Below are positions 1 through 64,000 of a stretch of 64,000 nucleotides of DNA, one piece after another; position 1 is the first letter of the stretch, and each line of letters begins with the position of its first letter. Location: positions 62,001 through 126,000 of the forward strand of contig NZ_BCWP01000004.1 of assembly GCF_001592265.1 (NCBI RefSeq). The letters are read 5' to 3'. The DNA comes from Curvibacter delicatus NBRC 14919. Lineage in GTDB: Bacteria; Pseudomonadota; Gammaproteobacteria; Burkholderiales; Burkholderiaceae_C. The position numbers were made by a program, and so were the translations under genes. The notes under the pieces are model-generated. The model was not told where the DNA came from. It did no database searches and saw only the letters and a list, made by a program, of their open reading frames with translations.

Positions 1-1
1 C

Positions 2-91
2 GATGAATTCGTGCATGAGAACCCCTGGAAATCGGTTGGTGTCGCTGCCGGCATCGGTCTGGTGATCGGCCTGCTGATCGGCCGTCGCTGA
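2..91 (+). CDS. DUF883 (ElaB/YqjD-like) membrane-anchored protein, C-terminal fragment
   Basis: The window opens inside this gene; only the last 29 codons are present. The visible end has a short acidic/aromatic stretch (HENPWKSVG) followed by a small hydrophobic glycine-rich segment and a terminal GRR, which is the usual single C-terminal membrane anchor of the ElaB/YqjD/DUF883 family. In E. coli these proteins attach ribosomes to the inner membrane in stationary phase. A YqjE-like gene starts 4 bases after the stop, matching the E. coli yqjD-yqjE-yqjK order. The N-terminal part cannot be judged. Confidence 0.75.
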   Translation, partial: DEFVHENPWKSVGVAAGIGLVIGLLIGRR

Positions 92-95
92 CCTC

Positions 96-497
96 ATGAC
101 GAACCCTGACGGAGGGCTTTTTTCCTCGGTGCGCCAGTTGCTGGCGACCGGGGTGGAGACTCTGCGTGTCCGGCTGGAACTGCTGAGTACCGAAGTTGAA
201 GAGGAAAAACTTCGCCTGTTCGATGCTGTGCTCTGGGCCGGCCTGGCCCTGTTGCTGCTGGGCATGGGGCTGCTGTTCCTGTGTGGCCTGATCGTGGTCC
301 TGCTGTGGGACCACCACCGGTTGCTCGCCCTGGGTGGCCTGACCGTGATCTTTCTTGGTTGCGGCTACTGGGTATTGCAGATCGCACGCGCGCGCCTGCG
401 CGCCCCAGGCGGTCTGTTCACCAGCAGCGTGGCCGAACTGGCTCGTGACCACTCCGAACTGGCCCGCGAACGAGCCGGCCTGGATGAGGCGGAATGA
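96..497 (+). CDS. YqjE-like phage-holin-family membrane protein
   Basis: This 133-residue protein has an N-terminal amphipathic helix (about residues 1-45, rich in Arg, Glu and Leu), two adjacent hydrophobic segments (about 48-72 and 76-96) and a charged C-terminal tail. This is the layout of the YqjE / holin superfamily 3.6 proteins. The function is unknown beyond an inner-membrane location. It lies between the DUF883 gene and a YqjK-like gene that overlaps or abuts its stop, so the three are very likely one operon. Confidence 0.7.
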   Translation: MTNPDGGLFSSVRQLLATGVETLRVRLELLSTEVEEEKLRLFDAVLWAGLALLLLGMGLLFLCGLIVVLLWDHHRLLALGGLTVIFLGCGYWVLQIARARLRAPGGLFTSSVAELARDHSELARERAGLDEAE

Positions 498-498
498 C

Positions 499-807
499 AT
501 GTCGGGTGCGATGCGTTCACGCGAGACGGAGCTGGTGGCACGCAAGCAGCAACTGCTGATCCGCAGTGCCGAACTGCGCGTCACCTTGGCGCATCAATCC
601 CAAACCCTGCAAGGACCGTTGGCCTTGGCCGACCAGGCTGTCAGTGGCACCCGCTGGCTACGCAGCCACCCGCAGTGGCCGTTGGGCGCCCTGTTGTTGC
701 TGGCGGTCTTGCGCCCCCGCCGGGCACTGGCCTGGGCGGGGCGACTGTGGTGGGGTTGGGGCCTGTACAAACGGGCGCGCAGCTGGCTAGCACGCGGCGA
801 GCACTGA
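499..807 (+). CDS. YqjK-like small protein
   Basis: This 102-residue protein starts at an ATG 1 base after the stop of the YqjE-like gene, which is why this start is preferred over an upstream in-frame one inside that gene. It has an Arg/Glu/Gln-rich N-terminal helix (ETELVARKQQLLIRSAELR) and a C-terminal hydrophobic stretch followed by Trp/Arg-rich residues. The same pattern is seen in YqjK, the third gene of the E. coli yqjDEK set. The assignment rests on position and composition rather than on a strong motif. Confidence 0.55.
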   Translation: MSGAMRSRETELVARKQQLLIRSAELRVTLAHQSQTLQGPLALADQAVSGTRWLRSHPQWPLGALLLLAVLRPRRALAWAGRLWWGWGLYKRARSWLARGEH

Positions 808-1028
808 AGTCCAATCACGGCAACCAGCCCAGCCACCAGACTTCGGATCGGCTCAGCCGAAAATCAGTCACCGCCCTTGGGATAGAGCACTCTTGGCGTG
901 CAACAAACAGTGCGGGTATTGGTCAACGTCACACTGCCGCCCGCGTTCAGAGGCCACTGGGCGCCATCCATTCATGCGGCACCGTCACTCGGCTCGCACG
1001 CCATCGGCCACGTGCGACAAGCGGCGAC

Positions 1029-1433
1029 CTATCCCAAACGCACCGGAAACCCTTGTACATCGAAAGGCAGGTAGCTGTCCAGCGCTCCGCGCTTGACGTC
1101 TTCCACCATGCGCTGGAGCAGCGCATCGGCATCCTGGCTGCTGGGCGCACGGCCGCCACTGCCCGACATGCCGGCGACAAAAACAAGTGCCCAAGGCTGG
1201 CCGAACTGACGCGCCTCATCGGCCAGTGCCGTAAACGAGACAATTTCTTCCGGTGTCTTGTCCACGCACATCAACGGCACCAGCGCACCACCTTGACCCG
1301 CCTCAAATCTGGCCGACTGCTCGGGCGTGCTGTCTTCCGGCAGTTCGGCCGAGGCGAAAACGAAAAGCAGACGCTGCGGCTCGGGCTGCTGCCGTGCAGC
1401 GGACAGCAGGTCATCAAAAGAGGAAATATTCAT
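1029..1433 (-). CDS. Conserved protein often annotated as 'ribonucleotide reductase subunit alpha' (nrdJ companion)
   Basis: This 134-residue soluble protein begins MNISSFDDLLSAARQQPEPQ and contains a FVFASAELP strand and a Cys/Asp pair (MCVDKTPEE). I recognise it as a small protein found next to nrdJ in many Comamonadaceae, where databases label it ribonucleotide reductase subunit alpha. It shares no catalytic motif with real RNR alpha chains, so that label is probably carried over from the neighbour. Here it is divergent from nrdJ, with 149 bases between the two starts. The real function is unknown. Confidence 0.6.
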   Translation of the reverse strand: MNISSFDDLLSAARQQPEPQRLLFVFASAELPEDSTPEQSARFEAGQGGALVPLMCVDKTPEEIVSFTALADEARQFGQPWALVFVAGMSGSGGRAPSSQDADALLQRMVEDVKRGALDSYLPFDVQGFPVRLG

Positions 1434-1435
1434 AC

Positions 1436-1449
1436 TTGATTTTCGTCAA
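1436..1449. promoter_or_regulatory. FNR/ANR-type box between nrdJ and its divergent companion
   Basis: TTGATTTTCGTCAA differs from the FNR consensus TTGAT-N4-ATCAA at one base. It lies 2 bases before the start codon of the minus-strand gene, too close to activate that gene in the classical way, and about 140 bases before nrdJ. Oxygen control of a class II, oxygen-independent reductase would make sense. Binding is inferred. Confidence 0.5.
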
Positions 1450-1582
1450 GGCAGTGCCACACTTACACAAAGGCCGCCGCAAAACAGGCTGTTCGCACAA
1501 GGCGAACAAGGTTTGTGACAGGTCAAACAGCAAAGCTGACCTCACTTTAGCATCGTGCAGAAATGATGAGGAGTAATGATTC

Positions 1583-4465
1583 ATGACCGACACCACGCAG
1601 AGCCCGCAAGTCAGCACCCAGACCCTTGCCCCCCAGTCCATCAGCGAAGAAGTGCTGCTGGAAAAGTACGCCAAAGGCGATGAACACAGCATCCTGCAGG
1701 TCAACCAGCGCGTGGCGCATGCGCTGGCCCAGATTGAGGCACCGGAGCAACGCACACACTGGGAGGGCCGGTTCCTGCATGCCCTGCAGCAGGGTTTCTT
1801 GCCGGCCGGACGCATCCAGTCCGCAGCCGGCACGGACCTGACGGCCACGCTGATCAACTGCTTTGTGCAGCCGGTGGGGGACTCGATCGCGCACGATGAC
1901 GAAGGCCACCCTGGCATCTACGTGGCGTTAATGGAAGCGGCCGAGACCATGCGCCGCGGCGGTGGCGTGGGTTACGACTTCTCCCGCATCCGGCCGCGCG
2001 GTGCCTGGGTGGGCAGCACGCAAAGCAGCGCCTCCGGCCCGGTCAGCTACATGCGCGTGTACGACCGCTCCTGCGAAACCGTGGAGTCGGCCGGCAGCCG
2101 GCGCGGCGCGCAGATGGGCGTGCTGCGCTGCGACCACCCGGATATCGAGGAATTCATCCATGCCAAGGATGGCGGTGACCTGCGGAACTTCAACATTTCG
2201 GTTGGTGTAACCGACGCCTTCATGCAGGCGGTGGAAAACGACACCGAGTTTGAGCTGGTCCACCGCGCGGAAGCCGGTATGGCCCAGAAAGACGCCGGGG
2301 CCTATTACGCCAGTGAACGTGGCCTGTGGGTCTACCGCAAGGTGCGCGCGCGCGACCTGTGGGAACAGGTGATGCGTTCCACCTATGACCACGCCGAACC
2401 CGGCGTGCTGTTCATCGACACCATCAACCGCGACAACAACCTCTCGTACTGCGAGGCCATAACCAGCACCAACCCCTGCGCCGAACAGCCCTTGCCACCT
2501 TATGGTTGCTGCTGCCTGGGGTCGATCGACCTGACGCGCTTCGTGCGTGAGCCCTTCAACGACAAGACCCATTTCGACTTTGCCGGCTTCTCCGAACTCT
2601 GCCGCATCGCCACCCGCATGCTCGACAACGTGCTAGACGTGACGGTCTGGCCGCTGCCGCAACAGCAGCAGGAGATGCGCAACAAGCGCCGCGTCGGTCT
2701 GGGCTTCACGGGGCTGGGCGATGCACTGGTCATGCTGGGCCTGCGCTACGACACCCAGCCCGCGCGCGACATGGCCCGCAAGATCTCCGAAGCCATGCGG
2801 GATGCGGCCTACGAGGCTTCCAACGAACTGGCCCGCGAACGCGGTGCCTTCCCGCTCTTCAACGCCGACATGTACCTGAGCAGTCCGCGCTTTGCCTCGC
2901 GGCTGCCGGCGGCGCTGAAGGAGAAGATCCGCAAGCATGGCCTGCGCAACTCGCACCTGCTGTCCATCGCGCCCACCGGCACCATCAGCCTGGCCTTCGC
3001 CGACAACGCCAGCAATGGCATTGAACCAGCCTTCAGCTGGCACTACACGCGCAAGAAGCGCATGCCGGACGGCAGCCTGAAGGAATACGCGGTGGAAGAC
3101 CATGCCTGGCGCCTGTATCGCCACCTCAAGGGCGAAAACACACCGCTCACCCCCGCCTTCGTGACCGCGTTGGAGATGAGCGCGCAGGACCATGCCGCCA
3201 TGGTTGCGGCTGTGGCGCCGTGCATCGACACCGCCATCTCCAAGACCGTCAATGTGCCGGCCGACTACCCCTATGCCGACTTCCAGGATCTTTACCTGCA
3301 GGCCTGGAAGGCGGGCCTCAAGGGCCTGGCCACCTACCGTCCCAACGCGGTGCTGGGTTCGGTGCTCAGCGTCACGCCCACGGCCGCCCCACTGCAGATC
3401 GATGATGCCAACCAGCGTCTGGCCCTGGAGCGCCTGCCGGCACCGGTTCTGTCTTCATTGCGCTGGCCAGGCCGGCCCGAGTTGCCCGGCGGCAACCCGG
3501 CCTGGAGCTTCATGGTGCACCACCCCTTCGGCGAGTTCGCACTGTTCGTCGGCGAATTGGCGGCCGAGCAAGGTGCGCCGACTCAACCTTTCGAGGTCTG
3601 GGTCAACGGCACCGAGCAGCCGCGCGGCCTGGGTGCGCTGGCCAAGACGCTGTCCATGGACCTGCGTGCCAACGACCCGGCCTGGCTGCGCCTGAAGCTT
3701 GACGCCCTGGCCACGGTGGCCGAGGAGCGCTCGTTTGAAATGCCCTTCCCCCCGCACGGTGAGCGCCGTCTGTTCCCCGGCGTTGTGGCTGCGACGGCGG
3801 CGGTAATCCGCTGGCGCTGTGAACAGCTGGGGGTGTGGCGTGAGCGCGTACACCCCTTGGCCACGCCGGTGATCGACGCCATGTTCAGCCGGGATGAGCC
3901 CATCACCGGTCCTTCCGGGACGCTGGCCTGGGCCGTGGACATCGACAACCCGGCCACCGGCGAAGCCTTCACGCTCACCCTGAAAGAGGTCAGCCTGCCT
4001 GGCCCCGACGGCAACCCGGTGAACCGGCCCTGTGCGGTCGGCCTGTCGGGCAACTACCCGCGCGCACTCGATGGTCTGGCGCGTCTGCTTTCGCTCGACA
4101 TGCGCGTGATCGACCCGGCCTGGATCGGCATGAAGCTGCGCAAGCTGCTCAACTACGCGGAACCGCTGGGCCACTTCATGGCCTTTGTGCCCGGTCTGCC
4201 ACACGGTGAGCGACGCCAGCAGATCTGGCCCTCTACCGTGGCCTACATGGCGCGCCTGATCATCCACCGCTACGCCATGCTGGGCGTGCTCGACGAAGAG
4301 GGTTTCCCGCTGCGTGAAATGGGGGTGCTCGAAGCCCCGGGCGCCGACGAGGAAACCGCCGCACTGGCCGGCCGTCCTTGCCCTGAATGTGGCAATCCCA
4401 CGGTGATCAAAAAGGACGGTTGCGATTTCTGCACCGCCTGCGGTTTTGTGGGACAGTGTGGTTGA
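1583..4465 (+). CDS. nrdJ: Adenosylcobalamin-dependent (class II) ribonucleoside-diphosphate reductase
   Basis: This 960-residue enzyme makes deoxyribonucleotides with adenosylcobalamin as the radical source and does not need oxygen. The catalytic N-x-C-x-E motif is at 297-301 (NPCAE), with a substrate-loop Cys near residue 93 (INCFV). Two copies of a TSCPD-type domain follow at about 625-710 and 770-870. The C-terminus ends in a CPEC...CDFCTACG Cys cluster that would reduce the active-site disulfide. A GAGG ribosome site precedes the ATG by about 9 bases. The stop overlaps the start of a hemerythrin-domain gene (TGATG), so the two are translationally coupled. Length and domain order fit the betaproteobacterial NrdJ type. 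Confidence 0.95.
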
Positions 4466-5010
4466 TGAACCCCAGCAGCGCACTCCCTGGCTTCAACTCA
4501 CCCGCCGTCGGCTTCGAGCAACCGTTCGAGATGCTCGAAGCCTGTCATGACCGGGTGCGGCGCAGCCTGGCGCTGCTGGGCAAACTGATGGCGTACGTTG
4601 CAGACCACGGGCACGATGCGCAAAGCCGTTCCGCTGCGGCTGACGTGCTGCGCTATTTCGATCTGGCGGCGCCTTTGCACCACCTGGATGAGGAAACGCA
4701 CGTCTTTCCGCTGCTGCTGGAACAAGGGGATGCGGCCGTGCGCGAAGCCGTTCAGTCCCTTCAGCAGGATCACGTCGCCATGGGGCACCTCTGGCTTCGG
4801 CTGCGCCTTGTGCTGCTGAACTGGCGTGATGCCGAGGCACCGGCGACGTTGACGGCCTCCACACAAGCGGACGCGACGAGCTTTTCTGCGCTTTATGCCG
4901 ACCATCTCAAAACCGAAGAAGGCCTGGTCTTTCCGCAGGCTCGCTCGCGGATGGACGCCACCGGTCTGGTGGCCATGGGCCGGCAGATGCAGGCCCGCCG
5001 CCAAGGCTGA
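4465..5010 (+). CDS. Hemerythrin-domain protein coupled to nrdJ
   Basis: This 181-residue protein carries the His/Glu pattern of the hemerythrin HHE fold: H at about 31, LHHLDEETHVFP near 74-85, QDHVAMGH near 105-112 and HLKTEE near 150-155. Such four-helix proteins bind a di-iron centre and sense or store oxygen or NO, or repair iron centres. The start overlaps the nrdJ stop by one base, and the stop lies directly against the convergent universal stress protein gene. Because class II reductase suits low-oxygen growth, a link to oxygen or iron handling is plausible but unproven. Confidence 0.85.
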   Translation: MNPSSALPGFNSPAVGFEQPFEMLEACHDRVRRSLALLGKLMAYVADHGHDAQSRSAAADVLRYFDLAAPLHHLDEETHVFPLLLEQGDAAVREAVQSLQQDHVAMGHLWLRLRLVLLNWRDAEAPATLTASTQADATSFSALYADHLKTEEGLVFPQARSRMDATGLVAMGRQMQARRQG

Positions 5011-5448
5011 TCAGTCACGCACCACGAACACCGGCAGGTGCGAATGGGACAGCACACGTTGCGCCACGCTGCCCAGCACGATCTTCTCGATGCCATGGCG
5101 GCCGTGCGAGCCCATGACAATCAGATCGGCGCCCGTTGTCTTGGCTGCCTCCAGAATGCCGCGCCAGGCCGCATGCTCTTCGACCACCCGGGTCTGCGGC
5201 ACGACACCTGACTGTTCCAGAAGCTGCTTTGCCGCCTGAATCGCCTGCTCGGCTTCGGCCGTGGCCGCACTCAGGTACTCGGCCTGCCCGTAGGCGAAAT
5301 CGCTGCCCAGCCCGGTGAAGGGATAGGGATCGATCACGTAGATCACGGTCGCGGCACTGCCAAAAGCCTTGGCCAGACCGGCCGCCTTCTCCACGGCTTT
5401 TTGTGCCGTCTCGGAACCATCCACCGGAATCAGAATGTGCTTGAACAT
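5011..5448 (-). CDS. Universal stress protein, UspA family
   Basis: This 145-residue single-domain Usp begins with the family's first strand (MFKHILIPVDGSE). It carries the ATP-binding signature G-x2-G-x9-G-S at G113, G116, G126 and S127 (GSHGRHGIEKIVLGS), which places it in the ATP-binding (MJ0577-like) branch. Length is normal. It converges with the hemerythrin gene with no gap. The 64 bases upstream hold no operator I could recognise. Confidence 0.92.
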   Translation of the reverse strand: MFKHILIPVDGSETAQKAVEKAAGLAKAFGSAATVIYVIDPYPFTGLGSDFAYGQAEYLSAATAEAEQAIQAAKQLLEQSGVVPQTRVVEEHAAWRGILEAAKTTGADLIVMGSHGRHGIEKIVLGSVAQRVLSHSHLPVFVVRD

Positions 5449-5512
5449 GGGGTCACCTCTCTTTGGTTAACTGGGCATCGGCGCTGCCTCGGTTGTCCTT
5501 CCCGGGATTCCA

Positions 5513-6265
5513 TCAGATCCGTTTTTCGTCGTCGCCCTGGAAACCGCCAGCGCGCAGCGTCACCACCAGCGTATCACGGTGGCCTGCCGTGCCCAGCGGC
5601 TGGATCGGCGTGGTTTCATGGATCACACGCGTATCGTCGAGCAGCAGCAGGGACCAGGGCTCGCTCAGGGTGAAACGCTGGCCATTGGGGCCGTCGGCCT
5701 CGAACACGCGCGTTTCTCCACCCTTGACGTCCTGACGCGCCAGCAGGAACACGGCCACCAGATCGACACCGTCGCGGTGCGCCCCCTCGGGCGTGGGGCG
5801 GCCGATGCCGTCGGTGGTGTCGATGCGAAAAGGATGCGCTTCCACATACCAGGGCTGCGCCCCCTTCAGGCCCGAGCACACAGCCCCCAGCCAGCGCAGC
5901 AGGCGCGGCCAGGCCGCTTGCTCCACCAGCGCCGGCTGCATGGGCGCGAACAGACGCTGCATGCCGCCATGCAGGGCGTTGTATTCCAACGGTTGCCAGT
6001 GGGCCCGGTGCGGTGACTGGGTCACGCGCTCACCATCGACCACGAAACAGGAATGGCGCCGGCGCCGGTAGCGGCCACCATCCTTGAGGAAGGCATCGGG
6101 CGGCAGATCGTCCCAGAACGGCAGCAGGGCTTTGAGCACGTCAGGCGCACAGCCGCTGGCGGCACTGACACCCGCAGCATCCAGCACGGCATAACCGCGC
6201 CGGCGCAAGGTGGCATCGAGTTCAGCGGGAGAAACAGCGGGCGGCGAAAACAGGGAATGGCTCAT
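5513..6265 (-). CDS. 2-oxoglutarate/Fe(II) dioxygenase family protein (2OG-Fe_Oxy_2 type)
   Basis: This 250-residue protein has a facial-triad pattern H163-x-D165 (AHRDGVD) with a distal His216 (RVIHETTP) and an Arg near 230 (GHRDTLVV) that could bind 2-oxoglutarate. The middle segment WYVEAHPFRI and the GAHRDGVDLV stretch resemble the family that includes BsmA and free L-amino-acid hydroxylases such as isoleucine 4-dioxygenase. The substrate cannot be read from sequence. The start MSHSLF is preferred over an in-frame ATG 33 bases upstream because the extra residues look non-family. It stands alone between two convergent or divergent genes. Confidence 0.8.
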   Translation of the reverse strand: MSHSLFSPPAVSPAELDATLRRRGYAVLDAAGVSAASGCAPDVLKALLPFWDDLPPDAFLKDGGRYRRRRHSCFVVDGERVTQSPHRAHWQPLEYNALHGGMQRLFAPMQPALVEQAAWPRLLRWLGAVCSGLKGAQPWYVEAHPFRIDTTDGIGRPTPEGAHRDGVDLVAVFLLARQDVKGGETRVFEADGPNGQRFTLSEPWSLLLLDDTRVIHETTPIQPLGTAGHRDTLVVTLRAGGFQGDDEKRI

Positions 6266-6342
6266 GACGGCCTCAAGCTTACCGCGTGCCGTGGCCATGG
6301 GTCTTTCGCCGCCGTGAGTACGTGGGATTTACCGCCGGTTTC

Positions 6343-6356
6343 CTGACCTGCGTCAA
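6343..6356. promoter_or_regulatory. FNR/DNR-type box upstream of the bacteriohemerythrin gene
   Basis: CTGACCTGCGTCAA has perfect TGAC-N4-GTCA symmetry and matches the FNR/DNR half-site pattern apart from the T/A to C/G change at the inner base. Its centre is about 60 bases before the ATG at 6410, which fits a class II activator site with a start of transcription near 6391. A similar box is at 59465-59478. Confidence 0.5.
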
Positions 6357-6409
6357 GCCTGACCGAAGGCACTGCACTTACCCTGCCGGCTCAACTCCGG
6401 AGTTTTGAC

Positions 6410-6922
6410 ATGCCTTCCCTGCAATGGTCCGACGCCCTGGCGCTGGACTTGCCCCTGATGGACGACACCCACCGCGAATTCGTCGAGCTGCTGGCCCGCG
6501 TCGAGGCGTCCGACGACGCCACCCTGCTCGATGCCTGGCAGACACTGATCGCCCATACCGACGACCATTTCGGCCGTGAGGACGAGTGGATGAAGAACAC
6601 GCGCTTCGCGTCCTCCAACTGCCACAGCATGCAGCATGAGGTGGTGTTGAAGGTGATGCGCGAAGGCCTCACGCGCGGCCAGACCGGCGACTTGGCAACC
6701 GTGCGGCAGATGGCCAGCGAATTGGGCATCTGGTTTCCGCAGCATGCGCAGAGCATGGACGCGGCGCTGGCGCTGCATCTGCGTCGCGTCGGCTACGACC
6801 CGCTGACCGGCATCGTATCGGCGCCGCAGGCGCTGCCGGCCGACATGATCCACGGCTGCGGCGACAGCTGCTCGACCGATGACACCCCGCGCAAGGAACC
6901 AGCCTTGGTAAGTACCTGGTAG
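6410..6922 (+). CDS. Bacteriohemerythrin
   Basis: This 170-residue protein shows every di-iron ligand of a bacteriohemerythrin: H21, H53, E57, H72, H76, H112 and D117, in the spacing H...HxxxE...HxxxH...HxxxxD. It should bind oxygen reversibly in the cytoplasm, delivering oxygen to oxidases or scavenging it. A C-terminal extension of about 40 residues after the fourth helix contains a CGDSC pair not needed for oxygen binding. It is a single gene with an FNR-type box upstream and converges with the K+ channel gene. Confidence 0.93.
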   Translation: MPSLQWSDALALDLPLMDDTHREFVELLARVEASDDATLLDAWQTLIAHTDDHFGREDEWMKNTRFASSNCHSMQHEVVLKVMREGLTRGQTGDLATVRQMASELGIWFPQHAQSMDAALALHLRRVGYDPLTGIVSAPQALPADMIHGCGDSCSTDDTPRKEPALVSTW

Positions 6923-6941
6923 CCTGCCCGCCGCGGCAAGC

Positions 6942-7817
6942 TCAATGCTGCGCGTCGGTGCCGGGTGAAACGGCGGTCAGGCTGGCGCCGCAATGCTGGC
7001 AATAACGCGCCTCCAACGCGAGGCCTTCGCTCAGGCATTCCGGACAGGTGCGTGTCATCGGCCCCCGCGTCATGCGCTGTGCTGTCATCTCGGCCGTCAC
7101 GATACCGGTCGGCACGGCCAACGTGCCCCAACCCAGCAGCATCATGGCCGAGGAGATCAGGCGGCCCAGTTCGGTCTTGGGGGTGATGTCGCCGAAGCCG
7201 ACCGTGGTCATGGTGGTGATGGCCCAGTACACGGCCGTCGGAATGCTGGTGAAGCCATTGACCGGCCCTTCCACCACGTACATGACGGTGCCCATGACCA
7301 GCACGATCATCAGCACCACCGAAATGAAGACCAGGATCTTGCGCCGGCTGGCGCTCAGTGCCTGTCCCAGCGCCTGGTATTCGGAGAAATAGGCGGTGAG
7401 CTTGAAGATGCGGAACACACGCAGCAGGCGCAGCACGCGCACATCGATCAGGACATGGATTTCCGGCACCAGCAGGGCCAGGTAGGTCGGCAGCAGGGCC
7501 AGCAGGTCGATGATGCCGTAGAAGCTGGTGGCATAACGCCAGGGGTGACGCACGCAGGCCAGACGAGCCAGGTACTCGAGCGTGAACAGGGCCGTGAACA
7601 GCCACTCCAACCGGTCAAACAGCGACTGGTAGTGCGCCGGCAGGCCAGGCAGGCTGTCGAGCACGACCACCAGCACACTGAGCAGGATGATGGCGATCAG
7701 CCAGAAGTCAAACTGCCGGCCGGCCCGGGTATCGGATTCGAAGATGATGTTGTACAGACGAAGCCGCCAGCCCCTCTGGGGCCAGCCGGTCTGATCCTGA
7801 GGCGCAGACGGTGTCAT
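6942..7817 (-). CDS. Six-helix voltage-gated-type potassium channel with C-terminal zinc ribbon
   Basis: This 291-residue ion-transport-family channel has an S1-S4 sensor region, with regularly spaced arginines in S4 (VRVLRLLRVFRIFKL, about 126-140). The pore helix and selectivity filter are TTVGFGD near 203-209, the K+ signature, and S6 follows. The tail carries two Cys pairs (CPEC...CQHC, about 258-278) that look like a zinc ribbon, which is not part of the core channel fold. It is expected in the inner membrane, controlling potential or K+ flux. It is convergent with the bacteriohemerythrin gene and 8 bases from the acyl-CoA ligase stop. Confidence 0.92.
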   Translation of the reverse strand: MTPSAPQDQTGWPQRGWRLRLYNIIFESDTRAGRQFDFWLIAIILLSVLVVVLDSLPGLPAHYQSLFDRLEWLFTALFTLEYLARLACVRHPWRYATSFYGIIDLLALLPTYLALLVPEIHVLIDVRVLRLLRVFRIFKLTAYFSEYQALGQALSASRRKILVFISVVLMIVLVMGTVMYVVEGPVNGFTSIPTAVYWAITTMTTVGFGDITPKTELGRLISSAMMLLGWGTLAVPTGIVTAEMTAQRMTRGPMTRTCPECLSEGLALEARYCQHCGASLTAVSPGTDAQH

Positions 7818-7825
7818 GCGCGAAA

Positions 7826-9523
7826 TTATGGGCCAGTTTGTGCCTCAGCCTCCTGCAGCGCCCGCCACATCACCTTGCCGCTGCCGCTCTTGGGCAGGGC
7901 GTCGACGAACTGCACCACACGCGGCACCTTGTAGACCGCCATGTTGTCGCGGCACCAGTCGATGATGGCCTGCTCGCTCACCTGCCCTTTGTGGGAAGAG
8001 CGCAGCACCACCACCGCCTTGACCGATTCGCCACGGTAGCTGTCCTTGGTGGAGATGACGCAGGCTTCCTGGATCGCCGGATGCTTGAACATCAGCGCCT
8101 CCACCTCGGCCGGCCAGACCTTAAAGCCGGAGGCGTTGATCATGCGCTTGAGGCGGTCGGTCATGAAGAAGTAACCGTCTTCGTCGACCCGGCCCAGGTC
8201 GCCGGTGCGGAAAAAGCGCTTGCCCTCGATCTCGATGAAGGCTTCGGCGGTGGCCTCCGGCCGCTTCCAGTAACCCTGGAAGACCTCGGGCCCATGGGTC
8301 ACGATCTCGCCCGCCTCGCCCACCGGCAGTTCGGCCAGCGTTTCCGGGTCGATCACGCGCGAATCGGTGCTCATGAACGGAATGCCCAGGCACTGCTGCT
8401 TGGGCGCATCAGGCGGGTTGGTATGTGAGGGGGCGGCCGTCTCGGTCAGGCCATAGCCTTCGACATAACGCAAGCCGAACTGGTCCAGCAGACGCTGCGC
8501 CACCGCTTGCGGCATGGCCGCACCACCGCCGCCGATGTAGACCAGGCTGGACAGGTCGTATTGCTCAAAATGGGGACTGCCCAGCAGGTCGATCATCATG
8601 GTCGGGATGTTGGTCCAGTGCGTCACACGACGGCGCGAGATCAGGCGCCCTGCCAGGTCACGGTCCCACCGCGGCATGACGATCAAGGTGGCGCCGATGT
8701 AGATGCTGGCATGCATCAGGCTGACCATGCCGGTGATGTGGAACATCGGCACCACCGCCAGCGTCACGTTCTCCGCCGTGCCATTGCCCCACAAGCCACT
8801 GGCCACCGCGTTGTGCATGATGCTGGCATGCGTGTGCATGCAGCCCTTGGGCAGGCCGGTGGTGCCACTGGTGTAGGGCAGCAGGGCCAGGTCGGCCGGT
8901 CCGACCTGCAACTCGGGCAAGGGCAGGCAAGAGGCCAGGGCCTGCTCCCAGCCATGGACTTGGCCACCCTGCAGAATCGGGAGCGCGTGCTGCGTCAGCA
9001 GCCAGTCCCGCCAGATTGCCGGTGGCGCTTCCTCGCCGCTGACCTCGGCGTCGAAAGCATCGGTGAACTGGGTCACGACCAGATGGGCCAGCCCCTGACC
9101 GACCGGCAAGGCGTCACTGGCGCGGGCCAGTTCAGGCGCAAGATCGGCGGTGGTGAGGGCCACCTTGGCGTCCGGGTCGGTGATGTAGTGTTTCAGCTCC
9201 TCGGCCCGATTCATCGGGTTGACCGGCACCACCACGGCATTGGCGCGCAGGATGGCGAAGTGGGCGATCACCAGTTGCGGGCAGTTCTGCATGTTGAGCA
9301 CCACACGGTCACCCTTTTTGACCCCCAACCCTTGCAGGTACGACGCCAGGCGCTCTGCTTTTTGCAGCAAATCGGCATAGCTCAGTACACTGCCGAAGAA
9401 CACCAGTGCAGCCTTGTCGGGATAGCGGCGGGCACTGACGGCCAGGTTATCCCACAACGAGGTGGCAGGCGGGGTGATGGCATGGGGCAGACGGTGGGGC
9501 CAGAATTTGTAATGGGCGCGCAT
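7826..9523 (-). CDS. Long-chain/medium-chain fatty acid--CoA ligase (AMP-forming)
   Basis: This 565-residue ANL-family enzyme activates a carboxylic acid to its acyl-AMP and then the CoA thioester. Motifs in order: the P-loop YTSGTTGLPKG (about 212-222), GYGLTET (about 353-359), the hinge DRLKRMINASGFKV, and the catalytic Lys in PKSGSGK near the C-terminus. The start MRAHYKF is chosen because GAGGAG lies about 10 bases upstream; the open frame runs on to 10300 but that part lies opposite aapJ and is not family-like. The preferred acid cannot be read, but length and motifs fit the fatty acyl type. Confidence 0.9.
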   Translation of the reverse strand: MRAHYKFWPHRLPHAITPPATSLWDNLAVSARRYPDKAALVFFGSVLSYADLLQKAERLASYLQGLGVKKGDRVVLNMQNCPQLVIAHFAILRANAVVVPVNPMNRAEELKHYITDPDAKVALTTADLAPELARASDALPVGQGLAHLVVTQFTDAFDAEVSGEEAPPAIWRDWLLTQHALPILQGGQVHGWEQALASCLPLPELQVGPADLALLPYTSGTTGLPKGCMHTHASIMHNAVASGLWGNGTAENVTLAVVPMFHITGMVSLMHASIYIGATLIVMPRWDRDLAGRLISRRRVTHWTNIPTMMIDLLGSPHFEQYDLSSLVYIGGGGAAMPQAVAQRLLDQFGLRYVEGYGLTETAAPSHTNPPDAPKQQCLGIPFMSTDSRVIDPETLAELPVGEAGEIVTHGPEVFQGYWKRPEATAEAFIEIEGKRFFRTGDLGRVDEDGYFFMTDRLKRMINASGFKVWPAEVEALMFKHPAIQEACVISTKDSYRGESVKAVVVLRSSHKGQVSEQAIIDWCRDNMAVYKVPRVVQFVDALPKSGSGKVMWRALQEAEAQTGP

Positions 9524-9646
9524 GCAGAAAAACTCCTCGAATGCCGCAAGCCTAGCGCCGCGAGGGCACAATCGCATTGGGGTAGCCCCCAAGGCCAGTC
9601 GCCGATGTGACGCCCTCAACCGATCGATTTTTACGGAGCTCAGCGC

Positions 9647-10678
9647 ATGAAACGCCCCTTTATCCAGCTCAGCACCCTGGCTCTGGCCGCAGCGGCCACC
9701 CTGTTGGGCCTGCCCGCCCATGCCGGCAAGACACTCGACGGCATCAAGGCGCGCGGCCAGCTGGTCTGCGGCGTCAACACCGGCGTGGCCGGCTTCAGCG
9801 CCACCGACTCCAAGGGCAAGTGGACCGGGCTGGATGTCGACATCTGCCGCGCCACGGCCGCCGCCGTGCTGGGCGACAGCGAGAAGGTCAAGTACGTCGC
9901 CCTCAATGCGCAACAACGTTTCACCGCCCTGCAGTCGGGCGAGATCGACCTGTTGTCGCGCAACACCACCTTCACGCTGACACGCGACGCCTCGCTCGGC
10001 TTGCACACGACCGCCGTGACCTACTACGACGGCCAGGCCTTCATGGTGCCGGCCAAGAGCAAGATCCGCAGCGCCAAGCAGCTCAAGGGTTTCACCGTGT
10101 GCGTGCAGGCCGGCACCACCACCGAAAAGAACATGACCGACTACTCGCGCAGCAACGACCTCAAGCTCAAGCCGGTCGTGTTCGACAAGCTGGAGGCCGC
10201 CAACGGCGCTTACCTGGCAGGCCGCTGCCAGGCCTACAGCACCGACGCCTCGGGTCTGGCCTCCATCCGTGCCAAGGAAGCCAAGAACCCGGCCGACCAT
10301 GTGATCCTGCCCGAACTGATCTCCAAGGAACCGCTCGGCCCGATGGTGCGCCGCGGCGATGATGAGTGGTTTGCCATCGTCAAATGGGTGGTCTACGGCC
10401 TGTTGGAGGCTGAGGAGTACGGCGTCACCCAGGCCAATGTCGACAAGCTGAAGACCAGCACCGACCCGGCGGTACAGCGTATCGTCGGCAGTGGCGAGGA
10501 CATGGGCAAGCTGCTCGGCCTCGATCGCGAGTGGCTGGCCCGCGCCATCCGTGCCACCGGCAATTACGGTGAAATCTTCGAGCGCAATGTCGGCACCGGC
10601 TCGCCCCTCAAGCTGCCGCGTGGCGCCAACAACCTGTGGAGCAAGGGCGGCCTGATGTACGCGCCGCCTATTCGCTGA
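9647..10678 (+). CDS. aapJ: Polar/general L-amino acid ABC transporter, periplasmic binding protein
   Basis: This 343-residue protein has a Sec signal peptide (about 1-26, ending AHA) and a type II periplasmic binding fold (GIKARGQLVCGVN, then GLDVDICRA and QSGEIDLLSRNTT). The ending LPRGANNLWSKGGLMYAPPIR is characteristic of AapJ/BztA, longer than most family 3 binding proteins. Two permease genes and an ATPase follow with 1-base overlap or gaps of a few bases, forming the complete aapJQMP set. Confidence 0.92.
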   Translation: MKRPFIQLSTLALAAAATLLGLPAHAGKTLDGIKARGQLVCGVNTGVAGFSATDSKGKWTGLDVDICRATAAAVLGDSEKVKYVALNAQQRFTALQSGEIDLLSRNTTFTLTRDASLGLHTTAVTYYDGQAFMVPAKSKIRSAKQLKGFTVCVQAGTTTEKNMTDYSRSNDLKLKPVVFDKLEAANGAYLAGRCQAYSTDASGLASIRAKEAKNPADHVILPELISKEPLGPMVRRGDDEWFAIVKWVVYGLLEAEEYGVTQANVDKLKTSTDPAVQRIVGSGEDMGKLLGLDREWLARAIRATGNYGEIFERNVGTGSPLKLPRGANNLWSKGGLMYAPPIR

Positions 10679-11637
10679 TGGCCGCCTTGCCGTCTCCGTC
10701 CCGGAAACGCTGGAGTTGGCGCAGCCAGGCCGTGCGCGGCCTGGCCTGGCAGGTGCTGCTGCTGGCCTTGCTGGCGCTGCTGCTCTGGTTCCTGGCCGGC
10801 AACATCGCGCGTAACATGGCGCAGCGCGGCATCCAGAGCGGCTTCGATTTCCTGCTGCAGCCTGCTGGCTTCGAGATCGGCGAGGGCCTGTTCGGCTTCG
10901 AGGCCTCGCAGGCCTACTGGCTCGCGTTCCTCACCGGCCTGGGCAACACCCTGCGCACGGCCCTGGTCGGCAGCGTACTGGCCACGGTGCTGGGCACTGC
11001 GCTGGGTATTGGCCGTCTCTCCCGCAGTGCGTTGCTGCGTGGCCTGTGTGCCAGCTATGTCGAACTGTTCCGCAACATTCCGCTGCTGCTGCAGTTGCTG
11101 ATGTGGTACCTGCTGCTGGCTGAAGCACTGCCCGCGTTCGATGCCCCGGGCCGACTGGGTGTGCTGACGCTCAGCAAAAGCGGGCTGGTCTGGCAAGCCA
11201 CGACGGATGCCGAGCCCTTGTTCACCCTCAGCCCCGAATTCCTGGCGCTGACGCTGGGCCTGAGCCTGTACACCGCCGCCTTCATCGCCGAGGTGGTGCG
11301 CGCCGGCATAACCGCCGTGCCGCGCGGCCAGAGCGAAGCCGCCGCCGCGCTGGGTCTCAACCAACATCAGGCCATGCGGCGTGTGGTGCTGCCGCAGGCA
11401 CTGCGCGTCATCATCCCGCCGCTGACCAACCAGTACCTGAACCTGAGCAAGAACTCCTCGCTGGCAGTGGCCATCGGCTACCCGGATGTGGTCTCGATCG
11501 CCAACACTGCCATCAACCAGACCGGCCGCGCGGTGGAATGCCTGCTGATCGTGATGGCGATCTACCTTTGCCTCTCGTTGGCCACCTCGCTGCTGATGAA
11601 CGTCTACAACGCCCGCGTGGCGCTCAAGGAACGCTGA
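10678..11637 (+). CDS. aapQ: General L-amino acid ABC transporter permease AapQ
   Basis: This 319-residue membrane protein starts at the ATG that overlaps the aapJ stop (TGATG). It has several hydrophobic helices and the ABC permease EAA loop near residues 205-235 (VPRGQSEAAAALGLNQHQAMRRVVLPQAL cut short here: EAAAALGL). The large periplasmic insert between the first helices (VTLSKSG, TDAEPLFTLSPEF) is typical of AapQ/BztB and absent from HisQ-type permeases. Confidence 0.9.
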   Translation: MAALPSPSRKRWSWRSQAVRGLAWQVLLLALLALLLWFLAGNIARNMAQRGIQSGFDFLLQPAGFEIGEGLFGFEASQAYWLAFLTGLGNTLRTALVGSVLATVLGTALGIGRLSRSALLRGLCASYVELFRNIPLLLQLLMWYLLLAEALPAFDAPGRLGVLTLSKSGLVWQATTDAEPLFTLSPEFLALTLGLSLYTAAFIAEVVRAGITAVPRGQSEAAAALGLNQHQAMRRVVLPQALRVIIPPLTNQYLNLSKNSSLAVAIGYPDVVSIANTAINQTGRAVECLLIVMAIYLCLSLATSLLMNVYNARVALKER

Positions 11638-11641
11638 CACG

Positions 11642-12745
11642 ATGACGCCGCAGCACTTCCACCCCATCCCGCCCCGCCCAGCCCCTGCGCGCCCAGCTGG
11701 CCCATGGACTTGGCTGCGCAGCCGCCTGTTCTGCGACCGGGGCACGGCACTCACCTCGCTGCTGATTGGCGCCGCGTTGCTGTACTGGCTCCCCCAGTTG
11801 TTGGACTGGGCCGTGCTGCGCGCCAGCTGGCGTCCCAACGCCGACGCCTGCCTGGCCGACCGGGCAGGTGCCTGCTGGGGCGTGGTGGCGGAGAAATACC
11901 GCATCATCCTGATGGGCCGCTACCCGTTCGACGAGCAATGGCGTCCGCTGCTGGCCACCGGGCTGATGATGGCGCTGCTGGTGATCAGCTGCATCCGGCA
12001 ATTCTGGCGGCGCTGGCTGGTGCTGCTGTGGCTGGGTGTGCTTGCCGTCTTCTTTTTGCTGATGCACGGCCGGGCTCTCGGCCTGAGCCCGGTCGACACC
12101 GACCAGTGGGGAGGCCTGCCACTGACCATCCTGCTGTCTTCGCTTTCGATCGCCCTGGCTTTCCCGCTCGCCCTGCTCGTGGCCTTGGGCCGACGTTCCG
12201 AACTGCCGGCCATCCGCGCCGTCTGCACCGTCTACGTCGAGCTGGTGCGGGGCGTGCCACTGATCTCCGTGCTGTTCATGGCGTCGTTCCTGTTTCCGCT
12301 GTTCATGCCGCAAGGTCTCTCGATCAATGTGCTGTTGCGTGTGCTGGTGGGCATCACGCTGTTCGCTGCCGCCTACATGGCCGAGGTCATCCGCGGTGGC
12401 CTGCAAGCCGTCCCGCGCGGACAGCTGGAGGCCGCTGCAGCGCTGGGCCTGTCATGGTGGCAGACCCAGCGACGCGTGGTACTGCCGCAGGCGCTGGCCG
12501 CGGTGCTGCCGGGGCTGATGAACAACTTCATCGCCATCTTCAAGGACACGTCTCTTGTGACCATCGTCAGCCTGTATGAGCTGACCGGTGCCTTGAGCCT
12601 GGCGCTCAATTCCGATGCCGACTGGCGCCCCTTCAAGCTCGAAGGCTACCTGTTTGTCGCACTGATCTACTTTGTCTTCTGCCTGGCCATGTCACGCTAC
12701 AGCCTGTGGGTGGAACAGCAACTCAACCGCGGCCAGGTCCGCTGA
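11642..12745 (+). CDS. aapM: General L-amino acid ABC transporter permease AapM
   Basis: This 367-residue second permease of the aap set starts 4 bases after aapQ. It has a long N-terminal region with a proline-rich cytoplasmic start and extra helices, as expected for AapM/BztC. The EAA loop (QLEAAAALGLSWWQTQRRV) lies near 260-280. It forms the transmembrane channel with AapQ in the inner membrane. The next gene, the ATPase, starts 6 bases after its stop. Confidence 0.9.
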   Translation: MTPQHFHPIPPRPAPARPAGPWTWLRSRLFCDRGTALTSLLIGAALLYWLPQLLDWAVLRASWRPNADACLADRAGACWGVVAEKYRIILMGRYPFDEQWRPLLATGLMMALLVISCIRQFWRRWLVLLWLGVLAVFFLLMHGRALGLSPVDTDQWGGLPLTILLSSLSIALAFPLALLVALGRRSELPAIRAVCTVYVELVRGVPLISVLFMASFLFPLFMPQGLSINVLLRVLVGITLFAAAYMAEVIRGGLQAVPRGQLEAAAALGLSWWQTQRRVVLPQALAAVLPGLMNNFIAIFKDTSLVTIVSLYELTGALSLALNSDADWRPFKLEGYLFVALIYFVFCLAMSRYSLWVEQQLNRGQVR

Positions 12746-12751
12746 AGCTCC

Positions 12752-13495
12752 ATGTCCGACCCCATCATCGTTTTTGAACAAGTCAACAAGTGGTACGGCG
12801 ATGACTTCCACGTGCTGCGCGACATCGACCTGTCGGTGGTCAAAGGCGAGCGCATCGTGATCTGCGGCCCGTCCGGCTCGGGCAAATCCACCCTGATCCG
12901 CTGCATCAACCGGCTGGAAGAACATCAGCAAGGCCGACTCCTCGTCAACGGGCTGGAATTCGGCGACGATGTGAAAGTGATCGACACGGTGCGTCGGCAG
13001 GTCGGCATGGTGTTCCAGCAGTTCAACCTGTTTCCGCACCTGAGTGTGCTGGAGAACTTGACGCTGGCGCCGATTCAGGTCAACCAGCTGTCCAGGCGCG
13101 AGGCCGAAGAACGCGCCATGGAGCAGCTCGCGCGCGTCAAGATCGCCGAACAAGCCCACAAGTACCCGTTGCAGCTCTCCGGCGGCCAGCAGCAGCGCGT
13201 GGCGATTGCGCGCGCGCTGTGCATGAGACCGCAGATCATGCTGTTCGACGAGCCGACCTCGGCGCTAGATCCGGAGATGATCAAGGAAGTGCTCGACGTC
13301 ATGAGCGAGTTGGCGGCCCAGGACATCACCATGCTGTGCGTCACGCACGAGATGGGTTTTGCCCGCGCTGTGGCGGACCGCGTGATCTTCATGGACCAGG
13401 GCCAGATCGTCGAGCAGAATACGCCGCACGAATTCTTCAACCACCCGCAGAGCGAGCGCAGCCGCGATTTCCTTTCCAAGATCCTCGGACACTGA
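12752..13495 (+). CDS. aapP: General L-amino acid ABC transporter ATP-binding protein AapP
   Basis: This 247-residue ATPase has Walker [10 protein letters not shown] (39-47), the Q-loop ([11 protein letters not shown]), the signature LSGGQQQR (about 142-149) and Walker [11 protein letters not shown] with the H-loop CVTHEMGFA. Sequence and length are those of the polar amino acid uptake ATPases (GlnQ/AapP). It completes aapJQMP, a high-affinity importer of many L-amino acids. Confidence 0.95.
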
Positions 13496-13497
13496 CC

Positions 13498-14460
13498 ATG
13501 CTGAAACAATTCGCCGCCCTGTTTGCCGCGTTGACACTGGCTCTGGGTGTCACGGCGCAGACCTTTCCCGCCAAGCCGGTGCGCATCGTGGTCGGCTTTC
13601 CGGCCGGCGGCCCACTCGACCAACATGCCCGGCTGCTGAGCGACAAGCTGCAAACCATCCTCGGCCAGCCGGTACTGATCGACTACAAGGCCGGTGCCGG
13701 CGGCACTGTGGGCGCCCAGGAAGTCATGAAGGCAGCACCCGACGGCCACACGCTGATGCTGGCCAACACCGGCGTCATGGTCATCAACCCCGCGCTCTAC
13801 AGCCGGTTGCCCTATGCCACGCTGAAGGATTTCACGCCGGTGGCACGCACGGCCATGCAGCCGCTGGCGCTGCTGGTCAACCCCAAGCTGCCCGTGACCA
13901 GCCTGAAGGAGTTCATCACCTACACACGTGAGCGCCCCGGCCAGATCAACTACGGCTCGGCCGGCAATGGCAGCATCAGCCACCTGGTACCCGAAATGTT
14001 CAAGAATGCCACCGGCCTGTTCATGGTGCACATTCCCTACCGTGGCAGCGCCCCGGCGTTCACCGACCTGATGGCGGGCCAGGTCCAGTTCATGGCTGAG
14101 AGCATTCCCCAGGCCGCCAACTACCACAAGCAGGGCAAGGTGCGCGCGCTGGCCGTCACCAGTCGCACACGCAACCCGGCCCTGCCCGACATTCCGACAG
14201 TGATGGAAGCCGGCATCAAGGATTTCGAAGTTGTCGGCTTCTACGGTTTTCTTGCGCCGGCCGGCACACCGAAGGATGTGGTGGCCAAACTGAGCGAGGC
14301 CTTCCGCCAGGTGCTGGCACTGCCCGAGATCCGCAATCGCATGATCACGCAGGGCGCCGATCCGGCCTTTCTGGGCGCCGACGACTTCGCCAGGTTCCTG
14401 GCGGCTGAAATGCCGCGTTGGGCCGCCGCCGTGCAGAAATCCGGCGCCAAACTGGACTGA
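13498..14460 (+). CDS. Bug/TctC-family periplasmic solute-binding protein
   Basis: This 320-residue protein has a signal peptide (about 1-20, ending TAQ) and the Bug signature (FPAKPVRIVVGFPAGGPLD, then GQPVLIDYKAGAGG and INYGSAGNGS). These proteins bind carboxylates or other small acids for tripartite tricarboxylate transporters, or act as orphan receptors. No TctA/TctB membrane genes are nearby. It starts 2 bases after aapP, so it is probably co-transcribed with an amino-acid importer, an unusual partnership. The ligand is unknown. Confidence 0.88.
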   Translation: MLKQFAALFAALTLALGVTAQTFPAKPVRIVVGFPAGGPLDQHARLLSDKLQTILGQPVLIDYKAGAGGTVGAQEVMKAAPDGHTLMLANTGVMVINPALYSRLPYATLKDFTPVARTAMQPLALLVNPKLPVTSLKEFITYTRERPGQINYGSAGNGSISHLVPEMFKNATGLFMVHIPYRGSAPAFTDLMAGQVQFMAESIPQAANYHKQGKVRALAVTSRTRNPALPDIPTVMEAGIKDFEVVGFYGFLAPAGTPKDVVAKLSEAFRQVLALPEIRNRMITQGADPAFLGADDFARFLAAEMPRWAAAVQKSGAKLD

Positions 14461-14468
14461 AGCGCACC

Positions 14469-14744
14469 ATGTCAACGCCCGCCCCGCTGGCTGCCTTGCA
14501 ATCGCAACTCGACGCCCTGCGCGGCGGTCGACTGCGGGCGGCCGATTTCAGTCAGGCCGCCCGCGCCCACACCGTGGAATTGAACCTGCCGCCGCGTTAC
14601 GCCGACGTCCTGCACCAGTTGCTCGACCGACTGGAGTCAAGCGCCTTGTTTGCAGAAGAAAGCTGCTCCTTCAGCCAGCAGGACCTGCTGGACAGCCTGC
14701 AGCTGTGGCTGGACAAGGCCAGCCAGCAACTGGCGACCCACTGA
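14469..14744 (+). CDS. Small conserved-looking hypothetical protein
   Basis: This 91-residue protein of unknown function begins MSTPAPLAALQSQLD. It is predicted helical, soluble and acidic at the C-terminus (FSQQDLLDSLQLWLDKASQQL). The start is placed 8 bases after the Bug-family gene, within the same transcription unit, rather than at an ATG inside that gene. It has no signal peptide, membrane segment or recognisable motif; the one Cys sits in ESCSFSQQD. Its codon pattern resembles that of its neighbours, supporting a real gene. Confidence 0.6.
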   Translation: MSTPAPLAALQSQLDALRGGRLRAADFSQAARAHTVELNLPPRYADVLHQLLDRLESSALFAEESCSFSQQDLLDSLQLWLDKASQQLATH

Positions 14745-14807
14745 CGCCGCCACCGCTTGACCCTGTGATTGACAGGCCCATGCTGGTCAAGGTGCAGTGT
14801 TTTTTAT

Positions 14808-14830
14808 AAGATATATTTAATTTAAATCTT
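14808..14830. promoter_or_regulatory. NsrR-like operator upstream of the globin-nnrS-ferredoxin genes
   Basis: The site reads AAGATATATTT, one central A, then ATTTAAATCTT. The 11-1-11 layout and the AAGAT...ATCTT ends match the known NsrR consensus (AAGATGyATTT / AAATrCATCTT). It lies in a conspicuous AT-rich patch in otherwise GC-rich DNA, 33 bases before the globin ATG. NsrR is an iron-sulfur repressor released by NO; the first genes downstream are NO-response genes, which agrees. Confidence 0.7.
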
Positions 14831-14863
14831 TAAAGCCGGCCCCGCTCCGGCCAGGAGTCGCCC

Positions 14864-15277
14864 ATGCCCGATCCACAACTGTGCAGCGAAGACGAGCTCG
14901 CTGCACTGGTGCACCACTTCTACGCACGGGTAAGGCGCGATGCGCAGCTGGGCCCGATCTTCAACACACATGTGCAGGATTGGGATGCCCACCTCGTCAA
15001 ACTGACCGACTTCTGGTCCTCCGCTTTGCGTGGCACGCGGCGCTTTCGCGGTACCCCCATGCCGGTGCATGCTGCCTTGCCCGGCTTGACGGCGGCGCTG
15101 TTCCAGCACTGGCTGCAGCTCTTTGAGACGACCGTTGCCGAATTGCCGAACCAGGCTTTGCGTGAGCGGGCCTCCGCATTGGCCGAACGCATTGCGCAAA
15201 GCCTGTGGTACGGCTACCAGATGGCCAACCTCAGGCAGCACGAACCAGCCCAGATCGAGGAGTTGTTGCATGAATAA
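14864..15277 (+). CDS. Group III truncated hemoglobin
   Basis: This 137-residue 2-on-2 globin has the group III pattern KLTDFWSS, then F-x-G-x-PM-x3-H (H69), and the proximal heme His at H82 (FQHWLQLF). GAGG-type ribosome site AGGAG lies 8 bases before the ATG. The next gene, nnrS, starts inside its last 8 bases. With an NsrR-like operator upstream, a role in NO or peroxynitrite detoxification is likely; group III globins have been linked to NO and oxygen chemistry. Confidence 0.92.
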   Translation: MPDPQLCSEDELAALVHHFYARVRRDAQLGPIFNTHVQDWDAHLVKLTDFWSSALRGTRRFRGTPMPVHAALPGLTAALFQHWLQLFETTVAELPNQALRERASALAERIAQSLWYGYQMANLRQHEPAQIEELLHE

Positions 15278-16499
15278 GCTGCTGCAGATCAACGAACCCG
15301 AAACGCCTGAACGCATCGCGCCTTCGCTACAGGCGTTTCTTGAAATGGGCTTTCGCCCGCTGTACCTGGCCGGCACCGCCTGGGCCTTGGTGGCGGTTGC
15401 GCTCTGGATCTTCTGGCCCCAGCTGCTGCAAGGCCCGCTGGCGGGTGTGGCCTGGCACGCCCACGAGATGATGTGGGGCTTCGTGGCCACCATTGCCGTC
15501 GGCTTCCTGATGACCGCAGGCGCCAACTGGACCGGTGTCAACCCGATGCCAGGCCCCATCCTGCTGGCCGCCTGCCTGCTGTGGCTGGCCGCCCGCGTGG
15601 GCCTGCTGGCCGGTACAGCGGCCATGTTCTGGCTCGGTTTTGGCGCCGAAGCGGCCTTCTTCCTGCTGGCCTGCACCACCATGGCGCGCGCCGTGTACGG
15701 CACACGCAACCGCCGCAACTATGCCGTCCCCGTCCTGCTGCTCGGCCTGGGTGCCACGGACGTGTTGTACCTGCTGGCGGCTCTGGGCGGCGACTACACC
15801 TTGCTGATGCAACGCTTTAATGCCGGCTTGCTGTGCATGGCCGTGATCGCCCTCCTGGTCAGCCGGCGTGTCATCCCCTTCTTCGCCATGCGGGCCGTGC
15901 CCGGCCTCAGCATCCCGATGCAGGAACGCAGCGGTCTGGTGCAGCTGGGCGCCGGTGCGCTGGCCGTGCTGTTCGTGCTGCTGCAATGGCAGCTGCCCCT
16001 GGCACTGGCCTTGTTGGCAGCCGGTGTCGTGCCTTTGTGGCAACTGCTGACATGGAAGCCCTGGGCCGTCCGCCACAAACCGCTGTTGTGGATTTTGTAC
16101 GCCGGTTATGCCGGTCTTGGCATCGGCCTGCTGGTGGCGGCCGCCCAGGCAGCGGGCCTGCCCCTGCGCACGGCCGTCCATGTGCACGTGATCGCCATGG
16201 GAGGCTTCTCCGTGCTGATCATTGGCATGGTCACCCGCACGGCGCTCGGTCACCTGGGACGGCCGTTGACGGTCGACCGCAGCATGACGACGAGTTACGT
16301 GCTGATGCTGGTGGCGTTTGGGCTGCGACTGGCGGCACTGCATCCCTCGACACTCAGCGCCTTGCTGTTGCAAGGTGCAGCACTGGCCTGGATCTCGGCC
16401 CTGGCGCTGTACCTCTGGCGTTTCGTCCCGTGGATGATCCGGCCGCGCCCCGACCGCGCTGCTGCGCCAGCCACCCTCGTGAGGGGCAAACGGCCATGA
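15270..16499 (+). CDS. nnrS: NnrS family heme/copper membrane protein, NO response
   Basis: This 409-residue protein has about 12 hydrophobic segments and the His-rich motifs of Nnr[11 protein letters not shown] near residues 65-75 and HVHVIAMGG, then TRTALGHLG, near 305-335. NnrS protects the cellular iron pool against nitrosative stress and is usually controlled by NsrR or NnrR. It overlaps the globin gene by 8 bases and the ferredoxin gene by 4 (ATGA), so all three are one operon. Confidence 0.92.
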
Positions 16500-16840
16500 C
16501 ACACGTTGTCACCGAATCCTGCATCCGCTGCAAATACACCGACTGTGTCGATGTCTGCCCGGTCGACGCCTTTCGCGCCGGCAAGAACATGCTGGTGATT
16601 GAGCCGGACGATTGCATCGACTGCGCCTTGTGCATTCCGGAATGCCCGGTGGACGCCATCTTCGTGGAAGAAGACGTGCCGGCCGACCAGCAAACCTTCA
16701 TCGACCTCAACGCCAGGCTGGCCAAGCAATGGCCGGTCATCATCCGCAGCCGCCTGGCCCTGCCCGACGCCGAGGAGTGGGCCAAAGTCAAGGACAAGCT
16801 GGATCAGCTCGACGAACGGGCCGACAACCAGAAGGATTGA
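16496..16840 (+). CDS. fdxA: 7Fe ferredoxin (FdxA type)
   Basis: This 114-residue ferredoxin has two cluster motifs: C9-x2-C12-x4-C17-x3-C21-P, as in the 3Fe-4S site of Azotobacter FdI, and C40-x2-C43-x2-C46-x3-C50-P for a 4Fe-4S cluster. The C-terminal extension (about 60-114) is helical and charged and normal for FdxA. It overlaps nnrS by 4 bases. It may carry electrons to the globin or to another NO-response reductase; the partner is not shown by the sequence. Confidence 0.9.
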
Positions 16841-16958
16841 GTCCTTCAGCCAGGCCGCTGCCCTGCGGGCCTTGTGCAAGGTCGTGCGAAAAGATTTATA
16901 AACCGTCGTGGACCGGCATCACCCGGCCACGCCGGCAAATAATTCGAGGAGACACGAC

Positions 16959-17462
16959 ATGGCGAAACTCAACGTCAACGGCAAGGTGCGTGAATTCGAG
17001 GCCGAGCCGGACACCCCGCTGCTGTGGGTGCTGCGCGAACAGCTCCGCCTGACCGGCACCAAGTACGGCTGCGGTATCGCGCAATGCGGTGCCTGCACCG
17101 TGCACATCGACGGGGCACCGGTACGCAGCTGTGTACGGCCGCTGGCCTCGCTCTCGGGCCAGGAAAAGATCGTCACCATCGAGGGCCTGTCGAAGAACGG
17201 CTCGCACCCGGTGCAAAAGGCCTGGGCCAGGCTGGACGTCCCGCAGTGCGGCTTCTGCCAGAGCGGCATGATCATGGCTGTCTCGGCCCTGCTCAAGACC
17301 AAGCCCAACCCGAGTGACGCCGACATCGATGCGGCCGTCACCAACATCTGCCGCTGCGGCACCTACAACCGGGTGCGCGCCGCCATCAAGGTCGTGGCCA
17401 AGGGCGGCGCCACCAAGCTGGCCCAGCTGTCCATCCAGCACGCCGACGGGAGCACCACATGA
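16959..17462 (+). CDS. Molybdenum hydroxylase small [2Fe-2S] subunit (IorA/NicA-like), sox-linked
   Basis: This 167-residue protein has a plant-type [2Fe-2S] domain ([10 protein letters not shown], with a further Cys at RSCVRP) and a second helical domain with CGFCQSGM and [13 protein letters not shown]. This is the classic small subunit of isoquinoline 1-oxidoreductase, nicotinate and aldehyde dehydrogenases. It has no own signal peptide and would be exported bound to the Tat-signal-bearing large subunit. AGGAGA lies about 8 bases before the ATG. Its stop overlaps the large-subunit start (ATGA). Confidence 0.92.
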
Positions 17463-19642
17463 GCACCAGCCCCCTGCAGCCCCAACTCTCCCGCCGCAGC
17501 TTTCTGTCCAGCACGGGCGCTGCCGCCGGTGGCCTGGTGGTGAGCTTCCACATTCCATTTGCCAACGCCCAGGACAGCACACCGGAAGTCAATGCCTGGG
17601 TGGTCATCCAACCCGATGACACGGTGGTGATCCGCATCGCCCGCTCCGAAATGGGCCAAGGCACACTCACCGGCCTGGCCCAACTGGTGGCCGAGGAACT
17701 GGAATGCAACTGGGCCAAGGTCACCACCGAGTACCCGACCCCGGGCCAGAATCTGGCGCGCAAGCGCGTCTGGGGCAACTTCGCCACCGGCGGCAGCCGT
17801 GGCATCCGCGAGTCGCACGACTATGTGCGCAAGGGCGGTGCCATGGCGCGCATCCTGCTGGTGCAGGCCGCTGCCGATGGCTGGGGTGTGCCCGCCGCAG
17901 AGTGCGTGGCGGCCAACAGCGTCATCACGCACAAGGCTTCCGGCCGCAAGATCACCTACGGCAAGGTGGCCGCCGCCGCTGCAAAGCTCACACCGCCGGA
18001 TGCTGCCAGCATCACGCTGAAGGATCCGAAGACCTGGAAACTCGCCGGCAAGCGGCTGGCACGGCTGGACACGGTCAAGAAAACCACGGGCGCCCAAGAC
18101 TATGGCATCGACCTGCAGTTGCCCGGTCTGCTCAACGCGGCAATCAAGGACTGCCCGGTCTTCGGCGGCAAGCTCAAGAGCTTTAATGCTGCAGCCATCG
18201 AAGGCCGTCCCGGTGTGAAGAAAGTGGTGCCGGTCGGCGACAGCGCCGTGGCCGTGGTGGCCGACACCTGGTGGCGCGCCAAAACAGCGCTCGAGGCGCT
18301 GCCGATCGAATGGGACTATGGCCCCAACGCGAGCGTCTCGCAAGCGGACATCCAGAAAACACTCAAGGAGGGACTGGTGTTCAGCGGACCGACCGTGGTG
18401 GGCAACAGCAACGGCGACGCGCCGGCTGCCATTGCCTCGGCTGCGCGCAAGATCGAAGCCGTTTATGCCTACCCCTTCCAGAACCACGCCACCCTGGAGC
18501 CCATGAACGCGACGGCGCGCTGGACGCCTGAGCGCTGCGAAGTCTGGGTGCCGACACAAAACGGCGAGGCGGCGCTGGCTGCCGCGGCCGAGGCCTCGGG
18601 CCTGCCGCCGGCCCAATGCGAGGTCTACAAGCTGTACCTTGGCGGCGGTTTCGGCCGTCGCGGCCGCTCCGACTTCGTGACCCAGGCGGTTCAGATTGCC
18701 AAGGCCATGCCGGGCACGCCGATCAAGATGATCTGGTCGCGCGAGGAGGACATGCAGCACGGTTCCTATCACCCGGTCACGAGTGCGAAGCTCACCGCCG
18801 GCCTGGACGCGCAAGGCAACATCACCGGCCTGCACATGCGTATTTCGGGCCAGTCCATCCTGGCCACGGTGGCGCCGCAGACCATCAAGGACGGTCGCGA
18901 CATGCTGGTGTTCCAGGGCCTGAACCCATCCGGCCCGGAAGCCTCGATCGGTTACAGCTTTCCCAACCTGCTGATCGACCACGCCATGCGCAACCCGCAT
19001 GTGCCGGCCGGCTTCTGGCGCGGCGTCAACCTGAACCAGAACGCGATCTACCTCGAGAGCTTCATCGACGAGATTGCCCACGCCACCGGCCAGGACCCGT
19101 TGGCACTGCGCCGCAAGCTGATGGCCAATCACCCCAAGCACCTCGCGGTGCTCAATGCAGTCGCTGAGCGCGCTGGCTGGGACAAGCCGGCACCCAAGGG
19201 GGTGTTCCGCGGGCTGGCACAAACCATGGGCTTCGGCAGCTATGTTGCCGCCTGCGCCGAGGTATCGGTCAGTGACGACGGCCAGCTCAAGATCCACCGC
19301 ATCGTGGCCGCTACCGACCCGGGACATGCCGTCAACCCGCAACAGATCGAAGCACAGGTTGAAGGCTCCTTCTCGTATGGTCTGTCAGCCGCTTTGTTCG
19401 GCGAAATCACGGTCAAGGATGGTGCGGTCGAGCAGAAAAACTTCGACGGCTATCCCGTGGTGCGCATGGCCGACATGCCGAAGGTGGAGACCATCGTGCT
19501 GCCTTCCGGCGGTTTCTGGGGCGGCGTCGGCGAGCCCACCATCGCGGTGGCGGCACCCGCCGTGCTGAACGCGGTCTTTGCTGCCACCGGCAAACGCATC
19601 CGCGAATTGCCCCTGAAGCAGCACAGCCTGAAGCGGGCATGA
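17459..19642 (+). CDS. Molybdenum hydroxylase large molybdopterin-binding subunit (IorB-like), sox-linked
   Basis: This 727-residue xanthine-oxidase-family subunit has a Tat signal (SRRSFLS at 11-17, cleavage near FANAQ), placing it in the periplasm. Molybdopterin-binding motifs include NHATLEPMN (about 342-350), [11 protein letters not shown] (about 396-406) and the catalytic-Glu loop GGVGEPT near the C-terminus. IorB-type enzymes hydroxylate N-heterocycles or oxidise aldehydes and pass electrons to cytochrome c. Here the gene directly downstream, overlapping by 4 bases, is soxX, itself a cytochrome c. No XdhC or MobA partner is adjacent. Confidence 0.9.
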
Positions 19643-20133
19643 GGCAAGGCATGGCGGCCTGCCTGTCACGGGTGTGCCGCCTGTTCCCGACGGTCGCTGT
19701 CATGGCTTGGCTGTCTCTCACTGCTACGTCGGCCATCGCCCAGACAACCGAGCCCTCACCCGGTCTGCATGTGGTGGACGACGGCATCCCCGAGCCCCTG
19801 AGCAGCGAGCCGGGGGATGCAACGCGCGGGCGCAGCATCGTGGCCAACCGCCAGTTGGGCCTGTGCCTGCTGTGCCACCATGGCCCCCTGCCGGAGGAGC
19901 GCTTCCAGGGCACGCTGGCACCCGATCTTGCCGGGGCCGGCCGCCGCTGGACGGCCGCGCAGCTGCGGCTACGGCTGGCCGATGCACGTCGCCTCAACCC
20001 CGACAGCATCATGCCGGCCTATTACCGCAGCGAGGGGCTGACCCGCGTTGGCAATGCCTGGCAGGGCAAGACCCTGCTGTCAGCGCAGCAGATGGAGGAC
20101 GTGGTGGCTTACCTGCGCACGTTGAACGACTGA
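19639..20133 (+). CDS. soxX: Sulfur oxidation c-type cytochrome SoxX
   Basis: This 164-residue periplasmic monoheme cytochrome has a signal peptide (about 1-35), heme motif CLLCH (C76, C79, H80) and a likely axial Met125 (DSIMPAYY). The PDLAGAGRRW and MEDVVAYLRTL segments are typical of SoxX. With SoxA it attaches sulfur substrates to SoxY through a disulfide. The ATG overlaps the stop of the molybdenum hydroxylase large subunit; a second ATG 12 bases downstream is possible. Confidence 0.9.
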   Translation: MRQGMAACLSRVCRLFPTVAVMAWLSLTATSAIAQTTEPSPGLHVVDDGIPEPLSSEPGDATRGRSIVANRQLGLCLLCHHGPLPEERFQGTLAPDLAGAGRRWTAAQLRLRLADARRLNPDSIMPAYYRSEGLTRVGNAWQGKTLLSAQQMEDVVAYLRTLND

Positions 20134-20140
20134 ATCAACC

Positions 20141-20605
20141 ATGAACACAATCTTCCCAACTCGACGCCAGCTGCTGGCCAGCAGCGCAGGCCTGGGCACC
20201 TGGCTGCTGGTGCGCCCTGCTGCTGCCGCACCAGACGAACTGGCGGCGGCCATCAGTGCCTGGAGCAACGGCGCCGCGGTGCAGCGCGGCCGCGTCAAGC
20301 TCGACATCGCGCCGCTGGTGGACAACGGCAACACGGTGCCGATCAGCATCAGCGTGGAGAGCCCGATGACTGCGACTGATCACGTCACCGCCATTGCCAT
20401 CTTCAACGAGCGCAATCCGCAGCGTGATGTGGCCCGCTTCACGCTGGGCCCGCGTGCCGGCCGTGCCACGGTGTCCACACGCATCCGGCTGGCCACCACG
20501 CAAAAACTGGCAGCGGTGGCACGCATGAACGACGGCAGCTACTGGTCGCACACGGTTGACGTGATCGTGACGCTGGCCGCCTGCCTGGAAGGCGAGGAGA
20601 GCTGA
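20141..20605 (+). CDS. soxY: Sulfur carrier subunit SoxY with atypical C-terminus
   Basis: This 154-residue protein has a Tat signal (TRRQLLA at 7-13) and a SoxY immunoglobulin-like domain. In canonical SoxY the carrier Cys sits in a C-terminal GGCGG swinging arm. Here the arm reads LAACLEGEES: Cys148 is kept, but the flanking glycines are replaced and six residues follow it. This may alter arm flexibility or the bound substrate. The gene lies 7 bases after soxX and 2 bases before soxZ. Confidence 0.85.
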   Translation: MNTIFPTRRQLLASSAGLGTWLLVRPAAAAPDELAAAISAWSNGAAVQRGRVKLDIAPLVDNGNTVPISISVESPMTATDHVTAIAIFNERNPQRDVARFTLGPRAGRATVSTRIRLATTQKLAAVARMNDGSYWSHTVDVIVTLAACLEGEES

Positions 20606-20607
20606 GC

Positions 20608-20928
20608 ATGGCGCGCACCCTCATCAAGGTGCCGGCCAGCGCCCGGCGCGGCGAAATCATCGCCATCAGCACCATCATCGGCCATCCGATGGAAACCGGC
20701 TTTCGCCCTGGCGCCGATGGGCAGGTACTGCCACGCGACATCATCCGGCGTTTCACCTGCCACTACAACGACGAACTGGTGTTCAGTGCCGAACTGTTCT
20801 CCGCCATTGCCGCCAACCCCCTGATTGCCTTCCACACCGTGGCCACGGCCAGCGGCACGCTGCGCATGCGCTGGGAAGGCGACCATGGCTTCAGCCATAC
20901 GGAAAGCGTGACCCTCGACGTGACATGA
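20608..20928 (+). CDS. soxZ: Sulfur carrier partner SoxZ
   Basis: This 106-residue protein has the full SoxZ fold signature: MARTLIKVPASARRGE, then HPMETGFR and FTCHYNDELVF, and a C-terminal strand SHTESVTLDVT. It has no signal peptide and would be exported with SoxY by piggy-back on the Tat pathway, as known for this pair. It begins 2 bases after soxY and overlaps soxA by 4 bases. Confidence 0.93.
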   Translation: MARTLIKVPASARRGEIIAISTIIGHPMETGFRPGADGQVLPRDIIRRFTCHYNDELVFSAELFSAIAANPLIAFHTVATASGTLRMRWEGDHGFSHTESVTLDVT

Positions 20929-21701
20929 AGCACTGGCGGGCCGCTCTTCTTTTCGGTGCCATGCTGGCATGCCATGCGCAGGCACAGCCCGTGGCACCGA
21001 CCGAGCCGCGTCATTCGGGTTTCGACTTCATGGGCACGGCAGTGCAGGCCATGCAGCGTGACGATGCCCTCAACCCGGCCATGCTGTGGGTCAAGCAGGG
21101 CGAGGCCCTGTGGCAAACACCGGCGGGAACAAGCGGCAAAGCCTGCGCCAGCTGCCATGGCGCCGCCAGCAGCCTGCACGGCGTCGCCGCGCGCTTTCCG
21201 GCCTTCGATGCCGGCCTGCAACGGCCCGTCAACCTGGCACAGCGTATCAATCTGTGCCGGCAGAACCGGCAACAGGCCGCCCCCTGGCGACTGGAAAGCC
21301 AGGACCTGCTGAGCCTGGAAAGCTTCGTGGCCCTGCAGTCGCGCGGCCTGCCCATGGCACCGCTGGCCGATGCACGGCTGCAACCCTTCGTGGAACGCGG
21401 CCGGGCACGCTACCAGCAACGCCTGGGGCAACTCGACCTCTCATGCGCCCAATGCCATGACCAGCGCTGGGGCCAACGCCTGGGCGGCACCGTCATCCCC
21501 CAGGCCCATCCCACCGGCTACCCACTGTACCGGCTCGAATGGCAGGGGCTGGGTTCGCTGCAACGCCGGCTGCGCAACTGCCTGAGCGGCGTGCGCGCCC
21601 AACCCTGGCCTTATGGGGCACAGGAACTGGTGGAGCTGGAGCTGTATCTGGCGGCCCAGGCCAGCGGCATGGCACTGGAGAGCCCCGCCGTTCGGCCTTG
21701 A
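20925..21701 (+). CDS. soxA: Diheme L-cysteine S-thiosulfotransferase subunit SoxA
   Basis: This 258-residue periplasmic cytochrome has a signal peptide (about 1-20) and two heme motifs (C74-x2-C77-H78 and C174-x2-C177-H178), so it is the diheme form. Cys219 (RNCLSGVRA) matches the conserved Cys that is modified to a persulfide and ligates the catalytic heme. With SoxX it would load sulfur substrates onto SoxYZ. It is the last gene of the hydroxylase-sox operon; soxB, soxC and soxD are absent from the window. Confidence 0.92.
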   Translation: MKHWRAALLFGAMLACHAQAQPVAPTEPRHSGFDFMGTAVQAMQRDDALNPAMLWVKQGEALWQTPAGTSGKACASCHGAASSLHGVAARFPAFDAGLQRPVNLAQRINLCRQNRQQAAPWRLESQDLLSLESFVALQSRGLPMAPLADARLQPFVERGRARYQQRLGQLDLSCAQCHDQRWGQRLGGTVIPQAHPTGYPLYRLEWQGLGSLQRRLRNCLSGVRAQPWPYGAQELVELELYLAAQASGMALESPAVRP

Positions 21702-21788
21702 GGGCCCTTACAGCTGTTAACATCGGCCGCTAAGGGGGGAGTTCGTGCCAGCTGTTTCGACTCCAATCACAACAACAAACGGATTTCG

Positions 21789-24584
21789 ATGACAGCTCGC
21801 ATGATCATGCCGCGACCCAAACCTCGCCATATCAGCCTTAAAACACGCGTCGCGCTGGCGATGAGTGTCCTATTCATCGGCGTGGTCGGCGCCATGGCCT
21901 TGCTGGGCTTGCGCTACTTCGAAGCCGAGTTCCGCAACAGCCTGTACGCCCAGCAATACACCCTGGTGTCCTCGCTGGCCACCAGCGTCGACGAAAAAAT
22001 CCGGATCACACAAGACGCGCTGAACCTCTCGGCGCAGCACCTCCCACACGAAGCCCTGTCCGACCCAGAACTGGCGCAACGCTTGCTCGATCGCATGGCC
22101 GCATTGCACTCCCTGTTCGACAACGGGCTGTTTCTGATCTCGGCAGAAGGCAAGGTGATTGCCGAGAGCCCCTACAAGCCCGACCGGCGCGGCCGCGACA
22201 TCACCAACCGCAAGTTCTTCCAGATCACCGCAGCCACCCTCAAGCCGCACATCTCCTCGCCCTATCTGTCGTCCTACCTGCCGGGACAACCTGCCCTGAT
22301 GATGACCTCACCGCTGCTGAACGATCGTGGCGAACTCATCGGCATTCTGCAAGGCAGCTTTGACCTGCTGGGCCGCAACTTCCTGGCCAACCTCAACCAG
22401 ATCAAGATCGGCCACACGGGCTACATCTTCATCACCGACCAGGAGCGGACGGTGATCATGCACCCCGATTCCATCCGTCTCATGATGGAGGCTGCGCGAC
22501 CCGGCAAGAATGAACTCTACGATCGGGCATTGGCAGGATTCGAAGGCAGCGGCCCGACCGTCACCTCCCATGGCCAGGCCATGTTCAGCAGTTTCAAACG
22601 GCTGTCCACCACCGGCTGGATCCTCGCGGCCAATTATCCCGTTGCCGAAGCCGAAGCGCCGCTGCGCCAGGCCCAACGTTATTTCCTGCTGGCCTTGGCG
22701 CTGGGAACCGGCATCGTGCTGCTGGTCGCCTGGCTGATCATGCGCCGGTTCATGGCCCCGCTGGCGACGCTCACGCGGCATGTTCAGGAGCTTCCCGGCA
22801 AGACTGGCGCGGATCGCCTGTTGTCGGTCAACGGCGGCGGCACCGAGATCGACACCCTGATGCTGGCTTCCAATACCATGGTCCGTACGCTGGATCAGCA
22901 GCAGCAGACCTTGCGCGACAGTGAAGCCCGCTTTCGCAGCCTGACCGAATTGTCGACCGACTGGTACTGGGAGCAGGATGCCGAATTCCGCTTCACCCAG
23001 ATGTCGATTGGCCGCATCCGCGCCGATGTTGAACCGTTCATCGGCAAGACCCGCTGGGAACTGCCTCTGGAAGGCGTGACACCGGTGCAATGGGCCGAGC
23101 ACCGCAAGCAACTGGAACGGCACGAACCGTTCAAGAATTTCGTCTACCAGGTCCGTGCCGACAACGGCGAATTGCACACCTTCTCCATCAGCGGCACGCC
23201 CATACTGGACGAGCAGGGCCGGTTCCGCGGCTATCGCGGCGTGGGCACCGACATCACCGACCGCATGACGGCCGAGCAGCGCATCGAATTCCTGGCCTAC
23301 CACGACCCCCTGACCGGCCTGCCCAATCGCCTGCTGCTGCAGGACCGCTTCGAACAGGCCATTGCCCAGGCCCAGCGCGACAACAGCCGGGTCGCCCTGC
23401 TGTTTCTCGACCTTGACAGTTTCAAGAGCATCAACGACACCCTCGGCCACCATTGCGGTGACGCCTTGCTCAAGAAGGTTGCCGAACGCCTGAAGGAGTG
23501 TGTTCGCGACACCGACGCCATCTCCCGCCAGGGTGGCGACGAATTCCTGATCGTGCTGCGCGACCTGCCAGACGCCGACGTCGCGGCCGAGGTCATGACC
23601 AAGGTGATGGAGCGGCTGCAGGAGCCGTTTACCCCCGATGGCCACGAAGTCACCACCTCTGTCTCCATGGGGGCAACGATCTTCCCCGAAGATGGCAACG
23701 ATTTCGAAACCTTGCTGAAAAAGGCCGACCTGGCCATGTACCGCGCCAAGGAAGCAGGTCGCAACACCTATCGCTTCTTCGATGAGGCAATGAATGCTGA
23801 AACCATCGATCACCTGCAGTTGCTGCGGGGGCTGCGTCGGGCGTTGGAGCGCCACGAATTCACGCTCTATTACCAACCCCAGATTGACTTAGCCAGCAAC
23901 AAGGTGATCGGCGTTGAAGCGCTGCTGCGCTGGCAGCACCCCGAACTGGGCCTGATCGAGCCGCAGCGTTTCGTCCCGGTCGCCGAAGAAAGCGGCCTGA
24001 TCGTGCCCATCGGCCAGTGGGTTCTGCTTGAAGCCTGCCGCCAGGCCATGGCCTGGCAACAGGCCGGCTTGCCGCCCTTGACGATGGCCGTCAACTTTTC
24101 CGGCGTCCAGTTCAAACGTGGCGACGTGGAACAGTCCGTCCGGCGCGCGCTGGAGGAGTCCGGACTGCCGCCTGCGCTGCTGGAGCTGGAGCTGACCGAG
24201 TCGATCCTGATCCAGAACGTGGATGGCGTGCTGGTCAGCCTGCAAAACCTGAAGCGGTTGGGCGTGCAGCTCTCGATCGATGACTTCGGGACCGGCTACT
24301 CCAGCCTGGCCTACCTTAAGCGCTTTGACATCGACCGGCTCAAGATCGACCGCACGTTCGTGCGCGACCTCGCCACTGACCCGGACGACGCCGCCATCGT
24401 GCGCGCCATCATCCAGATGGCCAACAGCCTGAACCTGCGCACGATTGCCGAAGGCGTCGAAACGGAAGACATGCTGACGCAACTGCGCGCCTTCGGCTGC
24501 GACGAAGTCCAGGGTTTCCTGTTCGCCCGACCAATGCCGGCAACCGACATGGCACGTTTCATCTCGGACCAGCAAGACCGCTAA
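21789..24584 (+). CDS. Membrane c-di-GMP enzyme: Cache-like sensor, PAS, GGDEF and EAL domains
   Basis: This 931-residue protein has a first membrane helix (about 22-42), a periplasmic double-Cache-like sensor (about 45-290), a second helix (about 298-318), and a PAS domain (about 375-495). A GGDEF domain with intact RQGGDEF (about 580) and an EAL domain with intact EALLRW and DDFGTGYSS follow. Both output motifs look active, so it could make or break c-di-GMP in response to a periplasmic ligand. It stands alone; the 87 bases before it hold no clear operator. Confidence 0.93.
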   Translation: MTARMIMPRPKPRHISLKTRVALAMSVLFIGVVGAMALLGLRYFEAEFRNSLYAQQYTLVSSLATSVDEKIRITQDALNLSAQHLPHEALSDPELAQRLLDRMAALHSLFDNGLFLISAEGKVIAESPYKPDRRGRDITNRKFFQITAATLKPHISSPYLSSYLPGQPALMMTSPLLNDRGELIGILQGSFDLLGRNFLANLNQIKIGHTGYIFITDQERTVIMHPDSIRLMMEAARPGKNELYDRALAGFEGSGPTVTSHGQAMFSSFKRLSTTGWILAANYPVAEAEAPLRQAQRYFLLALALGTGIVLLVAWLIMRRFMAPLATLTRHVQELPGKTGADRLLSVNGGGTEIDTLMLASNTMVRTLDQQQQTLRDSEARFRSLTELSTDWYWEQDAEFRFTQMSIGRIRADVEPFIGKTRWELPLEGVTPVQWAEHRKQLERHEPFKNFVYQVRADNGELHTFSISGTPILDEQGRFRGYRGVGTDITDRMTAEQRIEFLAYHDPLTGLPNRLLLQDRFEQAIAQAQRDNSRVALLFLDLDSFKSINDTLGHHCGDALLKKVAERLKECVRDTDAISRQGGDEFLIVLRDLPDADVAAEVMTKVMERLQEPFTPDGHEVTTSVSMGATIFPEDGNDFETLLKKADLAMYRAKEAGRNTYRFFDEAMNAETIDHLQLLRGLRRALERHEFTLYYQPQIDLASNKVIGVEALLRWQHPELGLIEPQRFVPVAEESGLIVPIGQWVLLEACRQAMAWQQAGLPPLTMAVNFSGVQFKRGDVEQSVRRALEESGLPPALLELELTESILIQNVDGVLVSLQNLKRLGVQLSIDDFGTGYSSLAYLKRFDIDRLKIDRTFVRDLATDPDDAAIVRAIIQMANSLNLRTIAEGVETEDMLTQLRAFGCDEVQGFLFARPMPATDMARFISDQQDR

Positions 24585-24635
24585 GGGTTGCCCGGTCGCC
24601 AGCGGAATTGGCGGGCACCTTGAGCTCGCCTTGGA

Positions 24636-26180
24636 TTACTTGAAAACTTTCACGGCATGCACCAGTTGGTCAGCCTGCATCTTCAGGTTGTCAGCCGCGG
24701 CCGCACTCTCTTCAACCAGTGCCGCGTTTTGCTGCGTGGTCTGGTCGAGCAAGGTGATGGCTTCGCCCACCTGGGCCACACCTTGCGCCTGCTCGGTACT
24801 GGCAATCGTGATCTGGCTCATCAGCTCCGTCACCTGGCGGATGGAACTCACCACTTCGTTCATGGTGGTGCCCGCCTGATCGACCAGGGTGTTGCCATGC
24901 TCAACGCGCTGCACGCTGTCGTCGATGAGCGCCTTGATTTCCTTGGCAGCTTCGGCGCTGCGACCGGCCAATGAGCGGACTTCGCTGGCCACCACGGCAA
25001 AACCGCGACCTTGTTCGCCGGCCCGTGCCGCCTCGACGGCCGCATTGAGGGCCAGAATGTTGGTCTGAAAGGCAATGCCATCGATGACGCCAATGATGTC
25101 GGCGATTTTCTTGCTCGAATCATTGATGCCCTTCATCGTGTCGACCACCTGCGCCACGACTTCACCGCCCTTGGCAGCGACGGTGCTGGCATTCTGGGCC
25201 AGCTCATTGCCCTGGCGTGCGTTGTCGGCATTCTGCTTGACGGTGGAGCTGAACTGCTCCATCGAAGCGGCGGTTTCCTCCAGCGCGCTGGCCTGGCTTT
25301 CAGTACGGCCGCTGAGATCCAGATTGCCCGAGGCGATCTGGACACTGGCCGAAGCGACCACCTGGGAACGTGCTGCCACATCGTCCACCAGCGCACGCAG
25401 GTTCAGGCCCGACTGGTTGATGGCACGCAGCAGCATGCCGATCTCGTCCACGCGGTTGAGGCTGATGTTCTGGCCTGCCTGGCCGCTGGCCACGGTCTGG
25501 GCCTGTTTCAGGATCAGGCGCAACGGCCGGCCAATCTGACGCTCAATCGTGAAGCAACTCACCAACGCGCCTGCGAGCAGACCACCCGCGACCATGCCGA
25601 GGGGTGCACCGGTGATCCCGCTTGCAAGCGCCACGCCCAGCGCCACCAGCACCCCCAGGGCATTGGCCAACCGGATGCGCGAACCGACTGAGATGACCCG
25701 GAACATCGTGGTCCAGCCCATCAGGCCGGAACGTACGACGATGCCTTTGTGGAAAGCCAGGCCCTTGGCATGGCCCTCGCGAACTTTTTGATAAAGCGCT
25801 TCAGCCGCAGCAACTTCGTTGGCTTCCGGCTTGGTGCGCACTGACATGTAGCCGGTGACACGGCCGTCGCGGTTGATCGGGGTGGCATTGGCACGCACCC
25901 AGTAATGGTCACCATTCTTGCGCCGGTTCTTGACCAGTGCCGTCCACGACTCACCACCCTTGAGTGTGGCCCACATGTCGGCAAATGCCTCCTTGGGCAT
26001 GTCGGGATGGCGAACCATGTTGTGCGGCTGTCCCAGGATCTCATCACGCTCGTAGCCGCTGACCTCGACAAAGGCTTGGTTGGCATAGGTGACATGACTC
26101 TGCGTGTCGGTGGTCGACATCAGTGTCACGCCATCCCGGAACACATACTCGCGCTGGGTCACGGGGTGGTTGTTTCTCAT
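24636..26180 (-). CDS. Methyl-accepting chemotaxis protein with N-terminal PAS domain (Aer-like)
   Basis: This 514-residue receptor has an Aer-type PAS domain (about 1-120; [14 protein letters not shown], then NMVRHPDMP), a pair of short hydrophobic helices (about 168-210), a HAMP-like region, and the highly conserved signalling tip [17 protein letters not shown]. Aer-like PAS domains bind FAD and report redox state, so energy taxis is likely. It follows a response regulator gene by 19 bases and probably belongs to the same transcription unit as the upstream kinase genes. Confidence 0.92.
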
Positions 26181-26199
26181 TTTTATCTTGCTTCAGGTG

Positions 26200-26583
26200 T
26201 CAATGTCTGGATGCGATTTCGCAGGCGGCATTCAGTTGCACCACCAACAGTGCGTTTTCGAATTCGGTCGCTTTGTCGAAGAACCAGTCGGCACCGGCCT
26301 GCAGGCAGCGGGCACGGTTGAACGGACTGTCATCGCTGGTCAGTACGAGCACCTCCATGCCAGGGGCGAGCTGTTTGAGGGTCGGAATGATCCGCAGGGC
26401 GTTGCCGTCGGCTAGATGCAGATCCAGGATCAGCAGCGTCGGGGGCTTCTGCTCCACACAGCGCAAGGTTTGCGTCATGGTGTCGGCCGTGTCGATCTCG
26501 TCGACGCCGGCAATGCCATGCAGCACACCCACCAAGCGTGTACGGATCAGTTCGGAGTCATCGGCGACCAGCAGGTTCAACAT
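26200..26583 (-). CDS. Single-domain response regulator (receiver only)
   Basis: This 127-residue receiver domain has the acidic pair D8-D9 (VADDSE), a phospho-acceptor D54 (LLILDLHLAD) and a Lys near 108 (FDKATEFE). No output domain follows. The start MLNLLVADD is preferred over an ATG 36 bases upstream, as the receiver fold begins right there. A receiver next to a chemoreceptor may act like CheY, or relay from the upstream hybrid-type kinase. Confidence 0.85.
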   Translation of the reverse strand: MLNLLVADDSELIRTRLVGVLHGIAGVDEIDTADTMTQTLRCVEQKPPTLLILDLHLADGNALRIIPTLKQLAPGMEVLVLTSDDSPFNRARCLQAGADWFFDKATEFENALLVVQLNAACEIASRH

Positions 26584-26657
26584 GCCGCCATGGTGCCGGG
26601 TGCATGCCTTCGGCGCCATCGGACAACGCCGGTTTGAATGTCAGGAAAAGATGAAGC

Positions 26658-26677
26658 GGGTAGGAAATTTCCTACCC
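26658..26677. repeat. Perfect 20-bp palindrome between two response regulator genes
   Basis: GGGTAGGAAATTTCCTACCC is its own reverse complement. It lies in the 110-base gap between the LuxR-type regulator stop and the start of the receiver-only gene. It could be an operator bound by a dimeric regulator, for example the LuxR-type protein next door, or a hairpin; no T-run follows on either strand, which argues against a terminator. Confidence 0.6.
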
Positions 26678-26693
26678 TGGCGCAAGCCGCTCG

Positions 26694-27329
26694 TCAGCTC
26701 AGCAGGCCGTGCTGCATGGCATAACGCGTCAATTCGGCAACGCCGGAGAGGTTGAGTTTTTCCATCAGCCGCGTCTTGTATGTGCTCACGGTCTTGTTGC
26801 TGATGCACAGCTGCCCGGCAATGTCATTGATGCCCTTGCCGGCCACCAGCAGACGGAACACCTCGAGCTCACGATCCGACAAGCTCATGTGGGCAGGTTT
26901 CTCGCCTGCGATAGACATGTCAAACACCAACTTCTCGGCCAGTTCCGGGGCGATGAACTTGCCGCCGCCAGCCACCCGGCGGATGGCACCCAGCAACACG
27001 TCCATTTCACTGTCCTTGGTCACATAGCCGTTGGCGCCCGCCTTGAGCACACGGGCCGCCACCTGCACCTCGTTGTGCATGCTCAGCACCAGAATGGGCA
27101 AGTCAGCCCAGTGGGCCCTGACACGGGTGATCAGGTCCGGACCGCTCAGACCCGGCATGTTGATATCCAGCAGCAACAGGTCGGGAACCTGCTGGCGCAG
27201 GAACGCCAGCACCTCGTTGCCGTTGACGGCCTCACCGACCACTGCCAGGTCCGGCGCCAGCGAAAACACCTGCTTCAAGCCACTGCGCACAATGGCATGA
27301 TCGTCAGCGATCACCAGCCTGATCATCAA
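26694..27329 (-). CDS. LuxR/NarL-family response regulator
   Basis: This 211-residue regulator has an N-terminal receiver (D10-D11 acidic pocket region, phospho-acceptor D55 in LLLLDINMPG) and a C-terminal LuxR-type helix-turn-helix (about 150-195; LSDRELEVFRLL, then INDIAGQLCISNKTVSTYK). Its start overlaps the stop of the histidine kinase gene, so the two form a cognate pair. Target genes are unknown. Confidence 0.93.
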   Translation of the reverse strand: MMIRLVIADDHAIVRSGLKQVFSLAPDLAVVGEAVNGNEVLAFLRQQVPDLLLLDINMPGLSGPDLITRVRAHWADLPILVLSMHNEVQVAARVLKAGANGYVTKDSEMDVLLGAIRRVAGGGKFIAPELAEKLVFDMSIAGEKPAHMSLSDRELEVFRLLVAGKGINDIAGQLCISNKTVSTYKTRLMEKLNLSGVAELTRYAMQHGLLS

Positions 27330-29158
27330 CTGTCCTTCTCCGTACTGTCATCTGCCAGCGCAATGGTGACACGGATCGACGTGCCTCGACCCGGCGCGCT
27401 GGCAACGGCGACTTCGCCGCCCAGCGCAAGCGCACGCTCCTGCATGCCCAGCAGGCCGTAGGAGGTCTTGCTGACGGTCTCCGGATCGAAGCCTTTTCCG
27501 TTATCGCGTACCTCGAGCCAGAATGTGCCGTCCTGCTGGCCCATGGACACATCCACCCGGCTGGCCTGCGCATAACGCGTGACGTTGGTCAGCGACTCCT
27601 GCACGATGCGGAACAGGACCACGGCACGCGCCTCGCTCATTTCGATGACCTCCTGCCCGGCATGAAACTCACAGGTAATGCCATTGCGTTCGGAAAACTC
27701 GCTGCACAGCCATTCAAGCGCGGCGACCAGGCCCAGGCCCATGTCCAGCGCTGCGGGCCGCAGACTGACAACCACATTGCGCACCCCCTGGATCGCACGA
27801 TCCACCAAGGCTTTCATGGCCAGGACCTTGGACTGGAGTTGCGGGTTGTCGGCACAGGTCTGCTTCTCGATGAAGGAGAGGTCCATGCGAAGGGCCGTCA
27901 ACACCTGGCCCAGTTCGTCATGCACCTCACGTGCAAGATGCATGCGCTGTTTCTCGCGCATTGCTTCGCTTTGGGCCGCCATGTCACGCAAACGTTGCCT
28001 TGACGCGCTGATCTTCTCCTGGATGCGCAGGCTTTCCGTCACGTCGCGCGCGCTGGCAAAGGCACCGACGATCTCGCCGCGACCGTCCCGGTAGGCGCTG
28101 GCATTGCACATCACCTGAATGACCCGCCCCGACGCATGGCGTATCGCCATTGGGTAATCGGTCACCTGTCCTTCAAGCACCACCCGATGGAAACCCTGGT
28201 ACAGCCTTTCGGGTTCCGTGAACTTGCTGGCCGCCTCGCTGCCGATCAGTTGCTCCCGGCCAAGTCCGGTGATGCGCTCAGCCGCCGCATTGACATCCGT
28301 GATCATCCCGTGGCTGCTGATCATCACCATGGGATCGAGGCTTGCCTCGATCAGGCTGCGTGAATAGCGTGCGGCTTCGCGCAACTCGTCTTCCTGGCGC
28401 TGGCGCTCGCTCACGTCACGCACCACGGCCATCAGGAGACGGCCGCGATTGGTTTGCAGGGGACTGAGGTTGATGTCGGCCGGGAACTCGGTGCCATCCT
28501 TGCGCAAACATTTCAGTCCCGAGCCCATCTTCAGCCTGTGCGTCTTGTGCGCATAGTCTTCCCGATGCGCCTGGTGTCCCGCACGCAAGCGCTGCGGCAC
28601 CAGCATCTCCACCGGCTGGCCGAGCAACTCGCTGCGGGGGTAGCCAAACAGCTCTTCGGCCCGGGCGTTGATCTGCGTGATCACCCCCTGGGAATTGGTC
28701 AGGACGAAGGCGTCCGGGGCGAATTCGATGACGTCGCGGAACATGCCCTCCAGGCTGCGCCGCTGTGCGTACAAGGCCAGATGGGTTTTCACCCGCGCCA
28801 GCAGGACCGTCATGCTGATGGGCTTGGTCACGAAGTCGGCGGCACCGAGTTCGAAGCTGCGGGTTTCGGCCTCGCTTTCGCTCAAGGCCGTGACGAAAAT
28901 CACCGGAATGGCGCGGCTGGCATCGTCGGCCTTGAGGCGGGCACAGACCTCGTAGCCATCCATGCCGGGCATCATCACATCCAGCAGGATCAGGTCGGGC
29001 GGGTCACGCCGGACCATCTCCAGCGCTGTCGGGCCGTCCTCTGCCGTCTGCACCTCGTAGTCGGCCGTCTCGAGAATCATTGACAGCAGCATCCGGTTGT
29101 CGTCACCGTCGTCGACCACAAGAACGCGCGATTTGGTGCGCTGGATATCGCTCAACAT
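27326..29158 (-). CDS. NarL-type sensor histidine kinase with receiver and two PAS domains
   Basis: This 610-residue cytoplasmic protein is ordered receiver (about 10-125; phospho-acceptor in LILLDVMMPG), PAS (about 135-260), PAS (about 265-390), HisKA_3 dimerisation domain with phospho-acceptor His in REVHDELGQ (about 420), and an HATPase domain (DNGKGFD, then LLGMQERA). It has no membrane segments. The start is set at MLSDIQRT; an in-frame start at 29197 would leave only 13 bases to the divergent copper operon. Confidence 0.9.
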   Translation of the reverse strand: MLSDIQRTKSRVLVVDDGDDNRMLLSMILETADYEVQTAEDGPTALEMVRRDPPDLILLDVMMPGMDGYEVCARLKADDASRAIPVIFVTALSESEAETRSFELGAADFVTKPISMTVLLARVKTHLALYAQRRSLEGMFRDVIEFAPDAFVLTNSQGVITQINARAEELFGYPRSELLGQPVEMLVPQRLRAGHQAHREDYAHKTHRLKMGSGLKCLRKDGTEFPADINLSPLQTNRGRLLMAVVRDVSERQRQEDELREAARYSRSLIEASLDPMVMISSHGMITDVNAAAERITGLGREQLIGSEAASKFTEPERLYQGFHRVVLEGQVTDYPMAIRHASGRVIQVMCNASAYRDGRGEIVGAFASARDVTESLRIQEKISASRQRLRDMAAQSEAMREKQRMHLAREVHDELGQVLTALRMDLSFIEKQTCADNPQLQSKVLAMKALVDRAIQGVRNVVVSLRPAALDMGLGLVAALEWLCSEFSERNGITCEFHAGQEVIEMSEARAVVLFRIVQESLTNVTRYAQASRVDVSMGQQDGTFWLEVRDNGKGFDPETVSKTSYGLLGMQERALALGGEVAVASAPGRGTSIRVTIALADDSTEKDS

Positions 29159-29210
29159 GGAACTGATTTTGCATGAACTGAACTTTTTCTGTTCCATTTA
29201 TCATTCACCC

Positions 29211-29636
29211 ATGCGTTTTCTGCTGCTCGCCCTCATGATCGCCCTGCTGCCCCTGCGCGGCTGGGTGGGTGATGCCATGGCCATGCAGATGGTGAACCCG
29301 ACCCTGCAGGCACCGGGAATAGCTACAGATTCAATAGCACCTCGCGCTGATATGGCGGGCCATGAGGCCGAAATTGACGTACATCACGCAGCGATGACCC
29401 ATGCCGATTGCCCGGGCCATGCCAGCCGGGCCGACGTGCCGATGGACAGCCTGCCCCAGACAGAAGGGGCCGACTGCGCCACCTGTGCCCTGTGCCAGAT
29501 TTGCCACACGGTGGCGCTGACGCCGGTCTCGCTGCACATCGCAGCGGCCTTGCTGCCGGCCGCCCAGCCGCAGACCTCTTCCCACTTCTTCGCCAGCGCC
29601 GAGCGCGCACCGGGCTTCAAACCGCCCATTTTCTGA
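29211..29636 (+). CDS. Secreted Cys/His-rich protein (DUF2946-like), first gene of copper operon
   Basis: This 141-residue protein has a short signal peptide (MRFLLLALMIALLPLRGWV) and a dense Cys cluster (DCATCALCQICH, about 88-100), with many His and Met residues before it. It resembles the DUF2946 group of small exported proteins often found at the head of copper gene clusters. A metal-binding role is inferred. One copy of the short GCTA...TAGC repeat lies inside the coding sequence at 29318-29348. Confidence 0.6.
   Translation: MRFLLLALMIALLPLRGWVGDAMAMQMVNPTLQAPGIATDSIAPRADMAGHEAEIDVHHAAMTHADCPGHASRADVPMDSLPQTEGADCATCALCQICHTVALTPVSLHIAAALLPAAQPQTSSHFFASAERAPGFKPPIF
29318..29348 (+). repeat. 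Short palindromic Comamonadaceae-type repeat, copy 1
   Basis: The core reads GCTACAGATTCAATAGC followed by ACCTCGCGCT. It has the same layout as copies at 32842, 55264 and 61097 (minus strand): GCTA(T), a 7-9 base spacer, (A)TAGC, three bases, then TTGCGC or a close variant. It lies in frame inside a coding sequence. Confidence 0.6.
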
Positions 29637-29726
29637 TCCTGACAGCCGTAGTGCGTCTGCCGTGGCCCGAAACCGGGTGCAGGGCGGCGCCAGACCGTTC
29701 CCTGAACGCTGTTTTGGAGCAGATTC

Positions 29727-30026
29727 GTGACAAAAACCACCCTGCTGGCCCTGGCCGTCCTGGCCTGGCCGGCACTGAACCTGGCGCAAAGTGCGCCGGA
29801 AAAAACCACCGCCGCCGCAGACCCTGCCGCGCCGGTGCCCGCCCTGCACTACCAGTCAGCCTTGGTCTACAGCCCACGCGGCGTGACACAGGGCACCGAT
29901 GACTGGGCGGCCGCCAACGCACGCGTTGGCCAGTTCGCACGCGGCCATGCCGACATCCTGAAAGCCGAGCAGGCGCAAGGGCAACCCGCCAAGCCCGATG
30001 CGCCAGCACCTGGAGCCCAACCATGA
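29727..30026 (+). CDS. Small exported hypothetical protein of the copper operon
   Basis: This 99-residue protein starts at a GTG with GGAG 8 bases upstream and has a signal peptide (about 1-21). The mature part is Ala/Pro-rich with a short conserved-looking core (HYQSALVYSPRGVTQGTDDW). Similar small proteins precede TolC-like genes in other Burkholderiales copper clusters, but no function is known. Its stop overlaps the next start (ATGA), indicating translational coupling to the TolC-like gene. Confidence 0.6.
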   Translation: MTKTTLLALAVLAWPALNLAQSAPEKTTAAADPAAPVPALHYQSALVYSPRGVTQGTDDWAAANARVGQFARGHADILKAEQAQGQPAKPDAPAPGAQP

Positions 30027-31447
30027 GCCGATCCTCTTTTCAGCGCGGCATCCCCATCGTGCTCTCGGCCGTGCTGCTGGCCGGCTGTGCCTCGCTCACG
30101 CCCGAGCAGAACCTGAACGACGTGCAGCAACTCACCGCAGGCCGCACGGCCGGCGCCAACGTCACCCTGCAGCGCAACACCCGCGAGATCGATGCAGCCG
30201 TGGCGGAGTTGCTCAAGGCCCCGCTGACGGCCGAGAGCGCGGTGCGCATCGCCCTGCTCAACAACCCGGGCCTGCACAGCGCGCTGGCGCAACTCGACAT
30301 CAGCGACGCCCAGCGTGTGCAGGCCGGGCGTGCACCCAACCCGCATGTCTCGGTGGCCGAATACGCCGAAGGCAGCAAGCTGGAAATCGAGCGCGTGCTG
30401 CGCTTTGACGTGGTCGGCCTGCTGTTCCTTCCCTGGAAGGCCCAATGGCAGGGCCAGCAGCACGAGCTGGCCAAGCTGCAGGCCGCACAGGAAGTCATCC
30501 GTTTGGCCACCGACACGCGCAAGGCCTGGATCAACGCCGTGGCGGCACAGCAGACAGTGGCTTACCTGGGCCAAGTGAAGGAAGCCGCCGAAGCCGGCGC
30601 TGAACTGGCGCGGCGCATGGCGCGCGTGGGCAACTGGAGCCGGTTGCAGCAGGCGCGCGAGCAGGTCTTCCTGGCCGATGCTGCGGCCCAACTGGCACGC
30701 GCGCAGCAAAGCGCCATGAGCGAGCGTGAAAAGCTCACCCGCCTGATGGGCCTTTGGGGCACACAGACGCAGTTCACCCTGGCACCGCGCCTGCCCGACC
30801 TGCCGCCGCAAGCGGCCGAGCTGCAGGACATGGAAGCGCGCGCCCTGCGCGAGCGGCTGGACGTGCGCTCGGCCGTGGCCGAAACCGGCTACGTGGCCAA
30901 CTCGCTGGGCATGACCAAGGCGGTCGGCTACCTCAATGGCCTGACGCTGGGCTACAAGAATGCCAGCATCAGCGACAACGTCGCCGGCAGCAATGACATC
31001 AAGCACGGCTGGGAGCTGGAGCTGCCGCTGCCCATCTTCGACTGGGGCACGGCGCGCAATGCACGTGCGCAGGCGCTGTACATGCAGTCGGCCACGCGCG
31101 TGCGCGACGTGGCGGTGAAGGCGCGTAGCGAGGCGCGCGAGGCGTACCACGGCTGGCGCACCGCCTACGACCTGGCGCGCCACTATCGCGACGAGGTGGT
31201 GCCGCTGCGCAAGGCCATCAGCGACGAAATGCTGCTGCGCTACAACGGCATGCTCGCCAGCGTGTGGGAGCTGCTGGGCGACATGCGCCAGCAGACGATG
31301 AGTGTGAACAACGCCATCGAAGCCCAGCGCGACTTCTGGCTGGCCGAGGCCGACCTGCAGCTGACGCTGACCGGTACTTCGCCCGGCCCTCTGACCCGCC
31401 CGCGCAGCAGTGGCGCATCGATGGCTTCTGCACCCCAAGGACACTGA
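30023..31447 (+). CDS. TolC-family outer-membrane lipoprotein
   Basis: This 474-residue protein has a lipoprotein signal with lipobox LAGC (about 18-22) and two long helical repeats of the outer-membrane efflux protein family (LLNNPGLHSALAQLDISDAQ near 78; DVRSAVAETGYVA near 287). It would form the outer-membrane channel of an efflux system. No RND or membrane-fusion genes sit next to it; the neighbours are periplasmic copper proteins, so it may serve copper export with a partner encoded elsewhere. Confidence 0.85.
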   Translation: MSRSSFQRGIPIVLSAVLLAGCASLTPEQNLNDVQQLTAGRTAGANVTLQRNTREIDAAVAELLKAPLTAESAVRIALLNNPGLHSALAQLDISDAQRVQAGRAPNPHVSVAEYAEGSKLEIERVLRFDVVGLLFLPWKAQWQGQQHELAKLQAAQEVIRLATDTRKAWINAVAAQQTVAYLGQVKEAAEAGAELARRMARVGNWSRLQQAREQVFLADAAAQLARAQQSAMSEREKLTRLMGLWGTQTQFTLAPRLPDLPPQAAELQDMEARALRERLDVRSAVAETGYVANSLGMTKAVGYLNGLTLGYKNASISDNVAGSNDIKHGWELELPLPIFDWGTARNARAQALYMQSATRVRDVAVKARSEAREAYHGWRTAYDLARHYRDEVVPLRKAISDEMLLRYNGMLASVWELLGDMRQQTMSVNNAIEAQRDFWLAEADLQLTLTGTSPGPLTRPRSSGASMASAPQGH

Positions 31448-31449
31448 AC

Positions 31450-32829
31450 ATGAATCGACGCAAATTTTTCGGTGGCGCTGCCATGACAGCCGTCGCGGCT
31501 GCCTCCGTCAGCAAGGTGGCCATGGCCGCCTTGCCCGAGCCGGTGGTGATGGACAAACCCGACACGGCGCCGCCGCTGCACCCGACGACGGGCCGGCCCT
31601 ACAACCCAGTGGTCACGCTCAACGGCTGGACCTTGCCCTGGCGCATGAACTAGGGCGTGAAGGAGTTCCACTTGGTGGCCGAACCGGTGGTGCGCGAAAT
31701 CGCCCCCGGCATGCGCGCCACACTGTGGGGCTACAACGGCCAGAGCCCCGGCCCCACCATCGAAGTGGTGGAAGGCGATCGTGTGCGCATCTTCGTCACC
31801 AACAAGCTGCCCGAGCACACCACCATCCACTGGCACGGCCAACGCCTGCCCAACGGCATGGACGGTGTGGGTGGCCTGACGCAGCCGCAGATCCCGGTCG
31901 GCAAGACCTTCGTCTACGAGTTCGTGGCGCGCCGGCCCGGCACCTTCATGTACCACCCGCATGCCGACGAGATGACACAGATGGCCATGGGCATGATGGG
32001 CTTCTGGGTCACGCACCCCAAGGGCCAGCATCCGCTCATCAGCGAGGTGCAGCGCGACTTCTGCTTCCTGCTCAATGCCTTCGACATCGAGCCCGGCAGC
32101 AGCACGCCGAAGGTCAACACCATGCTGGACTTCAACCTCTGGACCTGGAACAGCCGCGCCTTCCCCGGCATCGACTCGCTCAACGTGCGGCTGGGCGACA
32201 AGGTGCGCATCCGCGTCGGCAACCTGACCATGACCAACCACCCCATCCACCTGCACGGCCACGAATTCAGCGTGACCGGCAGCGACGGCGGACCCTGGCC
32301 GCTGGCCGCGCGCGTGCCGGAGGTGACGACCGACATCGGCGTCGGCCAGATGCGGCAGGTCGAGTTCGTGGCGGACGAGGAAGGCGACTGGGCGTTCCAC
32401 TGCCACAAGAGCCACCACACCATGAACCCGATGGGCCACGCCGTGCCGACCATGATCGGCGTCGACCACCGCGGTCTGGTACAGAAGATCCAGAAACTGG
32501 TGCCCGACTACATGGTGATGGGCGAACGCGGCATGGCCGACATGGGTGAGATGGAAATGCCCATTCCCGACAACACCCTGCCCATGATGACCGGCGCCGG
32601 CCCCTACGGCCCGCTCGAGATGGGTGGCATGTTCACCACCGTGAAGGTGCGCAAGACCCAGAAGCCCGGTGACTACCGAGACCCGGGCTGGTTCAAGCAG
32701 CCGGCCGGCACCCGGGCCTACGAGTGGGGTGCCACCCTGCCCGAACCCAAACGCCAGACGACCCCGGCCGCCAGCACGGCACCCGCCGAATTCAAGGCGG
32801 TCAAACCCCATTCACATTCAGAGCACTGA
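31450..32829 (+). pseudogene. Multicopper oxidase (CopA-like) interrupted by an in-frame amber codon
   Basis: Read through, this is a 459-residue multicopper oxidase with a Tat signal (NRRKFFGG) and all four copper motifs: HWHG, YHPHAD, HPIHLHGHEF and HCHKSHHTMNP. A TAG at 31651-31653 (codon 68) breaks the frame between TLPWRMN and GVKEFHLVAEP, with no frameshift; both sides read as one family-like protein. A GTG at 31657 could restart translation but the product would lack the export signal. A single base change from AAG, CAG or GAG, or a sequencing error, would explain it. In intact form it would oxidise Cu(I) in the periplasm. Confidence 0.88.
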
Positions 32830-32837
32830 GGAACACC

Positions 32838-33950
32838 ATGAATGCTATCAAATTCATAGCTATTTGCGCATTATTGACGGGGGCCAACGCCTCGTTTGGC
32901 CATGAACCCCGACACGGGCAGCCGATGCACGCGGCAGCAGAGCAAAAACCCTGGGGCATCGCCGGCGAGACCAAGGCCGTCACGCGCACCATCACCCTCC
33001 GCATGTCGGACACCATGCGCTTCACGCCCGCGCGCATCGAGGTGAAGGAAGGCGAGACCGTGCGCCTGGCCTTGCGCAACACCGGCAAGGTGCAACACGA
33101 GCTGGTGCTCGGCACGCCGCAGGAACTGGCGGAACACGCAGTCCTAATGCAGAAGCACCCGGGCATGGAACACGACGAGCCGCACATGGTGCACGTGGCA
33201 CCGGGCAAGACCGGCCACCTGGTCTGGACCTTCAACCGGGCCGGCGACTTCGAATTCGCCTGCCTGATCGACGGCCACTACCAGGCCGGCATGAAGGGCA
33301 CGATCCGCGTTCTCGCTTCGAAGGCGGGCAAGAACAAACCGGCCACCCCACCCGCCGCGGCCGTGCCCCAACCTGTCATCCATGGCATGCAGCACGGCAT
33401 GCACGGCGGCATGTCGAGTGGCATGCACAGCCAACCCTACGCCGGCCAGCAGCAACGCGAGATCAAGGCGCTGTCCGATGACGACATGAAAGCCTATCAA
33501 CATGGCCAGGGCCACGGCTTTGCCAAGGCAGCCGAACTCAATGGCTACCCCGGCCCCCTGCACACGCTGGAGCTGGCCAGCGAACTGAAGCTGAGCGACG
33601 AACAGCGCACCCAATCGCAGGCGCTGCTGACGCAGCACAAGGCCGAGGCGCGCCGCCTGGGCGCCGAGTTGATCGAGGCCGAGCGCGCGCTCGACCAGGC
33701 CTTTGCCAACCACAGCATCAACCCCGATTTGCTGAACCAGCTCACCCGCACGGCTGGCGAGAAACTGGCACAGTTGCGCGCGGAACATCTGCAAACCCAT
33801 CTGGCGCAAGCCGCCCTGCTGACGCCACAGCAGATCGAGCGCTACCAGACGCTGCGCGGCTACGGCAGCGCCATGCCGATGCACCCGGGCAAACAGCACA
33901 ACATGCAACACCACCCCATGATGGAGATGAACCATGGTCAACACCACTGA
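32838..33950 (+). CDS. CopI-like cupredoxin fused to a Spy/CpxP-like metal-resistance domain
   Basis: This 370-residue exported protein has a signal peptide (about 1-20) and a cupredoxin domain (about 45-155) with copper ligands His (KVQHELVLG) and Cys-His-Met (FACLIDGHYQAGM). A Met/His-rich linker (about 170-205) follows, then a helical domain (about 225-345: LKLSDEQRTQSQALL, LTPQQIERYQTL) like the LTXXQ/Spy/CpxP periplasmic metal-stress proteins, and a Met/His-rich tail. CopI-type proteins normally end after the cupredoxin, so this looks like a fusion. It overlaps the DUF411 gene by 17 bases. Confidence 0.85.
   Translation: MNAIKFIAICALLTGANASFGHEPRHGQPMHAAAEQKPWGIAGETKAVTRTITLRMSDTMRFTPARIEVKEGETVRLALRNTGKVQHELVLGTPQELAEHAVLMQKHPGMEHDEPHMVHVAPGKTGHLVWTFNRAGDFEFACLIDGHYQAGMKGTIRVLASKAGKNKPATPPAAAVPQPVIHGMQHGMHGGMSSGMHSQPYAGQQQREIKALSDDDMKAYQHGQGHGFAKAAELNGYPGPLHTLELASELKLSDEQRTQSQALLTQHKAEARRLGAELIEAERALDQAFANHSINPDLLNQLTRTAGEKLAQLRAEHLQTHLAQAALLTPQQIERYQTLRGYGSAMPMHPGKQHNMQHHPMMEMNHGQHH
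32842..32870 (+). repeat. Short palindromic Comamonadaceae-type repeat, copy 2
   Basis: The core reads GCTATCAAATTCATAGC followed by TATTTGCGCA. It encodes part of the signal peptide (NAIKFIAICA) of the cupredoxin fusion protein, starting 4 bases after the A of the start codon. The arms GCTAT and ATAGC are perfectly complementary. Confidence 0.7.
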
Positions 33951-34428
33951 ACACCTGCGCCGCCGCACACTGCTGCAAGGGGGCTTGGCCGCCGCGCTGG
34001 GCGCCCTGCCGCTGCTGGCCCGCAGCGCCACCGGCAGCCAACCCGTGATCGAGGTCTGGAAAACGCCCACCTGCGGCTGCTGCCACGACTGGATCCGGCA
34101 CCTGCAAAGCAACGGCTACGAGGTGAAAACGCACGACGTCAGCGACGCCGCCAAGCGCGATTACCGCCAGCGCCTGGGCCTGGCCGACAAGTTCGGCTCC
34201 TGCCACACCGCGCTGGTAGGCGGCTACCTGCTCGAGGGCCATGTGCCGGCGCGCGACATCCAGCGCCTGCTGAAAGAGAAACCGCGTGCCCTGGGCCTGG
34301 CCGTGCCCGGCATGCCGGTGGGTTCTCCCGGCATGGACGGCCCCGAATACGGCGGCCGCAAAGACCCGTATGACGTGCTGCTGGTGCAGCGCAGCGGCAG
34401 CGCCTCCGTTTACCAGTCTTACCGTTGA
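33934..34428 (+). CDS. DUF411 metal-binding protein
   Basis: This 164-residue protein has a Tat-like signal (RRRTLLQGG, about 9-17) and the DUF411 signature TPTCGCCHDW (about 45-54), a later GSCHTALVGGYLLEGHVP, and the conserved ending DPYDVLLV. DUF411 proteins are exported, thioredoxin-like in look, and recur in copper and silver resistance clusters. It overlaps the cupredoxin fusion gene by 17 bases and is followed by a CusF-like gene 9 bases away. Confidence 0.9.
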   Translation: MVNTTEHLRRRTLLQGGLAAALGALPLLARSATGSQPVIEVWKTPTCGCCHDWIRHLQSNGYEVKTHDVSDAAKRDYRQRLGLADKFGSCHTALVGGYLLEGHVPARDIQRLLKEKPRALGLAVPGMPVGSPGMDGPEYGGRKDPYDVLLVQRSGSASVYQSYR

Positions 34429-34437
34429 AGGAACGCC

Positions 34438-34785
34438 ATGAAGATGAAAGCACACACCCTTGCCCTGAGCCTTGCTCTCTTGCTGGGCACTGGCCACGCC
34501 CTGGCGCAGAGCCAAGACAGCGGACATGACAGCCACCACACCACTGCCAGCAGCGCCAGCGACATGACAGAAGCCGAAGTGCGCAAGGTGGACAAGGCGG
34601 CGAAGAAGATCACGCTCAAGCATGGTCAGATCAAGAACCTTGACATGCCGCCCATGACCATGGTGTTCCAGGTGAAAGATGCAGCGCTGCTGGAGCAGGT
34701 ACAGGCCGGTGACAAGGTGCGCTTCACGGCCGACAAGGTGGGCGGCGCCTACCTCGTGCTCACCCTGGAGCCGGTGAAGAACTAG
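34438..34785 (+). CDS. CusF-like periplasmic copper-binding protein
   Basis: This 115-residue protein has a signal peptide (about 1-23), a His-rich start to the mature part (HDSHHTT) and the CusF barrel (EVRKVDKAAKKITLKHG, then DMPPMTMVFQV). The Met-x-Met pair of the CusF copper site is present. The Trp that caps Cu(I) in E. coli CusF is replaced by Met in this loop, as in many betaproteobacterial homologues. It is the last gene of the copper operon. Confidence 0.88.
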   Translation: MKMKAHTLALSLALLLGTGHALAQSQDSGHDSHHTTASSASDMTEAEVRKVDKAAKKITLKHGQIKNLDMPPMTMVFQVKDAALLEQVQAGDKVRFTADKVGGAYLVLTLEPVKN

Positions 34786-34796
34786 CGCACACCGCG

Positions 34797-35885
34797 CTAG
34801 AACAGGCAACCCTGCCCCGCCGCCAGGCCGGGGCGGAACTGCGACAGATCCAGCGCCAGACGCTCGCGGTTCAGGCTGTGGCGGGCACAGGCCTTGTGAA
34901 AGCGCTGGTGGATCAGCTCCGACCACAGGCCGCTGCCGGTCATGCGGGTGGCAAAGTTGCTGTCGTAGTCCTGGCCGCCGCGCATCTCGCGGACGCGCGC
35001 CATCACGCGCGCCGCGCGCTGTGGGTAGTGCACGGCCAGCCACTGCTGGAACACCTCGTTCAGCTCCCACGGCAGGCGCAGCACGGTGTAGAAGGCGCTT
35101 TTCGCGCCGGCCGCGGCTGCCGCTTCCAGCACCTGCTCCATGTCGTCGTTGATGAAGGGGATCTGCGGCGCCACACTCACGCCCACCGGAACGCCGGCCT
35201 CGGCCAGTGTGCGGATGGTGCGCAGCCGTCGCTGCGGCGAGGCAGCGCGCGGCTCCAGCTGGCGCGCCAGTTCACCGTCGAGTGTGGTGATGGTGACGTA
35301 GATCGCCACCAGATGGTCGGCCGCCATCGGCGCGATCAGGTCCAGGTCGCGTTCCACGCCGCTGGACTTGGTAACGAGTGAAAACGGATGGCGCGCCTGC
35401 TGCAGCACCTCGATCAGCGAGCGCGTGATCTTCAGCTCGCGCTCCACCGGCTGATAGCAGTCGGTCACCGAGCCGATGACGATCATGCTCGGTCGATATG
35501 CGGGCCGCATCAATTCCTTGCGCAACAGCGCCGCCAGCCCCCGCTTGGCAATGATCACCGTCTCAAAGTCCAGCCCCGGCGACAGCCCGAGGTAGCTGTG
35601 CGTCGGCCGCGCATAGCAGTAACTGCAGCCGTGCTCGCAGCCGCGGTAGGGGTTGATGGAATAGTCGAAGGCAATGTCCGGCGAATCGTTGGCCATGATG
35701 GCGCTGCGCGCGTCCTCCCAGCGCACCTCGGTCTGCGGCTTGGTGGCCTCGCCCTGCAAGGTTTCATCCCAGGTCAACCAGCCATCGTCGAACGCCGCGC
35801 GTGCCTCTTGCTCGAAGCGGTGCGCCACACGCGCGGCCGCGCCGCGCCCCTTGAGGGCGGTCAACGGGAGGGTGAACTCGGCCAT
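34797..35885 (-). CDS. PA0069/SplB-like radical SAM protein
   Basis: This 362-residue protein has the radical SAM cluster motif C83-x3-C87-x2-C90 (GCEHGCSYCYAR) and the family's conserved SINPYRGCEHGC region and DFETVIIAKRGL. It belongs to the PA0069 branch related to spore photoproduct lyase, whose substrate is not established. The start MAEFTLPL leaves a 90-base leader that ends at a near-perfect LexA box (35976-35995), suggesting SOS control and a DNA-repair or damage-response role. Confidence 0.9.
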   Translation of the reverse strand: MAEFTLPLTALKGRGAAARVAHRFEQEARAAFDDGWLTWDETLQGEATKPQTEVRWEDARSAIMANDSPDIAFDYSINPYRGCEHGCSYCYARPTHSYLGLSPGLDFETVIIAKRGLAALLRKELMRPAYRPSMIVIGSVTDCYQPVERELKITRSLIEVLQQARHPFSLVTKSSGVERDLDLIAPMAADHLVAIYVTITTLDGELARQLEPRAASPQRRLRTIRTLAEAGVPVGVSVAPQIPFINDDMEQVLEAAAAAGAKSAFYTVLRLPWELNEVFQQWLAVHYPQRAARVMARVREMRGGQDYDSNFATRMTGSGLWSELIHQRFHKACARHSLNRERLALDLSQFRPGLAAGQGCLF

Positions 35886-35975
35886 GGCGTCACTGCAGGG
35901 GATGGCACGCGGTGGTCAGAGCCAGGCGATAGAGGTAGTGCGGGAAGGGGTGACCGGTTTTCATGGTTGCCTTGA

Positions 35976-35995
35976 TACTGTTTATTTGTACAGTA
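35976..35995. promoter_or_regulatory. LexA (SOS) box
   Basis: TACTGTTTATTTGTACAGTA contains CTG-N10-CAG with extended complementary flanks (TACTGT...ACAGTA), an almost ideal LexA operator. It lies 90 bases before the radical SAM gene on the minus strand and about 130 bases before the cupin gene on the plus strand. The radical SAM gene is the likelier target, because its PA0069 homologue in Pseudomonas aeruginosa is, as I recall, LexA-controlled. Confidence 0.8.
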
Positions 35996-36127
35996 TATCG
36001 ATCAACTTCCCAGGCAACAAGCCGGCTTCCAGAAGAGCCTGCGAATGATGACCAGCGTCAGGTCAGAGGCCATCGCAGGCGGCAGAATCCATACTTCCGG
36101 TTTTTACCGTTCGTCTCGCGAGGTCAC

Positions 36128-36619
36128 ATGTCAGACAGGCCAGAAAAGCAGCATCCCGTCGCCATCATGGCGACCGACGTCATGCCACGCAGCAAACCCT
36201 CGGCCTATCCCGAGCCCTTCGCCTCGCGCATGGCCGGCCGGGAGAAACGCCAGCTGGGCGATGTCTTCGGCCTCGGCAACTTTGGCGTCAACCTCACGCG
36301 TCTGGCACCCCACGCCACGTCGGCGCTTTGTCATGCGCACAGCCGGCAGGACGAGTTCATCTACATCCTGCAGGGGCGGCCGACGCTGCACACCGACGAA
36401 GGGCGAACCCAGCTGTCGCCCGGCATGTGCGCAGGGTTCAAGGCCGGCACAGGCAACGGGCACTGCCTGGTCAATGAGACTGGCGAGGAAGTGGTGTACC
36501 TTGAGGTGGGTGACCGGACACCGGGTGATGAAGTCAGCTACCCCGATGACGATCTCAAGGCCATGCTCGTCGCCGGGAAGTGGCAATTCGTCCACAAGGA
36601 CGGCACACCGTATGCATGA
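36128..36619 (+). CDS. Cupin-domain protein
   Basis: This 163-residue protein has a single cupin barrel: CHAHSRQDEFIYILQG gives the first metal motif with two His and a Glu, and GNGHCLVNETGEEVVYLEVG gives the second. Such small cupins are often annotated as transcriptional regulators without a DNA-binding domain, or as sugar isomerase-like proteins; neither can be claimed here. The start MSDRPEKQ is chosen for its distance to the cupin fold. No ribosome site is strong. Confidence 0.8.
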   Translation: MSDRPEKQHPVAIMATDVMPRSKPSAYPEPFASRMAGREKRQLGDVFGLGNFGVNLTRLAPHATSALCHAHSRQDEFIYILQGRPTLHTDEGRTQLSPGMCAGFKAGTGNGHCLVNETGEEVVYLEVGDRTPGDEVSYPDDDLKAMLVAGKWQFVHKDGTPYA

Positions 36620-36678
36620 GGTAGACGCCCGCCACAAGGCCCCGCCAGGCGTCAGGCACCACAGACAGGAGAACCACC

Positions 36679-37065
36679 ATGACCGTTCGCATCGTCCAAC
36701 TGGGCAGTGACCGTGCCGCCGACGAAGGCGTGCGCATCGGCACCGTGCGCCGCCCGCCACGCGGGGTCCCCAAGTCCGAGTTTGCGTCACAGAACTGGTA
36801 CGACGTCTGGTACCCCAACCTGGCGCCGAGTGTCGAGACCATGAAACTGGGACAACAGGCCGACACGCCGGCGCAGTGGGCTGCCTTCAGCAAGAAGTAC
36901 CGGGCCGAGATGGCCACGCCCGAGGCGACGCGCACGCTGGAGGTGCTTGCGGCCCTGTCTCACACCGGCAACTTTTCCGTTGGCTGCTATTGCGAAGACG
37001 AAGCCCACTGCCATCGCTCGGTACTTCGCGCCCTGCTGGCCGAAAAAGGTGCCAAGATCGGCTAG
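36679..37065 (+). CDS. DUF488 family protein
   Basis: This 128-residue protein has the DUF488 pattern: IGTVRRPPRGVP near the start, a central WYDVWYPNLAPS, and a C-terminal VGCYCEDEAHCHRSVLRALL whose Cys and His residues are conserved. GGAGAA lies about 10 bases before the ATG. The biochemical role of DUF488 is unknown. It sits in a run of small, loosely spaced plus-strand genes. Confidence 0.88.
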   Translation: MTVRIVQLGSDRAADEGVRIGTVRRPPRGVPKSEFASQNWYDVWYPNLAPSVETMKLGQQADTPAQWAAFSKKYRAEMATPEATRTLEVLAALSHTGNFSVGCYCEDEAHCHRSVLRALLAEKGAKIG

Positions 37066-37161
37066 GTCAACCCTGGATCGATCGTGTCCCCGTACCGGAC
37101 CACCCTCAACGTCTGTTTTCAACCACCGTTCACCTCAAGCGCAACAACCCAAGGAACCACC

Positions 37162-37518
37162 ATGTCCCTCATCGCCAATATCGTCGTCGGCCTGATTGCC
37201 CTCCTGCACGTCTACATCCTCGTGCTCGAAATGTTTCTGTGGGACAAGCCCGCCGGGCTGCGTGCCTTCGGCCAGACCCAGGAGGCGGCAACAGCCACCA
37301 AGGTCCTGGCCGCCAACCAGGGTCTGTACAACGGCTTTCTGGCGGCCGGCCTGTTCTGGGGCCTGAGCCTCGGCGCCGGCGGCCTGGGGGTCAAGGTGTT
37401 CTTCCTCGCTTGCGTGCTGGTGGCCGGCCTGTACGGTGCCGCCACCGCCAGCCGCAAGATCCTCTTCATCCAGGCAGTGCCCGCCACCATCGGACTGCTC
37501 CTTGTCCTCCTGTCCTGA
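37162..37518 (+). CDS. DUF1304 membrane protein
   Basis: This 118-residue protein has four hydrophobic helices and the DUF1304 hallmarks: HVYILVLEMFLWDKP near residues 15-30, and NQGLYNGFLAAGLFWG near 52-67. The family is of unknown function and is found in the inner membrane of many bacteria. AAGGAA lies about 9 bases before the ATG, which supports this start over one 78 bases upstream. Confidence 0.9.
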   Translation: MSLIANIVVGLIALLHVYILVLEMFLWDKPAGLRAFGQTQEAATATKVLAANQGLYNGFLAAGLFWGLSLGAGGLGVKVFFLACVLVAGLYGAATASRKILFIQAVPATIGLLLVLLS

Positions 37519-37572
37519 TGGCGCGACGGATCTGCTCCGGCTACCCGCACGCATCCGTCACACACCCACCAC

Positions 37573-37929
37573 ATGTACGAGCCACGCCACATTCCCCCCA
37601 TCCCCAGGAAACAGTTCACCCTGCGGCTGCTGGGGCATGCGGCCTTGGCCGCAACACTGATCGCCGTCTCCCTGCTGGCGGGCATGCTGGGCTACCACCA
37701 TTACGAACAGATGTCGTGGCTGGATGCCTTCGTCAACGCCGCCATGCTGCTGGGTGGCATGGGGCCGGTCAAGACAGCCGACCTGAGCGAAGCAGGCAAG
37801 CTCTTTGCCGGCCTGTATGCGCTGTATGCCGGCCTGGCCTTCATTGCCGTCATGGGCATCATGCTGACACCGGTGGTGCACCGGCTGTTGCATCGCTTCC
37901 ATTGGGACGAAGACCGGGGTAACCGGTAG
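37573..37929 (+). CDS. Small two-helix membrane protein, conserved hypothetical
   Basis: This 118-residue protein has a basic N-terminus, a hydrophobic helix (about 22-44), a short loop with a conserved-looking LGGMGPVK and a second helix (about 82-104), ending in a His/Arg-rich tail. The helix-loop-helix with GGMGP between recalls a single pore-loop, as in two-helix channels, but no K+ selectivity filter is present. I have seen similar proteins as unassigned membrane proteins in Proteobacteria. No function can be given. Confidence 0.65.
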   Translation: MYEPRHIPPIPRKQFTLRLLGHAALAATLIAVSLLAGMLGYHHYEQMSWLDAFVNAAMLLGGMGPVKTADLSEAGKLFAGLYALYAGLAFIAVMGIMLTPVVHRLLHRFHWDEDRGNR

Positions 37930-37941
37930 GCACCGGAAGGT

Positions 37942-38181
37942 TCAAGCGCCGTCGCGGTCCAGCAGGGTTTTGCGGCGCTCGTAGTCTTCGGGGGTGATCT
38001 CCCCTGCTGCCAGCCGGCGGCGCAGCACCTCGTGCGGCGTTTCACGCGATGTCCTGTGCGGTCCCCGCCAACGATCGCGACGCCAGAACAGCAACGCCAC
38101 GATCAGGACGATCCAGAAGATCCACCAGAAGGCGTGCATGCCGGCCATGTGGCCGTAGTAGTAGTCATAGCCATTGAACAT
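37942..38181 (-). CDS. Small membrane protein with SHOCT domain
   Basis: This 79-residue protein begins MFNGYDYYYG, with AGGAG 8 bases upstream, which decides against an ATG 24 bases earlier. It has a Trp-rich membrane helix (about 17-33) and a C-terminal SHOCT motif (LRRRLAAGEITPEDYERRKTLL cut to its core: GEITPEDYERR). SHOCT is a short oligomerisation element found at protein ends. The gene converges with the preceding membrane-protein gene. Confidence 0.8.
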   Translation of the reverse strand: MFNGYDYYYGHMAGMHAFWWIFWIVLIVALLFWRRDRWRGPHRTSRETPHEVLRRRLAAGEITPEDYERRKTLLDRDGA

Positions 38182-38259
38182 GTCCGAACTCCTCTTGCCT
38201 CGCACCGTGGCACAGCGCCTACTCTACGCCTGAAACACGGACTGCGCATAATCTGCGTC

Positions 38260-39267
38260 ATGAGCACTGCCCACCCCCTCTACCCCGGCTTTCTCACCGA
38301 TGTCGCCGGCATCGAGGTCGGCCATTTCACCGAGACACGCCGCCCTACCGGCTGCAGCGTGGTGATGGCACGCGATGGCGCGGTGGCCGGTGTCGATGTA
38401 CGCGGTGCCGCGCCGGGCACACGCGAAACCGACTTGTTGCAGCCGTCCAACCTGGTGGACAAGGTGCACGCCATCACCTTGTCAGGCGGCAGCGCCTGGG
38501 GGCTGGATGCCGCCAGCGGCGTGATGCGCTGGCTGGAAGAGAACCATATTGGCCTGAGCACGGGCTACGGCCTGGTGCCCATCGTGCCGGCCGCGGTGGT
38601 GTTCGACCTCGGCGTCGGCGATGCCCGCATTCGCCCCGATGCACAAGCCGGTTACCAGGCCTGCCTGGTGGCCAGCCGCCAGCCGCCGGCCCAAGGCAAT
38701 GTGGGTGCCGGCACCGGTGCCCTGGTCGGCAAGCTGTTCGGCATGCCGCGCGCCATGAAGGGGGGCATCGGTACCGCCTCCCTTTGCGTGGAGGGCATCA
38801 CCGTGGCGGCGCTCATCGTCTGCAATGCCGTGGGCGATGTGATCGACCCGAGCACCGGCCAGGCAATAGCCGGCGCGCGCACGTCAGATGGCAAGGCCTT
38901 GCTGGGCAGCCGCGACGCCATGGTCAAAGGCGAGTTGCCGCAGAATCTGCTGGCCGGCACCAACACCACCATCGGCGTGGTGGCCACCGATGCCGTGCTG
39001 ACGAAACCGCAGGCACAGCGCCTGGCGCAGGTCAGCCACGACGGACTGGCGCGCGCCATCAACCCGGTACACACCATGCTTGACGGCGACACGCTGTTTG
39101 CGCTGGCCACCGGCCGCAGTGGCAAGAACGCCAGCATGCTGCTGCTGGCCACGCTGGCGGCCGAGGTCACGGCACGTGCCGTCGTGAACGCCGCGCGCGC
39201 GGCGCAAAGCCTGACGGTGAACGAGCAGACCTGGCCTGCCGCTGTCGATCTGCTCCCTGCCTCCTGA
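38260..39267 (+). CDS. P1 family peptidase (S58/NylC-like autoprocessing hydrolase)
   Basis: This 335-residue protein has the DmpA/NylC fold signature: DVAGIEVGHFT at the start, LSGGSAWGLDAASGV near 74-88, and GNVGAGTGALVGK near 146-158. The autocleavage and nucleophile site reads NTTIGVVATDA with Asn235-Thr236, like the Asn-Thr junction of the nylon-oligomer hydrolase NylC rather than the Ser of DmpA. After self-cleavage the enzyme would act as an aminopeptidase or amide hydrolase. The natural substrate is unknown. Confidence 0.88.
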   Translation: MSTAHPLYPGFLTDVAGIEVGHFTETRRPTGCSVVMARDGAVAGVDVRGAAPGTRETDLLQPSNLVDKVHAITLSGGSAWGLDAASGVMRWLEENHIGLSTGYGLVPIVPAAVVFDLGVGDARIRPDAQAGYQACLVASRQPPAQGNVGAGTGALVGKLFGMPRAMKGGIGTASLCVEGITVAALIVCNAVGDVIDPSTGQAIAGARTSDGKALLGSRDAMVKGELPQNLLAGTNTTIGVVATDAVLTKPQAQRLAQVSHDGLARAINPVHTMLDGDTLFALATGRSGKNASMLLLATLAAEVTARAVVNAARAAQSLTVNEQTWPAAVDLLPAS

Positions 39268-39390
39268 GCGCAGGGCAGGCCGACATGGCAGACGGGCGAC
39301 AGCCTGTTGATTCCAGGCCACACAGGCGTGGTCCCAAAGCCATCGTGGGTTTATGCTTGCACACAACGACTGAACTGCGCCAAGCCCACG

Positions 39391-41805
39391 ATGCCCATTG
39401 CCGCGCCGCTCCTGCCTGAGGTCCTGTACACCGCCTGCGACCCCGCCACGCTGCGTTTTGCCAGCACTGCGGAACTGCCGGATCTCGATGCCGCGCAGAT
39501 CCACGGCCGTGCCATGGAAGCGATGCACCTGGGCCTCGACATGCCGCACGCGGGCTACAACCTGTTTGTGTTGGGCGAGACCGGCAGCGGCCGCCACGCC
39601 ATCATCCAGCAATTGCTGGAGGCCGAGCGCCAGAGCGGCCAGCCGCCAGCCGACTGGTGCTACGTCTACAACTTTACCGATGCCACACGCCCGGACCTGT
39701 TGCGCCTGCCGTGTGGCCGCGGCACACGGCTGCGTGACGACATGCAGCAGTTCGTCGAGGCGCTGACGCCAGCCATCAACGCCGTCTTCCAGAGCGATGC
39801 CTACCGCGCCCGCATCGAGGCCCTGCAGGAAGAAGCTAAGCAACGCGAGATGGCGGCCCTCAAGGCGCTGGGCGACGAGGCCACACAACTCAGCATCGGC
39901 CTGGTGCACACACCGAACGGTTTTGTCATGGCGCCGATGAAGGATGGTGAGACACCTTACTCGCCGGAGGAGTTCGAGAAGCTGCCGGAAGAGCGCAAGA
40001 ATGAATTCGCCGAGCACATGAAGATGCTGCATGAGCGCTTGCACAAGCTCCTGAGCGAGTTCCCGCGCTGGCGTCAGGAAGCGCTCAGCCGCATGAAGGA
40101 GGCGGGCAGCGATGCGCTGCGTGCCACCGTGACACACATGGTGGAAGACCTCAAGCCGCCCTACACCGATCTGCCCGAGGTCGGCAGCTACCTCGACGCC
40201 GTGCTGCAGGACATCATCGAAAGCGGCGAATCGCTGCGTGCCTCCTCCCAAAGCGAGGGCGACACCGAAACCACCACCTACTCCGGCTCGATCTCGGTGC
40301 AACGCTACCTGGTCAACCTGCTGGTGGAGAACCCGGCCAGCGGTGCCCGTCCGGTGGTCTACGAAGACCACCCGACCCTGCAGAACCTGCTCGGACGCAT
40401 CGAGAACGTGGTGCACATGGGCACGCTGATCAGCAACTTCACGCTGATCCGCGCCGGTGCGCTGCACCGGGCCAACGGCGGCTTTCTGGTGCTCGATGCC
40501 ATGAAAGTGCTGTCGCAGCCCTATGCTTGGGAAGGGCTGAAGCGCTGCCTGAAGTCCGGCTCGGTGCGCATCGAATCGCTGTCCGACCTGATCGGCCTGA
40601 CCAGCACCGTGCAACTGGAGCCGGAGCCGGTGCCGATCGATCTGAAGATCGTGCTGATCGGCGAGCGCCTGGTGTACTACCTGCTCAGCCAGTACGACCC
40701 GGACTTCCCGGCCCTGTTCAAGATCAACGCCGACATGGAAAGCGAGATCGAGCGTAGCCCGGACAACACCGCCGCCTACGCCCGTCTGATCGCCACACTG
40801 GCGCGGCGCAACCAGCTGCGCCCGCTTTCCAGCACCGCAGTGGCCCGCATCATCGAGCACGCGGCACGCCTGGCCAGTGACGCACAGCGCCTGTCCACGC
40901 AGACCCAGCCGCTGGACGACCTGATGCGCGAGGCGAACCATGTCGCCGGTGAAGCCAAAGCACCGCTGATTGAACGTGCGCATGTGGAAGCAGCGCTGAC
41001 CGCCCACCAGCGGCGCCATGAGCGTATCCGGGAACGCTACCAGGAGCAGATCCTGCGCGACCAGATCCTGGTGGACACCGCGGGCGAACACATTGGCCAG
41101 GTCAACGGCCTGGCCGTGATCGTGCTGGGCGAGAGCACCTTTGCCCATCCGGTGCGCATCACCGCCACCGTGCGGGTGGGTGACGGCGAGGTGATCGACA
41201 TCGAGCGTGAAGTCAAGCTTGGCGGGCCGATCCACTCCAAGGGCGTGCTGATCCTCTCGGCCTTCATGGCCTCGCGCTTCGGCTGGCGCATGCCGCTGTC
41301 GCTCAAGGCCAGTCTGGTGTTCGAGCAGTCCTACGGCGGCGTGGAAGGTGACAGTGCCTCGCTGGCCGAGCTGACGGCGCTGCTGTCGGCGCTGGCCGGC
41401 GTGCCGCTCAAGCAATCGCTGGCCGTCACCGGCTCGGTCAACCAGTTCGGCGTGGTGCAGCCGGTGGGCGGCATCAACGAGAAGATCGAAGGCTTCTTCG
41501 AGATCTGTGCGGCGCGCGGCCTCACGGGTGAGCAGGGCGTTCTGATCCCGAGCAGCAACGTCTGCCACCTGATGCTGCGGCCCGAAGTGGTGGACGCGGT
41601 GCGCGCCGGCCGTTTCCGCATTTGGGCGGTGAGCAGCGTTGATGAAGCACTGGCGTTGTTGACCGGTCTGCCCGCGGGCGCACCGGATGCACAAGGCAAC
41701 ATGCCGGAAGGCTCGGTCAATGCCCGCATTGCCGCCGGCCTGGACAAGCTGGCGCAATTGCGCCGGGAATTTGCCCGCAGCAAACCCGACGCCGCCGAGT
41801 CCTGA
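39391..41805 (+). CDS. Lon-like ATP-dependent protease (AAA_32/LonB-like type)
   Basis: This 804-residue protein has an N-terminal nucleotide-binding segment whose P-loop reads GETGSGRH (62-69), with Arg in place of the usual Lys, a long helical insertion, an AAA core, and a C-terminal Lon proteolytic domain. The Ser-Lys dyad is S655 (GDSAS) and K698 (NEKIEG), 43 residues apart as in Lon. The Arg P-loop is usual for this COG1067-type family, so it is probably not a defect. The start ATG follows a 123-base gap after the peptidase gene. Confidence 0.88.
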   Translation: MPIAAPLLPEVLYTACDPATLRFASTAELPDLDAAQIHGRAMEAMHLGLDMPHAGYNLFVLGETGSGRHAIIQQLLEAERQSGQPPADWCYVYNFTDATRPDLLRLPCGRGTRLRDDMQQFVEALTPAINAVFQSDAYRARIEALQEEAKQREMAALKALGDEATQLSIGLVHTPNGFVMAPMKDGETPYSPEEFEKLPEERKNEFAEHMKMLHERLHKLLSEFPRWRQEALSRMKEAGSDALRATVTHMVEDLKPPYTDLPEVGSYLDAVLQDIIESGESLRASSQSEGDTETTTYSGSISVQRYLVNLLVENPASGARPVVYEDHPTLQNLLGRIENVVHMGTLISNFTLIRAGALHRANGGFLVLDAMKVLSQPYAWEGLKRCLKSGSVRIESLSDLIGLTSTVQLEPEPVPIDLKIVLIGERLVYYLLSQYDPDFPALFKINADMESEIERSPDNTAAYARLIATLARRNQLRPLSSTAVARIIEHAARLASDAQRLSTQTQPLDDLMREANHVAGEAKAPLIERAHVEAALTAHQRRHERIRERYQEQILRDQILVDTAGEHIGQVNGLAVIVLGESTFAHPVRITATVRVGDGEVIDIEREVKLGGPIHSKGVLILSAFMASRFGWRMPLSLKASLVFEQSYGGVEGDSASLAELTALLSALAGVPLKQSLAVTGSVNQFGVVQPVGGINEKIEGFFEICAARGLTGEQGVLIPSSNVCHLMLRPEVVDAVRAGRFRIWAVSSVDEALALLTGLPAGAPDAQGNMPEGSVNARIAAGLDKLAQLRREFARSKPDAAES

Positions 41806-41808
41806 CAA

Positions 41809-41828
41809 CCGGGCCGGCGCCGGCCCGG
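41809..41828. terminator. Perfect GC palindrome between convergent lon-like and ettA genes
   Basis: CCGGGCCGGCGCCGGCCCGG is self-complementary over 20 bases and fills most of the 34-base gap between two convergent stops. It could form a stable hairpin in either transcript. No T-run follows on either side, so termination would depend on the hairpin alone or on Rho. Confidence 0.45.
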
Positions 41829-41839
41829 GGGTATGCCGC

Positions 41840-43501
<1,662 letters not shown>

Positions 43502-43515
43502 CTAGTAATAGTTCT

Positions 43516-43546
43516 GCGGGGGAATAAAACCCGTATTATCCCCCGC
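43516..43546 (-). promoter_or_regulatory. Hairpin in the ettA leader
   Basis: The arms GCGGGGGAATA (43516-43526) and TATTATCCCCCGC (43534-43546) pair with a small bulge. The hairpin lies in the 73-base gap between the DUF1631 stop and the ettA start, 15-45 bases before the ettA ATG. On the minus strand GATAAT inside the second arm also resembles a -10 element. It could attenuate read-through or mark the ettA promoter. Confidence 0.35.
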
Positions 43547-43574
43547 CGGGCCATTTGGCGCAGCCCCGCCCGGC

Positions 43575-45815
43575 CTAGGCGTCGTCTGCAGGCTGTGCCT
43601 GTTCGTTGCGCAATGCGGCCTGGGCCACGGCGTCCAGCGCATGGTCGACCACGTGGCCGTCGGACACGACACGGATCAGGCCACGGTTGCGCAGCCGGTC
43701 CATGGTGCGGCGGGTCATGGAATGCGCCAGGCCCTTGACCGAGGTGAACATGAACAGCGTGCGGTGCGGGCTGGTCCAAGTCAGTTGGGCGCGCACCCAC
43801 TCCTCGCTCAGCATCAGCTCGACCCAGGCCCCCACGGCCAGATCGGCCACGCTCCAATCATGCGCCAGCACCCCCACCGGGCTGGGGGGCACCACATCGT
43901 CCTCAGGCAGGTAGCCGGCTTCGCTGGCCTCATCCTCGGCCACCCAGAAGCCTTCATCGGCAGCTTCGTCGGGGCGCTCGCTGTGACGGTCCTCGGCATC
44001 GGCCTCTGGGGCCCGCTCGTGCGACGACACCGGCGTGGCGGCTGGATTGACCGCTGACGTGGTCTGGTCCATCAGAGCGTTGCCCGGCGCCTTGGGTGAC
44101 GAACCTGCCAACGCCTGCTCATGCAGGGCAATCAGATCGTCCAGAAACTGCGCAATACGATCTTCCGGATAACGAATGCTTTGCAGGCCCTGGCGCAGCT
44201 TGTCCAGCAGCGTCGGCACCAGCCGTGCCAGACGGGCCCGGTTGCGCCGCGCCTGATGCACCTGCACGCTCCAGACCAGATCGTCCACCAGCGCCAGATA
44301 ACCCTCGACATCCTCGGTTCCGCCGGCGCTGGTCAGTTGCGACTCGGCCACCACTTGCGCCCAGGGGCCGCCAACAAAATGGGCCACACGTTCCGGCACC
44401 TGCTGCGACTGCATCCGGGCCTCAAAGCCGGCGGCCAGCCGTTGTGCCAGCAGGTTGCGCTGCTCCGCATGCAGCAAGGCACGTGCTGCCTCGACCTGCC
44501 GCGGCAACTGCCCCGCACCGGCCTGTGCCCACTGCGCCTGCAGCCGCTGCAATGCCCGCGCGAAGTCTTCACTCCCGCCTTCACTGGCAGCCAGCTCGCG
44601 CACCGACACGGCCACCGACTGGAAGAAGGCATCGAAGCCTTCGTCGTTTTCGGTCAGATACGCCAGACTGCGGTGGGTCAGCTTGTCCAGCAACTGGCGC
44701 GCCGGGTGCTTGCGGTCGTTGAAAAAACGCGGATCGGACTGTGCCAGCTTGAGCAGCACCGGCTCCAGTTTCTGGACCTGACCCCGGATTGCAGGCAGCA
44801 GGCGCTGGTCCTGGGCCAGGTTGTCCAGCATCAGGCGCACCACCTCCTCGCCCAGTTGGCGCCCCAACTGTGGGCCGTGACCCGCAGCGGGGCGATCCTC
44901 GTGCACGGCCGGCGTGGCCACAGGCGCCCGTTGGCTCAGGCGTTTCATGAGCGGCTCGACCATCTGCATTTCTTCGAGCGCTTCCAGCGGCGTCGGTACG
45001 GTGTGGGGGAACTCCAGCGCCCGGCTGTCAGCGCCGTTATTCTCTGCCGTGTCGTCCAGTTCTCCCGACAACAGGCGGCGCAGCTTGCGCAAGGTGAGCA
45101 TGGTGCGGCTGACCGGGTTGTCGCTTTTCTTGCGGCGCCCGGACGCCGCATGCGGCGTGCCCACCTGCTCGATGCCGTGCGAACGCAACCAGTCAAGCAA
45201 CTCCTTGTACAGGCGATGCAGGCTGGCCCCCATGAAACCCGCCGCCGGAGTGATCAGCCCGGTGCGGGCCTGCTCATCCGGCACATGCTGCCGCAGGGTT
45301 TCGCGCAGGGCGCGGGCAAAGGCCTCCGGCTTGAGCGGGTTCAGATGCGGCTGCACGGTCATCCAGCCCAGCAGGCGGCTGACCAGCGCATGCAACTGCG
45401 GCAGCAGGTCATCAACGGCGAACTGGATCTCCTGCTGTGCCAGCGCAAACTCGATGTTGGCGTCGATCTGCTGCTCGTCAAGCAGTTGCAGGTCGTCAAA
45501 ACGCATGCTCGCTTCACGGGCGGAATCCTGTGCGCCACTGTGGTAGATCGCCAGACGCAACTGCACGCCAAACGTGGCGCGCACGGCATCGAAGTCATGC
45601 CGCAATTGCGCCACTGCCGGCTGGCTGATCTGGCGGTAATTGATCTGCGCCACCTTCGGCTTGGCCTGGCCCGATGCACTTTCCAGCCCTTGGAGGGCAT
45701 CCTCGATCAGGACATCGGACTGCGCAAGCACAGCCTCAATGCAGTCTTGCAGTGAGGGGCGCGGACCGTTCGGATCGTCCGACACGCCGAGTCGCCGTAT
45801 CAAGTGTTTCTTCAT
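43575..45815 (-). CDS. DUF1631 domain-containing protein
   Basis: This 746-residue soluble protein belongs to DUF1631, known only from Proteobacteria and of unknown function. Visible family segments are LQDCIEAVLAQSDVLIEDAL near the start, LMLDNLAQDQRLLPAIRGQVQKLEPVLLKLA cut to QRLLPAIRGQVQKLEPVLLK (about 365-385), and a C-terminal WVELM...TRRTMDRLRNRGL region. The acidic middle-to-late region (about 590-650) looks disordered. The start is placed at MKKHLIRR; a TTG 60 bases upstream is also open. It is divergent from the RhlE-type gene. Confidence 0.85.
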   Translation of the reverse strand: MKKHLIRRLGVSDDPNGPRPSLQDCIEAVLAQSDVLIEDALQGLESASGQAKPKVAQINYRQISQPAVAQLRHDFDAVRATFGVQLRLAIYHSGAQDSAREASMRFDDLQLLDEQQIDANIEFALAQQEIQFAVDDLLPQLHALVSRLLGWMTVQPHLNPLKPEAFARALRETLRQHVPDEQARTGLITPAAGFMGASLHRLYKELLDWLRSHGIEQVGTPHAASGRRKKSDNPVSRTMLTLRKLRRLLSGELDDTAENNGADSRALEFPHTVPTPLEALEEMQMVEPLMKRLSQRAPVATPAVHEDRPAAGHGPQLGRQLGEEVVRLMLDNLAQDQRLLPAIRGQVQKLEPVLLKLAQSDPRFFNDRKHPARQLLDKLTHRSLAYLTENDEGFDAFFQSVAVSVRELAASEGGSEDFARALQRLQAQWAQAGAGQLPRQVEAARALLHAEQRNLLAQRLAAGFEARMQSQQVPERVAHFVGGPWAQVVAESQLTSAGGTEDVEGYLALVDDLVWSVQVHQARRNRARLARLVPTLLDKLRQGLQSIRYPEDRIAQFLDDLIALHEQALAGSSPKAPGNALMDQTTSAVNPAATPVSSHERAPEADAEDRHSERPDEAADEGFWVAEDEASEAGYLPEDDVVPPSPVGVLAHDWSVADLAVGAWVELMLSEEWVRAQLTWTSPHRTLFMFTSVKGLAHSMTRRTMDRLRNRGLIRVVSDGHVVDHALDAVAQAALRNEQAQPADDA

Positions 45816-45875
45816 CAACCAGGTCGCATGGCAGAGCCGGACCAGCCGGCGGTGTTTCAATTCTCCCAGTTGCAA

Positions 45876-46146
45876 GACCGTACCAAGCCACCACGCAACA
45901 ACTTGTTACCGCAGAGTCAAATTGAGCGAATTTGGACACCCGCCGACACAAACGCCCGAAGCATGCGACAATACGGTCTGTTGTGGCGCTCCAGTTGCCC
46001 GCAACGCCAGCACCCTGCTGGTGGGCCCTCCCGCTGATCAACTCATCGATCCGGCCTCTCTTTTGAATCCTATCTGCCTTTGACTGGCCAGGTATTGCGA
46101 TACCTGAACAGGCCGATATCCCTGCGCCCGGATGGGCGCCATCACA
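45876..46146 (+). other. Long non-coding leader upstream of the RhlE-type helicase gene, with two small hairpins
   Basis: The 331-base gap between the divergent DUF1631 and helicase genes has no open frame that looks coding. It contains CCAGCACCCTGCTGG (46007-46021, 6-bp stem) and CAGGTATTGCGATACCTG (46089-46106, 7-bp stem with a TGCG loop) about 40 bases before the helicase start. Cold-induced DEAD-box helicase genes often have long structured leaders, so these hairpins may be regulatory. Confidence 0.4.
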
Positions 46147-47799
46147 ATGAACTTTGAAGATCTGAAACTGGCTCCGGCCATCCTGAAGGCTGTGCGCGAG
46201 CAAGGCTACGAGACTCCCACCGCGATCCAGGCCCAGGCCATCCCGCTGGTGCTCGAAGGCCACGACCTGCTGGGCGGCGCCCAGACCGGCACCGGCAAGA
46301 CCGCCGCCTTCACCCTGCCGCTGCTGCACCGCCTGACCATGAGCCGCAGCGCCCAGAACAAATTTGGCGGCACCGGCATCCGTGCCCTGGTGCTGACGCC
46401 GACGCGCGAACTCGCCGCCCAGGTGGAAGAATCCGTTCAGGCCTATGGCAAGTACCTGCAACTGACCTCTACCGTCGTCTTCGGCGGTGTCGGCATGAAC
46501 CCGCAGATCAGCCGCCTGAAAAAGGGCGTCGATATCCTGGTGGCCACCCCGGGCCGTCTGCTCGACCTGCAGCAACAAGGTTTCCTCGACCTGTCTACGG
46601 TGCAGATCCTGGTGCTGGACGAAGCCGACCGCATGCTCGACATGGGCTTCATCCATGACGTGAAGAAAGTGCTGGCCCTGGTGCCGAAGGAAAAGCAGAG
46701 CCTGCTGTTCTCCGCCACCTTCAGCGACGAGATCCGCGACCTCGCCAACAGCTTGCTGAAAAACCCGCAGAGCGTGCAGGTCACGCCGCGCAACACCACG
46801 GTGCAGCGCATCACCCAGGTCATCCACCCGGTCGGCCGCGGCAAGAAAAAGGCCCTGCTGGCCCACATCATCCAGCAGCACAACTGGAGCCAGGTGCTGG
46901 TGTTCACCCGCACCAAGTTCGGCGCCAACAGCGTGGCCGAGTTCCTGGAAAAGAACGGCATCACCGCCATGGCGCTGCACGGCAACAAGAGTCAGAGCGC
47001 CCGCACCCAGGCGCTGGCCGGCTTCAAGAGCGGCACGATCCGTGCCCTGGTGGCCACCGACATCGCGGCGCGTGGCATCGACATCGACGAGCTGCCGCAC
47101 GTGGTGAACTACGAAATCCCCAACGTCAGCGAAGACTATGTGCACCGCATCGGCCGCACCGGCCGTGCCGGCTCCAGTGGCGAAGCCGTCAACCTGGTGT
47201 GCCTGGACGAAGAAGGCTTCATGGCCGACATCGAACGCTTCACCAAGCAGAAGATTGAGGTGCAGGTGGTCGAGGGCTTCGGCCCCGAGCCGGGCGAAAA
47301 GGCCGAACCGATTGCCATGGGCCGCCAGACCATCTGGGGTGGCGCCGGCAAACCGCCGAGCCGCGACGTCATGCAGGCGGCCGCCAAGGCCGCTCGCACC
47401 GAGATGATGCAGCGCATCCGCGACAACAAGGCCGGCCAGGGTGAACGCACCGGTGGCGGCAACAACGGTGGTGCCCGCAAGCCCGGTGGTAATGGCGGCG
47501 GCAAACCGCGCAACCAGGGTGGCGGTCAACCCGGCAACCAGGGCGCCCGTGGCTCCCAAGGCCAAGGCCGGCCTGCCCGCAGCGACGAGCCGCGCCAGAA
47601 CGCACAACGCGCATCAGCCCAACCTGACCCGATGCGTACCAGCGTCGACATGATGGCCGAGCGTGGTCGTCGTGGCGGTTTCGGCGGAGGCCAGCGCAAC
47701 CGCAATGGTGGTGGCGGCGGTTACGGCGGCGGCAGTGGGGGTGGCTTCGGCGGTGGCCGTGGTCCCCGCAACTCCGGTGGCGGCTCCTACGGCCGCTAA
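46147..47799 (+). CDS. rhlE: DEAD-box RNA helicase, RhlE type
   Basis: This 550-residue helicase has the Q motif [14 protein letters not shown], Walker [10 protein letters not shown]158-E-A-D ([10 protein letters not shown]), SAT (LLFSATF) and [10 protein letters not shown] near 330. A C-terminal tail from about residue 425 is rich in Gly, Asn, Arg and Gln, with many RGG- and GGN-like repeats, typical of an RNA-binding disordered tail. The start [10 protein letters not shown] fits the family better than an ATG 15 bases upstream. It likely remodels RNA in ribosome assembly or decay. Confidence 0.93.
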
Positions 47800-47810
47800 G
47801 CAAGAACACA

Positions 47811-47834
47811 CCGCGGGCAAGAAATTGCCTGCGG
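47811..47834 (+). terminator. Hairpin after the rhlE gene
   Basis: CCGCGGGCAA (47811-47820) pairs with TTGCCTGCGG (47825-47834) over ten pairs, one of them G-U, around a GAAA loop. It begins 11 bases after the rhlE stop. Only weak T content follows, so it may be a terminator aided by Rho or an mRNA-protecting hairpin. Confidence 0.45.
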
Positions 47835-47986
47835 CTTGGCGCCTGCACTGAATCGTTTTGGCCCCTGGCTGAAACTGCGCTGGCCCCTTGCACCTTGAGC
47901 GCATCAAGCCGCTTCATAATGAGTCCTGTCGACGGGTCAAGCCGGCTTTGCTGGGCTGCCCGGTCCGCAACCGAAAGGGGCTCGAC

Positions 47987-49381
47987 ATGGCGACCAGCAG
48001 AATTGAGCGCGACTCCTTCGGCCCCATCGAGGTGGCGGCCGATCGTCTGTGGGGCGCGCAAACGCAGCGCTCGCTCCAGCACTTCCACATTTCGTCCGAG
48101 CGCATGCCGCTCGAACTGCTCATGGCACTGGCCCGCACCAAGCAGGCCTGTGCCCGCATCAATGGCGAACTTGGCCTGCTGCAGCGTGAAAAAGCCGATG
48201 CCATCGTGGCCGCGGCAACAGAAGTGCTGGCCAACCAGCATGCCCTCGAGTTTCCGCTGTCCGTATGGCAAACCGGCTCGGGTACGCAGAGCAACATGAA
48301 CATGAACGAGGTGCTGGCCAATCGCGCCTCCGAGCTGTTGGGTGGCATGCGGGGCGAGGGACGACAGGTCCATCCCAATGACGAGGTCAACCTCGGGCAG
48401 TCGTCCAACGACATCTTCCCCACCGCCATGCACCTGGCGGCCTGCCTGCAGATTGAGGGGCAGCTGCTGCCGGCGCTGCACACGCTGCGGACGCAACTGG
48501 AAAACAAATCACAGGCTTTCGCCGGCATCGTCAAGATCGGCCGCACCCACTTGCAGGACGCCACGCCGCTCACACTGGGCCAGGAGTTCTCCGGTTACGT
48601 GGCACAGCTGACCCACGCCGAAAGCGCTCTTCGCGCCACCTTGCCAGCCCTGCTTGAGCTGGCCGTCGGCGGCACGGCGGTCGGGACCGGGCTGAACACG
48701 CATCCCGAATTCGGCGCGCGTGTCGCGGCAGAACTGGCTCGGGCAACCGGCTTGCCCTTCACCAGCGCGGCCAACAAGTTTGCCGCACTCGCCGCCCATG
48801 ATGCGCTGGTGTCGGCGCATGGCGCACTCAAGACGCTGGCCGCCGCGCTCATGAAAATCGCCAACGACATCCGCTGGCTGGCCTCCGGCCCGCGCTCGGG
48901 TCTGGGCGAACTCAGCATCCCGGAAAACGAACCCGGCAGTTCCATCATGCCGGGCAAGGTGAACCCGACCCAGTGCGAGGCACTCACCATGCTGTGCTGC
49001 CAGGTGTTCGGCAACGATGTCGCCATCAACGTCGGTGGTGCCGCAGGCCAGTTCGAGCTCAATGTGTTCAAGCCCTTGATCGCCCACAACTTCCTGCAAA
49101 GTGTGCGCCTGCTGGCCGACGGCATGAGCAGCTTCGAAGCGCACTGCGTGCGCGGCATCGAAGCCAACCGCTCACGCATCGACGAACTGATGGAGCACTC
49201 CCTGATGCTGGTGACAGCCTTGACGCCGCACATCGGTTACGACCGGGCCGCCGAGATCGCCAAACAGGCACACCGCCAGGGCTGCACACTCAAGCAAGCG
49301 GCGGTCGCACTTGGTTATATCTCCGAAAGTGAGTTCGACACCTGGGTGCGACCGGCTGACATGACCCGACCATCCCCGTGA
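47987..49381 (+). CDS. fumC: Class II fumarate hydratase
   Basis: This 464-residue enzyme of the TCA cycle interconverts fumarate and malate. Motifs in order: [11 protein letters not shown], the GSGTQSNMN and [15 protein letters not shown] substrate-site segments, [12 protein letters not shown] and the family signature [11 protein letters not shown] (about 317-327). It is the iron-sulfur-free, oxygen-stable class, which suits oxidative stress. The ATG with upstream GAAAGGGG about 8 bases away is preferred over an earlier in-frame one at 47888. Confidence 0.96.
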
Positions 49382-49402
49382 CAAGGCACTGAACAACCCA
49401 GC

Positions 49403-50641
49403 TCAGGCAGCCGCCTTGGCAACCTGGCCCAGTTTCGGCAAATGCGCCTCGCGGATCGGCAGGTGAATCAGTGCGGCACCGATGGCCAGCATGATGTCGA
49501 TGTACCAGACCCAGTCGTAGTTGCCGGTGGCTTCGAACACCTTGCCGCCGAGCCAGGCCCCCAGGAAACCGCCGATCTGGTGCGTCAGCATGACAACGCC
49601 GAACAGCGTGGCCATGTTGGCGGTGCCGAAGAACTTGGCCACCAGACCGGCCGTCGGCGGCACGGTGGAGAGAAAGGTCAGGCCCATGACGGCGGCGAAC
49701 ACCAGCATCACAGCACCGGTCTTGGGTGCCAGCAGGAACAGCAGCACCGCCAAGGCGCGCGTGGCATACAACAGCGACAGCAGTGACTTCATGCGCCAGC
49801 GCCCCACAGCCCACCCCATGGTCACGCTGCCCACGATGTTGAACAGCCCCAGCATGGCCAGCGACCAGGCACCGAACTGCACCGGCAAGCCGCAAGCGGC
49901 AATCACACCCGGCAAATGCGTGGCCAGAAACGCCACGTGAAAACCACAGACGAAAAAGCCTGCCGCCAGCATCAGATAACTTTTGTTCTTCAGCGCGGAC
50001 CGGATGGCATCCAGCGTACCGACCGGCGGGTGGCCGGCCGGCGCCGACTGCCGCGAGTTGCCCTTGAGCACCAACGCAGCCGGCAATGCCAGCAGCACCA
50101 GCAGGCCCATGATCTGCATGGCATTGCCCCAGCCTTGGCTGACCATCAGTGCGCCCGCAATCGGCGCCATCAGGAACTGGCCCAGGGACCCGCCCGCGTT
50201 GACAATGCCCGTGGCCAGGCCGCGTTTTTCCAAGGGGATCAGGCGTGCCGTGGCGGCCATCAACACGGCCGGCCCGGCCATGCCGGCCCCACCTGCGGCC
50301 AGCACGCCGATGGCCAGGATCAGACCGGCGCTGCTCGTCATGAGCGGCGTCAAAAAGGTGCCCAGCGCCACCAGCAGCACACCGGCGAACAGTACACGGC
50401 CGGCGCCGATCCTGTCGGCCATGGCGCCGGCAAACGGTTGTGTGAGCCCCCACCAGAGCTGGCCGAAGGCAAACGCCAGGCTGATGCTGCCAATGCCCAG
50501 ACCGGTGGCGGTATTGAGCGGACTCAGAAACAGGCCCATGGTCTGCCGCGTGCCCATGGTCAGGGCAAACGTGCCGGCCGCCGCGAGCAGCACGAGCCAG
50601 ATCATCGCGCGTGGGCTGTGCGTCTTGTCAGTACGGGTCAT
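49403..50641 (-). CDS. Major facilitator superfamily transporter
   Basis: This 412-residue protein has 12 predicted helices and MFS loop motifs (PFAGAMADRIGAGR near 70-83 as motif A, and GWAVGRWRMKSLL at the second half). AGGAG lies 8 bases before the chosen ATG at 50641, which excludes an upstream start within marR. Its start overlaps the end of the marR gene, so a MarR-controlled exporter for drugs or aromatic acids is likely. The substrate is unknown. Confidence 0.9.
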   Translation of the reverse strand: MTRTDKTHSPRAMIWLVLLAAAGTFALTMGTRQTMGLFLSPLNTATGLGIGSISLAFAFGQLWWGLTQPFAGAMADRIGAGRVLFAGVLLVALGTFLTPLMTSSAGLILAIGVLAAGGAGMAGPAVLMAATARLIPLEKRGLATGIVNAGGSLGQFLMAPIAGALMVSQGWGNAMQIMGLLVLLALPAALVLKGNSRQSAPAGHPPVGTLDAIRSALKNKSYLMLAAGFFVCGFHVAFLATHLPGVIAACGLPVQFGAWSLAMLGLFNIVGSVTMGWAVGRWRMKSLLSLLYATRALAVLLFLLAPKTGAVMLVFAAVMGLTFLSTVPPTAGLVAKFFGTANMATLFGVVMLTHQIGGFLGAWLGGKVFEATGNYDWVWYIDIMLAIGAALIHLPIREAHLPKLGQVAKAAA

Positions 50642-51113
50642 CGTCGACTCCTGGTTCGAGGGGAGATAAAAGTTCAAGCGCATCGTCAATCAGGGCATGC
50701 AGGGCCAGCACACGCTCGATGCCCAGCCGCTCGTTGAGACCGTCCTGCGCCACACGCCAGCGGCGCTGCGCCTCCTGCCGTTTCTCACGGCCGCTCTCGG
50801 TGATGCTGACCAGCCGGCTGCGCCCATCCAAGCCAGCCCCCAGCACCAGCCAACCGGCCTCGATCAGCGGCTTGAGGTTGCGCGTCAGCGTGGAGGCATC
50901 CATCTTCATGGTCTGCGCCAGCGCGCCGGGACGGATCGGCCCCAGCTTGAGTACATAGGACAGCAGCGAGTACTGGGTCACCTTGAGGCCGGCCTTGACG
51001 AGCTCGGCGTCGTAGTACTGCGCCACACGGCGCATCAGCTGGCGCAGCTTGAAGTTGGTACAGCCCTGCGGTTTCATCACCTGTGCACTTGACGCTTGTG
51101 TGACAAGTTTCAT
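50628..51113 (-). CDS. MarR-family transcriptional regulator
   Basis: This 161-residue regulator has a winged helix (about 50-110): YSLLSYVLKLGPIRPGALAQ, then MKMDASTLTRNLKPLIEAGW, a wing with GLDGRSRLVSIT, and flanking dimer helices. The start MKLVTQ is preferred because the divergent operator lies just before it. Its stop overlaps the MFS gene by 14 bases. MarR proteins usually repress their own operon and are released by phenolic or acidic ligands. Confidence 0.9.
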   Translation of the reverse strand: MKLVTQASSAQVMKPQGCTNFKLRQLMRRVAQYYDAELVKAGLKVTQYSLLSYVLKLGPIRPGALAQTMKMDASTLTRNLKPLIEAGWLVLGAGLDGRSRLVSITESGREKRQEAQRRWRVAQDGLNERLGIERVLALHALIDDALELLSPLEPGVDDDPY

Positions 51114-51120
51114 GGTTTGA

Positions 51121-51147
51121 TTGTATCTACAATTGTTGTATATGCAA
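51121..51147. promoter_or_regulatory. Tandem operator in the marR-thioesterase divergent gap
   Basis: Two 12-bp elements, TTGTATCTACAA (51121-51132) and TTGTATATGCAA (51136-51147), share TTGTAT and CAA and are 15 bases apart centre to centre. The first is part of the perfect palindrome ATTGTATCTACAAT. They fill the 50-base gap between the divergent starts at 51113 and 51164, an ideal place for MarR to control both directions. Confidence 0.65.
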
Positions 51148-51163
51148 TAACCAGGAGCACGGC

Positions 51164-51727
51164 ATGGACTCAACCCCGACACCCGCAAACACCCTTGATC
51201 AGTGGCTGGCCGAGGAAGCCGCCACGCGCCAGCGGCTGGACGCCGGCCCCGGCCCGGGCGTGGCCAGCCCGGCGCAGATCGGCGGCAAGAACGGTCTGGA
51301 GATGATGCAGGCCATGCTGCGTGGTGAGCTGCCCTACGCGCCGATTGCGCGCACGCTGGACTTCCTGCTGGTCGAGATCGACACCGGGCGCGCGGTCTTC
51401 CAGGGCACCCCCGGGCCGCAGCACTTCAACCCCATGGGCACGGTGCATGGCGGCTGGTTTGCCACCCTGCTCGACTCGGCACTGGGCTGTGCAGTTCACA
51501 CCATGATGCCGCCCGGACGCGCCTACACCACGGCCGAGCTGGGGGTGAACCTGGTCAAGGCGCTGACACCCAAGGTGGCACGCGTGCGGGCCGAGGGCCG
51601 CGTTATCCACTGCGGCCGCCAGTTGGCCACGGCCGAGGCACGCCTGGTCGGCCCCGACGGCACGCTGTATGCTCATGCCACCACAACCTGCCTTGTTTTT
51701 GAAATTCCGGCATCATCCCGACCATGA
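51164..51727 (+). CDS. PaaI-family hotdog thioesterase
   Basis: This 187-residue protein has the hotdog fold active-site stretch [20 protein letters not shown] (about 88-107), with the catalytic Asp/Gly helix, then [14 protein letters not shown]. It hydrolyses acyl- or aryl-CoA thioesters. AGGAG lies about 8 bases before the ATG. It is divergent from marR and overlaps the glyoxalase gene by 4 bases, so MarR may control it. Confidence 0.9.
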
Positions 51728-52107
51728 GACTGCTTCACACCATGCTGCGCGTTGGCAATCTGCAACGCTCGATCGACTTCTACACCCAGGTGCTGGGCAT
51801 GCAACTGCTGCGCACCTCCGAGAACCCCGAGTACAAATACACGCTGGCCTTTCTCGGCTTTGACGGCGGCAACCCCGGCCAGGCCGAGATCGAGCTGACC
51901 TACAACTGGGGCGTGGAAAGCTACGAACTGGGCACAGCCTACGGCCACATTGCGCTTGGCGTGCCCGACGCGTACGCGGCCTGCGAGAAGATCAAGGCCG
52001 CCGGCGGCAATGTCACGCGCGAAGCCGGCCCGGTCAAGGGCGGCAGCACGGTGATTGCCTTCGTGACCGACCCGGACGGCTACAAGATCGAGCTGATCCA
52101 GCACTGA
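51724..52107 (+). CDS. gloA: Lactoylglutathione lyase (glyoxalase I)
   Basis: This 127-residue enzyme converts the methylglyoxal-glutathione hemithioacetal to S-lactoylglutathione. The metal ligands expected from the E. coli enzyme are all present: H5, E57, H75 and E123. The small size without the inserted loop marks the Ni-type class. The ATGA overlap with the thioesterase gene indicates translational coupling, and the next gene is 45 bases further. Confidence 0.96.
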
Positions 52108-52152
52108 GGCCCGTCCCGGCCCCGTCACGCGTCGTCCGACATCCGCGTTAGG

Positions 52153-54561
52153 ATGTACCCATTGGCGCTGCCGCACCATGCGGCAGTGACCCACGGGGGC
52201 AGACACACAGTGACCGCGTTTCAGACCCTTCAGCAGACCTTCCTGGCTCCGCAGGCGGAGAACGAGGAATTGCACAACTGGCGAGAGCGCATTCTCTCGG
52301 CCATTCTGCTGGTGATCGTCACCCTGGGCAGCCTGGCTGCCATTCCCAGCGTGCTGCTCGCCTGGCGCGAAGGGCTGGTGGCGGTGGCCTGGATCGACGC
52401 CTTCGCGCTGACCTGGGTGATCGTCATCTGGCGCCACCGCACACTGCCCTACCGTTTCCGCGCCTGGAACCTGCTGGTTCTGGTCTATCTGCTGGGCATG
52501 TGGTTCCTCATGAACATCGGCCCGGCCAGCCAGATCTACCTGATGGCCTTCCCGGTGATGGCCGCCCTGCTACTGGGCCTGCGACCGGCCTTGCTGGCCC
52601 TGGTGCTCAACGGCATCAGCCTGCTGGGCCTGGGTTATGCCGTCAATGCCGACCTGCCCTTGCCGGGTTTTGAGTCCCAGCCGCTGCTGAAGTGGATCGT
52701 CATCACGATCAACTTCATGTTCATCAACTCGGTCATCACGATCTCATGCGCGGTGCTGCTCAACCAGCTGGAAAATTCGCTAGAACGGCAACGCGCGATT
52801 GCCAAATCACTCGAACAAGGCCAGAGCCACCTGCAAAAGGCCAACGAGGACCTCCGGCTCACCGGCACGGCCCTGACGCGCCTGAATGACATGGTCGTGA
52901 TCACCGAGGCCAGTCCCCTGGATGCGCCGGGACCCCGCATTGTTTTCGTCAACGATGCGTTTGAACGGTGCACCGGCTATGCACGCGAAGAGGTGATCGG
53001 GAAGACACCACGCGTGCTGCAGGGCCCCCGGACCAGCCGGGCCGAGCTCGACCGGATCAAGGCGGCGCTGGGCAAGCGGGAACCGGTGCATGCCGAGCTG
53101 CTCAACTACGCCAAGGACGGCCAGGAGTACTGGCTCGACCTGAACATCGTGCCGGTCACGAACGAGCAGGGTGAACTCACGCACTGGGTGTCGGTGGAGC
53201 GCGACATCACCGAACGCAAGAAGGCCGAAGAGGACATCCACCGCCTGGCCTATTTCGACACGCTCACGGGGCTGCCCAACCGGCGCATGCTGCTGGACCG
53301 GCTTGAGCATGTGCTGGCGTCGGCACGGCGCTCTCCGGTCATCGGGGCGCTCCTCTACCTCGATCTCGATCGCTTCAAGAACATCAACGATGCGCGCGGC
53401 CATGCCGCCGGTGATGCGCTGCTGGTGAGCGTCGGCCAGCGTCTGGGCGCCCTGGTGCGCGAGGAAGACACCGTGGCCCGCCTGGGTGGCGACGAATTCG
53501 TGATCCTGACGACCCACCTGACCGCAGACCACGATGCCGGCGGACGGTCCGCCATGGCGGTGGCCAGCAAGGTCCGGGAGGCCCTGGAGCAACCCTTCAT
53601 GATCAACGGCGATCCCTACAGCACCAGCGCCAGCATCGGCGTCACCCTGCTGCCCAAGCAGGGTCAGTCCGCCGACGAACTGCTGCGCGAGGCGGACACG
53701 GCCATGTACCGGGCGAAAGCGGCCGGCCGCAATCGGATCGCCTTTTTTGAAGCGGCCATGCAATCGGAGGTGGAAGAACGCGTAGCACTCGAGCACGACC
53801 TGGCACTGGCCATCACCCAGAACCAGCTGGCGCTGCACCTGCAGCCGCAAGTCGACCGCTCGGGGCAGGTCGTCGGCGCCGAGTTGCTGCTGCGCTGGAC
53901 GCACCCGGTACGCGGCCAGGTGCCCCCCTCGTCATTCATCCCCGTCGCCGAAGACAGCCCCCTGATGCTGCGCCTGGGCCACTGGGTCATGGACCAGGCT
54001 TTCCGCACCCAGGTCGATCTGCAGGCGGCGGGCCACGCGCTGCCCTTGTCAATCAACGTCAGTCCACGCCAGTTCCGGCAGTCCGGTTTCGTCCGGCATG
54101 TGTCCGACCTGCTCGCAAGCACCGGTGCCAACCCGGCCCACCTGGTCTTCGAGGTCACGGAGGGGCTGCTGATCGAGAACCTGGACCGGACCATCGCACG
54201 CATGAACGCGCTGGCCGCACTCGGCATCCGTTTCTCGATCGACGACTTCGGTACCGGCTACTCCAGCCTGGCCTACCTCAAGCGGCTGCCGCTGTACGAG
54301 ATCAAGATCGACAAGAGTTTCATCGACGACACCCCGGCCGACCCCAACGACACGGCCATCGTGAAGATGATCCTGTCAATGGCCAGGCACATGGGGCTCA
54401 AGGTGGTTGCCGAAGGCGTGGAGACGCGTGAGCAGGCCGACTTCCTGATGGCCCATGGCTGCGATGCCCTGCAGGGTTATCTGTTCGCCAAACCGGCACC
54501 GGTGGGCGAATGGCTGGCCCGTCAAAGCAGCCGGCCCTTGCAGCCGTTCCCGATGACCTGA
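52153..54561 (+). CDS. Membrane c-di-GMP enzyme: helical sensor, PAS, GGDEF and EAL domains
   Basis: This 802-residue protein has an N-terminal region of about five or six helices (45-205), a LOV-like PAS domain (about 230-350) and a GGDEF domain with intact RLGGDEF. A phosphodiesterase domain follows whose key motif reads AELLLRW, so EAL has become ELL; DDFGTGYSS is intact. The PAS segment GKTPRVLQG aligns with the LOV GRNCRFLQG but lacks the flavin-binding Cys. The ATG at 52153 is used; a GTG at 52210 is an alternative. Confidence 0.9.
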   Translation: MYPLALPHHAAVTHGGRHTVTAFQTLQQTFLAPQAENEELHNWRERILSAILLVIVTLGSLAAIPSVLLAWREGLVAVAWIDAFALTWVIVIWRHRTLPYRFRAWNLLVLVYLLGMWFLMNIGPASQIYLMAFPVMAALLLGLRPALLALVLNGISLLGLGYAVNADLPLPGFESQPLLKWIVITINFMFINSVITISCAVLLNQLENSLERQRAIAKSLEQGQSHLQKANEDLRLTGTALTRLNDMVVITEASPLDAPGPRIVFVNDAFERCTGYAREEVIGKTPRVLQGPRTSRAELDRIKAALGKREPVHAELLNYAKDGQEYWLDLNIVPVTNEQGELTHWVSVERDITERKKAEEDIHRLAYFDTLTGLPNRRMLLDRLEHVLASARRSPVIGALLYLDLDRFKNINDARGHAAGDALLVSVGQRLGALVREEDTVARLGGDEFVILTTHLTADHDAGGRSAMAVASKVREALEQPFMINGDPYSTSASIGVTLLPKQGQSADELLREADTAMYRAKAAGRNRIAFFEAAMQSEVEERVALEHDLALAITQNQLALHLQPQVDRSGQVVGAELLLRWTHPVRGQVPPSSFIPVAEDSPLMLRLGHWVMDQAFRTQVDLQAAGHALPLSINVSPRQFRQSGFVRHVSDLLASTGANPAHLVFEVTEGLLIENLDRTIARMNALAALGIRFSIDDFGTGYSSLAYLKRLPLYEIKIDKSFIDDTPADPNDTAIVKMILSMARHMGLKVVAEGVETREQADFLMAHGCDALQGYLFAKPAPVGEWLARQSSRPLQPFPMT

Positions 54562-54653
54562 GATGCGCCAGGGTCGGGCGGCTGCCGGCTTGCCGGAAAC
54601 CGCGTGCCGGCCTACAGTCGCAGCGGTTCTTTCCACTTTTTGAGGAGATTGTC

Positions 54654-55166
54654 ATGATCCGTGTTCTCATGCCCCTGGCCGCAGCCGCCCTGCTCACGGC
54701 CTGTGCCACCCCGACCGGCCCGACCGCCTCGGCCCAGCTCCAGCCCACGCGCGGCAACACCACCAGCGGCGAGGTACGCTTCACCCAGCAGGGCGACCAG
54801 GTGCTGGTCAGTGGTGAGGTACGAGGCTTGAAACCGAATGCCGAACACGGCTTCCACGTGCACGAAAAAGGCGACTGCTCCAGCGGCGACGGCATGAGCA
54901 CCGGCGGCCACTTCAACCCCATGGGCAAAAAACACGGCGCGCACGATGGCAGCGAGCACCACGTGGGTGACCTGCCCAGCCTGAAGGCCGATGCCTATGG
55001 CGTGGCGCGTTTCAACTTTGCATCCAGCAGCATCGCGATCGGCAGCGGCAGCAGCGATGTCGTGGGCCGCGGCCTGATCGTGCACCGCGACCCGGACGAC
55101 TACACCACCCAGCCCACCGGCAATGCCGGCCCGCGCCTGGCCTGCGCCGTTATCACGCGGATGTAA
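54654..55166 (+). CDS. sodC: Cu/Zn superoxide dismutase, lipoprotein
   Basis: This 170-residue periplasmic enzyme has a lipoprotein signal with lipobox LTAC (residues 14-17). The copper/zinc ligands are in HGFHVHEKGDC, GGHFNP, GAHD and a late VHRDPDDY, and the disulfide Cys pair is GDC...ACAV. GAGG lies 8 bases before the ATG. It turns superoxide to peroxide and oxygen. It is a single gene between a c-di-GMP gene and a convergent MobA-like gene. Confidence 0.95.
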   Translation: MIRVLMPLAAAALLTACATPTGPTASAQLQPTRGNTTSGEVRFTQQGDQVLVSGEVRGLKPNAEHGFHVHEKGDCSSGDGMSTGGHFNPMGKKHGAHDGSEHHVGDLPSLKADAYGVARFNFASSSIAIGSGSSDVVGRGLIVHRDPDDYTTQPTGNAGPRLACAVITRM

Positions 55167-55179
55167 ACCGGCCGCCGCC

Positions 55180-55734
55180 TCAGGGCTGGCGTGCCTGCAG
55201 GATCTGCTGCACCTGCTGCAGGTCCTGCACGGTGTCGATGTCGGTCACGCAACCGGCATCATCCACTATCAATTCAGTAGCACCTTGCGCTTTGACGATA
55301 AGGGCTGCGCCCTGATTTCCCTCTAAGCCCATGAGCTGCGACCCGAGCGCGCGGGCAAAACGCACCGGGTGGCCGTGCCGCCCCTGGTACACCGGCCGCA
55401 CCACCGCCTGCTGTGCCGGCGCTTCGGCCACGCGGCGGATGGTCTCGGGCTGTAGCAAAGGCAGGTCAGCCGGCAGAATCAGCCAGGCGGAGGCCTCCGA
55501 GTTGGCACGCACAGCCGCCGCAATTGAATCCCCCATGCCGGGCGAGCCCGACGCTTCCAGATAAAAAGGCAGCCCGCTGCCGCGCACGGCATCCAGCGTG
55601 TGCTGCAGCACGGTCTTGTTGCCGAGCAGGGCCTGCAGCTTGTGTGTGCTGCCACCGGAAGCGAGAAAGCGCTCGCCCCGGCCCGAGGCCAGCACGATCA
55701 CCACCGGCGGCGGCATGGACGCTTCAGGCCGCAT
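55180..55734 (-). CDS. MobA/MocA-like nucleotidyltransferase for molybdenum cofactor
   Basis: This 184-residue protein has the NTP-transferase start VVIVLASGRGERF (about 10-22), a Lys in GSTHKLQAL and the metal-site LPADLPLLQP (about 86-95). It ends a minus-strand operon with XdhC and two molybdenum hydroxylase genes, so it most likely adds CMP or GMP to molybdopterin for that enzyme. A short repeat (55264-55290) lies in its coding sequence and supplies the peptide KAQGATELIVDD. Confidence 0.85.
   Translation of the reverse strand: MRPEASMPPPVVIVLASGRGERFLASGGSTHKLQALLGNKTVLQHTLDAVRGSGLPFYLEASGSPGMGDSIAAAVRANSEASAWLILPADLPLLQPETIRRVAEAPAQQAVVRPVYQGRHGHPVRFARALGSQLMGLEGNQGAALIVKAQGATELIVDDAGCVTDIDTVQDLQQVQQILQARQP
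55264..55290 (+). repeat. Short palindromic Comamonadaceae-type repeat, copy 3
   Basis: CACTATCAATTCAGTAGCACCTTGCGC matches the arm-spacer-arm plus TTGCGC layout of the other copies (shown here as CTATCAATTCAGTAG then CACCTTGCGC). It lies on the plus strand inside the minus-strand MobA-like gene. Confidence 0.6.
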
Positions 55735-56736
55735 TCAGACCGTGGTACAGCCGGGTGCCTGTGCCACCGCGGCGCCGACCGCGTTTTTCACCTGCACGAT
55801 CTCGGCCACGATCGACACCGCGATCTCGGCCGGCGTCTTGGCGCCGATGGCCAAGCCCACCGGACCATGCAGGCGAGCCAGTTCGTCAGCGCTGAGGTCG
55901 AAGTGCTCGGCCAGGCGCTGCCGACGTACAGCCTGGTTGCGGCGGGAACCCAGGGCACCGACGTAAAAGGCCGCCGACTTGAGGGCTTCGAGCAGCGCCA
56001 TGTCGTCGAGCTTGGGGTCGTGCGTCAGCGCCACGATGGCGGTGTGGGCGTCGGGCAGCAACTCGCGCACCACGTCGTCAGGCATGCCCGGCACACGCTG
56101 CACCCCCTCGATCGTGAAGGTAGTGGCGTACTCCTCGCGCGGGTCACACACCAGCACCTCGAAATCGAGCGCGCTGGCCATGTGCGCCACCGCCTGCGAC
56201 AGCTGGCCGGCGCCGATCAGCAGCAGACGCCACTTCGGTCCGAAGACCGTCGTGAGTGTGCTGCCGTCGAACGCCATGGTCTGGCCTCGCACGGCATCCG
56301 CCAACGTGACCTCGCCATCGGCCAGCCGCAGCGTGCGTGCCACCAGCCGGTGGGCGGCGGTGTGCGCCAGCAGCTGCTCAATCCAGGCCGTCTCGCGCAG
56401 CGGCTCCTGCACCAGCCGCAAGGTGCCGCCACAGGGCAGGCCGAAGCGGGCCGCCTCCTCCTTGGTCACGCCGTAGGCGATCATTGACGGCAGGCCGGTG
56501 TCGTGCGCACCGGCCCCGCTGTGAAACGCAGCCTTGGTACGCGCGATCAGATCGTCCTCGACGCAGCCGCCCGAGACCGAGCCGCTGACCACGCCGTCGT
56601 CGCGCACGGCCAGCAGCGCCCCCGGCGGGCGAGGCGCGCTGCCCCAGGTCTCCACCACCGTGACCAGCGTGACCGCGTGGCCGCCGCGCTTCCAGGCCAG
56701 CGCATCGGCCAGCACGCGCAGATCCAGACTTTCCAT
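55735..56736 (-). CDS. XdhC family molybdenum hydroxylase maturation factor
   Basis: This 333-residue protein has the XdhC/CoxI N-terminal domain (VTVVETWGSAPRPPGALLAV cut to VETWGSAPRPPGALLAV; then SGSVSGGCVEDDL) and a C-terminal Rossmann domain (LLIGAGQLSQAVAHMA, then DPREEYATTF). XdhC proteins bind and sulfurate the molybdenum cofactor and hand it to xanthine-oxidase-family enzymes. Its stop is directly against the MobA-like gene start. The substrate enzyme is surely the hydroxylase encoded just upstream. Confidence 0.92.
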   Translation of the reverse strand: MESLDLRVLADALAWKRGGHAVTLVTVVETWGSAPRPPGALLAVRDDGVVSGSVSGGCVEDDLIARTKAAFHSGAGAHDTGLPSMIAYGVTKEEAARFGLPCGGTLRLVQEPLRETAWIEQLLAHTAAHRLVARTLRLADGEVTLADAVRGQTMAFDGSTLTTVFGPKWRLLLIGAGQLSQAVAHMASALDFEVLVCDPREEYATTFTIEGVQRVPGMPDDVVRELLPDAHTAIVALTHDPKLDDMALLEALKSAAFYVGALGSRRNQAVRRQRLAEHFDLSADELARLHGPVGLAIGAKTPAEIAVSIVAEIVQVKNAVGAAVAQAPGCTTV

Positions 56737-56764
56737 TCGCTTGCCTCTTTCTTTCTGATGCCGC

Positions 56765-58906
56765 TCAGGCCTGGCGGATGGCCTCCGGCGTCAGCGGCAG
56801 CTTGCGCACCCGCTTGCCGGTGAGTGTAGCCACTGCGTTGGCAATCGCCGGCGCAATCAGGGAGGTGGAAGGCTCGCCGATGCCGCCCGGCTTTTCGGTG
56901 CTTTCGACCAGCACAACATCGATCACCGGCGCCTCGTTCATGCGCACGATCGGGAAGGTATTGAAGTTGGTCTGCTGCACACGGCCGTTCTGGAGCGTGA
57001 TCTCCTGCATCAGGGCCGCGCCCGTGCCGAACACCACACCCGACTGGATCTGCGCCTCCACCGTGTCGGGGTTGACCATGCGGCCCAGATCGGCCGCCAC
57101 CGTGACGCGGTGCACCTTGACGGCGCCGCCTTCCATGCTGATCTCGGCCACCTCGGCCAGGTAGCTGTCGTAACCCTCCATCAACGCGATGCCGCGCGCG
57201 CGGCCGGCCGCCAGCGGCGTGCCCCAGCCGGCCTTCTCGGCCGCCAGCTTCAGCACGTTGGCAAAACGCGGCTGGTTCTTCAGCAGCGCCATGCGGTACT
57301 GGTAGGGGTCCTGCCCGGCCTCTTTTGCCAGTTCGTCCATGAAACTCTCGTTGGCAAAGGCGTTGAGCGCATGGCTGACCGAGCGCCAGTAGCCCACACG
57401 CAGGCCGGCATCGTGCTTGACGATGTCGTGCTTGGTGGCCGGGATCTCGTAGCCGGCCACGGCCGCCTCGATCATCAGCGGGTCCTGTACCTCGGGCGGC
57501 AGGCCGAAGACGCGTCCGGTGATGGACTGCGAGGTCAGGCGGAAGGTCATGGCGGTCGGCTTGCCGTCGGCACCGAGCGAGGCGGCCAAGGTGTTGACCG
57601 CCTGCGGCCGGTAGAAGTCGTGCGTCATGTCGTCCTCACGCGACCACACCAGCTTGACCGGCTTGCCCACCGCCTTGGAAATCTGCGCCGCCTGGATGAT
57701 GAAGTCCTGGTCGATGCGGCGGCCGAAACCGCCGCCCAGGAAGGTTGTCTCCAGCGTCACGTCAGCAGGCTTGACGCCCACAGCCGCGGCAATGTTGTTC
57801 TGCGCCGCGTCCTGCCACTGGGTCGGGCCGATCAGCTTGACCTTGCCGTTGTCGTAGTGCGCGGTGAAGTTCATCGGCTCCAGCGGCGAGTGCGACAGCA
57901 GCTGGCTGACGTACTCGCGGCGCACTACTTTCTGCGACGCGGAAATCACGCCTTCGGCATCCCCCACTTTCTTCAGCTCCAGCGCTTTGCCGGTCTTGGC
58001 CGCGGCGCGGATGCCTTCGAGCATGGCCTGGTCGTTGAGCTGGGCACCCTTGCCCTCGTCCCAGGTGATGACCAGCGCCTTGCGCGCCTGGTTGGCACGC
58101 CACCAGCTATTGGCCACCACGGCCACGCCGTCTGGAATCTCGACCACGTCGATCACGCCCGGCATGGACTTGGCCTTGCTCGCGTCATACGACTTGACCG
58201 TACCGCCGATCACCGGGCACTGCTCCAGCGCGGCATAGACCATGCCGGGCAGCTTGACGTCGATGCCGAAACGCGCCGTGCCGTTGACCTTGGCCGGCGA
58301 GTCCAGGCGCAGGGTGCGCTTGCCGACGATGCGGAAGTCCTTCGGGTCCTTGATGGTCACCTTCTCCGGCACCGGCAGCTTGGAGGCCGCTTCGGCCAGC
58401 TGGCCGTAAGTGGCTTTTTTGCCCTTGGGGCCGAACACCATGCCGTTCTCGGCCTTGAGCTCGCTGGGGTCCACCTTCCACTTGGCGGCCGCGGCACTGA
58501 TCAGCATCTCGCGCACCTGGGCACCGGCCACACGCAGCTTCTCCCAGCCGTCGCGCACCGAGGTCGAGCCGCCGGTGAGCTGCGGCCCGCCCAGCAACGG
58601 GTTGCCGTAGAGCTTGGCGTTGGGTGGTGCAATGCTGACCTTGATCTTGCGGATGTCGACGTTGAGCTCTTCGGCGATCAGCATCGGCATGGAGGTGTAG
58701 ACCCCCTGTCCCATTTCGGAGCGCGCCGAGATCAGCGTGATGGTGTTGTTGTCGGCAATGTGCACCCAGGCGTTGGGCGTGTGCACCATGCCGGCGGCCA
58801 TGGCCTCGAGCTTGGCGCCGGGCAGGGCCACGCCCATGAGCAGGCCCCCGGTGGCCAGCGAGGTGGTCTTGAGGAAATTGCGGCGGGAAGTTTCAGTGGT
58901 CATCAT
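56765..58906 (-). CDS. Molybdenum hydroxylase large molybdopterin-binding subunit (IorB-like), with XdhC
   Basis: This 713-residue xanthine-oxidase-family subunit has a Tat signal (SRRNFLKTT at 8-16). Molybdopterin motifs are HSPLEPMNF, GGGFGRRIDQDF and the catalytic-Glu loop GGIGEPSTS near the C-terminus. GGAGGAG lies about 8 bases before the tandem ATGATG, which sets the start. It is paralogous to the sox-linked subunit at 17459 but has its own maturation genes downstream. Substrate, an N-heterocycle or aldehyde, is unknown. Confidence 0.92.
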   Translation of the reverse strand: MMTTETSRRNFLKTTSLATGGLLMGVALPGAKLEAMAAGMVHTPNAWVHIADNNTITLISARSEMGQGVYTSMPMLIAEELNVDIRKIKVSIAPPNAKLYGNPLLGGPQLTGGSTSVRDGWEKLRVAGAQVREMLISAAAAKWKVDPSELKAENGMVFGPKGKKATYGQLAEAASKLPVPEKVTIKDPKDFRIVGKRTLRLDSPAKVNGTARFGIDVKLPGMVYAALEQCPVIGGTVKSYDASKAKSMPGVIDVVEIPDGVAVVANSWWRANQARKALVITWDEGKGAQLNDQAMLEGIRAAAKTGKALELKKVGDAEGVISASQKVVRREYVSQLLSHSPLEPMNFTAHYDNGKVKLIGPTQWQDAAQNNIAAAVGVKPADVTLETTFLGGGFGRRIDQDFIIQAAQISKAVGKPVKLVWSREDDMTHDFYRPQAVNTLAASLGADGKPTAMTFRLTSQSITGRVFGLPPEVQDPLMIEAAVAGYEIPATKHDIVKHDAGLRVGYWRSVSHALNAFANESFMDELAKEAGQDPYQYRMALLKNQPRFANVLKLAAEKAGWGTPLAAGRARGIALMEGYDSYLAEVAEISMEGGAVKVHRVTVAADLGRMVNPDTVEAQIQSGVVFGTGAALMQEITLQNGRVQQTNFNTFPIVRMNEAPVIDVVLVESTEKPGGIGEPSTSLIAPAIANAVATLTGKRVRKLPLTPEAIRQA

Positions 58907-58920
58907 GATGTGTCTCCTCC

Positions 58921-59388
58921 TCAGGCAGCCTGGCGCAGGGTGGCAGCCGCATCCTTGATGGCCGCCTTGATGCGGCCATAGGTGCCGCAGCGGCACAGGT
59001 TGCCGCTCATGGCCTGGTCAATGTCTGCATCGCTCGGGTTCTTGTTCTTGGCCAGCAGAGCGGCTGCGCTCATGAGCTGGCCCGACTGGCAGTAACCGCA
59101 CTGCGGCACGTCGTGCTTGATCCACGCCTTCTGCAGCGGATGGCTGTTGTCCTTGGACAGGCTCTCGATGGTGGCGATCTTCTTGTTGCCGACCCGGTCC
59201 AGCGGAGTCTGGCAGGAGCGCACCGCCTCGCCGTTCAGGTGCACGGTGCAGGCACCGCAGTGGGCGGCACCGCAGCCGAACTTGGTGCCGGTCAGGCCCA
59301 GTTCATCGCGGATCACCCACAGCAAGGGGGTATCGGGTTCGGACTTGGCGGTCACCGCCTTGCCGTTGACGTTCAGCTTGATGCTCAT
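58921..59388 (-). CDS. Molybdenum hydroxylase small [2Fe-2S] subunit (IorA-like)
   Basis: This 155-residue protein has the two [2Fe-2S] motifs [10 protein letters not shown] and CGYCQSGQ...[13 protein letters not shown], as in the small subunits of isoquinoline 1-oxidoreductase. GGAG lies 9 bases before the ATG. It begins the operon small subunit, large subunit, XdhC, MobA-like. An FNR-type box lies 77 bases upstream of the start. It resembles the sox-linked small subunit at 16959 in length and layout. Confidence 0.93.
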
Positions 59389-59464
59389 CGCGAAGGCTCC
59401 TCTCTATATAAGTCGCCCCTCATGGAGCCGACATTGTTGGATTGAGACTGCGCAAGCGTAGGTC

Positions 59465-59478
59465 ATGACCTGGGTCAA
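59465..59478. promoter_or_regulatory. FNR/DNR-type box upstream of the second hydroxylase operon
   Basis: ATGACCTGGGTCAA has TGAC-N4-GTCA symmetry and shares the core TGACCTG with the box at 6343-6356. It is 77 bases before the minus-strand small subunit and 108 bases before pdxH on the plus strand. Redox control of the hydroxylase operon is the likelier reading. Confidence 0.45.
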
Positions 59479-59585
59479 GTCATAGGGGTATGCCCTAGGT
59501 CCCGGCCTGGTTTTTGCAAATTGAGACACCGCCTCGCCGGCGTGAAATACAGCGCTGCACCTGGGCCCAGGATTTACACTTGGCC

Positions 59586-60224
59586 ATGACCTCGATTGCC
59601 GACCTCCGCAAAAGTTACGAGCGCCACGAACTCAGTGAAGACGCCTCGCACGCCAACCCGTTGAAGCAGTTCGACCAGTGGCTGCACGAAGCCATCAACT
59701 CGGAAGTGCCGGAGCCGAACGCCATGACGGTGGCGACCGTCGGCAGCGACCTGCGGCCTTCCACCCGGGTGGTGCTGATCAAGGGTTACGACGAACGCGG
59801 CATCGTCTGGTACACAAATTACGAGAGCCGCAAGGGCCGCGAACTGGCCGGCAATCCGTTTGCCGCGCTGCAATTCCACTGGGTCGAGCTGGAGCGCGTG
59901 GTGCGCATCGAAGGCCGGGTGGAGCGCGTCAGCGAGGCGGAAAGCGACGCGTACTTCCACAGCCGCCCGCTCGATTCGCGCATCGGCGCCTGGGCCAGCC
60001 CGCAAAGCCAGGTGATCACCGGCCGCGGTGTGCTGGTGACTAACGCGGCGCGTTACGCCGCCCAGTTCATGCTGCAGCCGCCGCGCCCGCCGCACTGGGG
60101 CGGTTTCCGTCTGATTCCGGAGCGCTGGGAGTTCTGGCAGGGCCGCCCGAGCCGGCTGCACGACCGGCTGCGCTACACGCCCGACACCCAAGGCGGCTGG
60201 CTGCGCGAACGCCTCGCGCCATAA
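59586..60224 (+). CDS. pdxH: Pyridoxamine/pyridoxine 5'-phosphate oxidase
   Basis: This 212-residue FMN enzyme makes pyridoxal phosphate. Family motifs are [20 protein letters not shown] near 45-65, [13 protein letters not shown] near 75-88, [14 protein letters not shown] near 131-145, and the C-terminal [10 protein letters not shown] that binds substrate phosphate and FMN. The start [16 protein letters not shown] is the conserved N-terminus; the open frame extends upstream but not in family-like sequence. Confidence 0.96.
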
Positions 60225-60230
60225 CGACCT

Positions 60231-61175
60231 TTACAGCCGGCCTGCCAACAACATCACCAGCGGCAGCGTGAGCAAGGCCAACGCGTTGGACACCATGACG
60301 CTGGCCGTCACCAGTTCCTCGGCCACGGCATAACGCTGCGAGAACAGGAAAACGTTGGCGCCGATCGGTAGCGCCGCGGTGACCACCATCACGAGCAGCG
60401 GCAGGCCGCTCAGGCCGAAGAGTGTGCCGAGCAGCGCCACCAGCGCCGGCATCAGCAGGTTCTTCACCAGCGACACACCAAAAGCGCCGCGCAGCTGCGC
60501 GCCCACACCCGAGCCGGCCAGCGTCACGCCCACCAGCAACAGTGCCAGCGGGCCGAAGGCATTGCCCAGCCATTGCAGGGGCTTGTCGATGGCCTCGGGA
60601 ATCACCCAGCCGGTCTGGGCAAACAGCAGGCCGGCAATGATGGGCAGCGGCACCGGGTGGATGACGGCATTGCGCACCGCCCCCAGCACCGTGCGCAGCA
60701 GATGCCGTTGGCCGGCCTGGCCGGCCGCCTCACGCGCCACCGCCAGCTCCAGCAGCACCGTACTGGCCGTCAGCAACACCAGCGCGTGCAGCGACACCAG
60801 CGTGAGCAGGATCACCAGGCCGTCCGCACCGTAGGCCAGGCCGATGAGCGAGATGCCGATCATCACCGTGTTGCTGAAGGTGGCAGCCAAGGCCAGCACG
60901 GCGGCGCGCCGGTTGAAGCCTTGCAGCAGCAGCGTGGCGGCAAACAGGATGGCCACCGCGACGAAATAGGCCGCCAGCGGCCGGAAGTCGAGCTGCTCCA
61001 CATGCACCGTGCCCATGGTGCGGAACATCAGCGCCGGCGTGAGCACCACGAACACCAGGTTTGAAAGGTCTTTGGTGGCCTCAGCCCTTATCCATCTTGC
61101 ACGACCAGCTACAAAACCGATAGCAACCAACAGCGCGACAGGCATCAGGGTGGACAGGACGGAAGCAGGGTTCAC
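60231..61175 (-). CDS. AEC (auxin efflux carrier) family transporter
   Basis: This 314-residue protein has ten predicted helices in two inverted halves, with the AEC layout and conserved segments NLVFVVLTPALMFRTMG (about 38-54) and FGPLALLLVGVTLAG (about 207-221). Bacterial AEC carriers move organic acids such as malate or malonate. A copy of the short repeat lies near its start codon in coding sequence. It converges with pdxH, 6 bases away. Confidence 0.9.
   Translation of the reverse strand: MNPASVLSTLMPVALLVAIGFVAGRARWIRAEATKDLSNLVFVVLTPALMFRTMGTVHVEQLDFRPLAAYFVAVAILFAATLLLQGFNRRAAVLALAATFSNTVMIGISLIGLAYGADGLVILLTLVSLHALVLLTASTVLLELAVAREAAGQAGQRHLLRTVLGAVRNAVIHPVPLPIIAGLLFAQTGWVIPEAIDKPLQWLGNAFGPLALLLVGVTLAGSGVGAQLRGAFGVSLVKNLLMPALVALLGTLFGLSGLPLLVMVVTAALPIGANVFLFSQRYAVAEELVTASVMVSNALALLTLPLVMLLAGRL
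61097..61126 (-). repeat. Short palindromic Comamonadaceae-type repeat, copy 4
   Basis: On the minus strand it reads TTGCTATCGGTTTTGTAGC followed by TGGTCGTGCAA, the same arm-spacer-arm plus TTGCGC-like layout as the other copies but more diverged. It encodes AIGFVAGRAR near the N-terminus of the AEC transporter. Confidence 0.5.
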
Positions 61176-61235
61176 AGGAGAGAGCGCGCAGTTCAGGAGA
61201 CGGGGATCAGCACGGGCAACACGAAGCCATGGCGT

Positions 61236-62948
61236 TCAGCCATGGCCGGTCGCCGGCCGGGCGTCGAAACGCTGGAGGATATGGCCTGCCATGCCTTTGG
61301 CCAGTTCATCCTCGGCAAAGAACACGGTACCTACGCCTTCCTCGCGCAACAGGGCCGACTCGGCCTCGCTGTGGCTGCGCAGCACGACCTCGATACCCGG
61401 GTTGAGTTTGCGGGCGGTGTCCGCCATCTGCCGGACATTGAGCAGGTCAGGCGTGGCCACCACCAGCATGGCCGCATCGGCGATGTGCGCCTGGATCAGC
61501 ACCGCCGGCTCGGCCGCATTGCCCGACACGGCGACCTTGCCGTTCTTGCGCAAGTCCTCCACCAGCTCGCGGTTCTGCTCCGCCACCACGTACGGAATGC
61601 CGCGCGCCTCCAGCGCCTGGGCAATACGACGCCCGACACGGCCATAACCGACCAGCACCACCTGCTTTTCCAGGTACTTGCGCTCGGTACTCATCGGCAG
61701 TTCGGCGTACGGGTCTTCACGCTGTTCCAGTTGGCGCGCCAGGGCGGAACGCTTGAGTATACAGCGCTGGAACGGCGCCACGGCAGCGAACAGGAAGGGG
61801 TTCAAGGCAATCGAGATCAACGCCCCGGCCAGCACCAGGCTCATGCCCTGGGCAGGCAACAGGCCGAGCGACAGGCCCAGCCCCGCCAGGATGAACGAGA
61901 ACTCGCCGATCTGCGCCAGGCTGACCGCCACCGTGAGGGCGGTGTTGAGCGGGTAGCGGAACGCGATCACCAGCGCCAGCGCGGCGAGCGACTTGCCCAG
62001 CACGATGATGGCCACCACGCCCAGCACGCGCCAGGGCTGCTCAACCAGGATGGCCGGATCGAACAGCATGCCGACCGACACGAAGAACAGCACGGAAAAG
62101 GCATCGCGCAAGGGCAAGGACTCTTCCGCCGCACGGTGGCTGAATTCGGACTCGCGCATCACCATGCCGGCAAAGAAGGCGCCCAGCGCAAACGACACGC
62201 TGAACAACGCGGCCGCGCCGTAGGCGATACCGATGGCCACGGCGATCACGGTCAGGGTGAACAGCTCACGCGAGCCAGTGCGCGTCACCTGCCACAGGAC
62301 CCAGGGCAGCAGGCGGCGCCCCACCACCAGCATCAGGGCGATGAAAGCGCAGACCTGCAGCAGGGTCTGCCCGATGGTCATCCACAGCGGGCTGGCCTCC
62401 GCCGTCGGCACACCCGTGCCACCCAGCACCCCCGCCAGGGGCGGCAGCAGCACCAGCACCAGCACCGTGGCCAGATCCTCCACCACCAGCCAGCCCACGG
62501 CAATGCGCCCGTTCATTGTCTCCAGCACGCCCCGGGCCTCCAGGCCCTTGAGCAGCACCACGGTACTGGCGCACGACAGGGACAGGCCGAAGATCAGACC
62601 GGCGCCCCAGCTCCAGCCCCACCACCAGGCCAGCGCCATGCCCAGCACGGTCGCCAGCCCCATCTGCACCACCGCGCCGGGCACGGCGATGCGCTTGACC
62701 GACAGCAGGTCCTTGAGCGAGAAATGCAGGCCGACACCGAACATCAGCAGCATGACGCCGATCTCGGACAGTTGGGAGGCAATCCCCACATCGGCCACAA
62801 AGCCAGGCGTGGCCGGGCCGATGAGGATGCCGGCGACCAGGTAACCGACCAAGGCCGGCACCTTGAGGCGTTCGGCGATGAACCCCAGAATCATCGCCAT
62901 GCCGAAACCGGCCGCCAACGTGGTGATCAGTGAGATGTTGTGTTCCAT
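61236..62948 (-). CDS. KefB/YbaL-type cation:proton antiporter with RCK (TrkA-N) domain
   Basis: This 570-residue protein has 12 or so helices of the CPA2 exchanger (GYLVAGILIGPATPGF near 36-51, LLMFGVGLHFSLKDL near 67-81), then a cytoplasmic TrkA-N Rossmann domain (VVLVGYGRVGRRIAQALEARG cut to VLVGYGRVGRRIAQ, about 417-430). It exports K+ or Na+ in exchange for protons. The tail lacks a full RCK-C domain, as in YbaL. It has no ancillary KefF-like gene nearby. Confidence 0.92.
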   Translation of the reverse strand: MEHNISLITTLAAGFGMAMILGFIAERLKVPALVGYLVAGILIGPATPGFVADVGIASQLSEIGVMLLMFGVGLHFSLKDLLSVKRIAVPGAVVQMGLATVLGMALAWWWGWSWGAGLIFGLSLSCASTVVLLKGLEARGVLETMNGRIAVGWLVVEDLATVLVLVLLPPLAGVLGGTGVPTAEASPLWMTIGQTLLQVCAFIALMLVVGRRLLPWVLWQVTRTGSRELFTLTVIAVAIGIAYGAAALFSVSFALGAFFAGMVMRESEFSHRAAEESLPLRDAFSVLFFVSVGMLFDPAILVEQPWRVLGVVAIIVLGKSLAALALVIAFRYPLNTALTVAVSLAQIGEFSFILAGLGLSLGLLPAQGMSLVLAGALISIALNPFLFAAVAPFQRCILKRSALARQLEQREDPYAELPMSTERKYLEKQVVLVGYGRVGRRIAQALEARGIPYVVAEQNRELVEDLRKNGKVAVSGNAAEPAVLIQAHIADAAMLVVATPDLLNVRQMADTARKLNPGIEVVLRSHSEAESALLREEGVGTVFFAEDELAKGMAGHILQRFDARPATGHG

Positions 62949-63148
62949 TCAGGGGCTCTGCGGCAGCGAAGAGGTCAGGCGTGGGCGTGCGGTCATGCGA
63001 ATTATTTTGACAGAAGGCCCCGGCAAAGCGGCACAGCGCCTGGACTACACCCACAAACCGACTGGTATTGCCCGTGGTCTTGGCATGGGCCTCCCCACCG
63101 ATGCACATGACGCGCACCGCATCATGGCCTGCACCCATGAAGCGAAAG

Positions 63149-63177
63149 AAAAAAGGCTGCCGGCACAACCGGCAGCC
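63149..63177 (-). terminator. Rho-independent terminator of the TonB-dependent receptor gene
   Basis: On the minus strand GGCTGCCGG and CCGGCAGCC (63155-63163 with 63169-63177) form a 9-bp stem with a 5-base loop, followed by six T residues (63149-63154). It lies 66 bases after the receptor stop at 63243. Confidence 0.85.
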
Positions 63178-63242
63178 TCGTGGTTGGCGCCCGCCTGAGG
63201 CAGGTACCCGTCCCTGTTCAGGCCGATACCTCGGCCACCCAA

Positions 63243-64000
63243 TCAGAAGCTGATCTGCAGCCCGACCTTCAGGTTGCGCCCCGGCAAGGGCGCCTTGCCC
63301 GCCGCGGTCTGCGTCAGGATGGAACTGGCCGAATAGGCCAGGGTGTCGCCGATGTTGTCCAGGCGTGCATACCAGAGCAGGCGCGACCTGCCGGCCTTGG
63401 CGCGGTAGGTCAGCGCCGCGTTCCACAGCGTGTAGCCGCTGGTGGCCCGCTGGCCGTCGGGCACGCGGTCCTGCGCCGCGATCTGGTCGACACCCAGACG
63501 TGCGCCCCAGGGCCCGCTGGACCACAGCAGCGTGGCACCCAGTCGCATCGGCGCAATGCGTGGCAGCGGCTGACCGGTGCTGGTGTTGTCGGCGCGCACG
63601 GTGTCGGCCCGCAGTGCCAGGTCGAGCGTGTTGCCCACCTCCAGCAGGCGGATGTTGCCGTTCAGCTCCATCCCGGTGAAGCGCGCCTGCACCTGGGTGT
63701 AGCTGTACTGCGGCGGCGAGGCCGTCAGATCGGTGCCTTCGAGCGAGATGTAGTTGCTGAACTGGTGCTGGAACACCTGCACCCGCGCGCTGTGGGCACC
63801 CCGTTTCCAGGCTGCACCGATGTCCAGGTTGGTCGAGCGCTCCTTCTGCAGGTTGGCGTTGCCGATCTCGTAGGCATTGGTGGCCACGTGCTGACCGTTG
63901 GCGAACAGCTCGTAGTCTTTCGGCGCCCGTTCGTTCCACGACAGGTTGGAAGTGAGTTGCCACTCGGGGGCCACATTCCACAGCGCCCCCAGCGCGTAAC
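63243..64000 (-). CDS. ZnuD-like TonB-dependent outer-membrane receptor, C-terminal part
   Basis: The gene enters from the right window edge; about 252 C-terminal residues are visible, all beta-barrel strands alternating with loops and ending in a terminal Phe (GLQISF), the outer-membrane assembly signal. The stretch ERAPKDYELFANGQHVATNAYEIGN resembles the ZnuD zinc receptor family, with the conserved pattern ELxAxGxHxATxxFExGN. Zinc or another metal uptake is therefore possible but the plug domain is not visible. A good terminator follows the stop. Confidence 0.85.
   Translation of the reverse strand, partial: YALGALWNVAPEWQLTSNLSWNERAPKDYELFANGQHVATNAYEIGNANLQKERSTNLDIGAAWKRGAHSARVQVFQHQFSNYISLEGTDLTASPPQYSYTQVQARFTGMELNGNIRLLEVGNTLDLALRADTVRADNTSTGQPLPRIAPMRLGATLLWSSGPWGARLGVDQIAAQDRVPDGQRATSGYTLWNAALTYRAKAGRSRLLWYARLDNIGDTLAYSASSILTQTAAGKAPLPGRNLKVGLQISF

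Follow-up and report, generated by a model that had tools for sequence, protein, structure and literature searches.

A predicted LexA box precedes a PA0069-family radical SAM gene whose product has a spore photoproduct lyase-like predicted fold and belongs to a family that does not keep the lyase's fourth cysteine

Radical SAM proteins that resemble spore photoproduct lyase (SPL) have been described as members of the SOS response. In a study from 2012, LexA sites were predicted before splB in alpha- and beta-Proteobacteria, with two divergent motifs being stressed, and in the available passages the gene is treated as an SPL homologue and linked to photoreactivation; Variovorax paradoxus is among the species in the table legend (PMC3323433). 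According to the accessible part of another paper, which has Cirz 2006 among its citations, the COG1533 protein SplB is SOS-regulated in several species (PMC8565304), and excerpts from a further one describe SplB-like radical SAM proteins as photolyases and assign them to SOS gene neighbourhoods (PMC3765255). A 'DNA repair photolyase SplB' is also listed, in the text available from a Pseudomonas fluorescens study, among the genes raised by tea polyphenol (PMC5435343). In short, the regulation is known in outline, and publications have taken the enzyme for a photolyase or for SPL. To our knowledge, the bacteria with the so-labelled enzyme make no spores.

SPL itself repairs 5-thyminyl-5,6-dihydrothymine, and residues outside the radical SAM cluster have been linked to its reaction. 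The excerpted text of PMC3742179 gives Y99 in Bacillus subtilis (Bs; Y98 in Gt) as the relay tyrosine, and C141 in B. subtilis (C140 in Gt), the fourth cysteine, as the suggested hydrogen donor. The C141A variant of the B. subtilis enzyme is described there as dead in spores, with an in vitro turnover of about 1/3 of the wild-type rate (PMC3742179).

The stretch of DNA analysed here (the window, 64 kb) contains a predicted LexA operator, TACTGTTTATTTGTACAGTA, before a radical SAM gene on the minus strand (Table 1). The box is a near-perfect palindrome that agrees with TACTGT-N8-ACAGTA at 12/12 positions (0 mismatches). An earlier note made from the same DNA had reported a box at 35976-35995, 90 bases before the radical SAM start; the same letters were found at these coordinates, and 90 nt lie between the box and the ATG at 35885. 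It is the sole site in the window with no more than 2/12 mismatches, where a mean of 0.25 such sites is expected from shuffled sequence.

Table 1. Features around the predicted LexA operator (positions are those of the window)
Feature	Position	Strand	Basis
PA0069-family radical SAM gene, 362 aa	34797..35885	-	ORF, NF033668 match, alignment, fold
Leader ORF, 24 aa, lying between the box and the gene; 4 nt separate its stop from the ATG	35890..35964	-	
LexA operator (SOS box) TACTGTTTATTTGTACAGTA, predicted	35976..35995	.	palindrome match and orthologue conservation
TATACT, -10-like hexamer (5/6), overlaps box	35992..35997	-	by eye
TTGTTG, weak -35-like hexamer (3/6), 17 nt before the -10-like hexamer	36015..36020	-	by eye
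Divergent cupin gene, start 132 nt from box	36128..36619	+	

The same motif is found at the genome's own SOS genes. The source assembly (G000) was scanned in full, that is, 3,755,761 bases (3.76 Mb) in 108 contigs, and exact TACTGT-N8-ACAGTA occurs in 2 places, against 0 for the reversed-pattern control. The assembly shows no enrichment of the looser core CTGT-N8-ACAG (14 places vs 20 for the reversed control), and sites with up to 2 mismatches to the full pattern are rarer than those of the control pattern (27 vs 74); because these looser levels show no over-representation, the signal is confined to near-perfect sites. Six sites have at most 1 mismatch, and they lie at the PA0069-family gene, lexA, two umuD-like genes, a comM-like gene and tnpB. 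The lexA box (1 mismatch) precedes the matched lexA frame by 58 nt. The other exact box (C22:68937-68956; locus L098, 2438-2457) lies between divergent SRAP and umuD-like genes, the latter encoding an S24 peptidase and running off the contig end, and a second S24-peptidase umuD-like gene has a 1-mismatch box. A further 1-mismatch box precedes the ChlI/Mg-chelatase comM-like gene (C34:21181-21200; locus L099); the available passages of PMC3323433 count comM of Caulobacter among SOS-regulated genes. The recA site is weaker, with 3 mismatches, 105 nt before the matched recA frame, so that the counts at the SOS genes are 1 (lexA), 0 and 1 (umuD-like) and 3 (recA).

Conservation of the box was assessed among close orthologues, defined as the best 80 of 586 relatives. 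By record titles these are mostly Comamonadaceae (12/80 titles name a broader or other group), and the nearest are Curvibacter at 93-94% identity; 79 were used, with L082 left out as it has no upstream DNA. A box with no more than 2/12 mismatches was found within about 400 nt upstream in 62/79 of these best relatives and in 2/1379 control windows, which were of the same size and drawn from the same loci; with up to 3 mismatches the figures are 74/79 and 18/1379. The best upstream site has 0, 1, 2, 3, 4 or 5 mismatches in 12, 22, 28, 12, 3 and 2 of the 79, respectively, counts that are not independent because the orthologues are related by descent. After the starts were adjusted, 72 of the 74 boxes with up to 3 mismatches are no more than 150 nt away from the start (control windows with a site at this mismatch level: 17/1158). 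The 74 include the 3-mismatch site of L069, which is G+C-rich and probably due to chance, and the other 5/79 of this best-80 sample have no box at this level. Most relatives have the box closer to the ATG than the window, where the distance is 90 nt. Alignment of the window with eight relatives shows the box preserved between diverging flanks.

Since the box is conserved upstream of close orthologues, we consider it real and tied to the radical SAM gene, and on these comparisons of sequence LexA/SOS control of the window's gene is very likely. It would be most improbable for the box to serve mainly the divergent cupin gene, or to be a palindrome that arose by chance and has no bearing on the radical SAM gene. 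In favour of such a reading, the box is symmetric, it lies 132 nt from the cupin start, and sites with up to 2 mismatches are fewer in the assembly than in the reversed control. Against it, the box accompanies the radical SAM gene in 74/79 of the best 80 relatives (up to 3 mismatches), and the neighbours of the gene are not conserved: the largest neighbour cluster covers 14/167 loci, in a test that clusters ORFs of at least 100 aa from flanks of unequal length and sets aside one cluster, read as the frame antisense to the PA0069-family gene itself. Chance was thus ruled out by the conservation among orthologues, and control of the cupin gene as the main role of the box by the change of neighbours among loci. 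The cupin gene could also be under the control of the box.

The putative promoter overlaps the box. A promoter scan called no sigma-70 promoter near the box. The ATACT part of the -10-like hexamer is kept in 7/8 aligned orthologues (the exception is L019), and 4 of its 5 bases are box bases. Between the box and the gene, a leader ORF is also present in L018 and L020, the window's two nearest relatives (24, 32 and 32 aa in the window, L018 and L020), and in all three 4 nt separate its stop from the ATG. The leader sequences differ among the three, so the ORF may reflect either coupling or chance. A terminator-like stem-loop on the plus strand, at 35947-35973, adjoins the box; with 1 found and 0.4 expected, it is possibly due to chance.

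The gene product belongs to the PA0069 family, with a score of 459.4 bits against the model NF033668 (rSAM_PA0069; cut-off 360), and it differs in no respect that we found from other proteins of that family. It is the one NF033668 match in the assembly. NF033668 is a hypothetical-equivalog model, to which no function is assigned, and the only Pfam matches on the protein are Radical_SAM and a sub-threshold DUF5131, which also argues against a light-dependent photolyase. The protein falls well short of the spore photoproduct lyase model TIGR04070 (19.7 bits, cut-off 400), which has no match in the assembly at E 0.001, and of the Rv2578c-family model NF038135 (211.2 bits, cut-off 430). The actinobacterial Rv2578c family is a distant relative: the stretch NPYxGCxHxCxYCxARxxH is common to the 4/4 members compared, whereas P146 and R213, both invariant in the PA0069 family, are replaced by Arg and Gly, respectively, in 4/4. 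A phage origin of the gene was considered and rejected, the phage matches being weak and partial (10/50,697 phage records, none over 80% of the query and all below 60% identity; 1 distant match among viral contigs), and nothing here indicates mobility.

The predicted fold resembles that of SPL. The structure was predicted from 64/81 close sequences, the window's own included, with a pLDDT of 78.4 and a pTM of 0.81, and is poor at residues 4-31, 39-49, 95-100 and 306-315. With this predicted structure, SPL entries are the best Foldseek match (E 2.8e-7), and VIA-align places them at Z 19.9-20.4 over 261-269 aligned residues with an rmsd of 3.0-3.8. The next fold family is pyruvate formate-lyase activating enzyme (Z 14.7), and among the matches listed the core fold is common to other radical SAM families at Z 12.6-14.7. 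A sequence search of solved structures gave a best E of 0.43 (a RiPP maturase) and chance-level PLD3 matches. What the protein has in common with SPL (TIGR04070; 4fhc and related) is CX3CX2C radical SAM chemistry and the closest predicted fold; what sets it apart is an identity of 15-16% over the aligned core, a score far below the model cut-off and the absence of an invariant hydrogen-donor cysteine.

The last of these differences was found by aligning 179 PA0069-family sequences: 81 close, 86 from the wider class and 12 plasmid-borne, the last including Aeromonas and Legionella. Four Rv2578c-type sequences, cut at the match start, were also taken in; L216, whose match is in two pieces, and one class locus, which fell at the length limit, were left out. 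The CX3CX2C motif (Cys83, Cys87 and Cys90) is invariant in 179/179 PA0069-family sequences, and none of them shares with all the others a cysteine outside this cluster. The best candidate for a fourth cysteine, residue 143, is Cys in 61/81 close, 4/86 wider-class and 0/12 plasmid-borne sequences, and in most other cases Ala, Pro or Gly. At residue 91, which was paired with the relay tyrosine by cluster offset alone, Tyr is found in 77/81, 40/86 and 3/12 and Phe in 4/81, 46/86 and 9/12 of the three sets. Among the residues that are fully or nearly invariant in the 179 sequences are Tyr80, His85, Tyr89, His96, Asp142, Gln145 and Glu148, which we regard as active-site candidates; Tyr144 is a further conserved position.

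The enzyme therefore has an SPL-like predicted fold, yet differs from SPL both in its score against the curated model and in the fourth cysteine. Because this hydrogen-donating cysteine is not kept, the SPL name does not fit the PA0069 family, and its absence suggests that this enzyme does not carry out the known reaction of SPL. That the gene encodes a true SPL under SOS control, as the labels 'splB' and 'photoreactivation' in print imply, is very unlikely. The best fold match of the predicted structure is indeed SPL, and LexA-controlled homologues are named splB in the passages available from PMC3323433, but a score of 19.7 bits against a cut-off of 400 speaks against this, as does the lack of an invariant cysteine beyond the cluster, when C141A inactivates B. 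subtilis SPL in spores according to the excerpts of PMC3742179, and so does the occurrence of either Tyr or Phe at residue 91 (the cluster-offset match to Y98 of Gt). A local role for the cysteine is conceivable in the window's own lineage, since residue 143 is mostly Cys there (61/81). The missing cysteine alone is no bar to lesion processing, because C141A turns over in vitro. Spores are not known to us in this lineage. The kinship to SPL claimed in the earlier note is supported by the predicted fold and not by the catalytic cysteine or the curated model.

The locus can now be set beside the published ones. With the splB of PMC3323433, as far as its available passages go, it has in common an SplB-like gene, predicted LexA control and the beta and alpha motifs; here the gene is of the PA0069 family (NF033668), in which the fourth cysteine of SPL is not kept. 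We infer that the splB of that study is this orthologue, and the box counts obtained here agree with the predictions in those passages. Such LexA control was already predicted in 2012 (PMC3323433, available passages) and is no new kind of regulation. With COG1533 SplB of Bacteroidetes and other groups, as described in the accessible part of PMC8565304, the common feature is a radical SAM gene in a LexA regulon, under other LexA motifs. What is added here is the caution that the SPL cysteine is missing from the enzyme of Proteobacteria, a point that we did not meet in the passages of these papers available to us. The LexA/SOS control proposed in the earlier note gains from both the conservation of the box and these reports, and stands as a computational prediction. 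Its statement that PA0069 was reported among the LexA-controlled genes of P. aeruginosa has indirect support only. In the literature searched, no paper pairs PA0069 with LexA or speaks of the 'PA0069 family' by name, and in one published study PA0069 is a chromosome tag site.

How far this control extends was examined in a draw of 274 genomes from the wider class, in which 89 have an NF033668 match over the cut-off. After the source assembly itself (G000) and G062, which is cut at a contig end, were left out, 87 loci were used. A box with up to 2 mismatches occurs in 8/87 loci and in 5/709 control windows, and the exact core within 230 nt in 9/86 loci and 1/1582 controls. LexA control is thus scattered across the wider class. 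Loosely defined boxes are found in 14/43 genomes whose LexA scores at least 195 bits and in 1/36 others (Fisher p 0.001, with the 195-bit line chosen after the scores were seen and 8/87 genomes left out of the LexA search); 3 of these 15 boxes (L139, L160 and L191) look weak and may be due to chance. The remaining 29/43 genomes with a high-scoring LexA (at least 195 bits) have no box. Four other LexA motifs were sought before the wider-class genes: GTTC-N7-GTTC (0/86), GAAC-N4-GTTC (0/86), GAAC-N7-GAAC (1/86 vs 6/1582 controls) and TTAG-N6-TACTA (1/86 vs 0/1582 controls). With 0-1/86 for each, no general alternative operator was found in the wider class. Since most wider-class loci have no box, SOS control appears dispensable for the basic role of the enzyme, which weakens the case for dedicated damage repair.

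A different LexA motif accompanies the gene in Alphaproteobacteria. Plasmid records that cover at least 80% of the query number 26, and half of them (13) were used, chosen by genus before upstream inspection; 11/13 are alphaproteobacterial, with four genera present twice, and 4 actinobacterial records were added. With 'upstream' counted from the match start and not from a checked start codon, exact GTTC-N7-GTTC precedes 9/11 alphaproteobacterial orthologues and occurs in 0/121 control windows; the two misses are Methylobacterium bullatum (2 mismatches) and Pseudorhodobacter turbinis (1). In the Aeromonas caviae record, an exact CTGT-N8-ACAG precedes the match by 15 nt, and the Legionella adelaidensis record has no CTGT-N8-ACAG site within 2 mismatches. 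For the actinobacterial Rv2578c-type genes, a 1-mismatch CGAAC-N4-GTTCG was found in 3/4 upstreams and in 3/121 control windows; this lead is weak because the control windows were alphaproteobacterial. That the gene recurs under different LexA motifs suggests a need for the enzyme in cells with damaged DNA. As a separate observation, the PA0069-family gene on the L. adelaidensis plasmid (L220) is divergent from a gene for DNA polymerase/3'-5' exonuclease PolX, a repair-type neighbour.

LexA cleavage and the radical SAM steps are established for those families, and a sequence of events at the window's locus can be proposed from them. The genome's LexA repressor would sit on the box, over the likely promoter (TATACT on the gene's strand). 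Upon DNA damage, RecA would trigger the self-cleavage of LexA, and the PA0069-family gene would be derepressed. The enzyme would then probably aim its 5'-deoxyadenosyl radical at damaged DNA or at a damaged nucleotide. A DNA lesion is suggested as the substrate by the SOS control together with the fold, and it is on this basis that we infer the label 'repair enzyme' for the protein. As the PA0069 family does not keep the fourth cysteine, both the substrate and the quenching of the radical would differ from those of SPL. With moderate confidence, we favour a LexA-operated, damage-induced radical SAM enzyme with an SPL-like fold that acts on a DNA lesion or damaged nucleotide by a non-SPL route.

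LexA might instead control the gene of an enzyme that modifies RNA, protein or a small molecule to the benefit of stressed cells and does not act on DNA lesions. We regard this as rather unlikely, though it has several points to its credit: in most class members the gene is present and no box can be recognised before it, the hypothetical-equivalog model NF033668 assigns no function, the SPL cysteine is not kept, and the core fold is common to other radical SAM families (Z 12.6-14.7 among the matches listed). Two points speak against it: the predicted fold matches a DNA-repair enzyme well above the other families (Z 20 vs 15), and SOS control under two unrelated LexA motifs ties the gene to DNA damage. 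Returning to action on a DNA lesion, a broader proposal is that the PA0069 family consists of distinct damage-induced DNA-repair enzymes that reverse lesions (photoproducts, base adducts or crosslinks) through radical chemistry that dispenses with the Cys-Tyr relay of SPL, and that they came under SOS control through separate LexA motifs, those of alpha and beta/gamma type, with the actinobacterial motif as a weak lead. This proposal is speculative, and we put it forward tentatively. Once found, the substrate would reveal either a lesion-reversal reaction not known before or a further branch of the SOS response. The Comamonadaceae, in which the box is nearly universal in this sample (the best 80 of 586 relatives), offer a convenient group for testing this.

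Several minor observations concern the surroundings of the locus and of one other box. In the window, plus-strand genes at 30023-34785 read from their translations like a copper-resistance cluster, with products that we take to be an outer-membrane efflux protein, a multicopper oxidase, a cupredoxin-like protein and a DUF411-like protein. A protein of the DUF488-N3a 'active subclade' is encoded at 36679-37065, adjoining the cupin gene. Elsewhere in the source assembly (G000), the 1-mismatch box of tnpB, TACTGTTAATATATCCAGTA, lies at C13:48476-48495 (locus L225, 1501-1520), and its last base is the A of the tnpB ATG. The tnpB product has OrfB_IS605 and Cas12f1-like TNB domains, and it is possible that this nuclease is under SOS control.
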